Assembly: GCA_949282265.1 (NCBI GenBank)
Contig: CASDOZ010000001.1
Coordinates: 272,401 to 336,400, forward strand
From: an uncultured Bacteroidales bacterium
Lineage (GTDB): Bacteria > Bacteroidota > Bacteroidia > Bacteroidales > Paludibacteraceae
Direction: 5' to 3'
Length of the DNA stretch: 64,000 nt
Below, piece by piece: positions 1-64,000 of the stretch. The first letter of the stretch is position 1. Each line of letters begins with the position of its first letter. Position numbers and translations under genes: made by a program. The notes beneath the pieces were generated by a model. The model made no database searches. It was not told the origin of the DNA and saw nothing but the letters and a program-made list of their open reading frames with translations.

Positions 1-921
1 GTTGTAACTGCTTTGTCGCTTGTCGTGCCGTTATTCAGTTATTCGTTTGCCTCCATGTTGGTTTCATTCTCCTTGCTTGGCATAGGCAATGCCTTGATGC
101 AAGTTTCGGTCAATCCGCTTTTGTCCAATATCGTGAAAGGCGACAAGTTGGCCAGTTCGCTTACGTTCGGCCAGTTCGTCAAAGCCATTGCATCGTTTAT
201 CGCGCCGATTTTGGCCGCATGGGCGGCAACGTCCTTAGGCAACTGGCGGTTGTTATATCCGATATTTATGGCTGTTTCTGTCATAGCCGTATTGTGGCTT
301 GGATTTACTGAAATCAGCGATGAAAACGGGGAAGAGAAGCAGAAATCATCGACTTTCGCGCAATGTTTTGCCTTGCTCGGCGATGGGATAATCTTGCTTT
401 CGTTCCTGGGTATAATGTGCCATGTCGGCATAGATGTTGGCCTGAATGTTACGGCACCGAAAATCTTGCAGGAACGTTTGGGGATTTCGTTGGCCGATGC
501 AGGTTTCGCCACCAGCGTTTATTTCTTGTTCCGTACGGTCGGTTGCCTCAGCGGCACGTTTATTTTGAGCCGTTGGCCGGCAGGGAAGTTTTTCGCATTA
601 AGCGTTGCCGCGATGATTTTGTCCATGTTGGGGCTGTTTTTCGGGAACTCATTGGCTGTCCTTTATGTTGCCATAGCATTGGCCGGTTTCGGCAATTCGA
701 ATATTTTCCCGATTATCCTTTCGCAAGTCATGTTGTACAAGCCCGATAAAAAGAATGAAATATCCGGCTTGATGATAATGGGGCTTTTTGGCGGGACGGT
801 ATTCCCGTTTTTGATGGGCTTGCTTTCCGATGCAATGCAAACCCAGCTCGGCGCGGTAATTGTGATAACCTTGGCCGTAATTTATTTGTTTTTCTTTTCT
901 TTGCGTCTGAAAAAAGCATAA
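1..921 (+). CDS. Sugar transporter of the major facilitator superfamily (FucP-like), 5' end cut off
   Basis: An inner-membrane sugar/H+ symporter; the frame is open from base 1, so the N-terminus lies outside the window. The visible 306 residues are almost entirely hydrophobic segments broken by short loops, with a charged cytoplasmic loop (DENGEEKQKSS, near residue 105) that looks like the central loop between the two six-helix halves. The C-terminal half has the glycine-rich helix pairs typical of this superfamily. The next gene, 19 bases downstream, is a PfkB-type fructokinase, and the one after it is a periplasmic-sugar sensor kinase. The same trio of functions occurs in Bacteroides fructan/fructose loci, so fructose is the best substrate guess. 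That assignment is inference; glucose, galactose or fucose cannot be excluded from sequence alone. Confidence 0.85.
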   Translation, partial: VVTALSLVVPLFSYSFASMLVSFSLLGIGNALMQVSVNPLLSNIVKGDKLASSLTFGQFVKAIASFIAPILAAWAATSLGNWRLLYPIFMAVSVIAVLWLGFTEISDENGEEKQKSSTFAQCFALLGDGIILLSFLGIMCHVGIDVGLNVTAPKILQERLGISLADAGFATSVYFLFRTVGCLSGTFILSRWPAGKFFALSVAAMILSMLGLFFGNSLAVLYVAIALAGFGNSNIFPIILSQVMLYKPDKKNEISGLMIMGLFGGTVFPFLMGLLSDAMQTQLGAVIVITLAVIYLFFFSLRLKKA

Positions 922-940
922 ACTTAAAAGAAAATTTAAT

Positions 941-1822
941 ATGAAAGCTGATACGATTGTCGGAATTGGTGAGATATTGTGGGATGTATTGCCGGAAGGT
1001 AAAGTCTTGGGTGGCGCGCCGGCCAATTTTGCCTACCATGTTTCACAATTTGGTTTTAAGAGTTGCGCTGTCAGTGCCGTCGGCACCGATGGATTGGGGC
1101 AGGAAATACGTCGCGTCCTGGATGAAAAAAGGATGGATTATGTGCTGGAAGATGTGCCGTTCCCTACGGGCACTGTCCAGGTTACATTGGATTCCGGCGG
1201 AATACCCCAATATGAAATATGTGAAAACGTGGCTTGGGACAATATCATTTTCACCGATGAATTGGAGGACTTGGCTGCCCGGACCAAGGTAGTTTGCTTT
1301 GGTTCGCTGGCACAGCGGAATCAGGTTTCGCACGCTACGATTAAGCGGTTTATTGCCGCTTTGCCAGCTGATGCACTGAAAGTGTTTGATATAAACATCC
1401 GGCAGCATTTTTACAACAAGGAACTGATAGGAGAATCGTTGCGCAGTGCCAATATCCTGAAAATAAACGATGATGAAATACTGATTGTTGCTGGTTTGTT
1501 CGGCTGGGAAGGCCGTTCGGAAATGGAAATCTGCCAGCTTCTGCGACAAAATTATGCCTTGGACATGGTTGTTCTGACCAAAGGCACGCAAGGAAGCTAT
1601 GTGTTGTCTGCCGATAAAACCTTGTTCAGGCCGACGCCTGTCGTGCAAGTGGCCGACACGGTCGGGGCCGGCGATTCGTTTACGGCCGGCTTTGTGTCTG
1701 CATTGCTTCAAGGGTGCAGTCTGGAAGATGCCCACCGGCTTGCCGTGGATGTCTCCGCTTATGTCTGTACATGCAGGGGTGCCATGCCGGTGTTGCCTGA
1801 TAGCTTGAAAAATAGATTGTGA
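941..1822 (+). CDS. Fructokinase, PfkB/ribokinase family
   Basis: A cytosolic ATP-dependent sugar kinase, most likely converting fructose to fructose-6-phosphate. The 293 residues match the family length. The N-terminal signature GGAPANFAYH (near residue 25) is the substrate-binding di-glycine region. DTVGAGDSFTAGF near residues 238-250 is the PfkB signature with the anion hole, and Asp245 is the catalytic base. It starts 19 bases after the MFS transporter stop and shares its strand, so import and phosphorylation are probably co-transcribed. The hybrid sensor follows about 100 bases later. Family assignment is firm; fructose as substrate rests on the neighbourhood and on the frk-like GEILWDVLP start. 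Confidence 0.88.
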   Translation: MKADTIVGIGEILWDVLPEGKVLGGAPANFAYHVSQFGFKSCAVSAVGTDGLGQEIRRVLDEKRMDYVLEDVPFPTGTVQVTLDSGGIPQYEICENVAWDNIIFTDELEDLAARTKVVCFGSLAQRNQVSHATIKRFIAALPADALKVFDINIRQHFYNKELIGESLRSANILKINDDEILIVAGLFGWEGRSEMEICQLLRQNYALDMVVLTKGTQGSYVLSADKTLFRPTPVVQVADTVGAGDSFTAGFVSALLQGCSLEDAHRLAVDVSAYVCTCRGAMPVLPDSLKNRL

Positions 1823-1925
1823 TATAGTTGCGTTTTAACCTATTTGTTGTTAAACAAAAAGAAAACATTTGGCTGCTCGTTTTTTCAAATCTAATTTTGT
1901 GTTGGGAAAGGAAGGCTATATTTTT

Positions 1926-4706
1926 ATGAAGAAATATTTGTTTGCTGTTGTTTTCATGCTGTTGCTTTTTGGCTTTTTTTCCTGCAATTGCGGGCACGAC
2001 AAAAAAGTCATTGCATTTTCACAGTGTAGCGAAGATGAATGGCGCACGGCCATGAACAATGAGGTCTTGCAGGAAGCCTCGTTCCATCCTGATGTTGAAA
2101 TACGTATTAAAAGCGTCAAGGATGATACGCAGCAGCAAATCCGCGATGTGGAACAGTTCATTGCGGACAAAGTCGATTTGATTGTACTTGCGCCGAACGA
2201 GGCTATTCCGTTGACTTCGGTGGTGGAAAAGGCGATGGATGCAGGTATTCCCGTCGTGTTGGCCGACCGCAAGATAGCCTCGAAACGCTATACGGCGTTC
2301 GTCGGGGCGGACAACTATGAAGTCGGGCGCGATGCGGGTATTTACATAGCGGAACGTTTGAAAGATGGCGGCCGGATTCTTGAGGTCAGGGGCTTGGATG
2401 GCTCCACGCCTGCGACCGAACGTCATAATGGCTTTATGAACGTTATCGCTATGCATCCTGGAATAGAGGTAGTTTCGTCGGTTGATGGTGCCTGGTTCCG
2501 CGATGTGGCCAAAAAAAAGACGGAGCAGTTCCTTGCAGGAAACCAACCTGTCGATTTGATTTTTGCCCATAACGACCAGATGGCTCTGGGTGCTTATGAA
2601 GCCTACCGCGATGCAGGTCTGGAGCGTCCGGATATTATCGGCATAGATGCTCTGGCCGGGCCGAGCGGCGGCATACAAATGGTTTTGGACGATGTGATTG
2701 ATGCCACATTCTTTTATCCGACCGGCGGCGAGCGTGTCGTGCAAACAGCTCTGCGCATTTTGAATGGGGAATCGTATAGCCGAGATAACAAGCTTTATAC
2801 TGCAGTCGTGGACAAAACCAATGCTCGTGTATTGAAGTTGCAGACTGACCAGGTTACAGCCAAACAAAACCAGCTCCAACGTCTGAATGAGATATTGAAC
2901 GAAAGTCTAATGCAGTATTCTGTACAACGTTTTCTGCTTTTCGGCTCGTTGGCGGTTTTGTTGATAATTTGCGTACTGTTGCTTTTGCTGGTACGGGCTT
3001 ATCGTAAATCGAACCGCACCAACAAGTTGCTTGAGAGTCAGAATATAGCCATAAACAAACAAAAAGCCGAATTGGCCGAACAGCGTGATCAGCTGATGGT
3101 GCTTTCCAAAAATCTGGAAGAAGCCACACAGGCCAAACTGGTGTTTTTTACCAATATATCGCATGAATTCCGCACGCCGCTGACTCTGATTTCCGGCCCG
3201 CTTGACACTTTGATGGAACGTGAACAATTGAGTCAAGAAGGCCGGCAACTGGCATTGTTGATACAGAAGAATGTGCAAATATTGCAGCGGCTTATCAATC
3301 AGATTATTGATTTCCGTAAAGTTGAAAACGGAAAGATGAACATGTCTTTTGCACAGGGCGATTTTAAGCAATTCCTTTGCGGCATAACCGAATCATTCCG
3401 CAATTTGGCAGTTACCAAACATTTACATTTGAGTTTTATAGCAGCTGATGATGATTTTTTGTGTTGGTATGATGCGGAAAAGGTGGAAAAGATATTCTTC
3501 AATTTATTGTCAAATGCTTTTAAATATACGCCGGAGAATGGTAAGATCACGGTGGAGCTTGAAAAGAGGCTTTGCGACAATGGCTCTATGCTGCAAGTCA
3601 GGATTATCGATACCGGCGTTGGCATAAAAGCGGAACATGTACCACATATTTTTGAACGCTTTTATAAAGCGGATGAAGTGGCTTCTGGTTCGGGCATTGG
3701 CCTTGCTTTGACCAAGATGCTTGTCGAACTTCATGGTGGCACTATTTCGGTGCAAAGCGAATTAGGCAAAGGCAGCACGTTTGTTGTTGTGCTTCCGTTT
3801 TTGCAGTCGAAAAATAGTTCGCCGATGGAATCGGCGAATATATCGGAAATACCTGCCGAAAGTACTGTTTCAGGTACAGTTTTGGTAAAGAATGAACCTC
3901 TTTCTGATAAAACCATCAGCGAAAGTTCTGAAAAACCACTTATACTTATTGTAGAGGATAATACAGATGTTCGTTTGTACGTAAAAACTCTTTTGTCGGA
4001 CGATTATGATTTGGTGGAGGCAGCTGATGGTTTAGATGGTTTCCAAAAGGCCGTGCAGCACATGCCTGACCTTATTATAAGCGATGTGATGATGGATGGC
4101 ATGGATGGTTTTGAGTTGTGCCGTCAATTGAAAGGTGATATTTCGACTTGCCATATACCGGTTATGTTATTGACGGCTTGCTCGCTTGATGAGCAACGTG
4201 CGCAAGGCTTTGAAAATGGAGCGGATGCATATATTCCAAAACCATTTAATGAGAATTTGTTGAAGGTCCGCATCCGCAGCATGATAGCCAACCGGAAGCG
4301 TCTCAAAGAATACTTTAACCGGAATTTAACTTTTGGAGATGGTAAGACGCGAATAACTGAAATGGACAAGAGTTTTATAGACAAGTTCAGGAAAATCGTC
4401 ATGGATAATTTGTCGGACAACGAACTGAATGTCGATGAAATTGGACGTAATCTGGGTATGTCGCGCATACAGCTCTATCGGAAAATTAAAGCTCTCACAA
4501 ACTATGCACCCAATGAACTGGTGCGTGCAATTCGTTTGAAGGAAGCCGGGCGGCTATTGATAAGTTCCGGATTGACTGTTGCTGAAATTGCTTATGATAC
4601 GGGTTTTTCATCGCCATCTTATTTTACCAAATGTTTTAAGGAATATTTCAATGAAAGTCCGACTGAATATCAAAACCGTTTGAAACACAGCCGTGGCGAT
4701 AGTTGA
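1926..4706 (+). CDS. Hybrid two-component system protein with periplasmic sugar-binding sensor (fructose-sensor type)
   Basis: A one-protein signalling chain of 926 residues. Order: a signal sequence ending in a lipobox-like FFSC; a periplasmic-binding-protein domain of the ribose/fructose type (about 25-310); one transmembrane helix (about 330-352); a coiled-coil linker; HisKA with phosphoacceptor His413 in SHEFRTPL; HATPase with NLLSNAFKYTP, DTGVGI and GSGIGLAL; a receiver domain with Asp720 in ISDVMMDG; and an AraC-type helix-turn-helix at the C-terminus (about 820-920). Proteins of this design in Bacteroides bind fructose directly and switch on fructan-use genes, and the two preceding genes encode a sugar permease and fructokinase. 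I use the ATG at 1926 because it places the signal peptide at the N-terminus; a longer frame begins at 1869. The ligand is inferred. Confidence 0.9.
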   Translation: MKKYLFAVVFMLLLFGFFSCNCGHDKKVIAFSQCSEDEWRTAMNNEVLQEASFHPDVEIRIKSVKDDTQQQIRDVEQFIADKVDLIVLAPNEAIPLTSVVEKAMDAGIPVVLADRKIASKRYTAFVGADNYEVGRDAGIYIAERLKDGGRILEVRGLDGSTPATERHNGFMNVIAMHPGIEVVSSVDGAWFRDVAKKKTEQFLAGNQPVDLIFAHNDQMALGAYEAYRDAGLERPDIIGIDALAGPSGGIQMVLDDVIDATFFYPTGGERVVQTALRILNGESYSRDNKLYTAVVDKTNARVLKLQTDQVTAKQNQLQRLNEILNESLMQYSVQRFLLFGSLAVLLIICVLLLLLVRAYRKSNRTNKLLESQNIAINKQKAELAEQRDQLMVLSKNLEEATQAKLVFFTNISHEFRTPLTLISGPLDTLMEREQLSQEGRQLALLIQKNVQILQRLINQIIDFRKVENGKMNMSFAQGDFKQFLCGITESFRNLAVTKHLHLSFIAADDDFLCWYDAEKVEKIFFNLLSNAFKYTPENGKITVELEKRLCDNGSMLQVRIIDTGVGIKAEHVPHIFERFYKADEVASGSGIGLALTKMLVELHGGTISVQSELGKGSTFVVVLPFLQSKNSSPMESANISEIPAESTVSGTVLVKNEPLSDKTISESSEKPLILIVEDNTDVRLYVKTLLSDDYDLVEAADGLDGFQKAVQHMPDLIISDVMMDGMDGFELCRQLKGDISTCHIPVMLLTACSLDEQRAQGFENGADAYIPKPFNENLLKVRIRSMIANRKRLKEYFNRNLTFGDGKTRITEMDKSFIDKFRKIVMDNLSDNELNVDEIGRNLGMSRIQLYRKIKALTNYAPNELVRAIRLKEAGRLLISSGLTVAEIAYDTGFSSPSYFTKCFKEYFNESPTEYQNRLKHSRGDS

Positions 4707-4721
4707 GGATGTGAAAAAAAG

Positions 4722-4763
4722 CGGAACGGAATGACAATTACTCCCGTTCCGTTTCCTGTTTTT
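4722..4763. terminator. Bidirectional terminator between converging genes
   Basis: A perfect 8-bp stem, CGGAACGG (4722-4729) with CCGTTCCG (4744-4751), carries an A-run before it and a T-rich stretch after it. It sits between the stops of the sensor gene and the deaminase gene, so it can end transcripts from both sides. Confidence 0.75.
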
Positions 4764-4774
4764 CCCTTAACAGC

Positions 4775-5242
4775 TTAATAAGGCGTTTTTTCTTCGTTGT
4801 TTTCCCACTCCATAAATGCCTTGATTGCCTCTTCCGGCAGCAACTGGATGGCTTTGATGCGCCTCTCCGCGAGCGGCAAGTCTATTTCTTTATAGATGAA
4901 CGAATCGTCGAATCCGATATTGCGTGCATCAGCTTTGGTGTTGCCGTAAAAAATCTTGTCTATGTGCGCCCAATAAATCGCACCCAAGCACATGGGGCAT
5001 GGTTCGCATGATGTGTAGATAGTACATCCGGACAAATCGAATGTGTTCAACAGTTTACATGCTTGTCTTATGGCGGAAACTTCCGCATGGGCAGTCGGGT
5101 CGCAATTTGCTGTTACACGGTTGGTTCCTGTAGCTACTACTTGGCCGTTTTTTACGATCACAGCACCGAATGGGCCGCCACCGTGTTTTACGTTCTCGCA
5201 TGACAAATTAATAGCCATGCGCATAAAATCTTGATCTTTCAT
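4775..5242 (-). CDS. Nucleoside/guanine deaminase, cytidine deaminase-like zinc enzyme
   Basis: A cytosolic zinc-dependent deaminase of 155 residues, closest in motif to bacterial guanine deaminase (guanine to xanthine, purine salvage). The zinc site is visible as HAE and SCEPCPMCLGAIYWA, which supply one His and two Cys ligands plus the proton-shuttling Glu. The segment NTKADARNIGFDD and an aromatic C-terminus are typical of the GuaD branch rather than tRNA-adenosine deaminase. Start choice: an in-frame ATG at 5272 exists, but a strong AAGGAGG ribosome-binding site lies 7 bases upstream of the ATG at 5242. It is divergent from the phosphosugar mutase and convergent with the sensor gene, so probably monocistronic. 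The exact base specificity is inferred. Confidence 0.85.
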   Translation of the reverse strand: MKDQDFMRMAINLSCENVKHGGGPFGAVIVKNGQVVATGTNRVTANCDPTAHAEVSAIRQACKLLNTFDLSGCTIYTSCEPCPMCLGAIYWAHIDKIFYGNTKADARNIGFDDSFIYKEIDLPLAERRIKAIQLLPEEAIKAFMEWENNEEKTPY

Positions 5243-5249
5243 AAAATAA

Positions 5250-5256
5250 CCTCCTT
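5250..5256 (-). promoter_or_regulatory. Strong Shine-Dalgarno site fixing the deaminase start
   Basis: On the minus strand AAGGAGG ends 7 bases before the ATG at 5242. Such a full match is unusual here, since most genes in the window show none, and it excludes the upstream ATG at 5272 as the main start. Confidence 0.7.
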
Positions 5257-5477
5257 CTTTATTGTGTGCCATTTGTCAGTAGACTCTTTCCGCTGTAATG
5301 GCAATAAAACTGATTTCTTTATTGTTTGTTTTCAACAACAGAAACAGACATTGCAACAAAGATAAAACAAAAAAATGGAAAAAGGATATCAGGAGGATTG
5401 ATATATTCAAAAAATATATTTGATAGGTTATGAAAAAATAGTGTTGGCAGACTTTTTTTATATTGTTGGAGTTTGTA

Positions 5478-5509
5478 TTTGCATAATGGTGTAAAAAAAC
5501 GTATTTTTG
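5478..5509 (+). promoter_or_regulatory. Bacteroidota-type promoter of the phosphosugar mutase gene
   Basis: TTTG (5478-5481), a 20-base spacer and TATTTTTG (5502-5509) match the -33/-7 consensus of the phylum. A second possible -7 box, TACCTTTG, lies at 5514-5521 without a matching -33. The leader to the ATG would be about 110 bases. Confidence 0.6.
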
Positions 5510-5623
5510 CCGTTACCTTTGCAAAATGGCGATTTATGATAAGCTTAAATTGTCGTAGTTTTGGATATTTGTGTTGGCAGAATCTTTTTTTAAGATGACA
5601 CTAATCTAAATACTAATATATTT

Positions 5624-7372
5624 ATGAACGATCAAGAGTTATTACAAGAAGTCATGAAAAAAGCCCAAATGTGGCTTGATGGCAATTATGATGCAGAAAC
5701 AAAAGCTGCTGTGCGGGAATTGATGTCTGCAGAAGACAAGACGGAACTTATTGAGTCTTTTTACAAGAATCTAGAATTCGGAACAGGTGGGCTTCGTGGA
5801 ATCATGGGTGTGGGTACAAACCGCATGAATATTTACACGGTAGGAGCAGCTACACAGGGTTTGAGTAACTATTTGAAAAAACAGTTTGCCGATTTGCCTC
5901 AAATCAGTGTATGTATCGGACATGATTGCCGGAATAACAGCCGTAAATTTGCGGAAATATCCGCCGATATTTTTTCGGCTAATGGAATCAAGGTTTATTT
6001 GTTTGAGGACTTGCGTCCGACGCCAGAAATGTCTTTTGCAATTCGGCATCTTGGTTGCCAGAGCGGTATTATTTTGACGGCTAGTCATAATCCGAAGGAA
6101 TACAATGGCTATAAAGCTTATTGGAGCGATGGTGCGCAAATGATCGCGCCGCATGATACGGCTGTTATTGACGAGGTAAACAAAATTCAGTCCGTAGATG
6201 ACATTAAGTTCCAGGGAAACAAGGCGTTGATTGAAATTATTGGTGCGGAAATTGACAAGTTGTATATTGAAAAAATCAAGACTTTGACTTTGTCGCCGGA
6301 CAGTATAGCGCGCAACAAAGATATGAAAATCGTTTATACGCCGATTCATGGTACGGGGGTACGTCTTGTGCCCATGTGTTTGAAGGAATTTGGCTTCACC
6401 AATATCATTCCTGTGCCGGAACAAAATGTCGTGAGCGGTGATTTCCCGACCGTAGTTTCCCCGAATCCAGAAGAACCAGCAGCATTATCTATGGCAGTAG
6501 CCAAAGCAAAGGAGACGGATGCTGACATAGTTATGGCTTCTGATCCCGACTCAGACCGTTTGGGTATTGCTGTAAAGAACGATGCGGGTGAATGGATTCT
6601 CTGTAATGGTAACCAGACTTGTATTTTGTTTACGTATTATATTTTACGTCGCTGGAAAGAGCTGGGCAGATTGACTGGTAAGGAATTTTGTGTTAAGACC
6701 ATCGTTACCACTGAAGTGATGAGGGATGTGGCCAATAAAATGGGGGTAGAGATTTTTGATTGCTATACTGGTTTCAAATGGATTGCGGCTATTATCCGGG
6801 AATTGGAAGGCAAACGCCAATACATAGGTGGCGGTGAAGAAAGTTACGGTTATTTGGCAGAAGATTTTGTCCGCGACAAAGATGCTGTGTCGGCTTGTGT
6901 GTTGATGGCGGAAATTGCTGCTTGGGCCAAGGACAACGGGAAAACGCTGTTTGAGTTGTTACAAGACATTTATGTGGAAGTCGGCTTTGGTAAGGAAAAA
7001 GGTATCTCCGTAGTACGGAAGGGTAAATCTGGTGCGGAAGAAATCCAACAAATGATGCGTGACTATCGCAATAATCCGCCCAAAGAAATAGCTGGTTCGC
7101 GGGTTGCTCTCATTAAAGATTATCAAACACTGATTGCAACTGAAACAGCAACAGGCAAGACAAGCAAATTGAATTTCCCTTGTACTAGCAATGTTTTGCA
7201 ATTCTTTACGGAAGATGGAACGAAAATTTCAGTGCGTCCATCGGGTACGGAACCTAAAATCAAATTTTATATTGAAGTTCGCGGCATCATGAAAAGCCGC
7301 GCCGATTATGCGGTAGCTGATAAAGCCGCTGCTGAAAAGATAGATGCAGTGCGTGCGTCTTTGGGCGTATAA
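5624..7372 (+). CDS. Phosphoglucomutase/phosphomannomutase (alpha-D-phosphohexomutase)
   Basis: A cytosolic enzyme interconverting hexose-1- and hexose-6-phosphates. The 582 residues fit the longer PgcA-like branch. The catalytic phosphoserine loop TASHNPKEYNGYK lies near residues 152-164. The metal-binding loop is DPDSDRLGIA, the sugar-binding loop GGGEESYGY, and the C-terminal phosphate-binding loop RPSGTEPKIKFY. Its product links central metabolism to glycogen and to cell-envelope sugar nucleotides. It is transcribed alone from its own promoter and is followed by a hairpin terminator at 7400. Family certain; glucose versus mannose preference not readable. Confidence 0.92.
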   Translation: MNDQELLQEVMKKAQMWLDGNYDAETKAAVRELMSAEDKTELIESFYKNLEFGTGGLRGIMGVGTNRMNIYTVGAATQGLSNYLKKQFADLPQISVCIGHDCRNNSRKFAEISADIFSANGIKVYLFEDLRPTPEMSFAIRHLGCQSGIILTASHNPKEYNGYKAYWSDGAQMIAPHDTAVIDEVNKIQSVDDIKFQGNKALIEIIGAEIDKLYIEKIKTLTLSPDSIARNKDMKIVYTPIHGTGVRLVPMCLKEFGFTNIIPVPEQNVVSGDFPTVVSPNPEEPAALSMAVAKAKETDADIVMASDPDSDRLGIAVKNDAGEWILCNGNQTCILFTYYILRRWKELGRLTGKEFCVKTIVTTEVMRDVANKMGVEIFDCYTGFKWIAAIIRELEGKRQYIGGGEESYGYLAEDFVRDKDAVSACVLMAEIAAWAKDNGKTLFELLQDIYVEVGFGKEKGISVVRKGKSGAEEIQQMMRDYRNNPPKEIAGSRVALIKDYQTLIATETATGKTSKLNFPCTSNVLQFFTEDGTKISVRPSGTEPKIKFYIEVRGIMKSRADYAVADKAAAEKIDAVRASLGV

Positions 7373-7399
7373 CGACAACTTAAAAAATAAAAACCTAAA

Positions 7400-7443
7400 C
7401 CACAACGTTAAAACATTCTGTCGGATGTTTTCGTTGTGGTTTT
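7400..7443 (+). terminator. Terminator after the phosphosugar mutase gene
   Basis: CCACAACG (7400-7407) pairs with CGTTGTGG (7432-7439), the inner arms AAAACAT and ATGTTTT extend the hairpin, and TTTTGT follows. It lies 28 bases after the stop codon. Confidence 0.75.
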
Positions 7444-7541
7444 GTCAATTTTTTGCAGCACAGTTTGGTGGTAAGTGTGCAATTTGAAGAAGAACATGCT
7501 TAATTTATTTTGGAAATGACTGTTTTTTGGAATAAATGAGT

Positions 7542-7549
7542 TACTTTTG
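7542..7549 (+). promoter_or_regulatory. Possible -7 promoter box of the alpha-oxoamine synthase gene
   Basis: TACTTTTG matches TAnnTTTG about 60 bases before the ATG, but no TTTG lies at the usual 19-21 base distance. Tentative. Confidence 0.3.
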
Positions 7550-7611
7550 CCGATGAAATAATTTATAACTTGTATAAACATAAAATTTTGTACCAATTTT
7601 TATTATAAAAA

Positions 7612-8886
7612 ATGAAAGATATTTTTGAAACAATCAAATCAATTCCTGGTCCGTTAGGACAATATCAAGGTAATGCAGATGGTTATTTCATGTTCCCAAA
7701 GTTGGAAGGTGAGATTGGCCCCGAAATGGTTTTTAACGGGAAAAAAGTTCTGAACTGGAGTCTGAACAACTATTTGGGCTTAGCGAATCATCCGGAAGTG
7801 AGGAAAGCCGATGCGGAAGGTGCAGCCAAGTTTGGCCTGGCAGCTCCGATGGGAGCTCGTATGATGTCTGGTGATACAGTTTATCACAAGAAATTGGAGC
7901 AGGATTTGGCAGATTTTGTTGGAAAACCGGCTGCTTATTTGATGAATTTTGGCTATCAGGGCATGGTGTCCATTATCGATGTAATGTGTAGTCGTTTCGA
8001 TGTCATTGTCTATGATTCGGAAGCCCATGCTTGTATTATGGACGGAATTTTCTTGCACAAGGCCAAAGGAGGCAAAAGCTTCGTTTATCCACATAATGAC
8101 ATCGATCGCTGCGAAAAGATGTTGAAGATGGCCGAAAACTATATTGACAAGGAAGGCGGAAAAGGCGGTATCTTGGTTGTTACTGAAGGTGTGTTTGGTA
8201 TGGCTGGCGATCTTGGTGCTTTGGACAAAATTGTTGCTTTGAAGAAAAAACACAGTTTCCGTATCTTGGTGGATGATGCACATGGTTTCGGAACTATGGG
8301 TAAAACTGGTGCCGGAACCCCCGAGCATTTTGGTTGCCAAGATGGAATTGACTTGCATTTCTGCACATTTGCAAAAAGTATGGCCGGTATCGGCGCTTTC
8401 ATCGCTTCCGAGCGTGAAATCGTTGACCATTTGCGTTTCAACATGCGTTCCCAGATTTTTGCAAAATCGCTGCCGATGCCAATGGTGATTGGAGCCATGA
8501 AGCGTTTGGAATTGCTGAAAACAGAAAATTCCCTGCGTGAAAAACTTTGGACAATTACACGTACCTTACAGGAAGGTTTGCGTAGCAAAGGATTCGATTT
8601 GGGACACACGCAATCACCTGTTACGCCGGTTTATTTCAAAGGTGGCGTAGGCGAAGGCACCAACATTGTTGTAGATTTGCGTGAAAATTATGGCATATTC
8701 TGTTCTATCGTTGTTTATCCGGTTGTACCGAAAGGTGTTTTGATGCTCCGCATTATACCGACAGCTGCACATACGTTGGAACACGTGGAACGTACCATTA
8801 ACGTATTCAGTGAGGTTAAGGAAAAACTTGCCGCTGGATATTATGATCATGAAATGCCGAATATGAACTTGATAAACAAAGGTTAA
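7612..8886 (+). CDS. Alpha-oxoamine synthase, probable cysteate C-fatty acyltransferase (sulfonolipid synthesis)
   Basis: A PLP-dependent enzyme of the KBL/BioF/serine palmitoyltransferase family, 424 residues, which condenses an amino acid with an acyl thioester and releases CO2. Visible: LNNYLGLANHPEV, the cofactor-stacking region SEAHACIMDG, VDDAHGFGTMG with the PLP-binding Asp and His, and Schiff-base Lys255 in TFAKSMAG. It does not look like the roughly 395-residue serine palmitoyltransferase of Bacteroides. The next gene is a threonine-synthase-like enzyme, the family from which cysteate synthases derive, and a short-chain reductase lies further on. Together they match the three capnine steps: cysteate, 3-ketocapnine, capnine. 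Family is certain; cysteate as substrate is inference from context. It has its own leader and is followed by a terminator, so it may be transcribed apart from the genes below. Confidence 0.8.
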   Translation: MKDIFETIKSIPGPLGQYQGNADGYFMFPKLEGEIGPEMVFNGKKVLNWSLNNYLGLANHPEVRKADAEGAAKFGLAAPMGARMMSGDTVYHKKLEQDLADFVGKPAAYLMNFGYQGMVSIIDVMCSRFDVIVYDSEAHACIMDGIFLHKAKGGKSFVYPHNDIDRCEKMLKMAENYIDKEGGKGGILVVTEGVFGMAGDLGALDKIVALKKKHSFRILVDDAHGFGTMGKTGAGTPEHFGCQDGIDLHFCTFAKSMAGIGAFIASEREIVDHLRFNMRSQIFAKSLPMPMVIGAMKRLELLKTENSLREKLWTITRTLQEGLRSKGFDLGHTQSPVTPVYFKGGVGEGTNIVVDLRENYGIFCSIVVYPVVPKGVLMLRIIPTAAHTLEHVERTINVFSEVKEKLAAGYYDHEMPNMNLINKG

Positions 8887-8898
8887 AGTTTTAGGAGA

Positions 8899-8934
8899 CG
8901 GAACGACGTGCATGTGTATGTCGTTCCGCTTTTT
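8899..8934 (+). terminator. Terminator after the alpha-oxoamine synthase gene
   Basis: A perfect 9-bp stem, CGGAACGAC (8899-8907) with GTCGTTCCG (8920-8928), is followed by CTTTTTGG, 12 bases after the stop. Confidence 0.8.
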
Positions 8935-9031
8935 GGCAAAACAGCATGTCCGCAAAGCCGACACAACTTTTTTGTTGCCGGTCTTTGTGTATTTGTATGT
9001 ATCATAAAATATATCATATTCAGAAAAACTT

Positions 9032-10264
9032 ATGAAATATCAACTCAAATGTAAAAAATGCGGTTACATCACGTCGGACTTTGCAACTTGGTTCAAACAA
9101 GAGCAAACATGCCCAAAATGCGGTAGTAAACATTCGGAGGTGGAGTATTTTACCGATTATGCCAAACTTAAAGATGTCTTTAAAACCCGGCCGGAAAACT
9201 TCTGGGCATATTTTGATTTCTTGCCCTTAATGGACAGGAAAAACATAATTACCTGCAATGAAGGAACACCCGATCTGGAAGAATGGGATTTCTTGGAGAA
9301 GTTTGCGGCGGAGCGTTACGGCGTGGAGTGCAAGGTGGTGGTTTGTCGTAACGACCTGAATGGCGGCACGCAGACTTTCAAGGATGTGGCCGGTGCACTT
9401 GGGGCTTCGATATTTCAGGAAAACGGTGTCCGTGAATATTGCGTGGCATCTACCGGTAATACGGCGACGGCATTTGCCAAATATTTGGCGATCGCCGGTA
9501 TTAAATTTACCAATTTCGCACCGTCCGATATAAATCCAGATTCGGTGGAGGAAATCCGTGCTTTGGGGCAGGAAGTCGTCTTGTCAGAAGGGAATTATGC
9601 GCAGGCCAAGAAGGAAGCGGCCGATTTTGCCGCACAAAACCATGTGCTCATCTCCACCGGCAACATTGACCCTATCCGCGTGGAGGCTAAAAAAACGATG
9701 GCCTTTGACTTCATGCGCCAGTTGGGGCAGTTACCAGATGTGTATATGCAAGCTGTCGGCGGCGGTACAGGCCCGATAGCGTTGGACAAAGGTGTGCGTG
9801 AATTGCAGAGCCATTTTGCTGGCCTGAAAACACCGCGCATGTTGCTTGCGCAACAGGATTTATGCGACCCGATGGTGCAAGGTTGGGAGATGGCGCGTGC
9901 CAAAGGCTTTCCGGAAGGCTTTGAAAACGACTATCCGACCATAGCGAATCCGCAGACGAAAGTTTCTATCTTGTCGGCCGGCGTTCCTGCCATGTTTCCT
10001 GTTATTGCGCCTATCGTCAAGAAGACGCAGGGTGATTTCTTGCGCGTTAAGGAGGCGGAATTACCTGCTTATGCACGGAAAGTATTCGATGAAAGGGGCA
10101 TTTATCTTGGTCCGGCATCCATTGTGTGCATAGCCGGATTTTATCAAGCGCTTGCCGAAGGAAAAATCCGCACGGGCGAAACGGTGTTGCTCAACATAGG
10201 CGAAGGTGCCGGACGCGCATCTGCTTTTGTGGAAGAAACCAAAAAAGCTGCCCCTATTTATTGA
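9032..10264 (+). CDS. Threonine-synthase-like PLP enzyme, probable cysteate synthase
   Basis: A fold-type II PLP enzyme of 410 residues. An N-terminal zinc ribbon has two CxxC pairs (CKKCG and CPKCGS, within about the first 30 residues). The Schiff-base lysine is Lys117 in GGTQTFKDVAG, ASTGNTATA is the substrate carboxylate loop, and VGGGTGPIAL is the PLP phosphate loop. The family includes threonine synthase and the cysteate synthases that make L-cysteate from phosphoserine and sulfite. No threonine-pathway gene is nearby. Instead it is flanked by an oxoamine synthase and an iron-sulfur operon plus reductase, which favours cysteate synthase for sulfonolipids. It is followed after 49 bases by the Hdr-like genes, probably in one transcript. 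Function is inference; an ordinary threonine synthase remains the alternative. Confidence 0.72.
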   Translation: MKYQLKCKKCGYITSDFATWFKQEQTCPKCGSKHSEVEYFTDYAKLKDVFKTRPENFWAYFDFLPLMDRKNIITCNEGTPDLEEWDFLEKFAAERYGVECKVVVCRNDLNGGTQTFKDVAGALGASIFQENGVREYCVASTGNTATAFAKYLAIAGIKFTNFAPSDINPDSVEEIRALGQEVVLSEGNYAQAKKEAADFAAQNHVLISTGNIDPIRVEAKKTMAFDFMRQLGQLPDVYMQAVGGGTGPIALDKGVRELQSHFAGLKTPRMLLAQQDLCDPMVQGWEMARAKGFPEGFENDYPTIANPQTKVSILSAGVPAMFPVIAPIVKKTQGDFLRVKEAELPAYARKVFDERGIYLGPASIVCIAGFYQALAEGKIRTGETVLLNIGEGAGRASAFVEETKKAAPIY

Positions 10265-10313
10265 TGGCCCCGTTCGGGTTCTTGTTATTGAATGGATATG
10301 AAACCACTAACTT

Positions 10314-10958
10314 ATGGGAAATTTATATAATTTATTGATGCAGGATGTCCGCTTTGAGGAAGCGTTGAAAGCCTGCATGAATTGCGGTGTATGTACGGCC
10401 ATCTGCCCGGCAGCAGAATTTTATCCGTACGACCCGCGGAAAATATGCGATATTGTACAACGCCGGAACGAGGAGGAGATTGAAAACTTGCTCCGTTCCG
10501 ACACGATTTGGTATTGCGGGCAATGCATGTCGTGCAAGACACGTTGCCCCCGCGGCAATATACCCGGCTCATTGATAAACATATTGCGCAAGGTTTCACA
10601 GGAGTTGGGCTATTTTGCCGACAGCCGTATGGGCCGCCAGCAATGCAGCCTTGTCGATGGGGTGGGGCGGAACATTCTGGAAATAGGTTATTGCGTCCAT
10701 CCTGACCGCATTGATCCGGCAAAGCATGTCGAGCAAGGGCCAATATGGAAATGGTATCGCGAAAATATCGAGGAAATAGCCCCTAAATTAGGTGCCAATT
10801 ATCATGGCGATGGTCCGGGTGCCTTGCGCACTATCCGGAAAGAAAATTTGGAAGAAATACGCAAAATCTTTGAAGCAACCGGTGGAATCGAGCTTTTGGA
10901 GCAAATTAAACGCGAAGAGCCGGATGTTGCCAAATCCCACAAACATAAGATTGATTGA
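10314..10958 (+). CDS. HdrC-like 4Fe-4S ferredoxin subunit (first copy)
   Basis: A small cytosolic electron carrier of 214 residues with two four-cysteine clusters: CMNCGVCTAICP (about residues 22-33) and CGQCMSCKTRCP (about 65-77), each with the spacing of bacterial 4Fe-4S ferredoxins. The remaining helical part is like HdrC of heterodisulfide reductases. It opens a run of five Fe-S or flavin subunits and is separated from the HdrB-like gene by only 3 bases, so the two are translated from one message. In known complexes HdrC passes electrons between the flavin subunit HdrA and the active-site subunit HdrB. Methanogens use this for CoM-S-S-CoB, which Bacteroidales do not make, so the substrate here is unknown. 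Confidence 0.85.
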   Translation: MGNLYNLLMQDVRFEEALKACMNCGVCTAICPAAEFYPYDPRKICDIVQRRNEEEIENLLRSDTIWYCGQCMSCKTRCPRGNIPGSLINILRKVSQELGYFADSRMGRQQCSLVDGVGRNILEIGYCVHPDRIDPAKHVEQGPIWKWYRENIEEIAPKLGANYHGDGPGALRTIRKENLEEIRKIFEATGGIELLEQIKREEPDVAKSHKHKID

Positions 10959-10961
10959 ACG

Positions 10962-12014
10962 ATGAAACGATACTGGAATGAATATCAGAAAAAAATAGCC
11001 GACGACAAGTTTTTCTATGAACGGAGTTGTATCCGTCAGACTTTTTTCCCAGGTTCGGAAGCCGCTTTCCTGAAAATGTTGCGTGAGGAACTTGGCAAGG
11101 ATATTTATGATGAAGCAAACCAGCATACGTGTACTGGTATTGGCTATCATTCGGATATTGTCCCCTTGCAGACGACCATGACGGTTGTCGCGCGGCTTTT
11201 CGCACTGATGACCGAGGCGGGCTATGAAAACTATGTACCTTCGTGCGTCACTTCGTTCGGCGTGTTCACGGAAATGGTGGAAATGTGGAAACACAACCCG
11301 GAGTTGCTGGAAAAAACACGTAAGATTCTGTATGATACGACCGGACGCACTTTTGAAATCCCGAAAAATATTGCGCATCCATCGGATATTATTTACAAGT
11401 TTCGCTATGAGTTGAAGCAGAAAATGAAATACCAGTTGGTGAACCGTTTTACGGGCAAGCCGTTGCGTGTGGTGGAACATATCGGATGCCATTATGCCAA
11501 GATATTCCCGAAAGCTGGTGTCGGGAATGCCGAATTCCCTTATGTGTTGGCCGGCATGATAGAAGCATGGGGAGGCGAAGTCATCGACTATCCTGAACGC
11601 CGCCATTGTTGCGGTTTCGGTTTCCGCCAATATTTAGTACAGGAAAACCGCGGTTATTCGATAGCCAATTCTAAAAAGAAATTTGAATCCATGGAGCCCT
11701 ATGAGCCCGATTTCATCGTGGCAAATTGCCCGGGATGCACTATGTTTCTTGACAAATGGCAATACACGATAGCCGAGATGGAAAACAAAACCTACGACAA
11801 AAATGGTTACGGAATCCCAGTGCTTTCATATGAAGAAATGGCAGGTTTGCTACTGGGTTATGACCCTTGGAAGTTAGGTTTGCAGTTGCATCAGGTGCAG
11901 GCAGAGCCGTTGCTGAATAAGATAGGCATAGCTTATAATCCAAACGAAAAATTTACAGGTGTTTCCGGGAAAATCTTGCCAAGACCAGAAAAACCGCATA
12001 ATTTATTGGTCTAA
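10962..12014 (+). CDS. HdrB-like CCG-domain iron-sulfur subunit with a degenerate first site
   Basis: The putative catalytic subunit, 350 residues. HdrB proteins carry two CCG modules that hold non-cubane Fe-S clusters. Here the C-terminal module is intact: GCHYAK, HCCGFG and NCPGC. The N-terminal module is reduced: FFPGSE lacks the usual Cys after PG, HTCTG replaces CCG, and PSCVTSF replaces PCxxC, leaving Cys23, Cys57 and Cys95. The protein could therefore hold one regular cluster and one altered or absent site. Tight spacing with the HdrC-like gene before it and the HdrA-like gene after it (24 bases) makes it part of the same complex. Subunit class is sure; chemistry is unknown. Confidence 0.85.
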   Translation: MKRYWNEYQKKIADDKFFYERSCIRQTFFPGSEAAFLKMLREELGKDIYDEANQHTCTGIGYHSDIVPLQTTMTVVARLFALMTEAGYENYVPSCVTSFGVFTEMVEMWKHNPELLEKTRKILYDTTGRTFEIPKNIAHPSDIIYKFRYELKQKMKYQLVNRFTGKPLRVVEHIGCHYAKIFPKAGVGNAEFPYVLAGMIEAWGGEVIDYPERRHCCGFGFRQYLVQENRGYSIANSKKKFESMEPYEPDFIVANCPGCTMFLDKWQYTIAEMENKTYDKNGYGIPVLSYEEMAGLLLGYDPWKLGLQLHQVQAEPLLNKIGIAYNPNEKFTGVSGKILPRPEKPHNLLV

Positions 12015-12038
12015 TCTGAAAACATAAAAGAAAAACAA

Positions 12039-13088
12039 ATGGACGGAAAGATAATATCCATACAGGTTGCCATAATAGGTGGAGGCCCTGCTGGTATAGA
12101 AGCAGCTTCTATTTTAAGTCGTTATGGCGTTCAAGTTTCCTTGTTTGAAGGGGAATCCAAATGGGCGCATAATATTGGGAACAAGTTCAAATTGTTTCCA
12201 GATTTCTCATCAGCTGATGAATTAGTGCAAACATTATCTCAAAAAATAGTTGAAAACCAGATTCCTGCTTATTTAAGTACAAAAATAGTTGCTCTGGAGA
12301 AGCAGAAAAATGCTTGGGTTTTGACCGATGAGCAGGGGAGAAGTTATGTGGCTGATACTGTTTTGTTGGCCACTGGTTATGACATATTTGATGCCAAGCG
12401 TAAAGAAGAATTAGGCTATGGTATTTACAACGGTGTTATGACCTCTGTTGATTTGGAAGCCATGTTGAAAACTGGCAAAATAACAAATGTTTTGGGTGAA
12501 CAGCCTCAATGTGTTACATTTTTGCAGTGTGTTGGTTCGCGTGATGAAAAAATAGGCAACCATTATTGTTCCAAGGTTTGTTGTGTTACGGCAGTGAAAC
12601 AAGCCATAGAAGTAAAAAAAATGTCTCCGCAGACAGATGTGTTTGTCTTTTACATGGATTTGCGCATGTGGGGGCAAGGTTTTGAGGAACTTTATCGAGA
12701 AGCGCAGGAAAAGTACAGTATCCGTTTTGTGCGGGGGCGGATTTCGGAGGCGGCCTCCACTTTTGATGACCGTGTGCAAATCAAGGCGGAAGATACGCTG
12801 GTAGGCCAGCCCTTGAAGATGAGTACCGATTTGCTGGTGTTGATGGTTGGTATGGAAGCCTCGTGCGGAACGAAAAAACTTGCAGCTTGTTGCGGAATTG
12901 ATGGGGAATATGGTTTTGCGCTTAGCAAACAGCCGCATTTGGCTGATAACCAGACAGCACAGCGAGGTTTGTTTGTGGCTGGTGCTTGCAAGCGGCCGAT
13001 GAGTATTTCGGATGCAATTAACGATGCGCGAGCAGCAGCTACAGAGATTGTAGAATATTTAAAAATCGTGCCGGCAAATAAGAAATAA
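12039..13088 (+). CDS. HdrA-like FAD and iron-sulfur subunit (short form)
   Basis: The flavin subunit of the Hdr-like complex, 349 residues. It begins almost at once with the FAD dinucleotide fold (IIGGGPAGIEAASIL) and has TVLLATGYDIFD in the middle. The HdrA signature CVGSRDEKIGNHYCSKVCC supplies cluster-binding cysteines, and GLFVAGACKRPMSISDAI is the C-terminal FAD contact. It lacks the extra N-terminal and ferredoxin domains of methanogen HdrA, which is about twice as long. In that respect it is like the compact HdrA of the sulfur-oxidising sHdr system and QmoA of sulfate reducers. It likely takes electrons from, or gives them to, the neighbouring Fe-S subunits. Confidence 0.87.
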   Translation: MDGKIISIQVAIIGGGPAGIEAASILSRYGVQVSLFEGESKWAHNIGNKFKLFPDFSSADELVQTLSQKIVENQIPAYLSTKIVALEKQKNAWVLTDEQGRSYVADTVLLATGYDIFDAKRKEELGYGIYNGVMTSVDLEAMLKTGKITNVLGEQPQCVTFLQCVGSRDEKIGNHYCSKVCCVTAVKQAIEVKKMSPQTDVFVFYMDLRMWGQGFEELYREAQEKYSIRFVRGRISEAASTFDDRVQIKAEDTLVGQPLKMSTDLLVLMVGMEASCGTKKLAACCGIDGEYGFALSKQPHLADNQTAQRGLFVAGACKRPMSISDAINDARAAATEIVEYLKIVPANKK

Positions 13089-13090
13089 GT

Positions 13091-13462
13091 ATGGATTTTG
13101 GATTTACTATATCGAAGCCACGCTCCATCGAACCGACGGAAGCCGGTAAGGAACAGTTGCGGTTGTTGGAAGAACAAGTGCCGACATTCAGGCGATGCAT
13201 GAACTGCGGTGGTTGTACGGCTACCTGTTCCGCGGGTCATTTTATTAATTTCAACATTCGGAAAGTACATAATCTGTACCGCTGGGGGCAGTACAAGGAA
13301 TTGGACGAGGAACTGCAAAAATGCATGTTGTGCGGCAAGTGTACACTTGTGTGCCCGCGCGGTGTTAATTTGCGTTCGCTCATTATCCATTTGCGGAAAG
13401 CCTTGAATAAGGATCATTTGTCCAACGATTTCCAACATTTTATACGGAATAACAACCGATAA
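13091..13462 (+). CDS. HdrC-like 4Fe-4S ferredoxin subunit (second copy)
   Basis: A 123-residue electron carrier with two clusters, CMNCGGCTATCSAG (about 36-49) and CMLCGKCTLVCPRG (about 78-91). The first cluster ends in CSAG rather than CP, a mild variation. It begins 2 bases after the HdrA-like stop and precedes the membrane subunit by 25 bases. Two HdrC-like proteins in one operon suggest two electron branches, one to the soluble HdrB-like site and one to the membrane protein. Confidence 0.84.
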   Translation: MDFGFTISKPRSIEPTEAGKEQLRLLEEQVPTFRRCMNCGGCTATCSAGHFINFNIRKVHNLYRWGQYKELDEELQKCMLCGKCTLVCPRGVNLRSLIIHLRKALNKDHLSNDFQHFIRNNNR

Positions 13463-13487
13463 AAAGATTAACAAGCAATTAGAATTT

Positions 13488-15269
13488 ATGTCATCATATT
13501 TTCATCCTTTCATATTACCTTTTTGTATAGGCACATTGGTCTTGTTCGTGATTATTGCCGTAAAGTTCTATCGGTGGATAACCACGCTTGACCGTAAGCA
13601 AAAGAAAAACGTCTGGATGTCCTTGCTGACAGTTCGCGTTTTTCCTGCTTTATGGCGGATAGTCAAGGAAATTGTTAAGGAGGTATTATTGCATGTGAAT
13701 ATCACTAGGTACAATTGGCGTATGGGATACATGCATCGGAGTATTGCTTTGGGTTGGTTTTTGTTGATTGTTACTGGATTTGTGGAAACTTTGTTCCATT
13801 TCAGGGGAGGAGGCCATCTTCCGTGGTTGGGTATTTTTTTCCGTTTCTTTGTACGTGATTACACTTACGGTATTTCCCGCGTCTGGGCGGATGTGATGGA
13901 TTTATTATTGCTTTATGTACTTTCTGGCGTTTCCATCGCTATTTTTAAGTCTATTTATTCACGTGTGGTCGGCATACGTAAAAATACTAAGTTGCGTTGG
14001 TTCGACATTTGCCTGCGTTATTCTTTGTGGCTGATATTCCCTATGCGGTTGCTGTCAGAAAGTTGTACGGCGGCTTTGACCGGCAACGGCGGTTTCCTGA
14101 CGCAGGGAATCGGGGACATGCTTCCTACGGAATTTGCCCAAGTCATGGAAGTGCCGTTCTGGACGGCCTATTCCACCTGTTTGTGTGTATTTTTTGTGCT
14201 CTTCCCTTTCTCGCGCTACATGCACATTTTCACCGAGCCACTTTTGATTGTGTTCCGCAGTCTGGGTGTGCGCGAAAGCAGTCAGCCGACTGGATACACG
14301 CGTATGGAGTTGAATGCTTGCTCGCGTTGCGGCATTTGCATAGACGGTTGTCCGCTCGACAAGGAGTTGAAGATAAACGATATACAGGGCGTTTATCTGT
14401 TGCGCGATGTGCGTCACGGTTTGCCGCACCGTAATGCAACGGAAAACTGTCTGATGTGCGACCAGTGCGTTGTGGATTGTCCGGTCGGCATTGAAATTAC
14501 GGAGATACGCAAGCAGGAACGCAACAAAGGTGCGTTGGATACGCATGACAATTACCGTTTCCTCGATTCGATACAGTCTTTCAATGCAATCGGGCGTATC
14601 GCCTATTTTGGCGGTTGCATGTCGCATTTGACGCCTGGCGTAACCGAGTCGATGAAAAAGATTTTTGATGCGGTCGGGCAAAAGTATTGGATGATGGACG
14701 AGGACAAGACAATTTGTTGCGGTCGTCCGTTGTTGCAGCAGGGCTTTATAGCGCAGGCTGCCGAATTGCGTCGGAAAAATGCCCATTTGATTGTGGAAAG
14801 TCATGCGCAATACTTGGTAACTTCTTGCCCGATTTGTTACCAGTCGTTCAAGAAAGAGTATAATTTGCCGATAAAGGTCATTCACCACACTGAATATCTG
14901 GCCGCTTTGATACGGTTGGGCAAGCTGAAACCGCACAAGACTGGCTTGAAAGTGGCTTATCACGATCCGTGCGAGTTGGGGCGCGGTTGCAATATTTACG
15001 ATGAGCCGCGTGAGGTTCTGCAAGCTGTGGCCGAACTGGCTCGCGTGCAGAAAGAGCGCGAACACAGCATTTGTTGCGGCCACAGCCTTGGCAATACGGC
15101 TTTGGATGTGGAAAAGCAGGACAAGGTGCGTGATGCGGCTTTGCGTAATTTGAAGGCAGACCATCCGGATTTGATAGCTACGGCTTGCCCCATGTGTAAA
15201 AAAGCTTTCCAGCGTGACAGGTATACGACCGTTAAAGATATTGCCGAACTTATTGCGGAGCAGTTATGA
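13488..15269 (+). CDS. Membrane-bound Hdr-like fusion (HdrE/NarI-like membrane part plus HdrD-type Fe-S part)
   Basis: A 593-residue fusion. The first ~260 residues carry several hydrophobic helices with scattered histidines, like the quinone- and heme-b-binding part of HdrE, DsrM and NarI. Two 4Fe-4S motifs follow: CSRCGICIDGCPLD (about 278-291) and CLMCDQCVVDCPVG (about 321-334). Two full CCG modules come next: GGCMSH, TICCGR and SCPICY, then PCELGRGC, SICCGH and ACPMCK. The protein would join menaquinol or menaquinone in the membrane to a disulfide or thiol reaction in the cytosol. It combines what DsrM and DsrK, or HdrE and HdrD, do as separate chains. The short-chain reductase start overlaps its stop (ATGA), so they are translationally coupled. 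Confidence 0.86.
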   Translation: MSSYFHPFILPFCIGTLVLFVIIAVKFYRWITTLDRKQKKNVWMSLLTVRVFPALWRIVKEIVKEVLLHVNITRYNWRMGYMHRSIALGWFLLIVTGFVETLFHFRGGGHLPWLGIFFRFFVRDYTYGISRVWADVMDLLLLYVLSGVSIAIFKSIYSRVVGIRKNTKLRWFDICLRYSLWLIFPMRLLSESCTAALTGNGGFLTQGIGDMLPTEFAQVMEVPFWTAYSTCLCVFFVLFPFSRYMHIFTEPLLIVFRSLGVRESSQPTGYTRMELNACSRCGICIDGCPLDKELKINDIQGVYLLRDVRHGLPHRNATENCLMCDQCVVDCPVGIEITEIRKQERNKGALDTHDNYRFLDSIQSFNAIGRIAYFGGCMSHLTPGVTESMKKIFDAVGQKYWMMDEDKTICCGRPLLQQGFIAQAAELRRKNAHLIVESHAQYLVTSCPICYQSFKKEYNLPIKVIHHTEYLAALIRLGKLKPHKTGLKVAYHDPCELGRGCNIYDEPREVLQAVAELARVQKEREHSICCGHSLGNTALDVEKQDKVRDAALRNLKADHPDLIATACPMCKKAFQRDRYTTVKDIAELIAEQL

Positions 15270-16051
15270 GAAAATTCCAATCCATATTGATTACGGGTGC
15301 CGGTTCTGGCATTGGTGAAGCCATTGCCTGCCGCTTTGCCAGGCAGGGGAGTAGTCTGATGTTGGTTGGGCGCAATGCGGAACGTCTGGAAGCCGTTACA
15401 AAGCAGTGTATCGCCTTGGGCGGGAAAGCCGTGTGGCGTCAAGTTGATATGGCAAATCCCGATTCCATCGATACTTTTGTGAATGAATTGAAGGAGCAGG
15501 GACGTGTTTTTGACTGCCTGGTGCTGAATGCCGGCATCTCGCAGCGCGCGCTGGCATTGGAAACCGATTTCAGCGTGGACCGCAAAATCATGGAAACGAA
15601 TTACTTCGGGCCTGTCTGTCTGACCAAAAAGCTGGGTTATATGCTGAAAAGTAATCCCTATACGGCCATTGCCGTTACCAATTCCATTTCCGGGCTGTTC
15701 GGATTCCCGTTGCGTTCGGCATATTGTGCATCCAAGCACGCCTTGTTCGGTTTTTTTGAAACCTTGGAACTGGAAAACGACAACATATACGTCACTTTCC
15801 TGATTCCGGGACGCATTAACACGCCTATCAGCAAAAGTGCGGTTCTGGGCAACGGCGAAACATACGGGCAGATGGACAGCGGGCAGGCCAATGGCCTTGA
15901 TGTGGGAAAATGTGCGGAGATAGCCGTCCGTGCCATTGAGAAAGGCAAGCACCGGCAGCTCATTGGCGGCAAGGAACTGCTGATGGTACATTTCAAAAAA
16001 TGGATACCGCCCTTGTTCCGCCGGCTGGCACGCAAGGTGAGCGCGACATGA
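15266..16051 (+). CDS. Short-chain dehydrogenase/reductase, candidate 3-ketocapnine (ketosphinganine-type) reductase
   Basis: A classical SDR of 261 residues. The cofactor loop is TGAGSGIG (about 9-16), LNAG is the structural motif, and the active site has Ser in TNSISG and YCASK as the catalytic Tyr/Lys pair. Arg in the segment after the second strand (VGRNAERL) favours NADPH. The C-terminus is basic and amphipathic (FKKWIPPLFRRLARK), which could attach the enzyme to the membrane, as expected for a lipid substrate. SDRs of this type reduce the keto product of oxoamine synthases in sphingolipid and sulfonolipid synthesis. The pairing with the enzyme at 7612 is the basis of the proposed role; the substrate is not proven by sequence. 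Confidence 0.8.
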   Translation: MRKFQSILITGAGSGIGEAIACRFARQGSSLMLVGRNAERLEAVTKQCIALGGKAVWRQVDMANPDSIDTFVNELKEQGRVFDCLVLNAGISQRALALETDFSVDRKIMETNYFGPVCLTKKLGYMLKSNPYTAIAVTNSISGLFGFPLRSAYCASKHALFGFFETLELENDNIYVTFLIPGRINTPISKSAVLGNGETYGQMDSGQANGLDVGKCAEIAVRAIEKGKHRQLIGGKELLMVHFKKWIPPLFRRLARKVSAT

Positions 16052-16089
16052 TGCCAGATAAGTTTGGAGATTCTAAAAACATAATAATT

Positions 16090-17154
16090 ATGAAAGAGAA
16101 AGTTATTTGCGGAATGCAGCAGGTAGGCATTGGCGTTGAAAACGTGCATGAAGCCTTCAAATGGTATATGGAAGCCTTCGGGTGTAATGCCAAGATTTTG
16201 GATGCGGAAGGCACGGCCGAACGCATGTTGCCCTACACGGGAGGCAAGCCGCAGGATCGTTGGGCGATTCTGGCCTACAACTTGCGCGGTGGCGGCGGTT
16301 TTGAAATATGGCAACCGCAAGGGCGTGCCTTGCGTTATCTGCAAGAGCCGGTACGTTTGGGCGATTTGGGCATCTTGTGTGCAAAAATCAAGGCAAAAGA
16401 TATTCAGTGGGCATATAACCATTTGAAACAGGTTATCGGGGCGAAAATCCTTTGCGAACCGGTAACGGCCTTGTCGGGCAGGAAACATTTCTTCTTGCTG
16501 GACGTGTATGGCAATTTGTTCCAGGTGGAAGAAGACAATTACGTTTTCATCGACCAAAACAAGGCAACCGGCGGCGCCAATGGTGCATTCATCGGTGTTT
16601 CGGATATGGAAAAATCCATGGCTTTTTATGGCAAGCTACTGGGATTTGACCGCGTGGAATACGATGAAACTGGCGTTTTTGATGATTTGCAGGGCGTTGA
16701 AGGCGGCGACAAACGCTTGCGCCGTGTCATGCTGAACCGCACCAAACCCATGCAAGGGCCGCTCAGCGAGATTATGGGTACTGCTCACATAGAACTCGTG
16801 CAAGCATTGGAAGGAACGCCCAAGAAGCTGTACGAGGGTCGCTGGTGGGGCGACCCTGGATTTATCCACTTGTGTTTTGATGTGCGGAACATGGAAGCCG
16901 TGAAAGTCGATGCCGAGGCGCTCGGCCACCCGTTCGTGTGCGACAGCGGCGCGGACTTCAAGATGGGCGAAGCAGATGGCCATTTCACCTACGTGGAAGA
17001 CCCGGATGGAACCCTGATTGAGTTTGTGGAAACCTTTAAAATACCGGTTTTGAAAAAAATGGGCATTTACCTGCACTTGGACGGCAAGGACGACAAAAAG
17101 CCCCTGCCGCGCTATATAACCAAAGCATTGCGTTTCCTGGAAGTAAAAGGTTAA
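16090..17154 (+). CDS. Two-domain VOC (glyoxalase/dioxygenase superfamily) protein
   Basis: A cytosolic protein of 354 residues built from two VOC modules, about residues 5-140 and 155-320. The second half has HIELVQ, HLCFDV and a terminal DGTLIEFVET, which could give the two His and one Glu metal ligands usual in this superfamily. The first half has weaker matches. VOC proteins include glyoxalases, epimerases and ring-cleaving or hydroxyphenylpyruvate-type dioxygenases. Position at the end of the Hdr-like operon, 38 bases after the reductase, suggests a linked role, but the reaction cannot be named. I place the start at 16090; the longer frame from 16000 overlaps the SDR gene. Confidence 0.75.
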   Translation: MKEKVICGMQQVGIGVENVHEAFKWYMEAFGCNAKILDAEGTAERMLPYTGGKPQDRWAILAYNLRGGGGFEIWQPQGRALRYLQEPVRLGDLGILCAKIKAKDIQWAYNHLKQVIGAKILCEPVTALSGRKHFFLLDVYGNLFQVEEDNYVFIDQNKATGGANGAFIGVSDMEKSMAFYGKLLGFDRVEYDETGVFDDLQGVEGGDKRLRRVMLNRTKPMQGPLSEIMGTAHIELVQALEGTPKKLYEGRWWGDPGFIHLCFDVRNMEAVKVDAEALGHPFVCDSGADFKMGEADGHFTYVEDPDGTLIEFVETFKIPVLKKMGIYLHLDGKDDKKPLPRYITKALRFLEVKG

Positions 17155-17163
17155 TTTTCAGTT

Positions 17164-17925
17164 ATGGGAAACGACAATATCGTACTCCGGACGGAGCATT
17201 TGGTGAAGAAATACGGCAAACGTACCGTTGTGAATGATGTCAGCATCGAGTTGCATCAGGGTGAAATTGTGGGCTTGCTGGGGCCGAACGGTGCCGGCAA
17301 AACGACTACGTTCTACATGACGACCGGCCTGATAACGCCCAATGAGGGCAAAATCTTCCTGGACGAAACGGACATTACCGATTTCCCGATGTACAAGCGC
17401 GCCCAGAACGGGATTGGATATTTGCCGCAGGAAGCATCTGTCTTCCGCAAAATGTCCGTGGAAGACAACCTGAAAGCCGTGCTTGAAATGACTTCGTTCT
17501 CAAAGGCTTACCAAGCGCAAAAACTCGAACAGCTCATCAAGGAGTTCAACCTCGGGCATGTGCGCAAGAACCTTGGCGACCGCCTGTCTGGCGGCGAAAG
17601 GCGGCGTACTGAGATTGCGCGCTGCCTGGCCATAGAGCCGCGCTACATCATGCTGGATGAGCCGTTTGCCGGTGTGGACCCGATTGCCGTGCAGGAAATA
17701 CAGGATGTCGTTTGGAAGCTGAAAGACAAGAATATTGGCATCCTGATTACCGACCACAACGTGGACGAAACGCTGATGATTACCGACCGCGCCTATTTGC
17801 TGTTTGAAGGGAAAATCCTTTTCCACGGGACGCCCGAAGAACTGGCCGCCAACCCGATTGTGCGGAAAAACTACTTGGGGCGCGATTTTGAGTTGAAACG
17901 TAAAAGCAGACCGACAGACGACTGA
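17164..17925 (+). CDS. lptB: Lipopolysaccharide export ABC transporter ATP-binding protein LptB
   Basis: The cytoplasmic ATPase that powers LPS extraction from the inner membrane with LptF and LptG. Of 253 residues, Walker A is GPNGAGKTT (about 41-49), the Q-loop region is [15 protein letters not shown], the signature is [16 protein letters not shown], Walker B is [11 protein letters not shown], and the switch histidine is in TDHNVDET. The sequence EASVFRKM is characteristic of LptB. It follows the VOC gene by 9 bases and is followed by RNase Z after 4 bases, so it may be co-transcribed with both. Confidence 0.93.
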
Positions 17926-17929
17926 CAGC

Positions 17930-18856
17930 GTGAACAATACGGTTACCATATTCGGATGCGGCTCCTCCTTGCCCACGCGCACCAACTTTCCGAGTTGCCA
18001 AGTTCTAGAGCTGCGCAACAAGCAGTTTATGATTGACTGCGGCGAGGGTGCACAAATCCGCATGAGGCAGATGAACTTCCGGACGGCGCGCCTCGGGCAT
18101 ATCTTCATATCGCATTTGCACGGCGACCATTGCTTCGGCCTGATGGGGCTTATATCCTCGTGGGGAATGCTCGGCCGTACCGCCGAACTGCACATACATG
18201 CGCAACGCGACCTGGAACCGCTACTCGGTGCGCAGTTGCGCTATTTCTGCGACAAAATGCCGTACAGCGTCATTTTCCATGCCATTGACCCCGCAAGGCA
18301 CGGACTGGTGTACGAAGACCGCACCGTGTGCGTCTATTCCTTGCCGTTGAAACACCGCGTGCCTTGTTGCGGCTTCCTGTTCGAGGAGAAACCGCAGGAC
18401 AGGCATATCCTGCGCGAAATGATCGATGCTTACCAAATCCCGATTGCGTACATCCCGCGCATAAAAAAGGGCGAGGACTATGTGTTGCCGGACGGCACGC
18501 GCATCCCGAACGGACGCCTGACAACGCCGCCCACGCCTCCGATCCGTTATGCCTACTGCTCGGATACGGCCTACAACGAAGACCTTGTCCCGCTGATTCA
18601 GGGCGTGGACTGCCTCTACCACGAGGCGACTTTTGAAGAAGAGTTCCTGAAACGTGCGCAGGAAACGCAACACAGCACGGCATCGCAGGCGGCAACCATT
18701 GCACGCAAGGCCGGTGTGAAAAAACTGATTATCGGGCATTTCTCCGCCCGCCACAGCAACCAGGAAAATTTATTGAAAGAAGCCCGCGCCATTTTCTCGG
18801 ACACGGTGCTCGGCATGGACAAAGGTGTTTATCCTATTGTAGGTGAGGTGAAATAA
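17930..18856 (+). CDS. rnz: Ribonuclease Z (tRNA 3'-processing endonuclease)
   Basis: A zinc metallo-beta-lactamase-fold nuclease, 308 residues, which removes 3' trailers from tRNA precursors lacking an encoded CCA; the tRNA-Pro at the right end of the window has none. The motif HLHGDH lies near residues 61-66, CSDTAYNEDL gives the metal-bridging Asp, LYHEATF the additional ligand region, and IIGHFSARH the last His. The start codon is GTG, 4 bases after the lptB stop. Confidence 0.92.
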   Translation: MNNTVTIFGCGSSLPTRTNFPSCQVLELRNKQFMIDCGEGAQIRMRQMNFRTARLGHIFISHLHGDHCFGLMGLISSWGMLGRTAELHIHAQRDLEPLLGAQLRYFCDKMPYSVIFHAIDPARHGLVYEDRTVCVYSLPLKHRVPCCGFLFEEKPQDRHILREMIDAYQIPIAYIPRIKKGEDYVLPDGTRIPNGRLTTPPTPPIRYAYCSDTAYNEDLVPLIQGVDCLYHEATFEEEFLKRAQETQHSTASQAATIARKAGVKKLIIGHFSARHSNQENLLKEARAIFSDTVLGMDKGVYPIVGEVK

Positions 18857-18878
18857 ACCGGCATGGCCGGAAACTCCC

Positions 18879-19232
18879 TTAGAAAGGAAGTCCCGAACCA
18901 TCGTCGGTATTGTCGGCTGCGCCATCGAACGGCTCCATGTTGGAAACGGGGGCGGCAGGCTGTTGCGGCGCGTCCTTCTCCACTTTCCACGCGCGGATGG
19001 AAGTGAACCAGCGGCCGTTCCATTCGCGGCTTTCAATGTCGAAACTGACCGTAACGACGTCGTCGATAGCCATCGGGTATTGGTCTATCTTGTCGCCGAA
19101 AAGGTTGAAGCACACTTTGCGCGGATATTGTTCCATTGTTTCCAGAACGTAGTCTTGTGAACGCCAGGGGCCGTTACGTCCCTCGCCCGTTGCTAATGGC
19201 GGTATGGCAATGATTTTTCCTTTTATTTCCAT
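18879..19232 (-). CDS. DUF3127 small DNA-binding-like protein with an SSB-like tail
   Basis: A 117-residue protein of the DUF3127 family, common in Bacteroidota and predicted to adopt an OB-like fold. The N-terminal 80 residues are strand-rich (KGKIIAIPP, VCFNLFGDKID, VTVSFDIESREWNGRWF). A proline- and alanine-rich linker follows, and the protein ends in an acidic DDGSGLPF. That tail resembles the SSB C-terminus, which recruits repair proteins. The gene has its own promoter (19258-19289) and faces RNase Z end to end. Function is not established. Confidence 0.78.
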   Translation of the reverse strand: MEIKGKIIAIPPLATGEGRNGPWRSQDYVLETMEQYPRKVCFNLFGDKIDQYPMAIDDVVTVSFDIESREWNGRWFTSIRAWKVEKDAPQQPAAPVSNMEPFDGAADNTDDGSGLPF

Positions 19233-19257
19233 AATTTTCTGTCTTGAATTAGTCCGG

Positions 19258-19289
19258 CAAAGATAGCGAAAGCTGGGCGGAGAGGCAAA
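19258..19289 (-). promoter_or_regulatory. Bacteroidota-type promoter of the DUF3127 gene
   Basis: On the minus strand TTTG (19289-19286), a 20-base spacer and TATCTTTG (19265-19258) match the consensus exactly. The leader to the ATG at 19232 is about 20 bases. Confidence 0.65.
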
Positions 19290-19341
19290 TATAAAATGGA
19301 GTTTTTAACGTTGGTTGTTTGCTTTGCTCCTGTCGCCGTCA

Positions 19342-19535
19342 CCCCGTGCGTCGACACGGGGCGTTGGCCGGGGCAAACGCGGCAATGGCCGCGGCACAGC
19401 ACAAACGGCGCGTTTGCGCCGTCATCCCGCACCTGATGCGGGATCCTGGGAGGCGCAGGTGAAGATAGACAATGGCGAGGCGGTAGCGCAATACCCCGCA
19501 CAAGGCCGCCCAGGATTCCGGGTCAAGCCCGGAAT
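19342..19535. repeat. Three GC-rich REP-like hairpins
   Basis: First hairpin: CCCCGTG and CACGGGG (19342-19361). Second: ATCCCGCA and TGCGGGAT (19424-19444). Third: ATTCCGGG and CCCGGAAT (19515-19535). Loops are 5-6 bases and stems are perfect. The second and third have the GTCATcCCG...GGGAT style of dispersed palindromes known from many bacterial genomes. None is followed by a T-run, so they are not simple terminators. Confidence 0.65.
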
Positions 19536-19546
19536 GACGGGAGGGG

Positions 19547-19595
19547 GTGCTTGCACGAATTGCCGAACCGCAGCCCAATTGTCGCATAAGCGAAT
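19547..19595. repeat. 49-bp direct repeat, left copy
   Basis: Begins GTGCTTGCACG and ends CGCATAAGCGAAT. It matches the copy at 19904-19952 at 42 of 49 positions without gaps, by my own count. The two copies lie 308 bases apart and enclose the 23-bp tandem array. Confidence 0.7.
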
Positions 19596-19662
19596 CCAGA
19601 AGCGAGGCGCAGGCGCGGACGAAACGCGCACCTGTCAGAACCTTACGAATAGGCCTTTTTAT

Positions 19663-19777
19663 GGGTATCTGTTACCCTTAACGACGAGTATCTGTTACCC
19701 TTGACGACGGGTATCTGTTACCCTTGACGACGGGTATCTGTTACCCTTGACGACGAGTATCTGTTACCCTTAACAAC
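19663..19777. repeat. Tandem array of five 23-bp hairpin units
   Basis: Five units start at 19663, 19686, 19709, 19732 and 19755. Each has a core (G)GGTATCTGTTACCC, that is GGGTA and TACCC around TCTGT, followed by an 8-base spacer TTGACGAC or TTAACGAC/TTAACAAC. Units 2 and 5 start GAGTA. A broken sixth core (GGGTATTGGAAACCC) starts at 19778. There are no unique spacers, so this is not a CRISPR array. Confidence 0.85.
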
Positions 19778-19903
19778 GGGTATTGGAAACCCTCTCTACT
19801 GCCGAGCCGGCAACTGCGCCAATGCTCGCGAACATGAACGCATAAGGCCGCTCCTGCGGATGCCGCATCAAGTGCGAACAATTGGTGCAAGGTGAGCGCA
19901 GCC

Positions 19904-19952
19904 GTGCTCGCACGGAATGCCGAACCGCCGCCCGATTGGCGCGTAAGCGAAT
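19904..19952. repeat. 49-bp direct repeat, right copy
   Basis: Begins GTGCTCGCACG and ends CGCGTAAGCGAAT; the partner of 19547-19595 with seven substitutions. Confidence 0.7.
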
Positions 19953-19998
19953 GACATGGTAGGGGTGCAATGGCAATGCAAAAGTCGCAACGGCGTGT

Positions 19999-20232
19999 TC
20001 AAGCGTTATTATTGGGCAGGTTGTCCAGAATGTCGTTGGCGCGTTCCATATCATCTTCAAAGATGTGCAGGTGTATGCCTCCGAACGACGAGCCGAAAAC
20101 GGGATACATTTGGTAGATGCTTTCGTTGCTTAGGAAGCAGGGAACGCCGTTCTGTTCGAGCGCGTCTTTGGCAAGATAGGCTTCCGGCAAGGTGTCGAAA
20201 ACACGGAGCAGGGTAGTTTTCTGTTGTTTCAT
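19999..20232 (-). CDS. DUF2007 domain protein
   Basis: A 77-residue cytosolic protein. The stretch VFDTLPEAYLAKDALEQNGVPCFLSNES matches the small DUF2007 fold, described in databases only as a putative signal-transducing domain, and the C-terminus reads HIFEDDMERANDIL. It follows sufB by 12 bases on the same strand, so it is likely co-transcribed. No catalytic residues can be named. Confidence 0.75.
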   Translation of the reverse strand: MKQQKTTLLRVFDTLPEAYLAKDALEQNGVPCFLSNESIYQMYPVFGSSFGGIHLHIFEDDMERANDILDNLPNNNA

Positions 20233-20244
20233 GATGTTTGGGAC

Positions 20245-21681
20245 TTATCCGACGCTGCCTTCCAGCGAGATTTGCAATAGTTTTTGCGCCTCGACGGCAA
20301 ATTCCATCGGCAGTTTGTTGATGACTTCTTTGGCGTAACCGTTGATAATCAGCCCGACCGCATCTTCCGTGTTGATGCCGCGTTGCTGGCAGTAGAACAG
20401 TTGGTCTTCACTGATTTTGGAGGTTGTGGCTTCGTGTTCCACAATGGCGGTTTCGTTCTCTATTTGCATGTCCGGGAACGTGTGCGCGCCGCACTGGTTG
20501 CCGAGCAGGAGGCTGTCGCATTGCGAAAAGTTCCGGCAGCCGTCGGCGTTGGCGGCCACATGCACTAATCCGCGGTAGCTGTTCTGGCTCTTGCCGGCCG
20601 AGATGCCTTTGGATACGATACGGCTGCGCGTGTTCCGTCCCAAATGAATCATCTTGGTGCCGGTGTCGGCCTGCTGGTAGTTGTTCGTCACGGCTACCGA
20701 ATAAAATTCGGCGGTGGAGTTGTTTCCTTTCAGAATGCAGCTCGGATATTTCCACGTAATGGCGGAGCCAGTTTCCACCTGTGTCCACGACAGTTTGGCG
20801 TTCTCGCCCTTGCAAATGCCGCGTTTGGTAACGAAGTTGTAAATTCCGCCTTTGCCGTCTTTGTCGCCGGGATACCAGTTCTGCACGGTGCTGTACTTGA
20901 CCTCCGCGTCTTTCATGACCACGATTTCCACGATGGCGGCGTGCAACTGGTTTTCGTCGCGCATGGGTGCCGTACAGCCTTCCAGATAGGAAACGTAGCT
21001 GCCCTCATCGGCCACAATCAGCGTGCGCTCGAACTGGCCGGTGTTGTTCGCGTTGATGCGGAAATAGGTGCTCAGCTCCATCGGGCAACGCACGCCTTTC
21101 GGGATATAGACGAACGAGCCGTCGGAGAAAACGGCGCAGTTCAGTGCCGCGAAAAAGTTGTCGGTGTAGGGCACGACCGAACCCAGGTATTTTTGCACGA
21201 GGTCGGGATGGTCCTTCACCGCCTCGCTGAACGAGCAGAAAATGATGCCTAATTCGGCCAGGTTCTCGCGGAAGGTCGTCTTTACGGAAATGCTGTCCAT
21301 GACGGCATCGACGGCCATGCCAGACAGGGCTTTCTGCTCTTCGAGCGGTATGCCTAACTTGTCGAAGGTCTTGAGCAGCTCGGGATCGACTTCGTCCAGG
21401 CTCTTCGGGCTGTTCTTCCGCGGCGCGGCATAGTAGGAAATGGCCTGGTAGTCTATTTCCGGAATGTCTAAGTGCGCCCAGGTGGGCATTTGCATGGTTT
21501 GCCAGTGGCGGAACGCTTTCAGCCGGAAGTCGAGCAGCCATTCCGGCTCGTTCTTCTTGGCCGAAATCAGCCGGATAACGTCCTCGTTGATGCCTGTCGG
21601 GATGACGTCGGTTTCTATGTCGGTCGTGAACCCGTATTTGTAGTCGCCTGTTGTCAGGTCGTTGATAATATCATTTTTCAT
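20245..21681 (-). CDS. sufB: Fe-S cluster assembly scaffold protein SufB
   Basis: A core scaffold of the SUF system, which builds iron-sulfur clusters with SufC and SufD; 478 residues, normal for the family. Typical segments are [39 protein letters not shown] and the C-terminal [14 protein letters not shown] with HEATTSK. The cysteines and the late Glu/His region are known to matter for assembly. In many Bacteroidota sufB is followed by sufC, sufD and sufS. Here DUF2007 follows, and upstream is a secreted lyase, so the partners must lie elsewhere. A sufE homolog is at 53676. Confidence 0.93.
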
Positions 21682-21697
21682 ATATCGTGCGTTAAGT

Positions 21698-23542
21698 TCA
21701 GAATATTTTCCGGACGGTGCTTGTACGGTCGTTGAACATGATTTTGACTATGTACAGGCTGTTCCTGTTCGGCAGGGGCAACGATAGTTCGGTGCCGTTT
21801 CCCGTTTGTTGGTGCAGCGTCCGGCCGAGCATGTCGTACAAGGTTACGTTAGTAACCGGTGTGCTTGCCACAATTTGCAAGGTGTTCCCGTTCCGGCGCA
21901 ATGAACATTGGTTTTCCGTTTGCACGGGTGTTTGTATGCCCGTGAGCAGTTCCGGCAGCGAATTGAGATAGATTTCCAGGTTGGAATAGCCGCTTTCGGT
22001 GATTTGCGCCCCGTCGGATGCCAGGTTCGGGTTGAGCCCGTGTTCCGTTTCCCATGCGTCGGGGATGCCGTCGCCATCGGTGTCGGTGTACGGTTCGCCG
22101 GCCAGTTCCGGCCAGCCGCCAATCGTGTCCGGCGTGTCGATAATGCCTTTGCCCGCGCCGTATTTGCCGGAGCCGGAGGCAGTCCCGTTGCGTACTTCGT
22201 CAATCAGGCGCGCATCCTGCCAGTCGCGGCGCATGGCACCGACGTTTGCCAATACGTTCGTGTAACTCTCTTCTGCTGTTTCCAGCACAGCGGGTTGGAT
22301 GGCGGCCACTTCGGGCGAATAATCCGCGGCGCGGAACAGGGAATTGGCCAGCGTCGAATCGTTTTTGTAGGGGACTTTTGAGAATTGCACGCCGTAGTTC
22401 CAGTTGTTGCTGCTGACGGTCGGGAACTCGGTAACGTAGTTGCCTGTGATGTAGTGGCGGCTGTGATAGCCTGCGTTCCACGAGGCGGAGTCTTGGTCGA
22501 TGATGACGATGCGGTGCGCTTTCTCGCTGCTTTTTACGGTGCGTCCCTTGCTGGTGGCCGGTCCTTGTTTGTAGTAATTGTTGACTACATTCAGCTCGTT
22601 GCGTGTTTCGGGTGTCTTGATTTCGACCTCTCCGCCGTAGGCGCTGTTTCCGCTTCCCCAGTTGTAAATGACGTTGTTGCGGTAATCGATTACCGCGATG
22701 GTGTCGTGTGCGCGTGCGCCGTTGAAGCGTGCCACGCGGCTGTTCTGGTGCGCAAGCAGGTTGTGGTGGTAGGTGGCGAACTGTCCGCCCCATACGCCGC
22801 CGTAGGAGCGGTTGCCTTTGGCGTGTCCCGCCGAATAGAGCCCCTCGGCCACGATGCACCATTGCACGGTGGTGTTCTTGGTGTCGTAAATGGCCAGGCA
22901 TTCTTCGTTTGCCCAGGTTATGGTGCAGTGGTCAACGATGACGTTTTCGTAGTTTTCCACGTCAAGCCCGTAAGTCACGAACCGGCTGGTGATATTGCCG
23001 TCGGCATCCCTGGGCGGCCCCGGCCGGAAACGCAGGTAACGTATGATCACGTCGCGCCGGCGTGGCCCCCAATGGAACATTTCACCGCCTGTGGCCCCGT
23101 TCACGATAACGGAGTTACCGGCGATACAAATGCCATCGCCGGGGGCAGATTGTCCGGCAATCGTCAAATAGTCCCGTTTTATACGCAGTTCTTCTTTAAG
23201 CCAGATGGTGCCGGAAACATTAAACACAATGGTCAGAGGTTCATAAACGGTAATGGGCTTCTTTACCAGTGAATCACTACCATCCACTTTGGATGCGTAT
23301 GTCTGAAATGCCGAATCGGTACGGACATATTGGTTCAATGCCCAGCGCAAACTGCCTTCGATGGCTTCCTCGCCGGTGGCGTAGTCGTCCAAGGTGGTTA
23401 CGGTGATGACATGCCCGCCTCTTCCGCCGATGGTGTATTTTCCAAAACCTTCCGCTTCAGGGAAAGCCAAAACGGATGTTTCCGCACAAATGGCTGTCGG
23501 TATGAGGCACCACAGCAAAATTCCGAATAGTTGTTTTTTCAT
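21698..23542 (-). CDS. Secreted pectate lyase-like protein with type IX secretion C-terminal sorting domain
   Basis: A 614-residue exported protein. A signal peptide (about 1-20, ending AICA) is followed by the [17 protein letters not shown] start typical of polysaccharide lyase family 1-like beta-helix proteins, with helix-forming repeats up to about residue 460. The last ~70 residues ([17 protein letters not shown] through SLYIVKIMF) form the beta-sandwich sorting domain recognised by the type IX secretion system and removed by PorU. porU and porV are encoded just upstream on the same strand. Pectin-like polysaccharide is the likely substrate; cleavage activity is not shown by sequence alone. 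Confidence 0.85.
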
Positions 23543-23555
23543 ATTTCCTATAATT

Positions 23556-24029
23556 TTATTTTGTTATCAGGACGGTGGCGTATGCCGAAATCCCCTCTTT
23601 TCGTCCGGTGAAACCGAGCTTTTCGGTGGTTGTGGCCTTTATGCTGATATTGTCCGCATCGGTCTGCATGACTTCGGCTAGGCATTGCTGCATGGTTGGG
23701 ATGTGCGGGTTCAGCTTGGGTGCTTCCGCGCATATCGTGCAGTCGGCGTTGCCGAATTCGTAGCCTTTTTCCCGCACTAACTGCATGGTGCGCCGCAACA
23801 GGATTTTACTGTCAATGTTCTCGTATTCATCGGCCGTATCGGGGAAGTGGAAGCCTATGTCGCGCAGGTTGGCGGCACCGAGGAGCGCGTCGCAAAGCGC
23901 GTGTATCAGCACATCGGCATCCGAATGGCCTGCCAGCCCTTTGTCATGTGCAACACGTATGCCTCCGAGCCACAGTTCCCTGCCTGCGGCAAAAGCATGT
24001 ACATCGTAACCAAATCCAATTCGATACAT
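23556..24029 (-). CDS. ispF: 2-C-methyl-D-erythritol 2,4-cyclodiphosphate synthase (IspF)
   Basis: The fifth enzyme of the MEP isoprenoid pathway, cytosolic, 157 residues, usually a trimer. The metal ligands sit in GYDVHAF near the start and in LAGHSDADVLIHALCDALLGAA; IGFHFPD and the C-terminal TTTEKLGFTGR, which contacts the cytidine diphosphate, are also clear. It follows porV with a terminator between them and precedes the lyase gene by 13 bases. The order porU, porV, ispF is also found in Porphyromonas. Confidence 0.95.
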   Translation of the reverse strand: MYRIGFGYDVHAFAAGRELWLGGIRVAHDKGLAGHSDADVLIHALCDALLGAANLRDIGFHFPDTADEYENIDSKILLRRTMQLVREKGYEFGNADCTICAEAPKLNPHIPTMQQCLAEVMQTDADNISIKATTTEKLGFTGRKEGISAYATVLITK

Positions 24030-24043
24030 AGGCCTGAATTTAT

Positions 24044-24080
24044 AGAAAAGCGGTTTCGGCCAAAAGCCAAAACCGCCGTA
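24044..24080 (-). terminator. Terminator after porV
   Basis: On the plus strand GCGGTTTCGGC (24050-24060) and GCCAAAACCGC (24066-24076) form an imperfect stem. Read on the minus strand it ends in TTTTCTAT, 30 bases after the porV stop. Confidence 0.65.
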
Positions 24081-24110
24081 AAGTTACGATATTTTTCTGA
24101 TTTGCAAATC

Positions 24111-25337
24111 CTATTTCACCAAATTCCGCAATCCGAATATGTCGAACGCCAGGGTGAAACGCAACGTGCGGTCCAGCGGGTTGGTCTGGTGCAATGCGAT
24201 TACATAGCCTGCGTCCAGGCTGAACGCACTGAGTTTGAAACCGGCACCGACGGTGAAGTAGCGGCGGTTACCTTTGGTTTCGTGTTCGTTGAAATAACCG
24301 GCGCGCACAAAGAACTGTTTGTTGTAGGCATATTCCAAGCCGGCTCCCCAAGCAATCTCGCGCAATTCTTCCTTGAAACCGCCCGGAGCATCGCAGAAGG
24401 ACATCCACAAACCGCGCATGGGCGATATGTCGTAATAGGCTTCACCCAAATCCCAAGTTGTGTCATCATTCGGGTCGAATCCTTCGGCAAAACGCGACTG
24501 CGAGGTCGGCACCATCAGCTTGTTCAGGTCGGCGTTGATGGACAAGCGGTTGTAATCGTCGAACGGGATATCGAACGAAGCACCGAGGCGCAGGTTGGTC
24601 GGAATGAAGTTGCTGGTCGTGCGTTGGTCGTAAGATATTTTGGAACCCAGGTTGGATATGTTCAGACCGAAGGCCAGGTTGGCATCGCCGGTGGACAAGG
24701 TAATCGGCAGGGTGTAGTAGGCCGCCACGTCGGCTGCCAACGACCAGCCCGGATACATTTCCGTACTGCTGCCGCCTGCGCTTGTATTAATACCGTTGTT
24801 CAGGTCAGAATAGATGAAGCGGAAGGCAACGGCTGCCGAAAAATGCTCCGACAGTTTGCGGGAATATGCTACATCAACAGCCAATTCGAACGGCTGGGCG
24901 TCGCCGAGATATTCTTCGTTGGCCGTAGTCAAAGGAATATTTCCCAAGGAGAAGTAGCGGAACGATGTGCTGATGGCTTGCAAATCGTCAAATTTGTAGT
25001 AATAGGACAAATAACCCAAGTCAATGTCATTTACAATGGCACTTAACCACGGCGTATAGCTTACGGCCAGTCCCATGTTGCTTTCGATAAACGGATATTT
25101 GGCCGGATTCCAGTGTTGCGAATTTATATCGGGCGTAGTGGCGGCACCTATATCACCCATACTGCCGCCGCGTGCGTCAGGTGTGATGGATAAGGATGGT
25201 GCGCCGGTAAGAAGCGGGTTGAGCGCATCTTTGGAACTTTCGGCGGCAGCAGGCAATGCTACGCATGAAATAAACAATGCTATGCAAAAAAAGTTTTTTC
25301 TCATTTTCTGTATTTTCATTTTGGTTTTTAGTTTCAT
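24111..25337 (-). CDS. porV: Type IX secretion outer-membrane protein PorV
   Basis: A 408-residue outer-membrane beta-barrel of the FadL-like PorV/LptO family. It brings type IX cargo from the translocon to the sortase PorU. An N-terminal signal peptide (core FFCIALFISCVALPAAA) is followed by NPLLTGAPSLSITPDARGGSMGDIGAAT, a segment typical of PorV. Alternating amphipathic strands end in an aromatic-rich C-terminus (FTLAFDIFGLRNLVK). In-frame ATGs exist at 25337, 25319 and 25304; the exact start is undecided. It lies 21 bases after porU. Confidence 0.9.
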   Translation of the reverse strand: MKLKTKMKIQKMRKNFFCIALFISCVALPAAAESSKDALNPLLTGAPSLSITPDARGGSMGDIGAATTPDINSQHWNPAKYPFIESNMGLAVSYTPWLSAIVNDIDLGYLSYYYKFDDLQAISTSFRYFSLGNIPLTTANEEYLGDAQPFELAVDVAYSRKLSEHFSAAVAFRFIYSDLNNGINTSAGGSSTEMYPGWSLAADVAAYYTLPITLSTGDANLAFGLNISNLGSKISYDQRTTSNFIPTNLRLGASFDIPFDDYNRLSINADLNKLMVPTSQSRFAEGFDPNDDTTWDLGEAYYDISPMRGLWMSFCDAPGGFKEELREIAWGAGLEYAYNKQFFVRAGYFNEHETKGNRRYFTVGAGFKLSAFSLDAGYVIALHQTNPLDRTLRFTLAFDIFGLRNLVK

Positions 25338-25358
25338 TAAACGACGGTTAGTTTATTT

Positions 25359-28300
25359 TTATTGTCCGGTTATTATAATTTTATTGCTTTTTGTGGTGAT
25401 TTCGCTGTCCGATGTTTTGATGGTTACCCTGTACAGGTACATGCCAGGCGCAAGTCCAGCTTGCCCCAGGTTGCAGGATATTTTTTCCAAGGAGCTTGAA
25501 TTGGCACTTTGTTGGTAAACAAGCCGTCCGCCCAGGTCGTAGAAATACACGTTTGTTTCCAGCAGGGTGTTCGGCCTGTCATGCGTGATGGCAATGTTGA
25601 ATGTGTTACCTTGCATGACAGGGTTTGGATAACCCTTGACGGAATAGATAGTAACGTTCAAACCTTTGACAACCTCGAAATCCAATGTTTGGGTCGTGGA
25701 ATTGTTCAGCAGGTCCCATGCACGGAATGTCAGCGTGTGTTTCCCTTCTGTCAATTCCGGAAGCTGGTAATTTACGCTTCCTTTCCGGAAATTGCCTTCG
25801 TCTGCTTCGAATGCATCGTTCAGGATGTAATACTGGGTTGGATCATTATCAATCATCAACATTAAATCATGGCCGATACCTGCGCCGGATGTGTTGATTC
25901 CGTTTTCATCTTCCAAAAACGCGATGAAAAGGGGCGTTTCGTTTACTTTATCCCCCGAAACGAACAAGGTTGAATTCAGGTAACATGATGCAATGGGACC
26001 ATCTGTTTCCTCTATGAAATCATCACTTCCTCCGCCTATGTAGAAATCTTCAAAGTAGCCTTGCCCTTCTTCGCCATTGTTGGTGTCATAGGCGTAATAG
26101 TTGATGCGTCCGGTTCCGTAATTGTATTTGATGTCTTTGGGCACCATGAATGTTATGCTGAATTTCCCGTTTTCTACATTTGCTTTGCCGGAAAAAATTG
26201 TGCTTTGCCGGTCCACAAACGTAAAGCCCGCAGAAAATCCGTTGTTGTTCAACGAGGAAAATATGGCTTCTTTGTCGTAAACGGCCAACTGGATGACACC
26301 ATTGAACGATTCGGCCAACTGGCTGTTTTTGTCGGCAATGTATCCGGTCAATGTTACTGTGGACAGGGCACGCATCGTGTCTGGTTCATTTACCGGTTTC
26401 CCGTTGATGGTTTCCGTAACGATGTTGTATTGGGTTGGATAATTCAATCTGACGGCAGGATCGCCTATGTAGTTGTAGGCACGTTTGTTTGTTTCGGCCG
26501 GAATGCTGTTTTTGGAAATACGGACAGCATCTCCAATCCGCAGATGCTCTCCATCGGAAGTCGTTGCAAACAAACTGTCGCAAAAACATTTGATTAGGTT
26601 CATGTTTTGTGCGGAAAATACGGTTCGTGCGGCTGAATACATGCCGATTGCGCCGCCGTTGGGATTCAGTACAGCTTCCTCGCCTGCCGATACGGTAGTG
26701 GCATCGAATTTGCTGAAACTGCAAGTGGCAAACGACCATAAAGGCAGGTTTTGGTTAGTCAGAGCCCGTACCATGTTCACATTCATCATGCCTTCGTTTG
26801 TAATTTCATAAGCCCCTCCGTGTCCAGTGTAGTTCCAAAGGAGCATACCGTTTTTGAGCAGGTTGTCCAGTTTGTTTTTGGCTATCGGGTAGCTTTCACC
26901 GGAGGCGGACACTTCTTGCGGGTACGAGTCCAGCAGAATTTTGTTAATCTGGAAACCTTTATTGCTTCGGCCAACACTATTGGCAACCGAGTCGGCTTGC
27001 TGCATGTGTGTTATGCCGTCAGCTGCGGTATCCCCGTCATCGCCAAGGAAACACAACTGGTTTTTCCAGATGCCTTTGGATTTGTTTTGCATGTAGTTGA
27101 TGGTTTTGGTGACTACATTGTCGGCCTCCGTGGCGGAATTGACACAAAACCGTCCGATGCCGATATCCACTTTGTCGGAGGCATCCGAGCTGCCCTCGCT
27201 GTCATCCAGGAAACCAAAATAGTCATCCATCACGTATGCGTTCGTTTCAGACACGGAGTTGCTGGCCTGGTATGTCAGCAGCCAGTTTTGCGGCGAGGTG
27301 GAAAGTTTCTTGCGGTTGTCGAACGAGCCGTCGCCAAAAAGCAGCAGGTAACGTGGCGGGCGCAATGATGGGTTGTCGTTTGCGCGGTCATATAGCATTT
27401 TCATGATCCAACGGTAGGCGGTGGCATCGGGTGTTCCAGATGAAAATTCGTTATATACCTGTTCGGCAGTAACGACAGCGACGTTCATGCCGTCTATTTC
27501 GCGGTGGGCTTGTGCCAGGCGTTCGGCTGCACTTTGGAATGTCGGATGTGTGATAATCACGAAATCTATGTCAGACAAGGCGTGCAGGTTCTGGTTGCTG
27601 ACCTTGCCAACGATGGCAGGTTTGGAAAATGGACTGCTATTGCCGGGGTTAAGTACGACATATTCCTGTAAGTTATCCTCATCTTCGTAGAATTGGAGGG
27701 TATCGTTTTTCAAGGTCGCATTTACTTGGCGAATGTTGTGCGGGTCGGTTATGTTCCAAATTTGCAGGCTGGAATTGGCACCGCTGAGGCTATACAAGCA
27801 TGTGTCCGATGATTCAGCGTACATTGGATTCCTGAAAAACATGACATCCCCGTTCATTTTCAGTGCCCGTTCGGCATTGATTTCTATGTAGTTCAAATAG
27901 CCTTTGCTGGTAGATGTCGATTGTTCGTACTTCAAATTTACGGCCAGGTTGTCCGTCGTCGGCGTAAAATGGAATATTGAACTGCTGGCAACGGCTTTTG
28001 TATAGGTGTCGGCCGGAAGTTTGCTGATTGGTGTCGTGCCTATCTTAGTGCCATTTATCGTGATGGCAAAACTGGATGCCACACTTGATGAGGCTGCCAC
28101 GGCAAGCCTCAATTTGTTATAGGAAGATGAAGATGCAATGTTGGGGAATGAAAAACTGAAATCCCGTGATAAAACATTGCTGAATATTTCGCCGTAAAAT
28201 TCGCGTCCGCCGCCTTCCGCTCCTTTGTCCGGGTCGATCAGGTTGATGGCATCTATTTCATGCAATTGGTAATCGATGAAGCTATTGATTTTCATTGCCC

Positions 28301-29213
28301 TTGGCGTAGAAAGGTCGCGGTAGTCCTCCATGCTTATTTTTTTCCCTGTTCCGGCATCGGAACTTACGAAATAGTAACCGTAGTCGGAATAGACATTGGT
28401 CTGATGGGCAAATGTCTGCGATGATTTGTCATACGCCCATTTCACCGGGCCTTGCGCGTAGAACAGGATGTAGTCGCCGGCGTTGAAAACATTGTCAGCC
28501 CCTTTGTTCATGTAAATGGCGGCTTCGGGCAGGTCGTCCAATTTGCTGGCAGTGAACGATTGCGGCAGGATTCCTCCGCCATAACCGAAAATCCGCACGT
28601 TTGTCGGATTGGGAATGCCCATGGAGACCAAATCTTCATAAGTCAGCTTGTAAATGCCTGTCTGGGAAACTTGGATTTTGACAAATGTGCCGTTTTGCAG
28701 GATGGAATTGTCGGCATAGCTGTGCCGTGTGCTCCGCAGGGATGCTTTGGTGCGTGCGGTCGGGACTTGCACCAGGCGGTAGCGCGACAGCTTTTTCACC
28801 GTGCCGTCTTGCCGGACGAACGGGTTTATGTGCACGGTCAGCTGGCTGTTGTAACGCTCGGTGCTTATGAATGTGTAAACCTGTAAGGAGTCCGGCACTT
28901 CCACGCCTTCCAGGAGTTGGCGTTCCGCATCTTTTAGCCCGATGAATTCGGCATTTTCAATGCGTATATCCGGGATATAATCCGTCAATGGCAGGCTGAT
29001 TTCAATTTGCGGCAGGCGGTCTTCCGTCGGATAGGCGGCTCCCCGGAATGCAATGACCGGTATCTCTGCCGAGTCGGCTTTCCAGGTTTGCACGTCTTGC
29101 CATTCCACCGTGCGGTCGGTAGCAGCCTTCTCGGCGGCTTGCAGCGATATGCCGCATACTAACAACCCGATTGCAAATATGTTTTGTTTGAAACCCATAC
29201 GCTTCATGTCCAT
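25359..29213 (-). CDS. porU: Type IX secretion sortase PorU (gingipain-type C25 peptidase)
   Basis: A 1284-residue cell-surface enzyme that cuts the sorting domain from secreted cargo and attaches the protein to A-LPS. After a signal peptide come about 500 residues of beta domains. The caspase-like C25 fold follows, with the catalytic His in NYTGHGGAYE (about 797) and the catalytic Cys in SFATCSFSKF (about 831). Immunoglobulin-like domains and a sorting-domain-like end (VKGYPNPV to NKIIITGQ) complete it. It is followed by porV, its known partner. Confidence 0.93.
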   Translation of the reverse strand: MDMKRMGFKQNIFAIGLLVCGISLQAAEKAATDRTVEWQDVQTWKADSAEIPVIAFRGAAYPTEDRLPQIEISLPLTDYIPDIRIENAEFIGLKDAERQLLEGVEVPDSLQVYTFISTERYNSQLTVHINPFVRQDGTVKKLSRYRLVQVPTARTKASLRSTRHSYADNSILQNGTFVKIQVSQTGIYKLTYEDLVSMGIPNPTNVRIFGYGGGILPQSFTASKLDDLPEAAIYMNKGADNVFNAGDYILFYAQGPVKWAYDKSSQTFAHQTNVYSDYGYYFVSSDAGTGKKISMEDYRDLSTPRAMKINSFIDYQLHEIDAINLIDPDKGAEGGGREFYGEIFSNVLSRDFSFSFPNIASSSSYNKLRLAVAASSSVASSFAITINGTKIGTTPISKLPADTYTKAVASSSIFHFTPTTDNLAVNLKYEQSTSTSKGYLNYIEINAERALKMNGDVMFFRNPMYAESSDTCLYSLSGANSSLQIWNITDPHNIRQVNATLKNDTLQFYEDEDNLQEYVVLNPGNSSPFSKPAIVGKVSNQNLHALSDIDFVIITHPTFQSAAERLAQAHREIDGMNVAVVTAEQVYNEFSSGTPDATAYRWIMKMLYDRANDNPSLRPPRYLLLFGDGSFDNRKKLSTSPQNWLLTYQASNSVSETNAYVMDDYFGFLDDSEGSSDASDKVDIGIGRFCVNSATEADNVVTKTINYMQNKSKGIWKNQLCFLGDDGDTAADGITHMQQADSVANSVGRSNKGFQINKILLDSYPQEVSASGESYPIAKNKLDNLLKNGMLLWNYTGHGGAYEITNEGMMNVNMVRALTNQNLPLWSFATCSFSKFDATTVSAGEEAVLNPNGGAIGMYSAARTVFSAQNMNLIKCFCDSLFATTSDGEHLRIGDAVRISKNSIPAETNKRAYNYIGDPAVRLNYPTQYNIVTETINGKPVNEPDTMRALSTVTLTGYIADKNSQLAESFNGVIQLAVYDKEAIFSSLNNNGFSAGFTFVDRQSTIFSGKANVENGKFSITFMVPKDIKYNYGTGRINYYAYDTNNGEEGQGYFEDFYIGGGSDDFIEETDGPIASCYLNSTLFVSGDKVNETPLFIAFLEDENGINTSGAGIGHDLMLMIDNDPTQYYILNDAFEADEGNFRKGSVNYQLPELTEGKHTLTFRAWDLLNNSTTQTLDFEVVKGLNVTIYSVKGYPNPVMQGNTFNIAITHDRPNTLLETNVYFYDLGGRLVYQQSANSSSLEKISCNLGQAGLAPGMYLYRVTIKTSDSEITTKSNKIIITGQ

Positions 29214-29248
29214 TTTTTTTAAACGCTTTGTTTGTGTTTTTTATTGTA

Positions 29249-29860
29249 TTATTTCACATTGAACCGGAACATAAGTTTGTCTTCTATGTAACCTTCTAAT
29301 TTGTCGTTCCGTTTTACGGGGCCGACGCCGGCCGGAGTGCCTGTGAAAATCAGGTCGCCTGTTTTCAGCGTGAAAAAACGGCTGACGTAGGCGATGATTT
29401 CATTGACGCTGAAAATCATGTCTTGTGTATTTCCTGTTTGCACCGTATTCCCGTTTATGTCCAAATGGAAGCCGATGTGCTGTATGTCGCCGAAACCGGC
29501 CAGCGGCAAAAAATCGCTGATGACAGCCGACCCATCGAATCCTTTGCTTATTTCCCATGGTTGTCCTAATTGGCGGGCACGGGTTTGCAGGTCGCGTGCC
29601 GTGAAGTCGATGCCCAGGCCGACTTCATTGTAATAGCGCGAGGCGAATTTCTCAGCAATATTTTTGCCTAATTTGCATATGCGGACCACGATTTCCGTCT
29701 CATAATGTATTTCCTCCGAGAAATGCGGCAGGAAAAACGGCTTGTTGTTTTTCAGCAATGCCGAGTCCGGCTTCATGAAAATGACCGGTTCTGCCGGCTT
29801 GTCCGCCTTGAATTCGCTCAAATGGCGTTCATAGTTCAGTCCTACTGCGATAATCTTCAT
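29249..29860 (-). CDS. Fumarylacetoacetate hydrolase (FAH) family protein
   Basis: A cytosolic metal-dependent C-C hydrolase or decarboxylase of 203 residues, the short single-domain FAH form. Visible: KIIAVGLNY, the metal ligands in HYETEIVVRI and LGIDFTARDLQ, and the C-terminal GDLIFTGTPAGVGPV. Substrates in this family range from acylpyruvates to oxaloacetate enol forms. It overlaps rex by 4 bases, so both are in one transcript, and porU follows after 35 bases. The substrate cannot be told from sequence. Confidence 0.87.
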   Translation of the reverse strand: MKIIAVGLNYERHLSEFKADKPAEPVIFMKPDSALLKNNKPFFLPHFSEEIHYETEIVVRICKLGKNIAEKFASRYYNEVGLGIDFTARDLQTRARQLGQPWEISKGFDGSAVISDFLPLAGFGDIQHIGFHLDINGNTVQTGNTQDMIFSVNEIIAYVSRFFTLKTGDLIFTGTPAGVGPVKRNDKLEGYIEDKLMFRFNVK

Positions 29861-30498
29861 TTCAGTTCGTTCAACCGGTTAAACATGACAGCCAAGTGGG
29901 CGTATATGGAGGTGTTTTGCACCACGATGTTTTCCGGCACGCGGATGCGGAACGGCGTGAAATTCCAGATGGCTTTGATCCCTCCTGCTATCATCGTGTT
30001 GGATACGTCTTGTGCCTTATCTACTGGGACGGTCAGGATGCCTATGTTCACGCGCATTTTCTGTTGCAGGTCCTCGAACCGGCTGATGTGGTGGATGGGG
30101 ATGCGGTTTATGCTCGTCCCCGCTAACTCGTATTTGGCATCGAAGCCGGCCACAATGGTCAGTCCGAACTGTTCCAATCCTCGGTCGTGCAGCAAGGCGC
30201 CGCCTAGGTTTCCTACCCCGAACAGAAACGCCCGGTGTGTCCCTGTAAATCCTAAAAAATCGTCTAATACGCTTATCAAGTCATTGATGTGGTAGCCCAC
30301 GCGCGTCCGGCCGGAGATGTTCACGTAGGACAGGTCTTTGGCAACCATGGACGCATCGACGGCGATGTTATGCGCAATCTGCGTGGATGACAGATATTTC
30401 TCGCCTTGTTGCTGGGCGAGTTTCGCATAAGCCAGATACCACGGAAGCCTCCGCAAAGTAGGCTCGGGTACTTTGTGATGGATTGGCTGTCGAAGCAT
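29857..30498 (-). CDS. rex: Redox-sensing transcriptional repressor Rex
   Basis: A cytosolic NADH/NAD+-responsive repressor of fermentation and respiration genes. The first ~75 residues form a winged helix (SSTQIAHNIAVDASMVAKDLSYV), and a Rossmann domain with FLFGVGNLGGALL follows; the end forms the swapped helix. I place the start at 30498 (213 residues): the longer frame from 30528 would begin within the probable promoter box at 30526-30533. No Rex operator with the usual 18-base palindrome was found nearby. Confidence 0.9.
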   Translation of the reverse strand: MLRQPIHHKVPEPTLRRLPWYLAYAKLAQQQGEKYLSSTQIAHNIAVDASMVAKDLSYVNISGRTRVGYHINDLISVLDDFLGFTGTHRAFLFGVGNLGGALLHDRGLEQFGLTIVAGFDAKYELAGTSINRIPIHHISRFEDLQQKMRVNIGILTVPVDKAQDVSNTMIAGGIKAIWNFTPFRIRVPENIVVQNTSIYAHLAVMFNRLNELK

Positions 30499-30525
30499 AA
30501 ACCAAGGTTGCTGAAAAACGAACGG

Positions 30526-30533
30526 CAAAGGTA
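30526..30533 (-). promoter_or_regulatory. Probable -7 promoter box of rex
   Basis: TACCTTTG on the minus strand, 27 bases before the chosen ATG. A TTTG partner at the usual distance is missing, so this is tentative. Confidence 0.4.
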
Positions 30534-30679
30534 CAAAAAATAATGGATACAGCGTGTTTTTTGATAAATTGGGCGGGGTTTGTAAGGTTAATTAAGAAAT
30601 ATTGTCGAATTGTCCGGGGCACGGAAAGCCCTAAAAAGCAAGGCTGCAATACTTTTTAATTTGAAACTTCGTTATTGCA

Positions 30680-30711
30680 TTTGTACGTGGCACTAAAAAA
30701 GCGTATTTTTG
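30680..30711 (+). promoter_or_regulatory. Bacteroidota-type promoter of the TonB-dependent receptor gene
   Basis: TTTG (30680-30683), a 20-base spacer and TATTTTTG (30704-30711). The transcript would begin about 20 bases before the TTG start, which leaves no room for another upstream start. Confidence 0.65.
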
Positions 30712-30733
30712 CAAACATTTTTTTGAAAACGAC

Positions 30734-33208
30734 TTGAAAGCGATACGCACCATATCAAACCGTGGATGTTCCTGCTCCGGCAAATGCCTGTTTCTGTTCC
30801 TTGCCTTGTCTTTTTGGCTTGCCTGCGCGGCACAATTGCCCGCACAGCAGAAAGTGCGTTTTTACGGCTATGTCATTGACACGGACAACCGCGGCATTGA
30901 ACTGGCCAACGTGTATGTGAAAGGGACAACCAACGGGACGACGACCAACCGGAACGGTTATTACGATTTGCAGGTGGAATATACCGACTCGATAACGCTG
31001 GTGTATTCCATGCTGGGCTACAAGGCCATTGAGCACACCTTGTTGCCGAGCCAGCGCGTCATGCAGATTTCGGTGGAGTTGCAGAACGATGCGACCGCCT
31101 TGGCCGATGTGGAAGTTGTGGCGCACCAGAAGCAGACCGGCACGATGGACCATATCAAGGCCGAGAATGTCCGGCTGATTCCGGATGCCACCGGCGGCAG
31201 CATCGAGTCGCTGCTCATCACCTTTACGGGCGTGAGCCAGACCAACGAGCTGAGTTCCCAGTATTCGGTGCGCGGCGGGAACTTCGATGAAAACTGCGTT
31301 TACGTGAACGGCGTCGAGGTGTATCGCCCGTTGCTGATACGCGCCGGACAGCAGGAAGGTTTGAGCTTTGTAAACCCGAACATGGCCGACAACGTGTCGT
31401 TTTCCGCGGGCGGTTTCGATGCCAAGTACGGCGACAAAATGTCTTCCGTGCTGGATATCACCTACAAGAAGCCCAAAGCCTTCGAGTCCAGTGTCTCGCT
31501 CAGCCTGCTTGGCGCGAGCGCTTATGTCGGCATGGGAAACGGCAAGTTTACGCAGATGCACGGCATACGTTACAAAACGCAGCAATATCTGCTCGGCACG
31601 CTCGACACCAAAGGAACTTACAAACCCAACTATCTGGATTACCAGACCTACATGACTTTCCAGCTCCACCCCAAATGGGAATTGACTTTCCTGGGCAATA
31701 TTTCCCAGAATTCATACCTTTTCCAGCCGGATTCATCGGCGGTTTCCTCGGGGACGTTCACCAGCCCGCGCAAGCTGACCACTTACTACGAGGGTCAGGA
31801 AAAAGATTTGTTCCGCACGTTTTTCGGGGCGCTGACGCTGAACTACAAACCGGTTGCCGGCATGAAGCTGGGTTTGATGGCTTCCGGCTTTTATACCGAT
31901 GAAACCGAGACCTACGACATCCGTGGCGAGTATTGGCTATCGGAAGTCGATATAAGCAGCGGTACGGCACAGGAAGGCACGTTGCTCGGGACGGGCATTT
32001 ACCACGAGCACGCCCGGAACCGCCTGAACGCGGGTGTGTTCAGCTTGGCGCATGTGGGTGAATACAAGTACCGCGACAACCTTTTCCAGTGGGGCGCGTC
32101 TGTGCAACGCGAAATGATTAACGACCATATCAGCGAGTGGGAGATGCGCGATTCGGCCGACTATTCCATTCCCGTCGGCAATCCGCAAGCCGTGGACCTG
32201 TACTACAGCATGAAAAGCGAAAACACGATGGATTCCTACCGTGCGCAAGGTTATGTGCAGGACACCTACAAGTGGCGCACGGATGCCGGTGCGTTTTCCG
32301 TTACGGGCGGCGTCCGCTTCAACTACTGGACGTTCAACAACGAGTTCCTGGCCAGCCCGCGCGTGTCGTTCTCCTATCTGCCCGGGTGGCGGCGCGATTT
32401 CGGTTTCCGCCTGGCTACCGGCATTTATTACCAGTCGCCGTTCTACAAGGAGCTGCGCGACACGGTGGTCAATTCCTACGGCGTGACGGAAGTGCGCCTG
32501 AACAATGACATTCGCGCCCAGCGTTCCTACCACGTGATTTTGGGCGGCGACTATTATTTCCGTGCGTGGGGCAGGCCATTCAAGTTTACCACTGAAGCCT
32601 ACTACAAATACGCCGACCGCGTCATATCCTATACCATCGACAATGTGCGGGTGCGCTATTCCGGCCGGAACGATGCCAAGGCCTATACGGCGGGCATAGA
32701 CTTCAAGCTGTACGGCGAGTTGGTTCCCGGCGCGGACTCGTGGTTGAGCATGTCGTTCATGCGCTCGCGCGAGGATGTGGACTACGACAACAAGGGTTGG
32801 ATATTGAGCCCGACCGACCAGCGTTACAACATTTCGCTGTTCTTTCAGGACTATCTGCCCAATAATCCGAAATACAAGCTGCATTTGAAGGTCATTTTCG
32901 CCGATGGTTTGCCTTACGGCCAGCCGCGTAGTGTTCTTTATCGTAACTATAAGCACATGCCGGCTTATTGGCGTGTGGACATAGGCGCGTCGCGGGTATT
33001 GATGAGCGAAACGGATGCCATCATGCGCAAGGCATGGGCCAAGCACATCAAGAACATTTGGATTCATGCCGATATTTTCAACCTGCTGAATGTGGACAAT
33101 GTCAATTCCTATTATTGGGTAACGACCATAGACGGGCAGCAGTTTGCCAGCCCCAATTATCTGACGAAATTTATGTTTAACGTACGTTTAACTGTTGATT
33201 TGAAATAA
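30734..33208 (+). CDS. TonB-dependent outer-membrane receptor with carboxypeptidase-like N-terminal domain
   Basis: An outer-membrane transporter of 824 residues that uses TonB energy to import an unknown nutrient. A signal peptide (core FLFLALSFWLACAAQLPAQ) is followed by a carboxypeptidase D regulatory-like beta domain (VRFYGYVIDTDNRGIELANVYVKG), then the plug (about 120-240, with SQYSVRGGNFDENCVYVNGVEV) and a 22-strand-type barrel ending LTKFMFNVRLTVDLK. It lacks a SusD partner, so it is not a classic starch-type pair. The start codon is TTG, fixed by promoter position and signal peptide. An aminotransferase follows after 4 bases. Confidence 0.87.
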   Translation: MKAIRTISNRGCSCSGKCLFLFLALSFWLACAAQLPAQQKVRFYGYVIDTDNRGIELANVYVKGTTNGTTTNRNGYYDLQVEYTDSITLVYSMLGYKAIEHTLLPSQRVMQISVELQNDATALADVEVVAHQKQTGTMDHIKAENVRLIPDATGGSIESLLITFTGVSQTNELSSQYSVRGGNFDENCVYVNGVEVYRPLLIRAGQQEGLSFVNPNMADNVSFSAGGFDAKYGDKMSSVLDITYKKPKAFESSVSLSLLGASAYVGMGNGKFTQMHGIRYKTQQYLLGTLDTKGTYKPNYLDYQTYMTFQLHPKWELTFLGNISQNSYLFQPDSSAVSSGTFTSPRKLTTYYEGQEKDLFRTFFGALTLNYKPVAGMKLGLMASGFYTDETETYDIRGEYWLSEVDISSGTAQEGTLLGTGIYHEHARNRLNAGVFSLAHVGEYKYRDNLFQWGASVQREMINDHISEWEMRDSADYSIPVGNPQAVDLYYSMKSENTMDSYRAQGYVQDTYKWRTDAGAFSVTGGVRFNYWTFNNEFLASPRVSFSYLPGWRRDFGFRLATGIYYQSPFYKELRDTVVNSYGVTEVRLNNDIRAQRSYHVILGGDYYFRAWGRPFKFTTEAYYKYADRVISYTIDNVRVRYSGRNDAKAYTAGIDFKLYGELVPGADSWLSMSFMRSREDVDYDNKGWILSPTDQRYNISLFFQDYLPNNPKYKLHLKVIFADGLPYGQPRSVLYRNYKHMPAYWRVDIGASRVLMSETDAIMRKAWAKHIKNIWIHADIFNLLNVDNVNSYYWVTTIDGQQFASPNYLTKFMFNVRLTVDLK

Positions 33209-33212
33209 AACT

Positions 33213-34418
33213 ATGCCACAAATTTCCATGCGCGGGCAGCAGATGCCCGAATCGCCTATCCGCAAGCTGGTCCCGTTAGCCGACAAGGCCAAGGCACGCG
33301 GCGTGAAAGTGTACCATTTGAACATCGGGCAGCCTGATTTGAAGACGCCGGAAGTCGGTTTGCAGGCGGTGCGCAACATCGACCGTGAGGTGTTGGAATA
33401 CAGCCCGAGCAACGGCTTCAAGTCCTTGCGCCAGAAAATGGCGCTTTACTACCAGCGTTTCAATATAGAAGTGGGTGCCGAGGAAATCATTGTCACGTCG
33501 GGTGGCTCCGAAGCGGTGCAATTCGCCTTTATGTCCTGCCTTGACCCGGGCGATGAAATCATTGTGCCGGAGCCTGCATACGCCAACTACACGGCTTTTG
33601 CCATAGCCGCCGGCGCGGTTATCAAACCTGTCGTGTCGTGCATTGAGGACGGTTTTGCCCTGCCGCCTGTGGAGAGTTTCGAGGCCCTGATTTCGCCCCG
33701 CACCAAAGGCATACTGATTTGCAACCCGAACAACCCGACCGGCTACCTGTACACCCGCAAGGAGATGAACCAGATACGCGACCTGGTCAAGAAGTACGAC
33801 CTCTACTTGTTCTCCGACGAGGTTTACCGTGAGTTCTGCTACACGGGCGCGCCCTATATTTCGGCCTTCCACCTGGATGGCATTGAGGAGAATGTCGTTC
33901 TGGTCGATTCCGTGTCGAAACGTTACAGCGAGTGCGGCATCCGTATCGGCGCGCTGGTGACCAAGAACAAGAAAGTGCGCCAGAGCGTCATGAAGTTCTG
34001 CCAGGCGCGCCTGAGCCCTCCTTTGCTCGGGCAGATTGTGGCGGAAGCCAGCATGGACACGCCGCAGGAGTACATGCTCGAAATGTACAACGAGTACGTG
34101 GAGCGGCGCAAGTTCCTGATTGACGGCCTGAACCGTATCCCGGGCGTTTATTCGCCCATACCGATGGGCGCGTTCTACACCGTGGCGCGCCTGCCCATTG
34201 ACGATGCCGACAAGTTCTGCGCGTGGCTGCTGTCCGATTTCGAGTACGAGGGCAAGACCGTCATGCTGGCGCCCGCGAGCGGTTTCTACACCCAGCGCGA
34301 ATTAGGACGCAACGAGGTGCGTATTGCCTACGTGTTGAGCAAGGAAGACTTGAAGGACGCGCTCATTGTGCTCGGCAAGGCGTTGGAGGCCTATCAGAAA
34401 GTCATGAAGAAGAAGTAG
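33213..34418 (+). CDS. PLP-dependent aminotransferase, class I/II
   Basis: A cytosolic fold-type I aminotransferase of 401 residues, closest in style to aspartate or branched/aromatic aminotransferases. Visible: HLNIGQPDLKTP, the PLP stacking region TSGGSEAVQFAF, CNPNNPTGYLYT, SDEVYREF, the Schiff-base lysine in DSVSKRYSECGIRIG, and a C-terminal Arg near NEVRIAYVL for substrate carboxylate. It is 4 bases after the TonB receptor and 42 bases before the permease. The amino donor cannot be fixed. Confidence 0.88.
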   Translation: MPQISMRGQQMPESPIRKLVPLADKAKARGVKVYHLNIGQPDLKTPEVGLQAVRNIDREVLEYSPSNGFKSLRQKMALYYQRFNIEVGAEEIIVTSGGSEAVQFAFMSCLDPGDEIIVPEPAYANYTAFAIAAGAVIKPVVSCIEDGFALPPVESFEALISPRTKGILICNPNNPTGYLYTRKEMNQIRDLVKKYDLYLFSDEVYREFCYTGAPYISAFHLDGIEENVVLVDSVSKRYSECGIRIGALVTKNKKVRQSVMKFCQARLSPPLLGQIVAEASMDTPQEYMLEMYNEYVERRKFLIDGLNRIPGVYSPIPMGAFYTVARLPIDDADKFCAWLLSDFEYEGKTVMLAPASGFYTQRELGRNEVRIAYVLSKEDLKDALIVLGKALEAYQKVMKKK

Positions 34419-34460
34419 AACCGCAGGTTGCCGTGGCGGCCTGAACAAAAAAACTGTCGT

Positions 34461-35705
34461 TTGTCGTTCGAGTATTTCATAGCAAGGCGCATCCATTTTG
34501 CGCAGGTGGCGGAACGCCGTGTGTCCAGTCCGGCGGTGCGGGTGGCCACGCTCGGTATCGGGGTCGGGCTGGCGGTCATGCTCATCGCCATTGCCGTCGT
34601 GGTCGGTTTCAAGCAGGAAATACGCAACAAAGTCATCGGCTTCGGGTCGCACATACAGGTAACGAATTTCGAAAACAACAACAGTTTTGAGATGCAGGCC
34701 ATCAGTGTCGATTCCGCGTTGGTGGACAGCCTGGAAACCTTGCAGGGCGTGTGTGGCGTGAACCGCTTCTGCACCAAACCCGGCATACTCAAGAGCGAGA
34801 CCGACTTTCAGGGCATTATCCTGAAAGGCGTGGACACGGATTTCGACTGGGCGTTTTTCCGGGACAACCTGGTCGAGGGCGAAGTGCCCGTCCTGTCCGA
34901 CAGCACCGTGTCCGATCGCGTGCTGGTGTCGCGGCGGCTTGCCGCCCTGATGGGCTTGCAGGTGGGCGATGCGTTCTACACCTATTTTATCCAGGACAAT
35001 GTACGCGCACGCAAGTTCCGCGTTAGCGGCATATACGACACCGGATTTTCCGACTACGACAAGCTCTTCCTGATTGGCGACATGCGCCAGGTGCAGCGCC
35101 TCAACGGATGGGAGCGCACGCAGTACAGCGGCCTGGAAATACGGATTGACGACTTTGCACACCTCAACGCCGTGGCCGACGAGGTTTATTTTGCCACGGC
35201 AAACCGCTTTGATGAGGATGGCAACACCTACTACACGCAGACCGTGCAGGACCTGAACCCGCAGCTTTTTTCGTGGCTCGAGCTGCTGGACATGAACGTC
35301 TGGGTCATTATCGTGCTGATGTTGGCCGTGGCGGGCTTCAACATGATTTCCGGTCTGCTCATCCTGATTCTGGACGGCGTGCAGCTTGTCGGCACGCTCA
35401 AGGCTCTGGGAAGCACCAACTGGACGATACGCCGGATTTTCCTGTGGCAGGCGTTTTTCTTGATAACCAAGGGAATGTTCTGGGGCAATGTTGTCGGCCT
35501 GGCGGTGTGTGCCCTGCAATACTTTTTCCATTTGATACCGCTCGACCCTGCCGCCTATTATGTCAGCTACGTGCCCATTACGTTTAACTGGCTCTATTTC
35601 GTGCTGCTCAATACAGGCACGCTGTTCGTGTCCGTGCTGATGTTGGTCGGTCCATCTTACATCATCACCAAAATATCGCCGGCAACAGTCATGCGCTACG
35701 AATAG
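34461..35705 (+). CDS. LolC/E-type lipoprotein-releasing ABC permease (FtsX fold)
   Basis: An inner-membrane permease of 414 residues that, with a LolD-type ATPase, would move lipoproteins to the outer membrane. It starts SFEYFIARRIHF, as in the family, followed by a transmembrane helix (about 35-58), a periplasmic domain of ~200 residues and three C-terminal helices of the FtsX type. The start is TTG at 34461; another TTG at 34428 gives a longer, less family-like N-terminus. No ATPase gene is adjacent. A strong terminator follows. Confidence 0.83.
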   Translation: MSFEYFIARRIHFAQVAERRVSSPAVRVATLGIGVGLAVMLIAIAVVVGFKQEIRNKVIGFGSHIQVTNFENNNSFEMQAISVDSALVDSLETLQGVCGVNRFCTKPGILKSETDFQGIILKGVDTDFDWAFFRDNLVEGEVPVLSDSTVSDRVLVSRRLAALMGLQVGDAFYTYFIQDNVRARKFRVSGIYDTGFSDYDKLFLIGDMRQVQRLNGWERTQYSGLEIRIDDFAHLNAVADEVYFATANRFDEDGNTYYTQTVQDLNPQLFSWLELLDMNVWVIIVLMLAVAGFNMISGLLILILDGVQLVGTLKALGSTNWTIRRIFLWQAFFLITKGMFWGNVVGLAVCALQYFFHLIPLDPAAYYVSYVPITFNWLYFVLLNTGTLFVSVLMLVGPSYIITKISPATVMRYE

Positions 35706-35730
35706 CGCTTCCCCGGCCACTTGCCGTTTG

Positions 35731-35768
35731 CCCTCCCCGCAAGGTTTCCCTGCGGGGAGGGTTGTTTT
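35731..35768 (+). terminator. Strong rho-independent terminator after the permease gene
   Basis: A perfect 11-bp stem, CCCTCCCCGCA (35731-35741) with TGCGGGGAGGG (35751-35761), is followed by TTGTTTTTT, 25 bases after the stop. Confidence 0.9.
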
Positions 35769-35846
35769 TTGTGCGGCATTGGACATGCAAGGCGAGTGCA
35801 CCTGCTGGCGTTGTCAAATCCGTTTGACGGCTTCAACCACCGCCCG

Positions 35847-36392
35847 GTGAAGCCTTCGGCAAACGCCGACAGCTCCAACGACTACCCGGCGAAGCCTTCG
35901 GCAAACGCCGACAGCTCCAACGACTACCCGGTGAAGCCTTCGGCAAACGCCGACAGCCCCAACGACTGCCCGGTGAAGCCTTCGGCAAACGCCGACGGCT
36001 CCAACGACTGCCCGGTGAAGCTTTCGGCAAACGCCGACAGCTCCAACGACTACCCGGCGAAGCCTTCGGCAAACGCCGACAGCCCCAACGACTGCCCGGC
36101 GAAGCTTTCGGCAAACGCCGACAGCTCCAACGACTACCCGGCGAAGCCTTCGGCAAACGCCGACAGCTCCAACGACTGCCCGGCGAAGCTTTCGGCAAAC
36201 GCCGACGGCTCCAACGGGATGCCGTTGAAGGAAAAATATGCTTACGACAGCTCCAACGGGATGCCGTTGGAGAAAAAATACGCTTACGACAGCCCCAACG
36301 GGATGCCGTTGAAGGAAAAATATGCTTACGACGGCTCCAACGGGATGCCATTGGAGAAAAAATACGCTTACGACGGCTCCAACGGGATGCCG
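35847..36392. repeat. 42-bp minisatellite, 13 units in two families
   Basis: Units repeat every 42 bases. The first eight and most of the ninth carry a TCGGC-AAAC-GCCGA hairpin. Later units carry CCAACGG-GATG-CCGTTGG or its shorter form. All share GACAGCTCCAACG or near variants. A partial unit follows to about 36410. Because 42 is divisible by three, frames stay open on both strands (plus strand: [VA]K[PL]SANAD..ND.P, then GMPL..KYAYD..N). Those frames start inside the terminator or run into proB and are not credible genes. The block fills the 723-base gap 35706-36428 between two converging genes. Confidence 0.9.
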
Positions 36393-36428
36393 TTGGAGGA
36401 AAAGGGGATTGGGTGCAAGGCCGGCGTG

Positions 36429-37505
36429 CTATTCCATATAAAGGTAGTCGTAGTGTATGATGGGCTTGTGCCCTTTGCTGCCCATGTATTTTTCGGCCGT
36501 GAGGCTGTCGTATTGCACGCGGCCGTAGCCGATGGTGTTGCCTTGGCTGTCCTTGATGCTGACAATGTCGTCCTTCTCGAAGTTGCCTTCTATGCGTGTT
36601 ATGCCGACAGGCAACAGGCTGACGGCGGCTTCGGCGTTGAGGGCGTCGCGGGCTGGGTCGCTGATGTGGATGGCGCCTTTGGCGAATCCCTCGCTGTGGG
36701 CAATCCATTTCTTGACGCTTGACACGGCATCGGCGGCCGGCACGAAGCGGGTGCAGACGGTGTCTTTGTTTTCGTCGAGCAGGTCGGTCAGGATGTTGTC
36801 GCGCGTGCCGTTGGCGATGAGCACTTCAATGCCTTCGTCGGCTATCTTGCCGGCTATGCTGGTCTTGGTGAGCATTCCGCCGCGCCCGAACGATGACTTG
36901 GTGTGCTGTATGTAGGCCGCCAGGTCCTGGCCGTGCTCTATGCGGCGGATGACCTGGCTGGCAGGGTCGGAAGGTACGCCGTTGTATATGCCGTCTATGT
37001 TGCTGAGCAGGATAAGCGCCTGCATGTCCATCATGCTGGCAATCATGCCGGAGAGTTCGTCGTTGTCGGTGAACATCAGTTCGGTCACGGACACGGTGTC
37101 GTTCTCGTTCACGATGGGGATGACGTTGTTTTCGAGCATGACGCGCATACAGTCGCGCTGGTTCAGGTAGTGCCTGCGCGTGGCGAAGTTCTCCTTGGTG
37201 GTGAGCACCTGCCCGACGACAATGCCGTGCTCGCGGAACAGGTCGTAGTAGCGGTTTATGAGCTTGGCCTGCCCGACGGCGGAGTAGAGTTGCCGCTGGT
37301 AAACGCTGTCGAGCTTGCGCTCTATGTGGAGTTCGCTCCTGCCGGAGGCCACCGCGCCGGATGACACGAGCACGATTTCAACGCCGGCTTTGTGCAGGGC
37401 GGCCACCTGGTCCACCAGGGCGGACATGCGGGTTATGTTCAGTGTCCCGTCGGGGCGGGTCAGTACGTTGCTGCCTATTTTTACGGCTATTCTTTGGTAT
37501 CTCAT
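36429..37505 (-). CDS. proB: Glutamate 5-kinase (ProB)
   Basis: The first enzyme of proline synthesis: it phosphorylates glutamate to gamma-glutamyl phosphate in the cytosol. Of 358 residues, the amino-acid kinase domain (about 1-255) has VKIGSNVLT, VSSGAVASG, PIVNENDTVS and LLSNIDGIYNG, and a C-terminal PUA domain (about 270-355) follows. proA is not adjacent. It is the last gene of a seven-gene run and stops 36 bases from the minisatellite. Confidence 0.94.
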   Translation of the reverse strand: MRYQRIAVKIGSNVLTRPDGTLNITRMSALVDQVAALHKAGVEIVLVSSGAVASGRSELHIERKLDSVYQRQLYSAVGQAKLINRYYDLFREHGIVVGQVLTTKENFATRRHYLNQRDCMRVMLENNVIPIVNENDTVSVTELMFTDNDELSGMIASMMDMQALILLSNIDGIYNGVPSDPASQVIRRIEHGQDLAAYIQHTKSSFGRGGMLTKTSIAGKIADEGIEVLIANGTRDNILTDLLDENKDTVCTRFVPAADAVSSVKKWIAHSEGFAKGAIHISDPARDALNAEAAVSLLPVGITRIEGNFEKDDIVSIKDSQGNTIGYGRVQYDSLTAEKYMGSKGHKPIIHYDYLYME

Positions 37506-37517
37506 AATGTCGCGGTT

Positions 37518-38498
37518 TTATTGTTCGTCGTAAATGACCGTCAGCACCGTCTTGCCGACGGCGTAGAGGGTCTGCCTGCTTATGTTGTCCATGTTGTCGT
37601 CGAGCGTGTGCCAATAGTCGCCGAAGCCGGTTTCGCCGTGCGGGTTGTAGTGCACAATGTCTATGCAGGGAATGCCAGCCAGCGTGTTCACGTAGTAGTG
37701 GTCGTCGGTGACGGGATAGGTGCTTGTCTGCACGAACAGCTGCCCGAAGCCGAGCGAGCGTGCCGTCTGCCACACCTTGTCGAGTACGCCGGCGGCAAAA
37801 TAGACGGAGTAATACTCCCGCGGGAAGATGGCGTCGGGCGCGCCGACCATGTCGAGCAATATGCCGTAACGGGCGTTGTATCCGTTCTTTTTGGCTTCCT
37901 TGGCCCAGTGTTGCGAGCCGAGGCACCAGGTGTCGGGCTTGTGCGTGCCGGTGTGGAATTCGGGCGTGCCGTAGTCTTCGGCATCGAACAGCACGATGTC
38001 CACGCCGCAGGCGGGCAACCGTCCTGACAATTGGCGCGCCACTTCGAGCAGCACGCCGACACCGCTTGCGCCGTCGTTGGCCCCGTCAATGGGTTTGCGG
38101 TGGTTGGCCTCGTCGGGGTCGTGGTCGGCCCAGGGGCGCGTGTCCCAATGCGCGCAGAGCAGTATGCGGTCGGGCAGTTCGGGGCGGTAGCTGCCGATGA
38201 TGTTGGTGGCGTGCAGCACCGTGCCGTCATAGGCTGTTACATCGGCCTCCTGGAGGCTGACGGCGGCGCCGAATTGCTCCAATTTGCCGGCCAGGTAGGC
38301 AGCGCAGGCTTTGTGGGCGGGCGTGTTGGGTATGCGGCAGCCGAAGGCGACCTGCTCTTCCACGAAGCGGTAGGCCGAGTCGGCCGAAAACTCGATGGCG
38401 GGTGCGGCATCATCCTGTTGCGGGGTTGTGGTCTGCGTCGTGCCGGAAGGCTGGCAGGCGCAACACAAGCAGATAAGGCTGTAAAGCAATTGTTTCAT
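37518..38498 (-). CDS. M28-family peptidase / glutaminyl-peptide cyclotransferase-like lipoprotein
   Basis: A secreted zinc enzyme of 326 residues with a lipoprotein signal (LICLCCAC). The M28 fold motifs are AHWDTRPWAD, DGANDGASGVGVLLE, LFDAEDYG and YPVTDDHYYVN. The HWDTRPWAD style and the overall length are like glutaminyl cyclases, which form N-terminal pyroglutamate on exported proteins. Such modification is common for periplasmic proteins in this phylum. An aminopeptidase is the alternative. It is 12 bases before proB and 4 bases after the SUI1 gene. Confidence 0.83.
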   Translation of the reverse strand: MKQLLYSLICLCCACQPSGTTQTTTPQQDDAAPAIEFSADSAYRFVEEQVAFGCRIPNTPAHKACAAYLAGKLEQFGAAVSLQEADVTAYDGTVLHATNIIGSYRPELPDRILLCAHWDTRPWADHDPDEANHRKPIDGANDGASGVGVLLEVARQLSGRLPACGVDIVLFDAEDYGTPEFHTGTHKPDTWCLGSQHWAKEAKKNGYNARYGILLDMVGAPDAIFPREYYSVYFAAGVLDKVWQTARSLGFGQLFVQTSTYPVTDDHYYVNTLAGIPCIDIVHYNPHGETGFGDYWHTLDDNMDNISRQTLYAVGKTVLTVIYDEQ

Positions 38499-38502
38499 GT
38501 CG

Positions 38503-38850
38503 TCAGAAGTTAATGCGTTTCACTTTGAATCCCATGCCCTCGAGCAGCTCGGCGGCCTTGCGGCGCACGTCACCCTGGATGAGTATCTCGCCGTCGCGGG
38601 TGGAGCCGCCGGTGGCTAGCTTGATTTTGAGCGTCTGTGCCATCTTTTTCACATCCTCGTCCGGCGCGTCGTATCCGGTAATCAACGTGGCTGTTTTGCC
38701 TTTGCGCTTGTCTAATTCCACGCGCAGGGTCTGTTTGGGCGCACGGGGTTGCGGTTCGGGCGCAGGTTCGGGCAGGTTGTCCGGCACGCGGTTCAACTCG
38801 GGATGCTCGTCGGCTATGGCCGCCAGTTTGTCTTTCCAGTCTATGTTCAT
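38503..38850 (-). CDS. SUI1/YciH-type translation initiation factor
   Basis: A small cytosolic protein of 115 residues with an eIF1-like domain in the second half (TLRVELDKRKGKTATLITGYD, KIKLATGGSTRDGEILIQGD, LLEGMGFKVKRINF). A proline-rich linker (EPAPEPQPRAPK) precedes it. The start at 38850 overlaps the stop of the methyltransferase by 4 bases, which fixes it; the longer frame antisense-reads nothing recognisable. Confidence 0.88.
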   Translation of the reverse strand: MNIDWKDKLAAIADEHPELNRVPDNLPEPAPEPQPRAPKQTLRVELDKRKGKTATLITGYDAPDEDVKKMAQTLKIKLATGGSTRDGEILIQGDVRRKAAELLEGMGFKVKRINF

Positions 38851-39386
38851 GGTTTCTTGCGTAGTCTTTCGGATAGTTCGTACATGACAATGCCCGCCGT
38901 CACGCTCACGTTGAGCGAGTGCTTGGTGCCGTATTGCGGGATTTCGATGCAGTTGTCGCATGCATCGATTACTTCCTGCGCGACGCCTTTCACCTCGTTG
39001 CCCATGACCAGGGCATATTTGCCGGCAGGGTCTGCCTGCAGGTCGGCCAGCAGGGTGCTTCCCTTGGCCTGTTCCACGGCCAGGACGGTGTAGCCGGCGG
39101 CTTTGAGTTCGCGCACGGCGTCGAGGGTGTCGGCCGTGTATTTCCAGTCTACGGTGAACTCCGCGCCCAGGGCGGTTTTGTGCAGTTCGGCGTTGGGCGG
39201 TGTGCTGCAAATGCCGCACAAGTATATGCCTTGCAGCAGGAAAGCATCGGCGGTGCGGAACACTGCGCCCACGTTGTGCAGGCTGCGCACGTTATCGAGC
39301 ACCATGACCAGCGGAATTTTCTCGGCGGCCTTGAACGCTTCCTCGCTCAGGCGGTTCATTTCGGTTATTTTCAGTTTCTCCATCAT
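38847..39386 (-). CDS. TrmH/SpoU-family RNA 2'-O-methyltransferase
   Basis: A cytosolic SPOUT-fold enzyme of 179 residues that methylates ribose in tRNA or rRNA using S-adenosylmethionine. Motif 1 is LDNVRSLHNVGAVFRTAD, motif 2 is LVMGNEVKGV and motif 3 is IPQYGTKHSLNVSVTAGIVMYEL; together they form the knotted cofactor site. It is co-transcribed with the SUI1-like factor. Confidence 0.92.
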   Translation of the reverse strand: MMEKLKITEMNRLSEEAFKAAEKIPLVMVLDNVRSLHNVGAVFRTADAFLLQGIYLCGICSTPPNAELHKTALGAEFTVDWKYTADTLDAVRELKAAGYTVLAVEQAKGSTLLADLQADPAGKYALVMGNEVKGVAQEVIDACDNCIEIPQYGTKHSLNVSVTAGIVMYELSERLRKKP

Positions 39387-39405
39387 GTCTGTTTTTGCTG
39401 GCGGT

Positions 39406-40071
39406 TCAGTCCGTTTCCGGCCGTGCGGTTATGTGGAAACAAGCTTGTTGGCGTTCATGTTTTACGTAGCAGCGGCCTTCCTGTTTCAGTTCGCGCAACA
39501 CGAGGCCGAGCACTTGTTTCAGCTGGTCGGGTGTCAATTCGCGTTTGTCGCGCTTGCTCACCTTGGTGAACTTCGACCACGATATGTCCACCGTAGTGGC
39601 ATAGACATGCACCGAGTTGGCCGAGGCGTTTATGTTCACCTTGCGCAGATTGCGTATGTCTTCCCGCGTGCGCGTTATGCTGGTAATTTGCAGTTTGTAC
39701 AGGGGTGCGTTCAGTTCTTCGAGTCGTTCGCGGAAACGTTCCCCGATTTCGTCGAGCAAATCGGCGGCTTCCGGTACGAGGTAGGGTGCGGAATAGTCCA
39801 GCCGACGTACGTCGTAGTATTTGTTGCTTTTTATTTCCACCACCTTGCGGCGTGCCCTGGCAGCTTCCTCGCGGTTCTCGAACGGCTCCAGACCGATGGC
39901 CTTTGCGGCTTTCAGGTGCGCATCGTTCATGTCGTTGAAGTCCCGTCTGTAGCTCAGCGAGCCGATGCGTATGGGTTTGATTTCGCGGTCGGGACGTAGC
40001 AACCACGTGCCTATACACGACAGCACGATTACCGCAAGCCAGAAGAGAATTTTTATTTTCTTGTCTGTCAC
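39406..40071 (-). CDS. DUF5715 family membrane-anchored protein
   Basis: A 221-residue protein with one N-terminal membrane anchor (about 8-24) and a periplasmic domain. The domain is of the DUF5715 type, which I recall as related to peptidoglycan-carboxypeptidase-like folds (YKLQITSITRTREDIRNLRKVN, ANSVHVYATTVDISW with a possible metal His and Asp). It starts with GTG, overlapping the S41 peptidase stop by 4 bases. The enzymatic role is unproven. Confidence 0.72.
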   Translation of the reverse strand: MTDKKIKILFWLAVIVLSCIGTWLLRPDREIKPIRIGSLSYRRDFNDMNDAHLKAAKAIGLEPFENREEAARARRKVVEIKSNKYYDVRRLDYSAPYLVPEAADLLDEIGERFRERLEELNAPLYKLQITSITRTREDIRNLRKVNINASANSVHVYATTVDISWSKFTKVSKRDKRELTPDQLKQVLGLVLRELKQEGRCYVKHERQQACFHITARPETD

Positions 40072-41138
40072 TTCGTTTCGGGTTGTTGGGTTAGTTTCTC
40101 AATCAGTTCCACGGCAAACTCGATGATGTCGTCCTTGCCTTCCGCCATGGATTCCTGCGTCATGTTGATGGCATAGTCTGGCTCAATGCCGTTTTCTATA
40201 TGCTTTTTCTCGCGATCGTACATGGGTACACTCGACAAGCGTATCAGCCAGCCGTTGGGCAGTTCGTACGATTGCGGCATTCCGCCTCCGCCGCCCGTGA
40301 TACCGCCGACAACAAACGCGTAGGGCGCGTAGCGCATGGCGTTCACGAAGAAGTTGGTCGCGCTGTACGACTGGCGGTTGCACAGCACGATGACCGGCCG
40401 CAACCAGCGGTGCGGCATCATGGCGGTGTCTATCTCCATGGGAACCATCTCGGAAAAATCGTTGTGCCCGTTTCCAGTCTTGTGCTGCATGTAGCCCACG
40501 GTTGTCTTTTCAGCGAAAAACGTGGCTGCCAGCTTGCGCGCATATTCCAGGGAACCGCCGCCGTTGTCCCGCACGTCCAGAATCAGGCCCGGGCAGTCTG
40601 CGCAGTACATCAAGGCATAGGCAATGTTGTTGGAACTGAAAGCATCCGAGAACGAGTTGTAACGGATATATCCGACCTTGTCATCGGCAATGCGTTCATA
40701 GTACAGTCCGCCGGCCATTTTGTAGTCTTGTCCCAGGTAGCGGTCGCTGTACAGGATGGACGAGCTGTAATTGGCCGGATAGTTCTCGAACCAGCCGCGG
40801 CAACGCGACACGTCGAAATCGGAATAGAGGTTCACATGCCCGTCCTGCAGCGTGTCGAGCATTTGCGCGAACAGGTCGAACAGGCCGCGGTAGTTGTTGG
40901 CACTGATGGTGTCCACGCGCGGCTGGTACACGGCCTTGACCCCATCCCAGTCGATGCCCTTGTAGTCCAAATAGCAATAGCGCGTATCGATGATTTCCCA
41001 CAATGCCTCGAAGTTGCCTTGCGGCGTATCGGGTTTCAGCTGTTCCGAAGGGTCGAAGCAACTGCCGAGCGGCAACAGCAGCAACAGCAACGGCAATTGC
41101 CTGCACAGGAATTTGATATGTATGTTTTTACGTTTCAT
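40068..41138 (-). CDS. S41-family (tail-specific) peptidase, lipoprotein
   Basis: A 356-residue exported serine peptidase with lipobox LGSC near residue 27. An N-terminal helical region is followed by the S41 core: VGYIRYNSF, the oxyanion-side DVRDNGGGSLEYARKLA, and the nucleophile serine in CNRQSYSATNFF. The GGGGMPQSYELPNGW loop precedes the end. It lies in the run between a DUF3316 outer-membrane protein and DUF5715, suggesting a periplasmic quality-control or processing role. Confidence 0.87.
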   Translation of the reverse strand: MKRKNIHIKFLCRQLPLLLLLLPLGSCFDPSEQLKPDTPQGNFEALWEIIDTRYCYLDYKGIDWDGVKAVYQPRVDTISANNYRGLFDLFAQMLDTLQDGHVNLYSDFDVSRCRGWFENYPANYSSSILYSDRYLGQDYKMAGGLYYERIADDKVGYIRYNSFSDAFSSNNIAYALMYCADCPGLILDVRDNGGGSLEYARKLAATFFAEKTTVGYMQHKTGNGHNDFSEMVPMEIDTAMMPHRWLRPVIVLCNRQSYSATNFFVNAMRYAPYAFVVGGITGGGGGMPQSYELPNGWLIRLSSVPMYDREKKHIENGIEPDYAINMTQESMAEGKDDIIEFAVELIEKLTQQPETK

Positions 41139-41969
41139 TTACCAAACTGTTTGTATGTTATCCGGTTTGCGCCGCCCGCCGAATGTGTATGTGTTGAAGA
41201 TGCATCCGGCAACGAGGCTGACCTGCTCGCGGCTGAAACGCAGGTTGTTCGCGTGGTATTGCAGGTATTCGTGCTCAATGCCCAGCCGCCAGGTGGTTGT
41301 CTTGAACCGCATGTCGAACGTGAGTTCGTGCCGCAATCCGGCCTTGTTTGTGAAGAACGAAGCGTGTACCGTGTTTTTCAGCGAAAAAAGCATTTCGTAG
41401 TACGAACCGCCCATTTCCGGCACAAACATGCAGCCGGCAAAGGGCGTGCGTATCATGTAGCGGATGCGGTAGGCCGTTTTGGGACGCTTGATGTCGTAAC
41501 TTACGCCACCCGACAGGTGCAGGTTCGCGGCAAAGTCCATGGAGTAGGGTTTGTTCACCGAACGGCTCATGTATTTGCCGAGCCAGTCTATTTCCACCAG
41601 CATGCCGCCCAGGATGGTCAGTCCGCCCACGGGGCGGTAATTGTAATATGCTCCCCACGAGCCGTTCACGCCGAAAGCCGTAATGCGGTTGCTGTATGCG
41701 GGATTGTAGAGCAAAGCGCCGGTGATTTCCAGACGGTCCACGTAGGAAAAATCCGTCCTTTCAGGCTTGAAATAGCTCCACCATTCGTTTTGCAGGTGCA
41801 ATGACAGACCCGAATACGGCAGTGCCGACAAATACTCGTCGCTTATCCACATGCCGCCGAACTTGACAGCCAGGTCATTTTCCGTGGCAAGGACACGCGG
41901 TGTTTCCGCCCGGAGCGGACAGAATGCGGCAAAAAGGCATACTGACAATATCAACCGGTTCTTTTTCAT
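41139..41969 (-). CDS. DUF3316-type outer-membrane protein
   Basis: A 276-residue predicted outer-membrane beta-barrel. A signal peptide (LILSVCLFAAFCPLRAE) is followed by alternating strands and aromatic residues (LSLHLQNEWWSYFKPE, GVNGSWGAYYNYRPVGGL, VSLVAGCIFNTYTFGGRRK). It resembles the DUF3316 family of Bacteroidota. The start is fixed by the signal peptide, but the promoter -7 box ends only 5 bases before the ATG, so the mRNA is nearly leaderless. It heads a run of seven genes to proB. Confidence 0.72.
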   Translation of the reverse strand: MKKNRLILSVCLFAAFCPLRAETPRVLATENDLAVKFGGMWISDEYLSALPYSGLSLHLQNEWWSYFKPERTDFSYVDRLEITGALLYNPAYSNRITAFGVNGSWGAYYNYRPVGGLTILGGMLVEIDWLGKYMSRSVNKPYSMDFAANLHLSGGVSYDIKRPKTAYRIRYMIRTPFAGCMFVPEMGGSYYEMLFSLKNTVHASFFTNKAGLRHELTFDMRFKTTTWRLGIEHEYLQYHANNLRFSREQVSLVAGCIFNTYTFGGRRKPDNIQTVW

Positions 41970-41974
41970 GGCGG

Positions 41975-42006
41975 CAAAAATAAGATATTTTTGGCGAACA
42001 GGCAAA
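41975..42006 (-). promoter_or_regulatory. Bacteroidota-type promoter of the DUF3316-to-proB run
   Basis: On the minus strand TTTG (42006-42003), a 20-base spacer and TATTTTTG (41982-41975). Transcription should begin within a few bases of the ATG at 41969. Confidence 0.65.
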
Positions 42007-42110
42007 ATGTCCTCCACTGGAAACCGGCTTTGCAGCTACGTTTATGGAGCCGCTTTTGCGCACCGGATAATTATCTTTTCCGGTGTGTCTGTTAATTCAT
42101 TATTTTTCCG

Positions 42111-42118
42111 TACATTTG
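42111..42118 (+). promoter_or_regulatory. Probable -7 promoter box of pnp
   Basis: TACATTTG, 36 bases before the pnp ATG. The -33 element is not clear. Confidence 0.4.
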
Positions 42119-42154
42119 CGGCCGAAAATTTTAGAGAATCAAAAAATAATTTGT

Positions 42155-44353
42155 ATGAATGTAGTTACAAAAACCATCACATTGGGTGATGGACGTACCA
42201 TTACCTTGGAGACAGGCAAGTTGGCCAAACAGGCCGATGGCGCCGTAATGGTAACGATGGGCAAGACCATGTTGCTTGCAACGGTCTGCTCCGCACAGGA
42301 TGCCGTTCCCGGCACCGATTTCATGCCGTTAACGGTAGAGTATAAGGAAAAATTCGCTTCCAACGGTCGTTTCCCCGGCGGCTTTACCCGTCGCGAAGGC
42401 CGTTCGTCCGATTACGAGATTCTTGTTTCTCGTCTGGTAGACCGCGCCTTGCGTCCGCTTTTCCCGGATGACTATCACGCAGAAACGTTTGTGAACGTAA
42501 CCCTCTATTCGGCCGATGGTGGGGATATGCCCGATGCATTGGCCGGACTGGCAGCTTCTGCCGCCATCGCCGTTTCGGACATTCCGTTCCACGGCCCGAT
42601 TTCCGAAGTGCGCGTGGCACGTATTGACGGTCAATATGTCGTAGATCCGACGTTTGCCGACCTTGAAAGAGCCGATATGGATATCATGGTGGCTGCTACG
42701 TTGGACAACATCATGATGGTTGAAGGCGAAATGAAGGAAGTTTCCGAAGCGGACTTGCTCAATGCCATGAAAGTGGCGCACGAGGCCATTAAGGAACACT
42801 GCCGCGTGCAACTCGAACTGATGGAAGCTGCCGGCAAGACGGAAAAACGCGTGTATTGCCACGAAGTGAACGATGAAGAACTCCGCAAGGATGTCCACGA
42901 TAAGACTTACGCCAAAGTGTATGCGCTGGCTACGGCCTGCAATGCCGACAAACATTCGCGTGCTGCCAACTTTGAGGCTGTGAAGGAGGAATACAAGGCC
43001 AACTTTACCGAAGAAGAACTTGAAGAAAAAGGTGCGTTGATAGACCGTTACTACCACGATGTGGAAAAAGAAGCCATGCGCCGCAGCATATTGGACGAAG
43101 GCAAACGTCTGGATGGCCGTAAAACGACGGAAATCCGTCCTATCTGGTCGGAAGTTGGATACCTGCCCGGCCCTCACGGTTCGTCCATATTCACCCGTGG
43201 TGAAACACAGTCTTTGTGTACCGTAACGCTTGGCACCAAGCGCGATGAAAAAATGGTGGATGAAGCCTTGATTCAGGGCAATGACCGTTTCTTGCTGCAC
43301 TATAATTTCCCGCCTTTCTCCACAGGCGAAGCCAAAGCGCAGCGCGGGGTAGGACGCCGCGAGATCGGACATGGGAACTTGGCTTGCCGCGCGCTGAAAA
43401 CCATGATCCCGGAAGATTATCCTTATGTTGTCCGCGTCGTTTCTGACATTCTGGAATCGAACGGTTCTTCGAGTATGGCCACTGTTTGTGCCGGTACGCT
43501 CGCACTGATGGATGCCGGTGTTCCCATGAAGAAACCCGTTTCCGGTATTGCCATGGGTTTGATTTCCGAAAACAAAGGCAAAAATTACGCTGTCCTTTCC
43601 GATATTCTGGGTGATGAAGACCACCTCGGCGACATGGACTTCAAGGTTACCGGCACCCGCGATGGCATTACTGCTACCCAAATGGATATCAAGGTGGACG
43701 GATTGAGCTACGAAATTCTTGAAAACGCCTTGAAACAGGCACACGAAGGCCGTATGTATATTCTGGACAAGATACAGGAAACCTTGCCGGCACCTCGTCC
43801 TGACTTGAAACCGCATGCTCCCCGCATTGTTACAATGACCATCCCGAAAGAAATGATCGGTGCCGTAATCGGCCCTGGCGGGAAGATTATCCAAGGCATA
43901 CAGGCCGAAACCGGTGCGGTTATTTCTATTGACGAAGTGGACGATGCTGGTCTTGTGGAAGTTGCAGCTAACAACAAGGAAAGTATCGACAGTGCATTGG
44001 CCAAAATCAAAGCTATTGTGGCAATCCCCGAAGTGGGCGAAGTGTACAAGGCAACCGTGAAATCGTTGATGCCTTATGGCATGTTCGTAGAATTCCTGCC
44101 AGGACGCGAAGGCTTGTTGCATATTTCTGAAATAGACTGGAAACGCTTCGAAACTATCGAAGAAACCAACTACAAAGAAGGCGATACCATCGATGTGAAA
44201 CTGCTGGAAATTGATGAAAAGACCGGCAAGTTCAAACTTTCAGCCAAAGTGTTGAAAGAAAAACCCGAAGGTTATGTGGAACCGGAACCGCGTGAACGCC
44301 GTCCGCGTCCAGACCGCGCCCCGCGCCATTCCAGAGGCAACCAATCCAAATAG
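42155..44353 (+). CDS. pnp: Polyribonucleotide nucleotidyltransferase (PNPase)
   Basis: The phosphorolytic 3'-5' exoribonuclease of RNA turnover, 732 residues, a homotrimer in the cytosol. Two RNase PH domains (about 10-230 and 325-555; [36 protein letters not shown]) flank a helical linker. A KH domain follows ([16 protein letters not shown]) and an S1 domain ([25 protein letters not shown]), ending in a basic tail ([15 protein letters not shown]). I use the ATG at 42155, since the longer frame from 42083 precedes the likely promoter box. A hairpin terminator follows. Confidence 0.96.
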
Positions 44354-44371
44354 GATTTCGGATATATAAAG

Positions 44372-44413
44372 AAGAAGCCGCTTTCTGAAAACAGGAAACG
44401 GCTTCTTGTTTTT
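44372..44413 (+). terminator. Terminator after pnp
   Basis: AAGAAGCCG (44372-44380) pairs with CGGCTTCTT (44399-44407), with partial pairing further in, and is followed by GTTTTTA. Confidence 0.75.
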
Positions 44414-44475
44414 ATTATGTTTGTTGGTAATGGCGGCAGTTTGTGGCTTTCATTCGGCCTCTGAAATATTTTTCC

Positions 44476-44505
44476 TTTGATTGTTACATATTTTTCTTAT
44501 CTTTG
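44476..44505 (+). promoter_or_regulatory. Probable promoter of the etf operon
   Basis: TTTG (44476-44479) and TATCTTTG (44498-44505) are separated by 18 bases, slightly short of the usual 19-21. The leader to etfB would be about 80 bases. Confidence 0.45.
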
Positions 44506-44587
44506 TGGCTGTTTTTGTATTAATACCAAAAGTGATTGTGCCGTGATTTACACAGCCCGGCGCATATAACGTAAAAACAAAGTAATT

Positions 44588-45460
44588 ATGATTTTGAAAA
44601 TTGTAGTGCTTGCCAAACAAGTACCTGACACACGAAATGTGGGAAAAGATGCCATGACACCCGAAGGCACGGTCAACCGTTCTGCCTTGCCTGCCATCTT
44701 CAACCCGGAAGACCTGAATGCCCTTGAACAGGCGCTCCGCCTGAAAGACCTTAATCCAGGCTCAACCGTTACCATGCTTACTATGGGACCTCCCCGCGCG
44801 GCGGATATTATCCGTGAAGGCTTGTTCCGTGGTGCTGACAATGGCTATTTGTTGACCGACCGTGCATTTGCAGGAGCCGATACCTTGGCTACTTCTTATG
44901 CATTGGCTACAGCTATCAAGAAAATCGGACAACCCGACATCATTATTGGTGGCCGTCAGGCTATCGACGGTGATACCGCTCAGGTAGGTCCACAGGTGGC
45001 TGAAAAGTTGGGATTGACACAGATTACCTATGCAGAGGAAATCCTCAAATGCGAAAACGGACGTATCACAGTGCGTCGTCACATAGACGGAGGTGTGGAA
45101 ACCGTGGAAGGACCTCTTCCAATTGTTATCACTGTCAATGGTTCAGCTGCTCCTTGCCGCCCACGCAATGCCAAATTAGTGATGAAATACAAGAAAGCCC
45201 TTGTACCTCTTGAAATGCCGGCTGAAGGCCTTCCTTATGCAGAAGAATATAAAAACAAACCGTATCTCACACTTAACCAATGGAGTACCGCCGATATTGA
45301 TGCCGATTTGCAGCAATGCGGTTTGAGCGGTTCTCCAACAAAGGTGAAATCGGTTGAAAACATTGTATTCCAAGCTAAGGAAAGCAAGACACTTACAGCA
45401 TCCGACCAGGATATTGACAACCTGATGAAAGAATTGTTAGCTAACCATACAATAGGATAG
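44588..45460 (+). CDS. etfB: Electron transfer flavoprotein beta subunit
   Basis: The smaller ETF subunit, 290 residues, which holds AMP or a second FAD beside EtfA. The N-terminus MILKIVVLAKQVPDT and the nucleotide loop GGRQAIDGDTAQVGPQVAE are clear. The latter form, with DGDTAQVGP, is the one I associate with anaerobic, often bifurcating ETFs, rather than the mitochondrial type. It is followed by etfA after 5 bases and an acyl-CoA dehydrogenase, so the three form one functional unit. Confidence 0.93.
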   Translation: MILKIVVLAKQVPDTRNVGKDAMTPEGTVNRSALPAIFNPEDLNALEQALRLKDLNPGSTVTMLTMGPPRAADIIREGLFRGADNGYLLTDRAFAGADTLATSYALATAIKKIGQPDIIIGGRQAIDGDTAQVGPQVAEKLGLTQITYAEEILKCENGRITVRRHIDGGVETVEGPLPIVITVNGSAAPCRPRNAKLVMKYKKALVPLEMPAEGLPYAEEYKNKPYLTLNQWSTADIDADLQQCGLSGSPTKVKSVENIVFQAKESKTLTASDQDIDNLMKELLANHTIG

Positions 45461-45465
45461 AGATT

Positions 45466-46488
45466 ATGAATAATGTATTTGTATATTGCGAGATAGAAGG
45501 CACAAAAGTGGCCGAAGTAAGTCAGGAGCTGCTCACAAAAGGACGCAAGTTAGCTAACCAATTGGGCGTTAGCCTCGAAGCGATTTGTGCCGGATATAAT
45601 ATTAAAGGTAAAGTGGAATCACAGGTTTTGCCTTTTGGAGTGGATAAACTTCATTTGTTCGATGCAGAAGGTTTGTTCCCTTATACATCCAAGCCTCATA
45701 CCTCCATTTTGGTCAACTTGTTCAAACAGGAAAAACCGCAAATATGCCTGATGGGCGCAACTGTTATCGGACGTGATCTCGGACCGCGTGTCTCTTCTGC
45801 ACTTACCAGCGGTTTGACAGCCGACTGTACGGCATTGGAAATCGGTCCGCACGACGACAAGAAAGCCGGTGTGCACTATGACAACCTGTTGTATCAGATT
45901 CGTCCAGCATTTGGTGGTAACATTGTGGCTACCATTGTCAATCCGGAACACCGTCCGCAAATGGCAACCGTTCGTAGCGGCGTGATGAAGATGGAAGTGC
46001 TTGACCCGAACTACAAAGGTGAGGTAATTGTGCATGATGTAGCAAAGTTTGTTCCAGATACCGATTATGTGGTAAAAGTGATTGAACGCCATGTCGAGGC
46101 TGCCAAAAACAACCTCAAGGGTGCTCCTATCATTGTAGCCGGTGGTTATGGTGTCGGTTCACGTGAAGGTTTCGGATTGCTTTACGATTTGGCCAAGGAA
46201 TTGCATGCTGAAGTGGGTGCTTCCCGTGCAGCTGTTGATGCCGGATTCTGCGAACATGACATGCAAATCGGACAGACCGGTGTAACCGTTCGCCCGAAAG
46301 TCTATATCGCTTGCGGTATTTCTGGTGCCATTCAGCACATTGCCGGTATGAAGGAAAGCGGCATTATCATTTCTGTCAATAGCGACCCGAATGCTCCTAT
46401 CAATACGATAGCCGACTATGTCATTACGGGTACGGTAGAAGAAGTGTTGCCTAAAATGATTAAATATTACAAAGCAAATAGTAAGTAA
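45466..46488 (+). CDS. etfA: Electron transfer flavoprotein alpha subunit
   Basis: The larger ETF subunit, 340 residues, carrying the mobile FAD domain. The C-terminal FAD site is visible as VGASRAAVDAG, QIGQTGVTVRPKVYIACGISGAIQH and IISVNSDPNAPI; the N-terminal half has the Rossmann-like fold (LMGATVIGRDLGPRVSSALTSGLTADCT). It would pass electrons between the acyl-CoA dehydrogenase encoded next (20 bases later) and ferredoxin, NADH or quinone. Confidence 0.94.
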   Translation: MNNVFVYCEIEGTKVAEVSQELLTKGRKLANQLGVSLEAICAGYNIKGKVESQVLPFGVDKLHLFDAEGLFPYTSKPHTSILVNLFKQEKPQICLMGATVIGRDLGPRVSSALTSGLTADCTALEIGPHDDKKAGVHYDNLLYQIRPAFGGNIVATIVNPEHRPQMATVRSGVMKMEVLDPNYKGEVIVHDVAKFVPDTDYVVKVIERHVEAAKNNLKGAPIIVAGGYGVGSREGFGLLYDLAKELHAEVGASRAAVDAGFCEHDMQIGQTGVTVRPKVYIACGISGAIQHIAGMKESGIIISVNSDPNAPINTIADYVITGTVEEVLPKMIKYYKANSK

Positions 46489-46508
46489 CCCTTAAAACAG
46501 ATACAACA

Positions 46509-48215
46509 ATGGCAAATTACTATAAAGATATACCGGAACTCAAATATCATTTGAACAATCCGATGATGGAGCGCATTTGTCAACTCAAGGAGCGCGATTA
46601 TAGGGACAAGGATAAATTTGACTATGCTCCGCAAGACTATGCGGATGCAATGGACTCTTATGACAAGGTGCTTGAAATTACCGGCGAAATCACTGGTGAA
46701 ATCATTGCTCCGAATGCAGAAGGTGTGGATGCAGAAGGTCCAAGATGTGAAAACGGACGTGTTTACTATGCTTCCGGAACCAAACAAAACCTCGACGCCA
46801 TGGTGGCTGCCGGCCTTAACGGTATGACCATGCCACGTTGCTATGGTGGCTTGAATTTCCCTATCACTCCTTATACCATGTGTGCGGAAATCGTTGCTGC
46901 TGCCGATGCCGGCTTTGGCAACATCTGGTCTTTGCAAGACTGTATTGAAACACTTTACGAATTTGGAAACGAAGACCAACACAGCCGTTTCATTCCTCGT
47001 ATTTGCGCTGGAGAAACCATGTCCATGGACTTGACCGAACCGGATGCCGGTTCTGACTTGCAGAGCGTTATGCTCAAGGCCACTTTCGATGAAGAAAACA
47101 ACTGCTGGCGCTTGAATGGTGTAAAACGTTTTATCACCAATGGCGATGCTGATATCCACTTGGTATTGGCCCGTTCGGAAGAAGGCACCAAGGACGGACG
47201 TGGTCTTTCCATGTTTATCTATGATAAGCGTGATGGTGGTGTGAATGTGCGCCGCATCGAAAACAAGTTGGGTATCCACGGTTCTCCTACTTGCGAATTG
47301 GTTTACAAGAACGCAAAAGCCGAATTGTGCGGTGACCGCAAATTGGGTCTTATCAAATATGTGATGGCATTGATGAACGGTGCCCGTTTGGGTATTGCCG
47401 CTCAGTCGGTAGGTTTGAGCCAGGCAGCTTACAACGAAGCGTTGGCTTATGCCCGCGACCGTCAGCAGTTCGGTAAGGAAATTATCCACTTCCCGGCTGT
47501 TTACGACATGCTTTCCATTATGAAGGCAAAACTTGATGCCGGACGTGCATTGCTTTATCAAACAGCTCGTTATGTAGATATCTATAAGGCTTTGGATGAT
47601 ATTGCCCGTGAACGCAAACTTACTCCGGAAGAACGTCAGGAACAGAAGCAATATGCTAAATTAGCTGATGCTTTCACTCCGCTTGCCAAGGGTATGAACT
47701 CTGAATATGCCAACCAAAATGCTTACGATTGTATCCAGGTACACGGCGGTTCTGGTTTCATGTTGGAATACGCTTGCCAACGCATCTATCGTGATGCCCG
47801 AATTACCAGCATTTACGAAGGAACTACCCAGTTGCAAACCGTGGCAGCTATCCGCTATGTAACCAATGGCGCTTATGGCGCTATTTTGCGTGACTATGAA
47901 AAAGTGGCTTGCAGTGAAAAGATGCAACCGCTTATGGAGCGTGTAAAAGCCATGACCGACAAGTTCGAGGTATGCACTAATCTGGTAAAAGACAGTCAAA
48001 ACCAGGAATTGCACGACTTTATGGCACGCCGTCTCTATGAAATGGCTGCAGTATGTGTCATGTCGCACCTGATTATCCAAGATGCAACACGTGCACCTGA
48101 AATGTTTGAAAAATCTGCTTTGATTTACGTCAACTATGCCGCGGCTGAAGTGGAAAAACATGATAGTTTTATTCGGTCGTATAATATAGCTGATATTGCT
48201 TTGTATAAGCAATAA
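46509..48215 (+). CDS. Acyl-CoA dehydrogenase with C-terminal extension
   Basis: An FAD enzyme oxidising acyl-CoA, or reducing enoyl-CoA in anaerobes, 568 residues against ~380 for classic members. It has the FAD contact MDLTEPDAGSDLQ, FITNGDADIHLVLAR, and the C-terminal YEGTTQLQ with the usual catalytic Glu. The last ~120 residues (KAMTDKFEVCTNLV onward) form an extra helical domain seen in the long VLCAD/AcdB-like branch. It is followed by a strong terminator. Chain-length preference is not readable; butyryl- or crotonyl-type activity would fit the ETF context. Confidence 0.9.
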   Translation: MANYYKDIPELKYHLNNPMMERICQLKERDYRDKDKFDYAPQDYADAMDSYDKVLEITGEITGEIIAPNAEGVDAEGPRCENGRVYYASGTKQNLDAMVAAGLNGMTMPRCYGGLNFPITPYTMCAEIVAAADAGFGNIWSLQDCIETLYEFGNEDQHSRFIPRICAGETMSMDLTEPDAGSDLQSVMLKATFDEENNCWRLNGVKRFITNGDADIHLVLARSEEGTKDGRGLSMFIYDKRDGGVNVRRIENKLGIHGSPTCELVYKNAKAELCGDRKLGLIKYVMALMNGARLGIAAQSVGLSQAAYNEALAYARDRQQFGKEIIHFPAVYDMLSIMKAKLDAGRALLYQTARYVDIYKALDDIARERKLTPEERQEQKQYAKLADAFTPLAKGMNSEYANQNAYDCIQVHGGSGFMLEYACQRIYRDARITSIYEGTTQLQTVAAIRYVTNGAYGAILRDYEKVACSEKMQPLMERVKAMTDKFEVCTNLVKDSQNQELHDFMARRLYEMAAVCVMSHLIIQDATRAPEMFEKSALIYVNYAAAEVEKHDSFIRSYNIADIALYKQ

Positions 48216-48532
48216 TTTAATAGTTAGTTATGTGTTGATAGCAGGGGAATGTCCGTATCATGCGGACATTCCCTGCTTGTTTTTTGCTGAACAGAGGAGA
48301 GTTTGGAGTTATGTGTTTGTGTGTAATTGTAAATAAATAAAAATTTATATTAAAAACACGCTTATATTCGGGTTGATTGATTTTATGTTTCTTATATTTG
48401 CAAAAATAAATCAATGTATACAAGATGAAATTTTTTATTTCGTTTTTTAGAAAGATTTTTATCTTGTTGTATATGTAATTAATTCATAAAAACCGATGTA
48501 CTCGATGGGATATAACGGAGTGTGTTAAGTTT
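48216..48532. other. AT-rich intergenic region
   Basis: 317 bases with the etf terminator at the left and a possible -7 box TATATTTG (48393-48400, no well-spaced TTTG) before the outer-membrane protein gene. The leader would be about 125 bases. Nothing else is recognised. Confidence 0.5.
48241..48285 (+). terminator. Strong terminator of the etf operon
   Basis: GCAGGGGAATGTCCG (48241-48255) pairs, with one bulged G, with CGGACATTCCCTGC (48263-48276). TTGTTTTTT follows. Confidence 0.85.
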
Positions 48533-49339
48533 ATGGAAAAGCAAATTTTACGTGTACTATGTGCATTATCATTCTTTTTGGTAATGTTAGCGGTTCCTGT
48601 AAATGGGCAATTGTCAGAAGGAACTACATTTTCCCGGACGATTAAGACGGGAAATCGCCCGCAAGCTAACGATTGGGGATTGTATATTGGTCCCAGTGTT
48701 CAAGAAGTTATTGATATGTGTGATAATGGAGTGGAATGGTTAGGGCTCCCGTTGACAAATATTAAGTACTATTATACTGATAATTTGGAATTTAGACTTG
48801 GTTTAAGAATGTATCGTACTGCTACCAAGACCAATGGTGTTAATGGACGTTCATTCCCTGGTGAGGAGCTAACAAATACAAATGAAACCAAAACAAAAGT
48901 TATAGAAGGAAATGTGAGATTAACACCTGGTGTTGCATACCATTTCTCATCGACTAATATTTTAGATGTTTATGTAGGCGCAAATCTTCCATTCGGTTTT
49001 GACTCTGATAAGAATATCAATAAAGGTGCAATTGGTGGTACTGCTACCGAAACAAGTGTTTCCCGTAATTCCTTTGTGTTAGGTTTAGGAGCTTTTGTTG
49101 GTTTACAATGTTTTATTGCGGATCTTCCTCTTTCTATTGGTTTGGAATATGGATTTTCAGGTGTGAAAAATTTTGGACAGAAATATAAACATACCATAGT
49201 TAATGGAAACGAAAAACAAGTTTATTATACTTTGGATAAGGGTGGTGCCAATATGGTCTATTATGATAAACTGAAAAGTTCAAAAGGTTCTCTTGGAAGT
49301 GATGTCCGTATTACGTTTAGCTACTATTTTAGCAAATAA
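48533..49339 (+). CDS. Outer-membrane beta-barrel protein of unknown function
   Basis: A 268-residue exported protein: a signal peptide (about 1-25, ending PVNGQ) is followed by alternating strands (WGLYIGPSVQEVID, LEFRLGLRMYRTATK, VRLTPGVAYHFSS, LDVYVGANLPFGF, LPLSIGLEYGFSG) and a terminal aromatic strand DVRITFSYYFSK. This fits a small outer-membrane barrel. I recognise no family. The gene is richer in A and T than its neighbours and is followed after 15 bases by a lipoprotein gene. Confidence 0.7.
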   Translation: MEKQILRVLCALSFFLVMLAVPVNGQLSEGTTFSRTIKTGNRPQANDWGLYIGPSVQEVIDMCDNGVEWLGLPLTNIKYYYTDNLEFRLGLRMYRTATKTNGVNGRSFPGEELTNTNETKTKVIEGNVRLTPGVAYHFSSTNILDVYVGANLPFGFDSDKNINKGAIGGTATETSVSRNSFVLGLGAFVGLQCFIADLPLSIGLEYGFSGVKNFGQKYKHTIVNGNEKQVYYTLDKGGANMVYYDKLKSSKGSLGSDVRITFSYYFSK

Positions 49340-49354
49340 TAAAAATATATTCTT

Positions 49355-49804
49355 ATGAGAAGAAAAGTTTTTTATAGTACACTTCTTGTTCTGTTTTCGT
49401 TGCTTGCTTTTAACTCATGCAGGGGAGTGTATGTTTATAATACAGGTCAGACACTTGGTTTGACTCCCAAAGAAATTCGTTTGGATTTGTGTATGGACGA
49501 TTTTGATTTTCTGGGAGAAACGACAATTAGTGTTGAAAGCAGGGTTTATTTTGGAATATTTAGAACCATAGATAGGATTAATGAAATAGATTACAATTTT
49601 AGAGAATTCAAAAATCTTAGCTTGACAGGTTGGTCCTCATTAAATTTGAAAGGCAATCTGAAAAAAGCAGCCTACAAAGTGGTTGAAGATTATCCAGATG
49701 CTGATTATTATGTGCCGGTATATGCGACAAGAGAAGTTGATCGTATGTTTCTTGGCAGGTATGAAAAAGAATTATTAGTAATAAAAGCTTATAAATTGAA
49801 GTAA
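49355..49804 (+). CDS. Small lipoprotein of unknown function
   Basis: 149 residues with a lipoprotein signal (lipobox FNSC, near residue 22) and an otherwise soluble, mixed alpha/beta domain (LTPKEIRLDLCMDDFDFLGE, GNLKKAAYKVVEDYPDADYYVPVY). It lies 15 bases after the outer-membrane protein gene and ends at a terminator, so the two are probably one transcript. No family recognised. Confidence 0.65.
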   Translation: MRRKVFYSTLLVLFSLLAFNSCRGVYVYNTGQTLGLTPKEIRLDLCMDDFDFLGETTISVESRVYFGIFRTIDRINEIDYNFREFKNLSLTGWSSLNLKGNLKKAAYKVVEDYPDADYYVPVYATREVDRMFLGRYEKELLVIKAYKLK

Positions 49805-49810
49805 TTTATA

Positions 49811-49838
49811 GGGCGGTTTCTGCAAAGCCGCCCTTTTT
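49811..49838 (+). terminator. Terminator after the small lipoprotein gene
   Basis: GGGCGGTTT and AAAGCCGCCC (one bulge) with loop CTGC, followed by TTTTTTA. It ends the two-gene transcript, although the next gene begins only about 10 bases later. Confidence 0.8.
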
Positions 49839-49847
49839 TATTTAAAT

Positions 49848-50672
49848 ATGAAAAATTTATTTGTACGTATCTGTTCTGTGCTTGTTTTGTTTATAATTGT
49901 AATGGCTTTATCCTCATGTGAAAGTGAATCGCCGATTATTTTATTGGTTGATTCGGATGAGCAATATGAATTATCTTCTGGCACGAATAAATTCTTCTAT
50001 ATAGATGCTTTTGGCAATAATGGTAATGTTATTCAAAGAATAACGATAGATAGTCGTGATAACCAGAATGGAAATCAATCTTTGTTGGATACGATTGTCA
50101 ATCAAGAAAAAGTTAAATTTGCATATACTTATTGCGTGCCTCAATATGCAGATACAACAAATGTTACTTTGTTTTTTCGGGCATATTCAACGGGAAATTA
50201 TTCTATAGAGGTTTCTTGTGTATTGACTGTTTGTGGAAATGAAGTGTTATTAACATCGCAAGATGATTTTGTTATGTTTTCTGCATATGCTAATAATAAA
50301 GATGGATTTAATTTGGAAAATACTCAAACTATTTATACAAAAGTAACTCCGGACTCGTGCGTGGACATTTTCTCGGCTAAAAATGTTATTACGGATAGTT
50401 TGGTACTTGCGCGAGAATGGCAAAGTAAAACAGGAGTTGTTTTTTCCAGATTTAATGATTTTAATTATAGTGAGGCGACCCGTCGAAGTGTTGAAACTGC
50501 ATATAAGGAAGCGATTAAAAATAGTGTGATCCAAAATATCCAGACCGATGATATTATTTTATTGGGTCGTGCAGATACGGCACTTGCTGTTCTGCATGTT
50601 ATTGCTGTTTTTGATGAAGATGGCTGCGAATCAGATAGGTATATTTTTAATATAAAGAAAATAGCACGATAG
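49848..50672 (+). CDS. Lipoprotein of unknown function
   Basis: 274 residues with a lipoprotein signal (lipobox LSSC, about residue 24) and a strand-rich extracytoplasmic part (VSCVLTVCGNEVLLTSQDDFVMFSA and VLHVIAVFDEDGCES). It begins just after a terminator, so it either depends on read-through or has a promoter inside the preceding gene. AT-rich like the two genes before it. Not recognised. Confidence 0.65.
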   Translation: MKNLFVRICSVLVLFIIVMALSSCESESPIILLVDSDEQYELSSGTNKFFYIDAFGNNGNVIQRITIDSRDNQNGNQSLLDTIVNQEKVKFAYTYCVPQYADTTNVTLFFRAYSTGNYSIEVSCVLTVCGNEVLLTSQDDFVMFSAYANNKDGFNLENTQTIYTKVTPDSCVDIFSAKNVITDSLVLAREWQSKTGVVFSRFNDFNYSEATRRSVETAYKEAIKNSVIQNIQTDDIILLGRADTALAVLHVIAVFDEDGCESDRYIFNIKKIAR

Positions 50673-50737
50673 TTTTAAGTAGTAGCGAATTCTCATTCTT
50701 TTTTTTTGCACATTTTTGTTTGGAATGTGCGGAAAAT

Positions 50738-50768
50738 TTTGCCGATCGTAATATTTGGCGTAATTTTG
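50738..50768 (+). promoter_or_regulatory. Bacteroidota-type promoter of fabI
   Basis: TTTG (50738-50741), a 19-base spacer and TAATTTTG (50761-50768), 23 bases before the ATG. Confidence 0.65.
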
Positions 50769-50791
50769 CAACTCATTTTAAAAGGACTATT

Positions 50792-51649
50792 ATGAGTTAC
50801 AATCTATTAAAAGGTAAAAGAGGCATTGTTTTCGGTGCCTTGAACAACATGTCCATTGCTTGGAAAGTGGCGGAACGTGCTGTAGAAGAAGGTGCTACGA
50901 TTACATTGACCAATACACCGATAGCTGTACGCATGGGTGAGGTGCAGGTTTTGTCCGAAAAGCTGAATGCTCCAATAATTCCGGCAGATGCGACGAGCGT
51001 GCAGGATTTGGAAGAAGTATTCACGAAATCCGTGGAATTGCTGGGCGGTAAAATCGATTTCGTCTTGCATTCCATCGGTATGAGCCCGAATGTACGCAAG
51101 AAACGCACATACGATGATTTGGATTACGACATGCTGGCCAAAACGTTGGATATTTCGGCCGTTTCGTTTCATAAAATGCTGCAAACGGCCAAAAAGCTCG
51201 ATGCCATAGCGGAAGGTGGTTCGGTGGTTGCGCTGACTTATGTTGCCGCACAACGTACATTCTTCGGTTATAACGATATGGCCGATGCCAAAAGCCTCTT
51301 GGAATCAATAGCACGTAGCTTCGGTTACATTTACGGACGCGAGAAGAACGTGCGTATCAATACCATTTCGCAGTCGCCGACCATGACAACGGCCGGGAGC
51401 GGTGTGAAAGGCATTGACCACTTGATGGATTTTGCCGAAAAGATGAGCCCGCTTGGAAACGCAAACGCTGATGACTGTGCCGACTATTGCATCACAATGT
51501 TCTCCGACCTGACCCGTAAGGTAACGATGCAGAACCTGTACCATGATGGTGGTTTTTCCAGCATGGGTATGAGTTTGCGCGCAATGAACCAATATAGCAA
51601 AGGATTGGAAGAATATACCGATGAAAACGGGAAAATCATTTATGGATAA
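50792..51649 (+). CDS. fabI: Enoyl-[acyl-carrier-protein] reductase (FabI)
   Basis: The last reduction of fatty-acid elongation, NADH-dependent, cytosolic, 285 residues. The fold is an SDR: GKRGIVFGALNNMSIAWKVA is the cofactor loop of the FabI type, and FFGYNDMADAKSLLE has the Y-x6-K active pair, preceded by a tyrosine-bearing TYVAAQRT. The C-terminal part is NLYHDGGFSSMG. The start at 50792 follows the promoter by 23 bases; a longer frame begins at 50720, upstream of it. A perfect 10-bp terminator follows. Confidence 0.94.
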   Translation: MSYNLLKGKRGIVFGALNNMSIAWKVAERAVEEGATITLTNTPIAVRMGEVQVLSEKLNAPIIPADATSVQDLEEVFTKSVELLGGKIDFVLHSIGMSPNVRKKRTYDDLDYDMLAKTLDISAVSFHKMLQTAKKLDAIAEGGSVVALTYVAAQRTFFGYNDMADAKSLLESIARSFGYIYGREKNVRINTISQSPTMTTAGSGVKGIDHLMDFAEKMSPLGNANADDCADYCITMFSDLTRKVTMQNLYHDGGFSSMGMSLRAMNQYSKGLEEYTDENGKIIYG

Positions 51650-51671
51650 GCATTGTAAAATGAAAATCCGG

Positions 51672-51703
51672 AAAAGTTGGCGGAATTTCTGCCAACTTTT
51701 TTT
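51672..51703 (+). terminator. Terminator after fabI
   Basis: A perfect 10-bp stem, AAAAGTTGGC (51672-51681) with GCCAACTTTT (51691-51700), and a short T-run. Confidence 0.85.
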
Positions 51704-51711
51704 GTGCATCA

Positions 51712-51743
51712 TTTGTCCATCTGCTAAAAACCTTGTACGTTTG
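51712..51743 (+). promoter_or_regulatory. Bacteroidota-type promoter of the DUF2156 gene
   Basis: TTTG (51712-51715), a 20-base spacer and TACGTTTG (51736-51743), 26 bases before the ATG at 51770. Confidence 0.65.
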
Positions 51744-51769
51744 CAACTTGTTGTTTAGACTTGCATCCC

Positions 51770-52669
51770 ATGATTCGATTTAAGGAATTGACGTTGTCCG
51801 ACAAGGATAAAATCCAATCATACACCCTTTACAGCGACCGTCAGAATTGCGACCTTGTTTTTGCCAATTTATGCAGTTGGCGTTTTCTGTACCATACTGT
51901 CTGGACGGAGATGGACGGTTTTCTTGTTTTGAAGTTCCGCACGGAGGATGGCTGGGCATATATGTTGCCGGTTGGCCACGGCGATTTGAAAAAAGTCTTG
52001 GTCGATTTGATAGCTGATGCACAAGAGTGCGGGCACCCGTTCCGCATGTTTGGCATTTGCGATGATACCATGCCGGAAATAGAATTGCTTATGCCGGAAA
52101 AGTTCCGCTTCTCCATTGACAGGAATTATGCCGATTACATTTATTCGCGTGAAAGCCTTGCCACTTTGCAAGGCAAGAAACTGCAGCCCAAGCGCAACCA
52201 TATCAATCGTTTCAAGAATATGTACCGCTACGAATACCTGCCTTTGTCGCCGGATTTGGTGCCGGAATGTCTGGCATTGGAGCGCAAGTGGTTCCGTGCA
52301 AACACTGAGCACGAGCAACGCGCCCTGCTGGCGGAAAAGGAATCGATGACTTATGCGCTCAAACATCTTGACAGGCTTGATATTACGGGCGGTGTTTTAT
52401 GCGTCGGGGGAAACATTGCGGCCTTTACGTTCGGGGCGCCGGTCAACCAGACTACTTTCGATGTGTGTGTGGAAAAAGCTGATGTTGCCATAGAGGGTGC
52501 ATATACGATGATAAACAACGAGTTTGTCAAACATTTGCCGGAGCAGTATATTTACATAAACAGGGAGGAAGATTTGGGCATAGAAGGTTTGCGGGCTGCT
52601 AAAATTTCCTACCAGCCGGTTTGCATTTTGGAAAAATATGTGGCGGAACTGAAAATAGAAACACGATGA
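51770..52669 (+). CDS. DUF2156 (phosphatidylglycerol lysyltransferase C-terminal-like) protein
   Basis: A cytosolic acyltransferase-fold protein of 299 residues. The family holds two GNAT-like modules, as in the catalytic half of MprF, but here without the membrane half. Visible: FKELTLSDKDKI, RNYADYIYSRESLATLQGKKLQPKRNHINRF and EQYIYINREEDLGIEGLRAAKISYQPV. It may transfer an aminoacyl or acyl group from a carrier; the acceptor is unknown. The start codon of the next GNAT gene overlaps the stop by 4 bases. Confidence 0.8.
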   Translation: MIRFKELTLSDKDKIQSYTLYSDRQNCDLVFANLCSWRFLYHTVWTEMDGFLVLKFRTEDGWAYMLPVGHGDLKKVLVDLIADAQECGHPFRMFGICDDTMPEIELLMPEKFRFSIDRNYADYIYSRESLATLQGKKLQPKRNHINRFKNMYRYEYLPLSPDLVPECLALERKWFRANTEHEQRALLAEKESMTYALKHLDRLDITGGVLCVGGNIAAFTFGAPVNQTTFDVCVEKADVAIEGAYTMINNEFVKHLPEQYIYINREEDLGIEGLRAAKISYQPVCILEKYVAELKIETR

Positions 52670-53670
52670 GATCGGCCAACGAGGAACTTTGGAAAATCTG
52701 TTTCGGCGATAGTGATGCGTTTGTGAAACTTTATTTCGACTGTTGTGCTACCGATGCCAATACGATGGCAATCTGGCAAGATGGCCGTTTGGCCGCTGCC
52801 TTGCAAATGCTACCTTATTCCATGAATTTTCCTGCGGAAACGGTTCCTGCGTCTTATGTTTCCGGTGCATGTACGCATCCCGATTTTCGCGACCGCGGTT
52901 TGATGCGCAGTTTGCTCGCGCAGACGCACCGCCGCATGTTTGCCGATGGTGCTTGGTTCTCTTTCTTGATTCCGGCCGAGCCGTGGTTGTGGGATTACTA
53001 TGCCAAATCAGGTTATGCAACAGCTTTCTGGCATACTTCGTTGCAGATTCCTTGTCCGACTGTTCATGATGCCGGTTTGCGCATCAGCCGTTACGAACCG
53101 TCGCGTTGGCAGCAGGTGGCGACGTTTTTTGAGTCGTCCATGCAGAAGCGGCCGTATTGCATACAGCATACGCCGGAAAATTTACAGACGGTTATCATGG
53201 ATTTGCAGTTGTCCGGCGGTGATGTCTGGATTGCGGAGCGGGAACGAACAGAAGGTCTGTTGTTTGTTTTGCCGCAAGATGATGTTTTGCGGGTTACGGA
53301 ATCATTATTCACCGATGAAATCGTGGAAAACTGTCTGTTGGCGACAGCCGGACGGTTTTACGGCAAGGTAAAAGTATCGGCAGAAAAGCCGGTTGTTGAT
53401 GCCGGCATGGGACAGCCATTGGGAATGGCGCGTGTGCTCCGGCCGTATGAAATGCTGGCTTGGTATGCGAAAAATCACCCTGGTTTGTCGGTGGTTTATG
53501 CTTTGCACGATGATGACTTGCCGCAAAATTCGGCTACGTACATTATTTCCGGTGGCATGTGCAGTGTCGTGCACGAAGCAGTTGCCGGTGCGGAGGCGAT
53601 GGATGCAAACGGACTCAGCCGCCTGCTTTTCGATGGTATGGACGCTTATATGGGATTGATGCTGAATTGA
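52666..53670 (+). CDS. GNAT-family N-acetyltransferase
   Basis: A cytosolic enzyme of 334 residues, about twice the usual GNAT length. The acetyl-CoA site is in VSGACTHPDFRDRGLMRSLLAQTHRRM (about 64-90), and further halves resemble the two-module Eis-like architecture. ATGA overlap with the DUF2156 gene implies translational coupling and a possible shared substrate. The substrate is unknown. Confidence 0.8.
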   Translation: MRSANEELWKICFGDSDAFVKLYFDCCATDANTMAIWQDGRLAAALQMLPYSMNFPAETVPASYVSGACTHPDFRDRGLMRSLLAQTHRRMFADGAWFSFLIPAEPWLWDYYAKSGYATAFWHTSLQIPCPTVHDAGLRISRYEPSRWQQVATFFESSMQKRPYCIQHTPENLQTVIMDLQLSGGDVWIAERERTEGLLFVLPQDDVLRVTESLFTDEIVENCLLATAGRFYGKVKVSAEKPVVDAGMGQPLGMARVLRPYEMLAWYAKNHPGLSVVYALHDDDLPQNSATYIISGGMCSVVHEAVAGAEAMDANGLSRLLFDGMDAYMGLMLN

Positions 53671-53675
53671 TTGCC

Positions 53676-54098
53676 CTATTGTTGGGTGGCTTGGAATGCA
53701 AGCGCGTACATTTTCATTTGCTTTACCATGGCAAGCAACCCGTTGCTGCGTGTTGGCGACAAATGTTCTTTCAGCCCGATGCGGTCGATGAAATACAATT
53801 CCGTGTTCAGGATTTCATCGGGCGTGTGTCCGCTCAGCACTTTGATAAGCAGTGATACGATTCCTTTGACTAAAATGGCATCGCTGTCGCCGGCAAAAAC
53901 AACATTGCCTTGTTGCATCTCGGCGTGAAGCCATACGCGGCTCTGGCAGCCTTCAATCAAGTTTTGCGGAATGCGGTATTCTTCGGGGAACGGTTCGAGC
54001 GTGTTGCCCAAATCGATAAGCATCCCATATTTGTCCATCCAATCTTCCAATACGGAAAATTCGTCAATGATTTCGTCTTGCAATTCGTTGATTGTCAT
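53676..54098 (-). CDS. SufE-family sulfur acceptor protein
   Basis: A cytosolic partner of the cysteine desulfurase SufS, 140 residues. It carries the persulfide on the cysteine in IEGCQSRVWLHAE. The N-terminus is INELQDEIIDEFSVLEDWMDKYGMLIDLG and the end is SNGLLAMVKQMKMYA. I use the ATG at 54098 rather than a TTG two codons earlier. sufB is in another part of the window and sufS is absent. Confidence 0.88.
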   Translation of the reverse strand: MTINELQDEIIDEFSVLEDWMDKYGMLIDLGNTLEPFPEEYRIPQNLIEGCQSRVWLHAEMQQGNVVFAGDSDAILVKGIVSLLIKVLSGHTPDEILNTELYFIDRIGLKEHLSPTRSNGLLAMVKQMKMYALAFQATQQ

Positions 54099-54246
54099 AA
54101 TCAAAACTTTTTATGTTGTTTGTTCCACCGATATGGAATCCGCCTGCAAAGGTAAGGATAAAATCGGATACGCGGATGTGTTTTTTGCAGGTTAAAGAAA
54201 AAGACGCGGGGTGAAGTTATTTTTACCGCGTCTTTTTGTCAGAAAT

Positions 54247-57200
54247 TCAGAACAACGACATTTGTTCACTGTCATCCGGCTCTTTGTCTTTTTTGGGCTT
54301 TCGGCTTTTCCGGGGCGTTTTCTCTGCTGGAAGCGAATCATCCGGAATGTTGGCCACGATTTCCATTTGGATGTCGTCGTCCGGTATGGGTTCCGGCAAT
54401 TCCTGTGTTTTCTGCTTTTCGTCCGGCTCCGATGCCTCGTTTTCCTCCGTTTGCTCTTCTGTATTTTCGGTTTTCTGGGCAACGCTGTTTCCCATTCCGG
54501 CTTCTTCAGCTACGTTTGTGTCCGCATTTTCCGCGTTTTTCTCATTCGGGATACTTTTGGCTTCTGCGTTTTCAACGGTTTCCTGTTGTTCGTTTTCGGC
54601 TGTTTCGACCGTATTTTCGGCTATTTCTTCATCACTGTCGGTCTCATTGTTTCCATTTTCATCCGGCAGTTCCGGTTCTTCGGGAGTTATATCCTCGATT
54701 TGCGCTATCTCGTATGTGCTGATACGTTTTCCTTTGGCCTTGAATCCTTTTATGCCGATGAAATCGGTAACATCTATTTCCAATGCTTCACGGAAAGCAT
54801 CCGCGCCGCCGAATGTAATCTTGAAAAGTGGCATGTTCCGGTCGGACAATAACGTGAGCCGTGAGTGCGGATTGTCGCCGAGGAAGTTCTGAGGCTTCTT
54901 GTTCGCTTCGATGGCGAAACGTTTCAAATAATAATATTTCTGTTCGGCATCCCAAAGTGCCAATGACCATACTTTGTCCGCCTGGAATTTTTCAATCCGC
55001 AGGATGTTGTTGTCAAAATGGTTGGTCGGGTCGAAATCGGTCGTGTAAAAGTCGCCGTTGACGGTGGTGACGAGCACAAGGTCATCGCTGTGGAACTCGC
55101 CCAGATAGTCGCCGCGTCCGTCGTAATTGAGGCGCAGCACGTCGGGGTCGAACCAGACTTGCCGGCCGCCCAAGGTTGAACCGCCTTTCTGTTTCAGGGT
55201 GATTTTGTGTATGTCGTTTTTCGAAAGCAGGTTGCCCATGCTTTGGCGTCCTTTTACGGCAATGGTGCTGAAATCCTTTTCAAACGACAGTTTTTTGATA
55301 CGCGGTCCTGGGCGCAGCACGACGCGGATAATCTCGGCTTCGCCGTTCGGGTTTGCTGTGAAATAAAGCACTTTGGAACCCGGCTTGCCTTGCGTCAAGT
55401 CGTAATCTTTGTCGCGGGCGATACCTTTGATGGCAAAGCGTTTGATATAGAACGGACCTGTTTTGCCATCGCGGTAAACCACGTTGTAGATGGTGCGCAC
55501 ATCGTTTTTCTTGAACACATCGACATACAGGATGTTCGTGCCGACGAACAGTTTCTCGGCCACTTTGACGATTTTGTATTTGCCATCCTTGAAGAAGATG
55601 ATGATGTCGTCTATCTCGGAGCAGTTGCAGACAAATTCGTCTTTTTTCAGGCCGGTGCCGATAAAGCCTTCGTTGCGGTTCACATACAGTTTTTCGTTGG
55701 CTTCGGCCACTTTGGCGGCTACGATGGTTTCGAAGTTGCGCAATTCGGTCAGGCGCGGGTAACGGCTGCCGTATTTTTTCTTCAGGCTTTCAAACCAGCT
55801 GATGGCGTAGGCAACCAAATGTTCCAGATGGTAGTTTATTTCATCGATTTTCTTGCGTATGGCCAGCAGTTGGTCGTTTGCCTTGTCGGAATCAAATTTG
55901 GTGATACGCATCATTTTGATTTCGAGCAATTTTTGCAAGTCTTCGGTGCGCACTTCGCGTATTAGTGAGGGTTTGAACGGGGTCAGGCGTTTGTCGATAT
56001 GCGCCATGGCTTCCTCCGGCGAGCGGCTGTCCTCGAATTCCTTGTCCTTGTAGATGCGCTCCTCGATGAAAATCTTTTCTAACGAAATGAAAAACAACTG
56101 TTCTTCCAGTTCGCCTTTCTGGATTTCCAATTCACGTTGCAGCAGGTATTTGGTGTGGTCAGTACTGATGCGTAACAGTTCGCTGACGGTGATGAACATG
56201 GGTTTTTTGTCGCGTATGACGCAGCAGTTCGGCGAAATGCTCAGTTCGCAGTCCGTGAAGGCGTAGAGCGCATCAATGGCTTTGTCCGACGAACTTCCGG
56301 GTTGCAGGTGTACTAAAATCTCCACGTTGGCCGACGTGTTGTCATCGACTTTGCGTATCTTGATTTTGCCTTTGTCGTTGGCTTTTATGATGGAGTCTAT
56401 GAGTTTGGCCGTGTTCGTACCGTATGGAATCTCGCTTATGACCAGGGTCTTGTTGTCCTGCTTGGTTATTTTTGCGCGTATTTTGACCACGCCGCCGCGT
56501 TCGCCGTCGTTGTAACGGCTCACGTCGATGGAACCGCCTGTCGGGAAGTCGGGATAGAGCGCGAAAGGCTCGCCTTTCAGGTAGGCGACAGAGGCATCGA
56601 GCAGTTCGTTGAAGTTGTGCGGCAGAATTTTCGAGTTGAGCCCGACGGCGATGCCTTCGACGCCTTGCGCCAATAGTAGCGGGAATTTCACCGGCAGGTT
56701 GATGGGCTCTTTGTTGCGTCCGTCGTATGACAGTTTCCATTCCGTCGTTTTCGGGTTGAATACGGCCTCCAACGCGAATTTGCTCAAGCGTGCTTCGATG
56801 TAACGCGGTGCGGCCGCACTGTCCCCAGTCAGAATGTTGCCCCAGTTTCCTTGGCAGTCTATGAGCAGGTCTTTTTGCCCGAGTTGCACGAGCGCGTCGC
56901 CAATGGATGCGTCGCCGTGCGGGTGGAACTGCATGGTGTGTCCCACAATGTTCGCCACTTTGTTGTAACGTCCGTCGTCCAAGCGTTTCATGGCGTGCAG
57001 TATGCGGCGTTGCACGGGTTTTAGGCCGTCGTACACGTCAGGCACGGCACGTTCCAGTATAACGTAGGACGCATAGTCCAGAAACCAGTTCTGGTACATG
57101 CCGGTCAGGTGGTATTTTACAGACGCATCCGAACTGAAATGTACCTGATAGGTGGAATGTTCAACAGGAATGGCCTCATCATCGTTTTGTTCTTGCCCGG

Positions 57201-57264
57201 TCGTTTCTTCGTCCCGGACATTCAAAACATCGTCTTCATCGTGGCTGTCATCAATTATGCTCAT
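54247..57264 (-). CDS. parC: DNA topoisomerase IV subunit A (ParC-like), with long acidic tail and clamp-binding end
   Basis: The DNA-cutting subunit of a type IIA topoisomerase. Of 1005 residues, the winged-helix and tower part has MQFHPHGDASIGDALVQLGQ and catalytic Tyr155 in APRYIEARLS. A coiled coil lies around 440-490. The C-terminal propeller follows, with six-bladed-type repeats such as VVYRDGKTGPFYIKRFA. The last ~175 residues are Glu/Asp-rich and disordered, then basic (KTPRKSRKPKKD), ending EPDDSEQMSLF. The final QMSLF matches the beta-clamp-binding consensus. parE is not adjacent. Confidence 0.9.
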   Translation of the reverse strand: MSIIDDSHDEDDVLNVRDEETTGQEQNDDEAIPVEHSTYQVHFSSDASVKYHLTGMYQNWFLDYASYVILERAVPDVYDGLKPVQRRILHAMKRLDDGRYNKVANIVGHTMQFHPHGDASIGDALVQLGQKDLLIDCQGNWGNILTGDSAAAPRYIEARLSKFALEAVFNPKTTEWKLSYDGRNKEPINLPVKFPLLLAQGVEGIAVGLNSKILPHNFNELLDASVAYLKGEPFALYPDFPTGGSIDVSRYNDGERGGVVKIRAKITKQDNKTLVISEIPYGTNTAKLIDSIIKANDKGKIKIRKVDDNTSANVEILVHLQPGSSSDKAIDALYAFTDCELSISPNCCVIRDKKPMFITVSELLRISTDHTKYLLQRELEIQKGELEEQLFFISLEKIFIEERIYKDKEFEDSRSPEEAMAHIDKRLTPFKPSLIREVRTEDLQKLLEIKMMRITKFDSDKANDQLLAIRKKIDEINYHLEHLVAYAISWFESLKKKYGSRYPRLTELRNFETIVAAKVAEANEKLYVNRNEGFIGTGLKKDEFVCNCSEIDDIIIFFKDGKYKIVKVAEKLFVGTNILYVDVFKKNDVRTIYNVVYRDGKTGPFYIKRFAIKGIARDKDYDLTQGKPGSKVLYFTANPNGEAEIIRVVLRPGPRIKKLSFEKDFSTIAVKGRQSMGNLLSKNDIHKITLKQKGGSTLGGRQVWFDPDVLRLNYDGRGDYLGEFHSDDLVLVTTVNGDFYTTDFDPTNHFDNNILRIEKFQADKVWSLALWDAEQKYYYLKRFAIEANKKPQNFLGDNPHSRLTLLSDRNMPLFKITFGGADAFREALEIDVTDFIGIKGFKAKGKRISTYEIAQIEDITPEEPELPDENGNNETDSDEEIAENTVETAENEQQETVENAEAKSIPNEKNAENADTNVAEEAGMGNSVAQKTENTEEQTEENEASEPDEKQKTQELPEPIPDDDIQMEIVANIPDDSLPAEKTPRKSRKPKKDKEPDDSEQMSLF

Positions 57265-57313
57265 AAGTGGTGTTTTTCAAAATCATGCAAAGTTAGGATT
57301 TTTTTTTCGTCTT

Positions 57314-57655
57314 TCAAAGTTCCACGCTTGCCCATTCCACTTGTCCGCCTAATGGCGGATAGCGTTTGGCCACGTTGACGCTTATGTTTGTAATCTCTGG
57401 AAATTGTTTGCCTATTTCGGTCTTGATGCGTGCCGCCACGTGTTCCAGCATGTTGGAGGGTATTTCCATTTCATGCTTTACAATGTCGTAAAGTTGCTGG
57501 TAGTTCAGCGTGTCTTCCAATTTGTCAGTCTGGCAGGCGGCACATTCGGGCAGCTCGACTGTCAGGTTTACTAAAAAATGGTTCCCATTCTTCTTTTCTT
57601 CCGGAAAATAGCCGTGGTAGGCAAAAAAGCGCATGTTGGTCAGAATGATTTTCAT
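57314..57655 (-). CDS. folB: Dihydroneopterin aldolase (FolB)
   Basis: A cytosolic folate-pathway enzyme of 113 residues, splitting dihydroneopterin to hydroxymethyl-dihydropterin and glycolaldehyde. It has the conserved Tyr/Glu region FFAYHGYFPEEKKNG, DTLNYQQLYDIVKHEM, and the C-terminal KRYPPLGGQVEWASV, where the lysine of ..VNVAKRYPP is the active-site lysine. It overlaps xseA by 4 bases. Confidence 0.92.
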   Translation of the reverse strand: MKIILTNMRFFAYHGYFPEEKKNGNHFLVNLTVELPECAACQTDKLEDTLNYQQLYDIVKHEMEIPSNMLEHVAARIKTEIGKQFPEITNISVNVAKRYPPLGGQVEWASVEL

Positions 57656-58827
57656 ATTTTATCGGTTGGGTTGTTTATGGTGGAAGTTACGATTCCATCG
57701 GCAAATTCGGTCGTAATTCGGTCGCCGGCGGCCAATGCGGAAGCCGAAGTTACCGGCTTGCCGTTTTTCAGTGTCAGCGTGTATCCTTGTTTCAATATCC
57801 GCATGGGCGAATGCAACTCGATGGTTTTTTGCAGGAGTTCCAGTCTGTTCCGTTGCCGTGCGAGCCACTGTCCGTTTGCCGCCGCGAGGCGCATGGTCAG
57901 CATGTCAATATGATGTTGCTGTTTGTCAGACAGATTGCAGATGGTTTGCAGTAGGCGTTGTTTCAGTAGCGCGATGGTGTCGGCCTGCCGTATCATGCAG
58001 TTAACGAAAAATTCGGCAGTGGCTGTCGGGGTTTTCAGCGAGGTGTGTGCCACCATATCCAGAACGCTCACGTCGCGCAAATGTCCGATGCCGGTAACGA
58101 CAGGCAGCGGGAACTGGGCACAGTTGAGCGCGAGTTCGTAGCGGTCGAAGCAACTGAGGTCGGTTGTCGCGCCGCCACCGCGTATGATGACAACTGCGTC
58201 GAAATCATCCGTGCGGCTGAAAATCTGCTCCAGCGCATGGATGATGCTTGCTTCGGCATTCTCGCCTTGCATGATGGCAGCGAACAATTCCGTTCGGAAG
58301 GCGAAACCGTAAGGATTTTGTTGCAACTGGTGGCAGAAATCGCCGTAACCTGCGGCCGTTTCCGATGAAATGACGGCCAGGCGTTGCGGCAGGGTGGGGA
58401 ACGGCAACTGCTTGTTCATGTCCATGACGCCGTCGGCTTGCAATTGCGCAATGACTTCCAGACGCCGCCGTGCCATGTCGCCAATGGTGTAGGTCGGGTT
58501 GATGTCGTTTATGTTCAGCTGCAGCCCGTATGCCGGATGGAACTCGACCAGGACGGATACCAGGATTTGCAGTCCGGCGTGCAACGCCTGTCCCGTTTCC
58601 TGTTCAAAATAGGATTTCAGCATGGCAAATATGTTTGCCCAACATACAGCCCGCATTTTGGCCAAAATGCGGTTGGAAAATCCGTCTTTTTCTATCAGCT
58701 CCATGTAGCAGTGCCCGTTGCGTATGCCTAACTCGGAAATTTCGGCGCGCACCCAGACAACTTCCGAAAAGTCGGCACTGATACTGTCGGATATGCCGGC
58801 ACAAAGTTGTGAAAGACTCAATTCCAT
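57652..58827 (-). CDS. xseA: Exodeoxyribonuclease VII large subunit (XseA)
   Basis: The catalytic large subunit of ExoVII, which degrades single-stranded DNA; 391 residues. An N-terminal OB domain (about 1-105, LSLSQLCAGISDSISADFSEVVWVRAEISELG) is followed by the catalytic domain with VISSETAAGYGDF, VVIIRGGGATTDLSCFDRYELA and TGIGHLRDVSVLDMVAHTSLKTPTATAEF. I use the ATG at 58827; the longer frame from 58983 adds an unrelated N-terminus and would begin upstream of the divergent upp gene. The small subunit gene xseB is not visible next to it. Confidence 0.92.
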   Translation of the reverse strand: MELSLSQLCAGISDSISADFSEVVWVRAEISELGIRNGHCYMELIEKDGFSNRILAKMRAVCWANIFAMLKSYFEQETGQALHAGLQILVSVLVEFHPAYGLQLNINDINPTYTIGDMARRRLEVIAQLQADGVMDMNKQLPFPTLPQRLAVISSETAAGYGDFCHQLQQNPYGFAFRTELFAAIMQGENAEASIIHALEQIFSRTDDFDAVVIIRGGGATTDLSCFDRYELALNCAQFPLPVVTGIGHLRDVSVLDMVAHTSLKTPTATAEFFVNCMIRQADTIALLKQRLLQTICNLSDKQQHHIDMLTMRLAAANGQWLARQRNRLELLQKTIELHSPMRILKQGYTLTLKNGKPVTSASALAAGDRITTEFADGIVTSTINNPTDKI

Positions 58828-58889
58828 AAATAAGGGTGATTTGTTTTTTCCGTATGCAAATGTATGGAAAAATGGTAATGCATCAATGT

Positions 58890-58918
58890 TTTGTTTTTCT
58901 GTTTTTTTGTTATCTTTG
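58890..58918 (+). promoter_or_regulatory. Probable promoter of upp
   Basis: TTTG (58890-58893) and TATCTTTG (58911-58918) with a 17-base spacer, shorter than usual. The ATG follows 20 bases later. Confidence 0.45.
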
Positions 58919-58938
58919 CAAAAATAAAAGATGCAGAC

Positions 58939-59589
58939 ATGAACCTTATCAACTTCCAGGAACAGAATTCCGTACTGAACCATTATTTGAAGGAAATGCG
59001 TTCAGTGCACATGCAGACGGACCGGCTGCGTTTCCGTACCAATATCCGCCGCATAGGCGAAATCATGGCGTATGAAATCAGCAAGACGCTGGCTTATCAG
59101 ACGGAACAAGTGCAGACGCCGCTGGGTATAGCTACGGCCGAAACGATTGCCGACCGTATCGTGATTGGTACCATATTGCGCGCGGGGTTGCCTTTTCACC
59201 AAGGTTTCCTGAATTATCTGGACTATGCGGAAAATGCTTTCGTGTCCGCTTATCGGAAATATAAGGACACGATTAAATTTGACATTTTTGTGGAGTACAT
59301 AGCCTCGCCCGATCTGAACGGCAAGACGCTTATTCTGACAGACCCGATGTTGGCGACAGGCGGTTCCATGGAATTGGCTTATGGCGCACTGCTCAGCAAG
59401 GGTACGCCCGCCAAACTGCATGTGGCATCGATTATTGCCAGCCAGCAAGCCATCGGATATATAGAAAAGCATTTGCCGGCCGATACGACGGTTTGGGTCG
59501 GCGCCATAGATCCGGATTTGAATGAGCATTCCTACATTGTGCCCGGCCTGGGCGATGCGGGTGACTTGGCTTTCGGCGAAAAACTTTGA
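58939..59589 (+). CDS. upp: Uracil phosphoribosyltransferase
   Basis: A cytosolic salvage enzyme making UMP from uracil and PRPP, 216 residues. The PRPP loop is LILTDPMLATGGSMELAY (about 133-150), and TILRAGLPFHQG and the C-terminal uracil-binding PGLGDAGDLAFG are also clear. The start at 58939 follows the promoter box; the longer frame from 58891 would begin upstream of it. Transcription continues into the VanZ gene 3 bases later. Confidence 0.9.
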   Translation: MNLINFQEQNSVLNHYLKEMRSVHMQTDRLRFRTNIRRIGEIMAYEISKTLAYQTEQVQTPLGIATAETIADRIVIGTILRAGLPFHQGFLNYLDYAENAFVSAYRKYKDTIKFDIFVEYIASPDLNGKTLILTDPMLATGGSMELAYGALLSKGTPAKLHVASIIASQQAIGYIEKHLPADTTVWVGAIDPDLNEHSYIVPGLGDAGDLAFGEKL

Positions 59590-59592
59590 CCA

Positions 59593-59997
59593 ATGTATTT
59601 TTTGAAACGGTATTGGAAATCCTTGCTTGTGGCAGCTGTCATTCTGTACTTGTCGTTGTGGAAACAGCCGAGTTTCAGGATGCCGGACATAAGCAATGCC
59701 GACAAGTGGGCGCACATGCTTATGTATGCCGGGCTCGCGTTTATGGCACATTGGGATTTGCATACCGCTAAAATTAAGGACTGGAAACTGTATTTTTTCG
59801 GCATTATCGTTCCAATTGTTTACGGCGGAGCCATTGAAATCCTGCAAGAGCAGTTTTTCAAACCGCGTTCCGGTGAATGGGGGGACTGGCTTGCCGATGG
59901 ATTAGGTGCTGTGGCCGGATTCATCGTTTTTCCGTATGCCTGGCGGCTATGGGAGAAGTTCATGGACAAACATAAAAACCGTACGCCTCATGCCTGA
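59593..59997 (+). CDS. VanZ-like membrane protein
   Basis: An inner-membrane protein of 134 residues with about four hydrophobic helices (SLLVAAVILYLSLW, HMLMYAGLAFMAHW, LYFFGIIVPIVYGGAIEIL, ADGLGAVAGFIVF). The motif ADKWAHMLMYAGLAF and the EILQEQFFKPRSGEWGDWLADGLGA segment are typical of VanZ-type proteins. The role is undefined; VanZ gives low-level teicoplanin resistance in enterococci, but this homolog may have another task. Confidence 0.82.
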   Translation: MYFLKRYWKSLLVAAVILYLSLWKQPSFRMPDISNADKWAHMLMYAGLAFMAHWDLHTAKIKDWKLYFFGIIVPIVYGGAIEILQEQFFKPRSGEWGDWLADGLGAVAGFIVFPYAWRLWEKFMDKHKNRTPHA

Positions 59998-61126
59998 CAA
60001 CTGCACAACCGACCCCAAACAACTGCGTTACCAGATTGGCATCACGCTGATTCCGGGCATTGGCTGCGTGTTGGCCAAGCAATTAATCGCATACGTGGGC
60101 AGCGTGGAAGGTGTCTTTCATGAAAGTGAAAAGAATCTGTCCAGGATTCCCGCCATAGGCGAAGCGCGTGCGCGGGAAATAGCCAACCAGAATATTCTGG
60201 CACGTGCGGATGAAGAGGTGGAGTTTGTCTTGAAAAACAACCTTTCGACAGTCTTTTTCACGGACACTGATTATCCGTTCCGGCTGAAAGACTGTGCGGA
60301 TGCGCCGCTCATGCTGTTTGGCAAAGGCAACTTGGAATTGAACCGCGGCAAGTTCGTTGCTGTTGTGGGGACGCGCAATGCAACCGATTTCGGCAGGGAA
60401 TATTGCACGCGCTTCATAAACGACTTGGCTGCCGTGTGTCCTGATTTGACCATCGTGAGTGGATTGGCCTACGGCATAGACATAACCGCACACAAAGCCG
60501 CTTTGGAAAACGGTTTGCCGACCATAGCCGTTGTAGGGCACGGCCTGGACAGGATTTATCCGTCAAGGCATAGGGACACGGCTGTCAAAATGTTGGATAA
60601 CGGCGGCATTCTGACTGAGTTTTTGAGTGGGACGTTTCCTGACGGGCCGAATTTTGTGCAGCGTAACCGTATCATAGCCGGATTGAGCGATGCGACTGTC
60701 GTCGTAGAGTCAAAGAAAGAAGGCGGGTCGCTTATCACGGCGGACATTGCTCAGTCCTACAACCGCGATGTGTTTGCTTTTCCAGGACGGCCGACGGATG
60801 AAAATTTTGCGGGCTGTAACCGCCTCATCAAACGGAATCAGGCCGCATTGATAGAAAATGCACGCGACTTGATGCGTTGCATGAATTGGAGCATGGAAAG
60901 GAAGAAGCCGGAAGTGCATGTACAAACCCATTTGTTTTCGGAATTATCGGAAGATGAAACCGCTTTGCTCGGTTATTTGCGCGCGCATCCGGATGGTGTG
61001 CATGTCAACGAACTGGCCATCAAGACGGCAAAGCCGTATAGTGCGGTGTCTTCTGTCCTGCTGAGTCTGGAATTTAAAGGCTTGGTAAAACCTATGCCGG
61101 GCGGTGTGTATCGTATCATTAAATAA
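59990..61126 (+). CDS. dprA: DNA-processing protein DprA
   Basis: A cytosolic single-strand DNA-binding protein that loads RecA in natural transformation, 378 residues. A helix-hairpin-helix start (IGITLIPGIGCVLAKQLIAYVG) is followed by the Rossmann-like core with VVGTRNATDFG, SGLAYGIDITAHKAAL, AVVGHGLDRIYP and DATVVVESKKEGGSLITA. A C-terminal winged helix (PDGVHVNELAIKTAKPYSAVSSVLLSLEFKGLV) completes it. The ATG at 59990 overlaps the VanZ stop by 8 bases. Confidence 0.93.
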   Translation: MPDNCTTDPKQLRYQIGITLIPGIGCVLAKQLIAYVGSVEGVFHESEKNLSRIPAIGEARAREIANQNILARADEEVEFVLKNNLSTVFFTDTDYPFRLKDCADAPLMLFGKGNLELNRGKFVAVVGTRNATDFGREYCTRFINDLAAVCPDLTIVSGLAYGIDITAHKAALENGLPTIAVVGHGLDRIYPSRHRDTAVKMLDNGGILTEFLSGTFPDGPNFVQRNRIIAGLSDATVVVESKKEGGSLITADIAQSYNRDVFAFPGRPTDENFAGCNRLIKRNQAALIENARDLMRCMNWSMERKKPEVHVQTHLFSELSEDETALLGYLRAHPDGVHVNELAIKTAKPYSAVSSVLLSLEFKGLVKPMPGGVYRIIK

Positions 61127-61323
61127 CCCGTAAAAACAAGGCGGGGAAACTGAAAAGGCAATTGTTCCAATGTTTTGGAAACGGGACTTAAGCACAACAA
61201 AAACCAAAGGAACGACATATAAATGCGCTATTATTTCATAAATAAACTTAACAAAACACCTGGCGCGGAAATATAAACCACTTGATGGCCAAAATGGAAA
61301 ATTCCAATATGCAAAAAAAATAT

Positions 61324-61331
61324 TATTTTTG
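61324..61331 (+). promoter_or_regulatory. Probable -7 promoter box of topA
   Basis: TATTTTTG, 34 bases before the ATG at 61366; no good -33 element. Confidence 0.4.
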
Positions 61332-61365
61332 CGCCGATTTTTCAAAAACTCATCGTGTTTATATT

Positions 61366-63693
61366 ATGGATAAGAATTTAGTCATTGTCGAATCTCCTGC
61401 AAAAGCCAAAACAATCGAAAAATTTTTGGGAAAAGATTTCCACGTAATGTCGAGTTTCGGGCATGTGCGCGACTTGTCAGAGCGGGGTATCGGCATTGAC
61501 TTCGAGCATAACTACAAACCCCAATATGTCGTTTCGCCCGACAAGAAAAAACTGGTCGCAGAATTGAAAGCCGCCGCCAAGCAAGCCGAAACGGTATGGC
61601 TCGCATCTGATGAGGACCGCGAAGGGGAATCCATCGCATGGCATTTGTACGATGAGTTGAAACTGCAACCGCAGAACACCAAACGTATCGTTTTCCACGA
61701 AATCACCAAAGACGCCATCCTGAATGCCATTGAGCATCCGCGCGACATTGACCTGAACTTGGTCGATGCGCAGCAGGCAAGGCGCGTGCTGGACCGGATT
61801 GTTGGTTTCGAGCTGTCGCCTGTCTTGTGGCGCAAAATCAAGCCGTCGTTGTCGGCGGGGCGTGTGCAGTCGGTGGCTGTGCGCCTGATTGTGGAACGCG
61901 AACGCGAAATACAGCAGTTTGTTGCGGAAGCAACCTACCGCGTTGTGGCGCAGTTCACCGGCAAGGATGCACAAGGCAAGCCCATTAAGCTGGAAGCCGA
62001 GTTGCAACACCGGTTTGCCGACAAGGCTGAAGCTACCGCCTTTTTGGAACAATGCGCCAAAGCCACGTTTACGGTAACGGACATAAACAAACGTCCCGTG
62101 AAAAAATCGCCGGCCGCGCCGTTCACCACTTCGACGCTGCAACAGGAAGCCGCACGCAAACTGGGCTTTTCCGTTTCGCAAACCATGCTGATAGCACAGC
62201 ATTTGTACGAAGCTGGAAAAATCACCTACATGCGTACTGATTCGGTGAACCTGTCGAGCCTGGCCATTAATACGGCGAAAGCCGAAATCCTGGCTACCGC
62301 CGGCGAAAAATACGTGCATCCACGGCAGTTCACGACCAAGACCAAGGGCGCGCAGGAAGCGCACGAAGCCATCAGGCCGACCTACATGAGCGCGCACAGC
62401 ATAGAGGGAACGCAGCAGGAACAGCGCTTGTATGAGTTGATATGGAAGCGTACCATCGCCTCCCAAATGAGCGATGCCGAGTTGGAAAAAACAACTATTA
62501 ACATTTCTGTTTCCGGTTCGCCATACGTATTTGCCGCCACCGGCGAGGTCATTACATTCGACGGTTTTCTGAAAGTTTATTTGGAAAGTTCGGACGACGA
62601 AACCGAAGACGATACGGCCAAACTGTTGCCGAACCTGGCGAAAGGCGCTGGCTTGGCAGCAAACGAAATCAAGGCGCAGGAACGTTTTTCGCAACCTCCG
62701 TACCGCTATACGGAAGCAAGCCTGGTGCGCAAGCTGGAAGAACTGGGCATCGGGCGGCCGAGCACTTACGCGCCGACCATTTCCACCATACAGCATCGGA
62801 AATATGTGGAAAAAGGCAACCGCGAAGGCACAAAACGCCCATACACGATACTGACGCTTGCAAACGGCAAGATTACCGAAAAAACAAAAGAAGAAACCGT
62901 CGGGCAGGACAAAGGCAAACTCTTGCCTACCGACATCGGCATGGTGGTGAATGACTTTCTGGTGGAATACTTCCCGGACATTATGAACTACAATTTCACC
63001 GCGGAGGTGGAAAAGAAGTTTGACACGATAGCCGAGGGGAAAATGGAATGGACATCGGCCATCGACAAATTCTACAAAGTGTTCCACCCGGTAGTGGAGA
63101 ATACGATGAAAAATTCCGAACGTCAGGTCGGGGAGCGGATTTTGGGAAAAGACCCTGTTTCCGGCAAGCCAGTGTCTGTTAAAATAGGTAAATTTGGTTT
63201 AATTGCGCAAATTGGCGAGGCCAATCAAGAAGAAAAGCCTATCTTTGCACCGCTAAAAAAAGAACAGTCGTTGGAAACGATCACGCTGGAAGAAGCGTTG
63301 GATTTGTTCAAGCTGCCTCGCAAGGTCGGGGAGTACGAAGGAAAGGAAATTACGGTAAGCTCAGGACGGTTCGGACCGTACGTGTTGCATGACAAAACTT
63401 TCTACTCCATTCCGAAAACCGATGACCCGCTGACCATAACGCATGAGCGGGCAATTGAGATAATCGAGGAAAAACGCGAAGCAGAGCGGAAAAAGATAAT
63501 CCACAGTTTCGGCGACATTCAGGTGCTGAACGGGCGGTTCGGGCCATACATAGCATATCAGGGAGCAAACTATAAGATTTCCAAGAAAGAAGATCCTGCC
63601 GCGTTGACGGAGGAAAGATGCAAGGAAATCATAGCAGCACAACCCAATGCGGGCGCAAAGAAAAAAGCCCCGCGGAAAACAACGAAAAAGTAA
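61366..63693 (+). CDS. topA: DNA topoisomerase I (TopA)
   Basis: Relaxes negative supercoils; 775 residues. The N-terminal Toprim domain begins KNLVIVESPAKAKTIEKFLG with acidic residues in ASDEDREGESIAWHL. The nucleophile Tyr lies in ITYMRTDSVNLS (about 288). IGRPSTYAPTISTIQ and the domain IV region follow, and the C-terminus has three topoisomerase repeat modules (GRFGPYVLHDKTFYS, NGRFGPYIAYQG) instead of zinc ribbons, then a Lys-rich tail. I start at 61366, since the longer frame from 61282 runs through the probable promoter. Confidence 0.95.
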   Translation: MDKNLVIVESPAKAKTIEKFLGKDFHVMSSFGHVRDLSERGIGIDFEHNYKPQYVVSPDKKKLVAELKAAAKQAETVWLASDEDREGESIAWHLYDELKLQPQNTKRIVFHEITKDAILNAIEHPRDIDLNLVDAQQARRVLDRIVGFELSPVLWRKIKPSLSAGRVQSVAVRLIVEREREIQQFVAEATYRVVAQFTGKDAQGKPIKLEAELQHRFADKAEATAFLEQCAKATFTVTDINKRPVKKSPAAPFTTSTLQQEAARKLGFSVSQTMLIAQHLYEAGKITYMRTDSVNLSSLAINTAKAEILATAGEKYVHPRQFTTKTKGAQEAHEAIRPTYMSAHSIEGTQQEQRLYELIWKRTIASQMSDAELEKTTINISVSGSPYVFAATGEVITFDGFLKVYLESSDDETEDDTAKLLPNLAKGAGLAANEIKAQERFSQPPYRYTEASLVRKLEELGIGRPSTYAPTISTIQHRKYVEKGNREGTKRPYTILTLANGKITEKTKEETVGQDKGKLLPTDIGMVVNDFLVEYFPDIMNYNFTAEVEKKFDTIAEGKMEWTSAIDKFYKVFHPVVENTMKNSERQVGERILGKDPVSGKPVSVKIGKFGLIAQIGEANQEEKPIFAPLKKEQSLETITLEEALDLFKLPRKVGEYEGKEITVSSGRFGPYVLHDKTFYSIPKTDDPLTITHERAIEIIEEKREAERKKIIHSFGDIQVLNGRFGPYIAYQGANYKISKKEDPAALTEERCKEIIAAQPNAGAKKKAPRKTTKK

Positions 63694-63720
63694 AACCTCA
63701 CGCAGGTTTTGACATAAAAT

Positions 63721-63793
63721 CGGGATGTGGCGCAGTTGGTAGCGCGTTGCGTTCGGGACGCAGAGGTCGCAGGTTCGAGTCTTGTCATCCCGA
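63721..63793 (+). tRNA. tRNA-Pro (anticodon CGG)
   Basis: A 73-base cloverleaf. The acceptor stem is CGGGATG/CATCCCG with discriminator A at 63793, and the D-stem is GCGC/GCGC with loop AGTTGGTA. The anticodon stem is TTGCG/CGCAG with loop TTCGGGA, giving anticodon CGG. The T-loop is TTCGAGT with stem GCAGG/CTTGT (one G-U pair). The CCA end is not encoded. Confidence 0.92.
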
Positions 63794-63875
63794 CAATATG
63801 ACGGTTAATTTGCTTTGTACAAGTAAGTTAACCGTTGGTCGTTAAGAATAGCCGGGACAAAACTGGGACAATGTA

Positions 63876-63913
63876 TTTTTTAGACTTTCTTGTTTGCGGG
63901 ATAGTCTAAAAAA
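63876..63913. repeat. 11-bp inverted repeat before the last open frame
   Basis: TTTTTTAGACT (63876-63886) and AGTCTAAAAAA (63903-63913) are perfect, with a 16-base loop, and end 2 bases before the ATG at 63916. It may be an operator, a terminator (T-run on either strand) or part of an attachment region. Confidence 0.6.
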
Positions 63914-63915
63914 AA

Positions 63916-64000
63916 ATGTCCAGACAGCAAAACAACCCTTCAAATCAATTAAGCGGGCTAAAACAGTACGACATTCCTGTTTTACGCCAGGGCAAAGAGA
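63916..64000 (+). CDS. Start of an open frame cut by the window end
   Basis: ATG at 63916 begins 28 codons (MSRQQNNPSNQLSGLKQY...) that run off the end. Hydrophilic and without recognisable motif. Its place just beyond a tRNA gene and an inverted repeat could suit an integrase or element gene, but the visible part is too short to tell, and it may be chance. Confidence 0.35.
   Translation, partial: MSRQQNNPSNQLSGLKQYDIPVLRQGKE

Follow-up and report, generated by a model that had tools for sequence, protein, structure and literature searches.

The window, that is, the whole stretch of 64,000 nucleotides from an uncultured Bacteroidales bacterium analyzed here, carries what is probably a sulfonolipid (capnine) gene cluster with its own sulfite supply, in which an Hdr-like complex would make sulfite from reduced sulfur and thereby replace CysH. 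Sulfonolipids, which are bioactive, occur in Bacteroidota from the gut and the environment; CysH (PAPS/APS reductase) is the sulfite-making enzyme of sulfate assimilation. An earlier note on this DNA had described an oxoamine synthase, a PLP enzyme, five Hdr-like genes, and a short-chain dehydrogenase/reductase (SDR) in this order; an ORF check of the window located every gene at the position given and confirmed the arrangement (Table 1). The Hdr-like genes follow the order C1-B-A-C2-D, and the last of them shares a 4-base overlap with the SDR gene. The first and second genes are separated by a terminator-like hairpin, and sulA may therefore be transcribed partly on its own.

Table 1. Features of the Hdr–sulfonolipid locus, with positions in the window and the basis of each assignment
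Feature	Coordinates	Strand	Basis or remark
SulA/CapB-type cysteate acyl-ACP transferase (alpha-oxoamine synthase), predicted	7612..8886	+	phmmer matches to 7u7h and 28eh; diagnostic Lys
Terminator-like hairpin, 13 pairs, then CTTTTTGG	8899..8928	+	Consensus scan only
Cysteate-synthase-like PLP enzyme, N-terminal zinc ribbon	9032..10264	+	TIGR03844, PRK08197, homologue identity
HdrC1, ferredoxin-type subunit, two [4Fe-4S] motifs	10314..10958	+	
HdrB1	10962..12014	+	CCG motifs
HdrA, short flavin/[4Fe-4S] subunit	12039..13088	+	6tjr alignment
HdrC2, small ferredoxin-type subunit	13091..13462	+	
HdrD, membrane Fer4 and two-CCG protein	13488..15269	+	Motifs, predicted fold
SDR, candidate 3-ketocapnine reductase	15266..16051	+	PF00106; recurs beside SulA-CysS
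Two-domain VOC protein, no assigned role	16090..17154	+	ORF opens at 16000; start uncertain, likely near 16090

In a phmmer search of the PDB, the product of the first gene matched 7u7h best and over its full length (614 bits, E = 1.2e-183). This entry was deposited as "7-keto-8-aminopelargonate synthetase-like enzyme" and is presumably the SulA of Alistipes finegoldii. The product also matched 28eh, "Cysteate-C-fatty acyltransferase" (542 bits, E = 9.2e-162), whereas its best match to a serine palmitoyltransferase was 217 bits. According to PMC9304779, Lys281 of SulA replaces an Ala of Spt, and Lys285 in the motif SQIFAKSLPM of the window protein is the equivalent residue. When the diagnostic residue was left free in a pattern covering one flanking motif, Lys occupied the site in 28 of 28 loci, including the window copy (L003), SulA loci with a different flanking motif lying outside this count. 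The assignment of the enzyme as a SulA/CapB-type cysteate acyltransferase, predicted to form 3-ketocapnine, is well supported by these comparisons, and the capnine reading of the earlier note gains further from a SulA-CysS-SDR-VOC core that recurs across genomes.

The PLP enzyme appears to be cysteate-synthase-like rather than a housekeeping threonine synthase. It scored 113.6 bits against the cysteate_syn model TIGR03844, under the curated equivalog cut-off of 324.9, and 157 bits against PRK08197 (cut-off, 303); the TIGR03844 scores of its homologues were 128.6 and 129.3 at CysH-SulA loci and 121.9 at an Hdr-SulA locus (L175). The enzyme is 48% identical to the homologues of three CysS-CysH-SulA loci, and its four zinc-ribbon Cys residues are kept in all eight aligned sequences. 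Because the same genome has a separate ThrC above the curated cut-off (G000:C5; TIGR00260, 281 against 167), the PLP enzyme is unlikely to be a threonine synthase only, and it may act as a cysteate synthase. The SDR has the short-chain dehydrogenase fold (137.5 bits against PF00106), returned nothing from the PDB at 1e-25, and is a candidate 3-ketocapnine reductase on the basis of its recurrent linkage with SulA-CysS. The VOC gene also recurs with the cluster in other genomes, and its product had weak PDB matches only (best E = 0.017). The capnine pathway known from Bacteroidota such as Alistipes comprises SulA/CapB, a cysteate synthase (CapA or the archaeal type), and CapC/KCR; the window has counterparts to these in its SulA-type enzyme with the Lys residue, its cysteate-synthase-like enzyme, and its SDR. 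However, the window genes are clustered with Hdr and the SDR, whereas PMC11211663 reports that in neither A. finegoldii nor C. gleum are kcr genes clustered with cfat and Cys.

The Hdr-like proteins resemble those of sHdr systems in several respects. All of them fell under the cut-offs of the methanogen HdrA, HdrB, and HdrC equivalog models. HdrA (349 amino acids) is short and lacks the additional domains that methanogen HdrA has, and its residues 10–345 align with residues 4–344 of the 349-residue 6tjr (E = 3.1e-52), which we take to be the sHdrA of Hyphomicrobium denitrificans. HdrB1 has a complete C-terminal CCG motif (C176, C216-C217, C256, and C259) and a degenerate N-terminal one (C23, C57, and C95). 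The sHdr complex, as outlined in PMC11582611, consists of A, C1, and B1 together with C2 and B2 (type I) or a fused B3 (type II). The window has C1, B1, A, and C2, so that the C1-B1-A core and the short HdrA are common to it and to the sHdr-LbpA system of the H. denitrificans type, but its B2 counterpart is a membrane fusion protein with ferredoxin motifs and two CCG domains. A further difference concerns the lipoate-binding protein LbpA, with which sHdr genes are "inevitably" associated according to PMC6067878; a Pfam scan covering the 10 proteins encoded between 5624 and 17151 identified no LbpA, TusA, or rhodanese alongside the window operon. The genome, 89% complete, yielded a single GcvH, encoded on a different contig next to ORFs that read as purE- and pgk-like. 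When the recurrent Hdr neighbors were clustered, their N-termini suggested housekeeping functions, an ABC transporter, and the two proteins of a two-component system rather than sulfurtransferases. The proposed product is sulfite in both systems, predicted from genomics for the window; the sHdr-LbpA system is dissimilatory, whereas the window complex would be anabolic.

HdrD combines an N-terminal membrane domain, in which H69, H83, and H246 are invariant, with two [4Fe-4S] motifs and two complete CCG domains. Its predicted model, of moderate quality (pLDDT 77, pTM 0.57), resembles most closely the fold of EtfD from M. smegmatis (9ojn; TMq 0.70, E = 2.6e-19, 17% identity, rmsd 7.3). EtfD is presumably an ETF-to-menaquinone reductase, and its partner is ETF, whereas that of HdrD is Hdr. 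A plasmid of Picosynechococcus sp. PCC 7003 carries an Hdr cluster with the same C1-B1-A-C2 order and 47%, 43%, and 39% identity to the window in C1, B1, and A, respectively, but with a separate B2-like protein and a Pyr_redox_2 flavoprotein in place of the membrane HdrD. In searches of the plasmid collection, HdrB matched Picosynechococcus at 42.6% identity and three Acidithiobacillus plasmids at 28.7%, HdrA matched Picosynechococcus and Ilyobacter, and neither search identified a full sHdr set.

The distribution of these genes was compared in 247 genomes of the window's order, with SulA called at E<=1e-110 (the weakest SulA-positive genome had 1.1e-163), CysH at E<=1e-10 (157 genomes, 142 of them above the curated cut-off), and HdrB at an identity of at least 59% (79 genomes, two via fragments only; the matches dropped had <33% identity, apart from a second fragment in G064). 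In these comparative-genomic counts, made without tree-based correction, Hdr occurred in 73 of 174 SulA-positive genomes and in 6 of 73 SulA-negative genomes; thus, the equal frequency of Hdr in genomes without the lipid genes, which the earlier note would have taken as evidence against its idea, did not occur. The six SulA-less genomes with Hdr were G022, G154, G156, G164, G227, and G236, of which two were at least 94% complete; HdrD was not found in G236, where the Hdr locus stops at a contig end. The association was concentrated in the 90 genomes lacking CysH, where Hdr was present in 24 of 37 SulA-positive and 2 of 53 SulA-negative genomes (Fisher 1.7e-10), the latter two being 76% complete. 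In the 157 genomes with CysH, the link faded (49/137 vs 4/20, p = 0.21). When one genome per family was retained (n = 119), the corresponding counts were 14/22 and 0/19 without CysH (p = 9e-6), and 23/66 and 1/12 with it (p = 0.09). The CysH-negative split was similar when only loci containing HdrA were counted (23/37 vs 2/53) and when the curated cut-off was applied to CysH (29/51 vs 2/54).

A sample of 120 genomes from the window's family, four of them common to the order sample, agreed with this pattern. With SulA called at an identity of at least 67%, Hdr was present in 9 of 12 SulA-positive and in none of 108 SulA-negative genomes; among those lacking CysH at the curated cut-off, which 13 genomes passed, the counts were 7/8 and 0/99. 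CysH was present in two of the three SulA-positive genomes without Hdr, and the five additional genomes that gained CysH at E<=1e-10 (18 in total) all lacked both SulA and Hdr. Across the order, CysH or Hdr was present in 161 of 174 SulA-positive but 22 of 73 SulA-negative genomes. A search with HdrD also found nothing in the 13 SulA-positive genomes that lack both CysH and HdrB. CysH and Hdr are not mutually exclusive, since 49 SulA-positive genomes carry both. CysS showed no overall association with Hdr (14 of 79 Hdr-positive and 33 of 168 Hdr-negative genomes, p = 0.86), which means that most genomes with both Hdr and SulA would need another cysteate synthase, the CapA type being outside this count.

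The genes are also linked physically. In other genomes, proximity to HdrB was far more frequent for SulA than for control genes, and Hdr adjoined SulA in several different gene orders, although in 72 of 77 loci examined from the order sample, some of them cut by contig ends, no SulA lay within 10 kb of HdrB. In four other genomes (L209–L212), cysH itself sits between the CysS homologue and sulA, and the CysH of L209 exceeded the PRK02090 and TIGR00434 cut-offs.

Some of the co-occurrence must be attributed to other causes. A control gene, FeFe hydrogenase, also tracked SulA (OR 4.7, and 7.9 in CysH-negative genomes), indicating that part of the signal comes from lifestyle or ancestry; this confounding, though real, falls short of the Hdr–SulA signal (OR 47; 25 and 74 within hydrogenase strata), and hydrogenase showed no complementarity with CysH (OR 0.87). 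It is nevertheless what would be expected if Hdr carried out general sulfur or thiol oxidation, for sulfide detoxification or energy, and co-occurred with SulA through a shared anaerobic lifestyle or ancestry. The 65 of 157 loci in which the five-gene Hdr operon has none of the lipid genes in view also fit such a role, and the Hdr genes of Black Sea isolates were read as possible sulfide tolerance in PMC11129491, which, however, reports no sulfide oxidation in culture. We consider this explanation unlikely, because the association weakens once CysH is present, Hdr is absent from the 108 SulA-negative genomes sampled from the window's family, and the linkage to sulA is repeated in several gene orders. 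The earlier note had offered two roles for Hdr in the pathway, namely making sulfite and supplying reducing power; the complementarity with CysH and the CysS-CysH-SulA order favor the former, and the latter predicts neither. The same holds for a role in which Hdr, rather than making sulfite, gives electrons to or takes them from a step further along the lipid pathway, at which the capnine chain would be reduced, desaturated, or hydroxylated. The position of the window's Hdr genes between those of the CysS homologue and the SDR, overlapping the latter, would suit that role, but 88 of the 137 SulA-positive genomes with CysH have no Hdr, and we regard it as quite improbable. That Hdr is reductive, removing excess sulfite or reducing disulfides and so guarding the cell against pathway sulfite, is very improbable, because, although the methanogen homologues reduce heterodisulfide, this role predicts Hdr alongside, not instead of, a sulfite source (CysH being the one covered here among possible sources, which include desulfonation).

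In the preferred reading, in which Hdr supplies sulfite, HdrC1-B1-A-C2-D would form sulfite by oxidizing a reduced sulfur species, whether sulfide, persulfide, or thiol-bound sulfane sulfur. Flavin and Fe-S clusters would carry the electrons to HdrD in the membrane, from which menaquinone would probably receive them. The midpoint potentials are about -116 mV for sulfite/sulfide and about -74 mV for menaquinone, so this electron flow would be allowed. The PLP enzyme would convert sulfite and phosphoserine to cysteate, SulA would condense cysteate with acyl-ACP, and the SDR would then reduce 3-ketocapnine. Hdr, as the maker of sulfite for cysteate, would thus stand in for CysH. The inference of the earlier note that the complex serves the capnine pathway is supported by both the linkage and the co-occurrence. 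We lean somewhat toward a more specific version, in which an anabolic, LbpA-independent, menaquinone-coupled Hdr oxidizes sulfide or persulfide to sulfite for the lipid sulfonate, not for energy, and substitutes for assimilatory sulfate reduction.

In the accessible literature, which mostly excludes subscription journals, we found no discussion of the sulfite source for sulfonolipids in anaerobes living amid sulfide. If the proposal is true, reduced sulfur would be a lipid precursor, which would explain how anaerobes could build a sulfonolipid from it, and Hdr-like complexes would gain a biosynthetic role. It would also give a testable function to the Hdr operons of 79 of the 247 sampled genomes of the order. 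The pattern concerns some gut Bacteroidales and their relatives, in which the lipid genes lie beside a probable sulfite-making Hdr complex.

The genes and coordinates reported in the earlier note were correct when checked against the window. The first gene of the locus is, judged by sequence similarity, a SulA/CapB-type cysteate acyltransferase: its top match among solved structures was 7u7h (614 bits, full length), followed by 28eh, "Cysteate-C-fatty acyltransferase" (542 bits), and the best score of a serine palmitoyltransferase was 217 bits. The 7u7h protein is probably A. finegoldii SulA, because the residues around its diagnostic lysine match the primers printed in the accessible part of PMC9304779, where Lys281 is described as distinguishing SulA from Spt. 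This lysine was present in the window's SulA (residue 285), and a lysine occupied the position in 28 of the 28 loci in which the flanking-motif pattern matched, a pattern that left the residue itself free and fixed its neighbors and thus provides a check, not a census. A strong terminator-like hairpin separates sulA from the cysteate-synthase-like gene (CysS). In the family sample, an AOS class with 46–54% identity to SulA was co-resident with a 36–38% paralogue (e.g., G249, G265, G281, and G316).

The second gene encodes a zinc-ribbon PLP enzyme that was intermediate between the threonine synthase and cysteate synthase models and scored below both cut-offs. The window's genome contained four PALP-family matches; one of the other three was ThrC, above its cut-off, and the remaining two were, from reading of the ORFs, CysK and a TrpB-like protein. 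The gene context suggests that the window's enzyme acts as a cysteate synthase. According to the available part of PMC10191378, Alistipes and Odoribacter have an enzyme related to archaeal cysteate synthase. The two-domain VOC protein recurs with SulA–CysS–SDR, and its gene directly precedes HdrC1 in many genome-collection loci; against the PDB, it gave only weak matches.

The Hdr module comprises five genes. In HdrB, the C-terminal CCG motif is complete and the N-terminal one is degenerate, both being invariant among 17 aligned sequences, and HdrA is a short form whose alignment to 6tjr spans its length. In HdrD, a hydrophobic N-terminal domain carries three invariant histidines, and the protein also has a pair of [4Fe-4S] motifs and a pair of complete CCG motifs (18 sequences). 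Its AlphaFold model was of moderate confidence (mean pLDDT 77, pTM 0.57) and best matched the fold of M. smegmatis EtfD (TMq 0.70, rmsd 7.3, E = 2.6e-19), followed by HdrB chains over part of the length only. EtfD hands electrons to menaquinone. In three genomes (G001, G120, and G218), HdrB and HdrD were on separate contigs.

One draw of 247 genomes of the window's order (taken as Bacteroidales) was searched for HdrB, SulA, CysS, and CysH, and 79 were positive for Hdr, 174 for SulA, and 157 for CysH. Hdr occurred in 73 of 174 SulA-positive versus 6 of 73 SulA-negative genomes. CysS at E ≤ 1e-80 occurred in 47 of the 247 genomes and showed no general association with Hdr across them (p = 0.86); the eight genomes with CysS at ≥61% identity all carried Hdr (8/8).

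The comparison with CysH, whose product is sulfite, was the decisive one for the role of Hdr. Among the order-sample genomes without CysH, Hdr was found in 24 of 37 with SulA versus 2 of 53 without it; where CysH was present, the counts were 49 of 137 versus 4 of 20. With one genome per family (G000–G119 minus G041, according to family labels, those of unlisted genomes being inferred from the numbering), they were 14/22 versus 0/19 without CysH and 23/66 versus 1/12 with it (p = 0.09). Requiring HdrA in the locus gave 23/37 versus 2/53 in CysH-negative genomes, and calling CysH at the curated cut-off gave 29/51 versus 2/54. Within the SulA-positive genomes of the order sample, Hdr and CysH were negatively associated (OR 0.30, p = 0.002; at the strict CysH cut-off, OR 0.42, p = 0.012), but 49 of these genomes carried both. 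The cysH gene sits between a CysS homologue and sulA at four loci (L209, L210, L211, and L212) and, from table coordinates, ≤10 kb from sulA in at least three more genomes (G062, G104, and G167); these loci were picked for close coordinates, and most of the listed genomes positive for both SulA and CysH have cysH and sulA far from each other. Some SulA-positive genomes had no CysH, HdrB, or HdrD match (G003, G020, G033, G045, G055, G058, G076, G107, G150, G187, G201, G215, and G244), and an alternative source of sulfite or cysteate would be expected in them.

In 120 genomes of the window's family, of which G000, G041, G151, and G245 were common to the order sample, Hdr occurred in 9 of 12 SulA-positive versus 0 of 108 SulA-negative genomes (7/8 versus 0/99 without CysH). 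Among the three with SulA and no Hdr, G269 and G277 have CysH and G361 has neither. Hdr and CysH coexist in G272 and G298, where Hdr does not adjoin SulA. FeFe hydrogenase, a patchy anaerobe gene used as the control, also tracked SulA (OR 4.7 overall and 7.9 in CysH-negative genomes, without tree-based correction), and therefore lifestyle and ancestry matter. The association of Hdr with SulA in CysH-negative genomes was stronger (OR 47, likewise uncorrected) and held in both hydrogenase strata, with Hdr in 18/28 SulA-positive versus 1/15 SulA-negative genomes where hydrogenase was present and in 6/9 versus 1/38 where it was absent. Hydrogenase showed no complementarity with CysH (OR 0.87, p = 0.84).

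SulA lay ≤10 kb from HdrB in 5 of 77 order-sample loci, which exclude the window and nine further loci, and in 19 of 80 genome-collection loci, which were chosen for closeness to the window's HdrB family and include a few contigs of the order sample (e.g., L119 and L037); many loci are truncated where their contig stops. Three genes served as controls, and PGM, LptB, and Rnz were this close in 2, 1, and 2 of the 77 and 1, 0, and 0 of the 80. Several gene orders recurred (table), but against linkage, the most frequent layout was an operon of all five Hdr genes around which no lipid gene was visible (65/157 loci). Probable two-component pairs (kinase-like and response-regulator-like, by reading) were near Hdr operons at L064, L074, L080, L096, L099, L101, L109, and L113.

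Gene orders around Hdr and SulA genes, and positions of individual features
Feature	Locus	Position (nt)
SulA-CysS-Hdr	window, L035, L039, L122	
SulA-CysS-SDR-VOC-C1-C2-D-B-A	9 loci, e.g., L036, L118, L120	
C1-B-A-C2-D-SulA-CysS-SDR-VOC	L175 (Marinilabiliales), L179 (Porphyromonadaceae), L180 (Paludibacter); also L200, L203	
Lipid genes inverted, downstream of Hdr	L149, L153, L154, L166	
Terminator-like hairpin	window	8899-8928
VOC gene	window	16000-17154
Hdr cluster of Picosynechococcus sp. PCC 7003 plasmid	L236	8221-13961

HdrA was lacking at 11 HdrB loci. HdrC–HdrB pairs without HdrA or HdrD occurred at L062, L059, L085, L090, L076, L095, and L098, in clusters that also hold MinD-type Fe-S ATPases, DUF134, and dinitrogenase-cofactor-type proteins (Pfam assignments for members at L062, L085, and L090), presumably resembling sulfate reducers' orange-protein clusters. 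Within the plasmid collection, the Picosynechococcus cluster came closest, with C1-B1-A-C2-B2-like genes and a Pyr_redox_2 flavoprotein.

The closest described system, judged from the available parts of the sources, is sHdr–LbpA, which oxidizes sulfane sulfur to sulfite (PMC10451225, PMC11582611, PMC6067878). It shares C1, B1, and a short A with the window's Hdr, but the association with LbpA, "inevitable" for sHdr (PMC6067878), is absent from the window's Hdr, which is therefore read as sHdr-like in its working and not filed as sHdr. The accessible part of PMC11129491 reports Hdr genes in Black Sea isolates, including Bacteroidota, interpreted as possible sulfide tolerance. In a separate place, it states that Ancylomarina, Labilibaculum, and Lutibacter contain capnine lipids; no connection between the two is drawn in that part. 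No statement of a link between Hdr, or sulfite, and sulfonolipids was found in the literature searched, which mostly lacked subscription journals.

The association between Hdr and sulfonolipid genes is real and recurrent, and it comes with a specific, testable mechanism. Supply of sulfite by Hdr is the best reading and a fairly probable one, under which the sulfite for sulfonolipid (capnine) synthesis would come from the Hdr complex.
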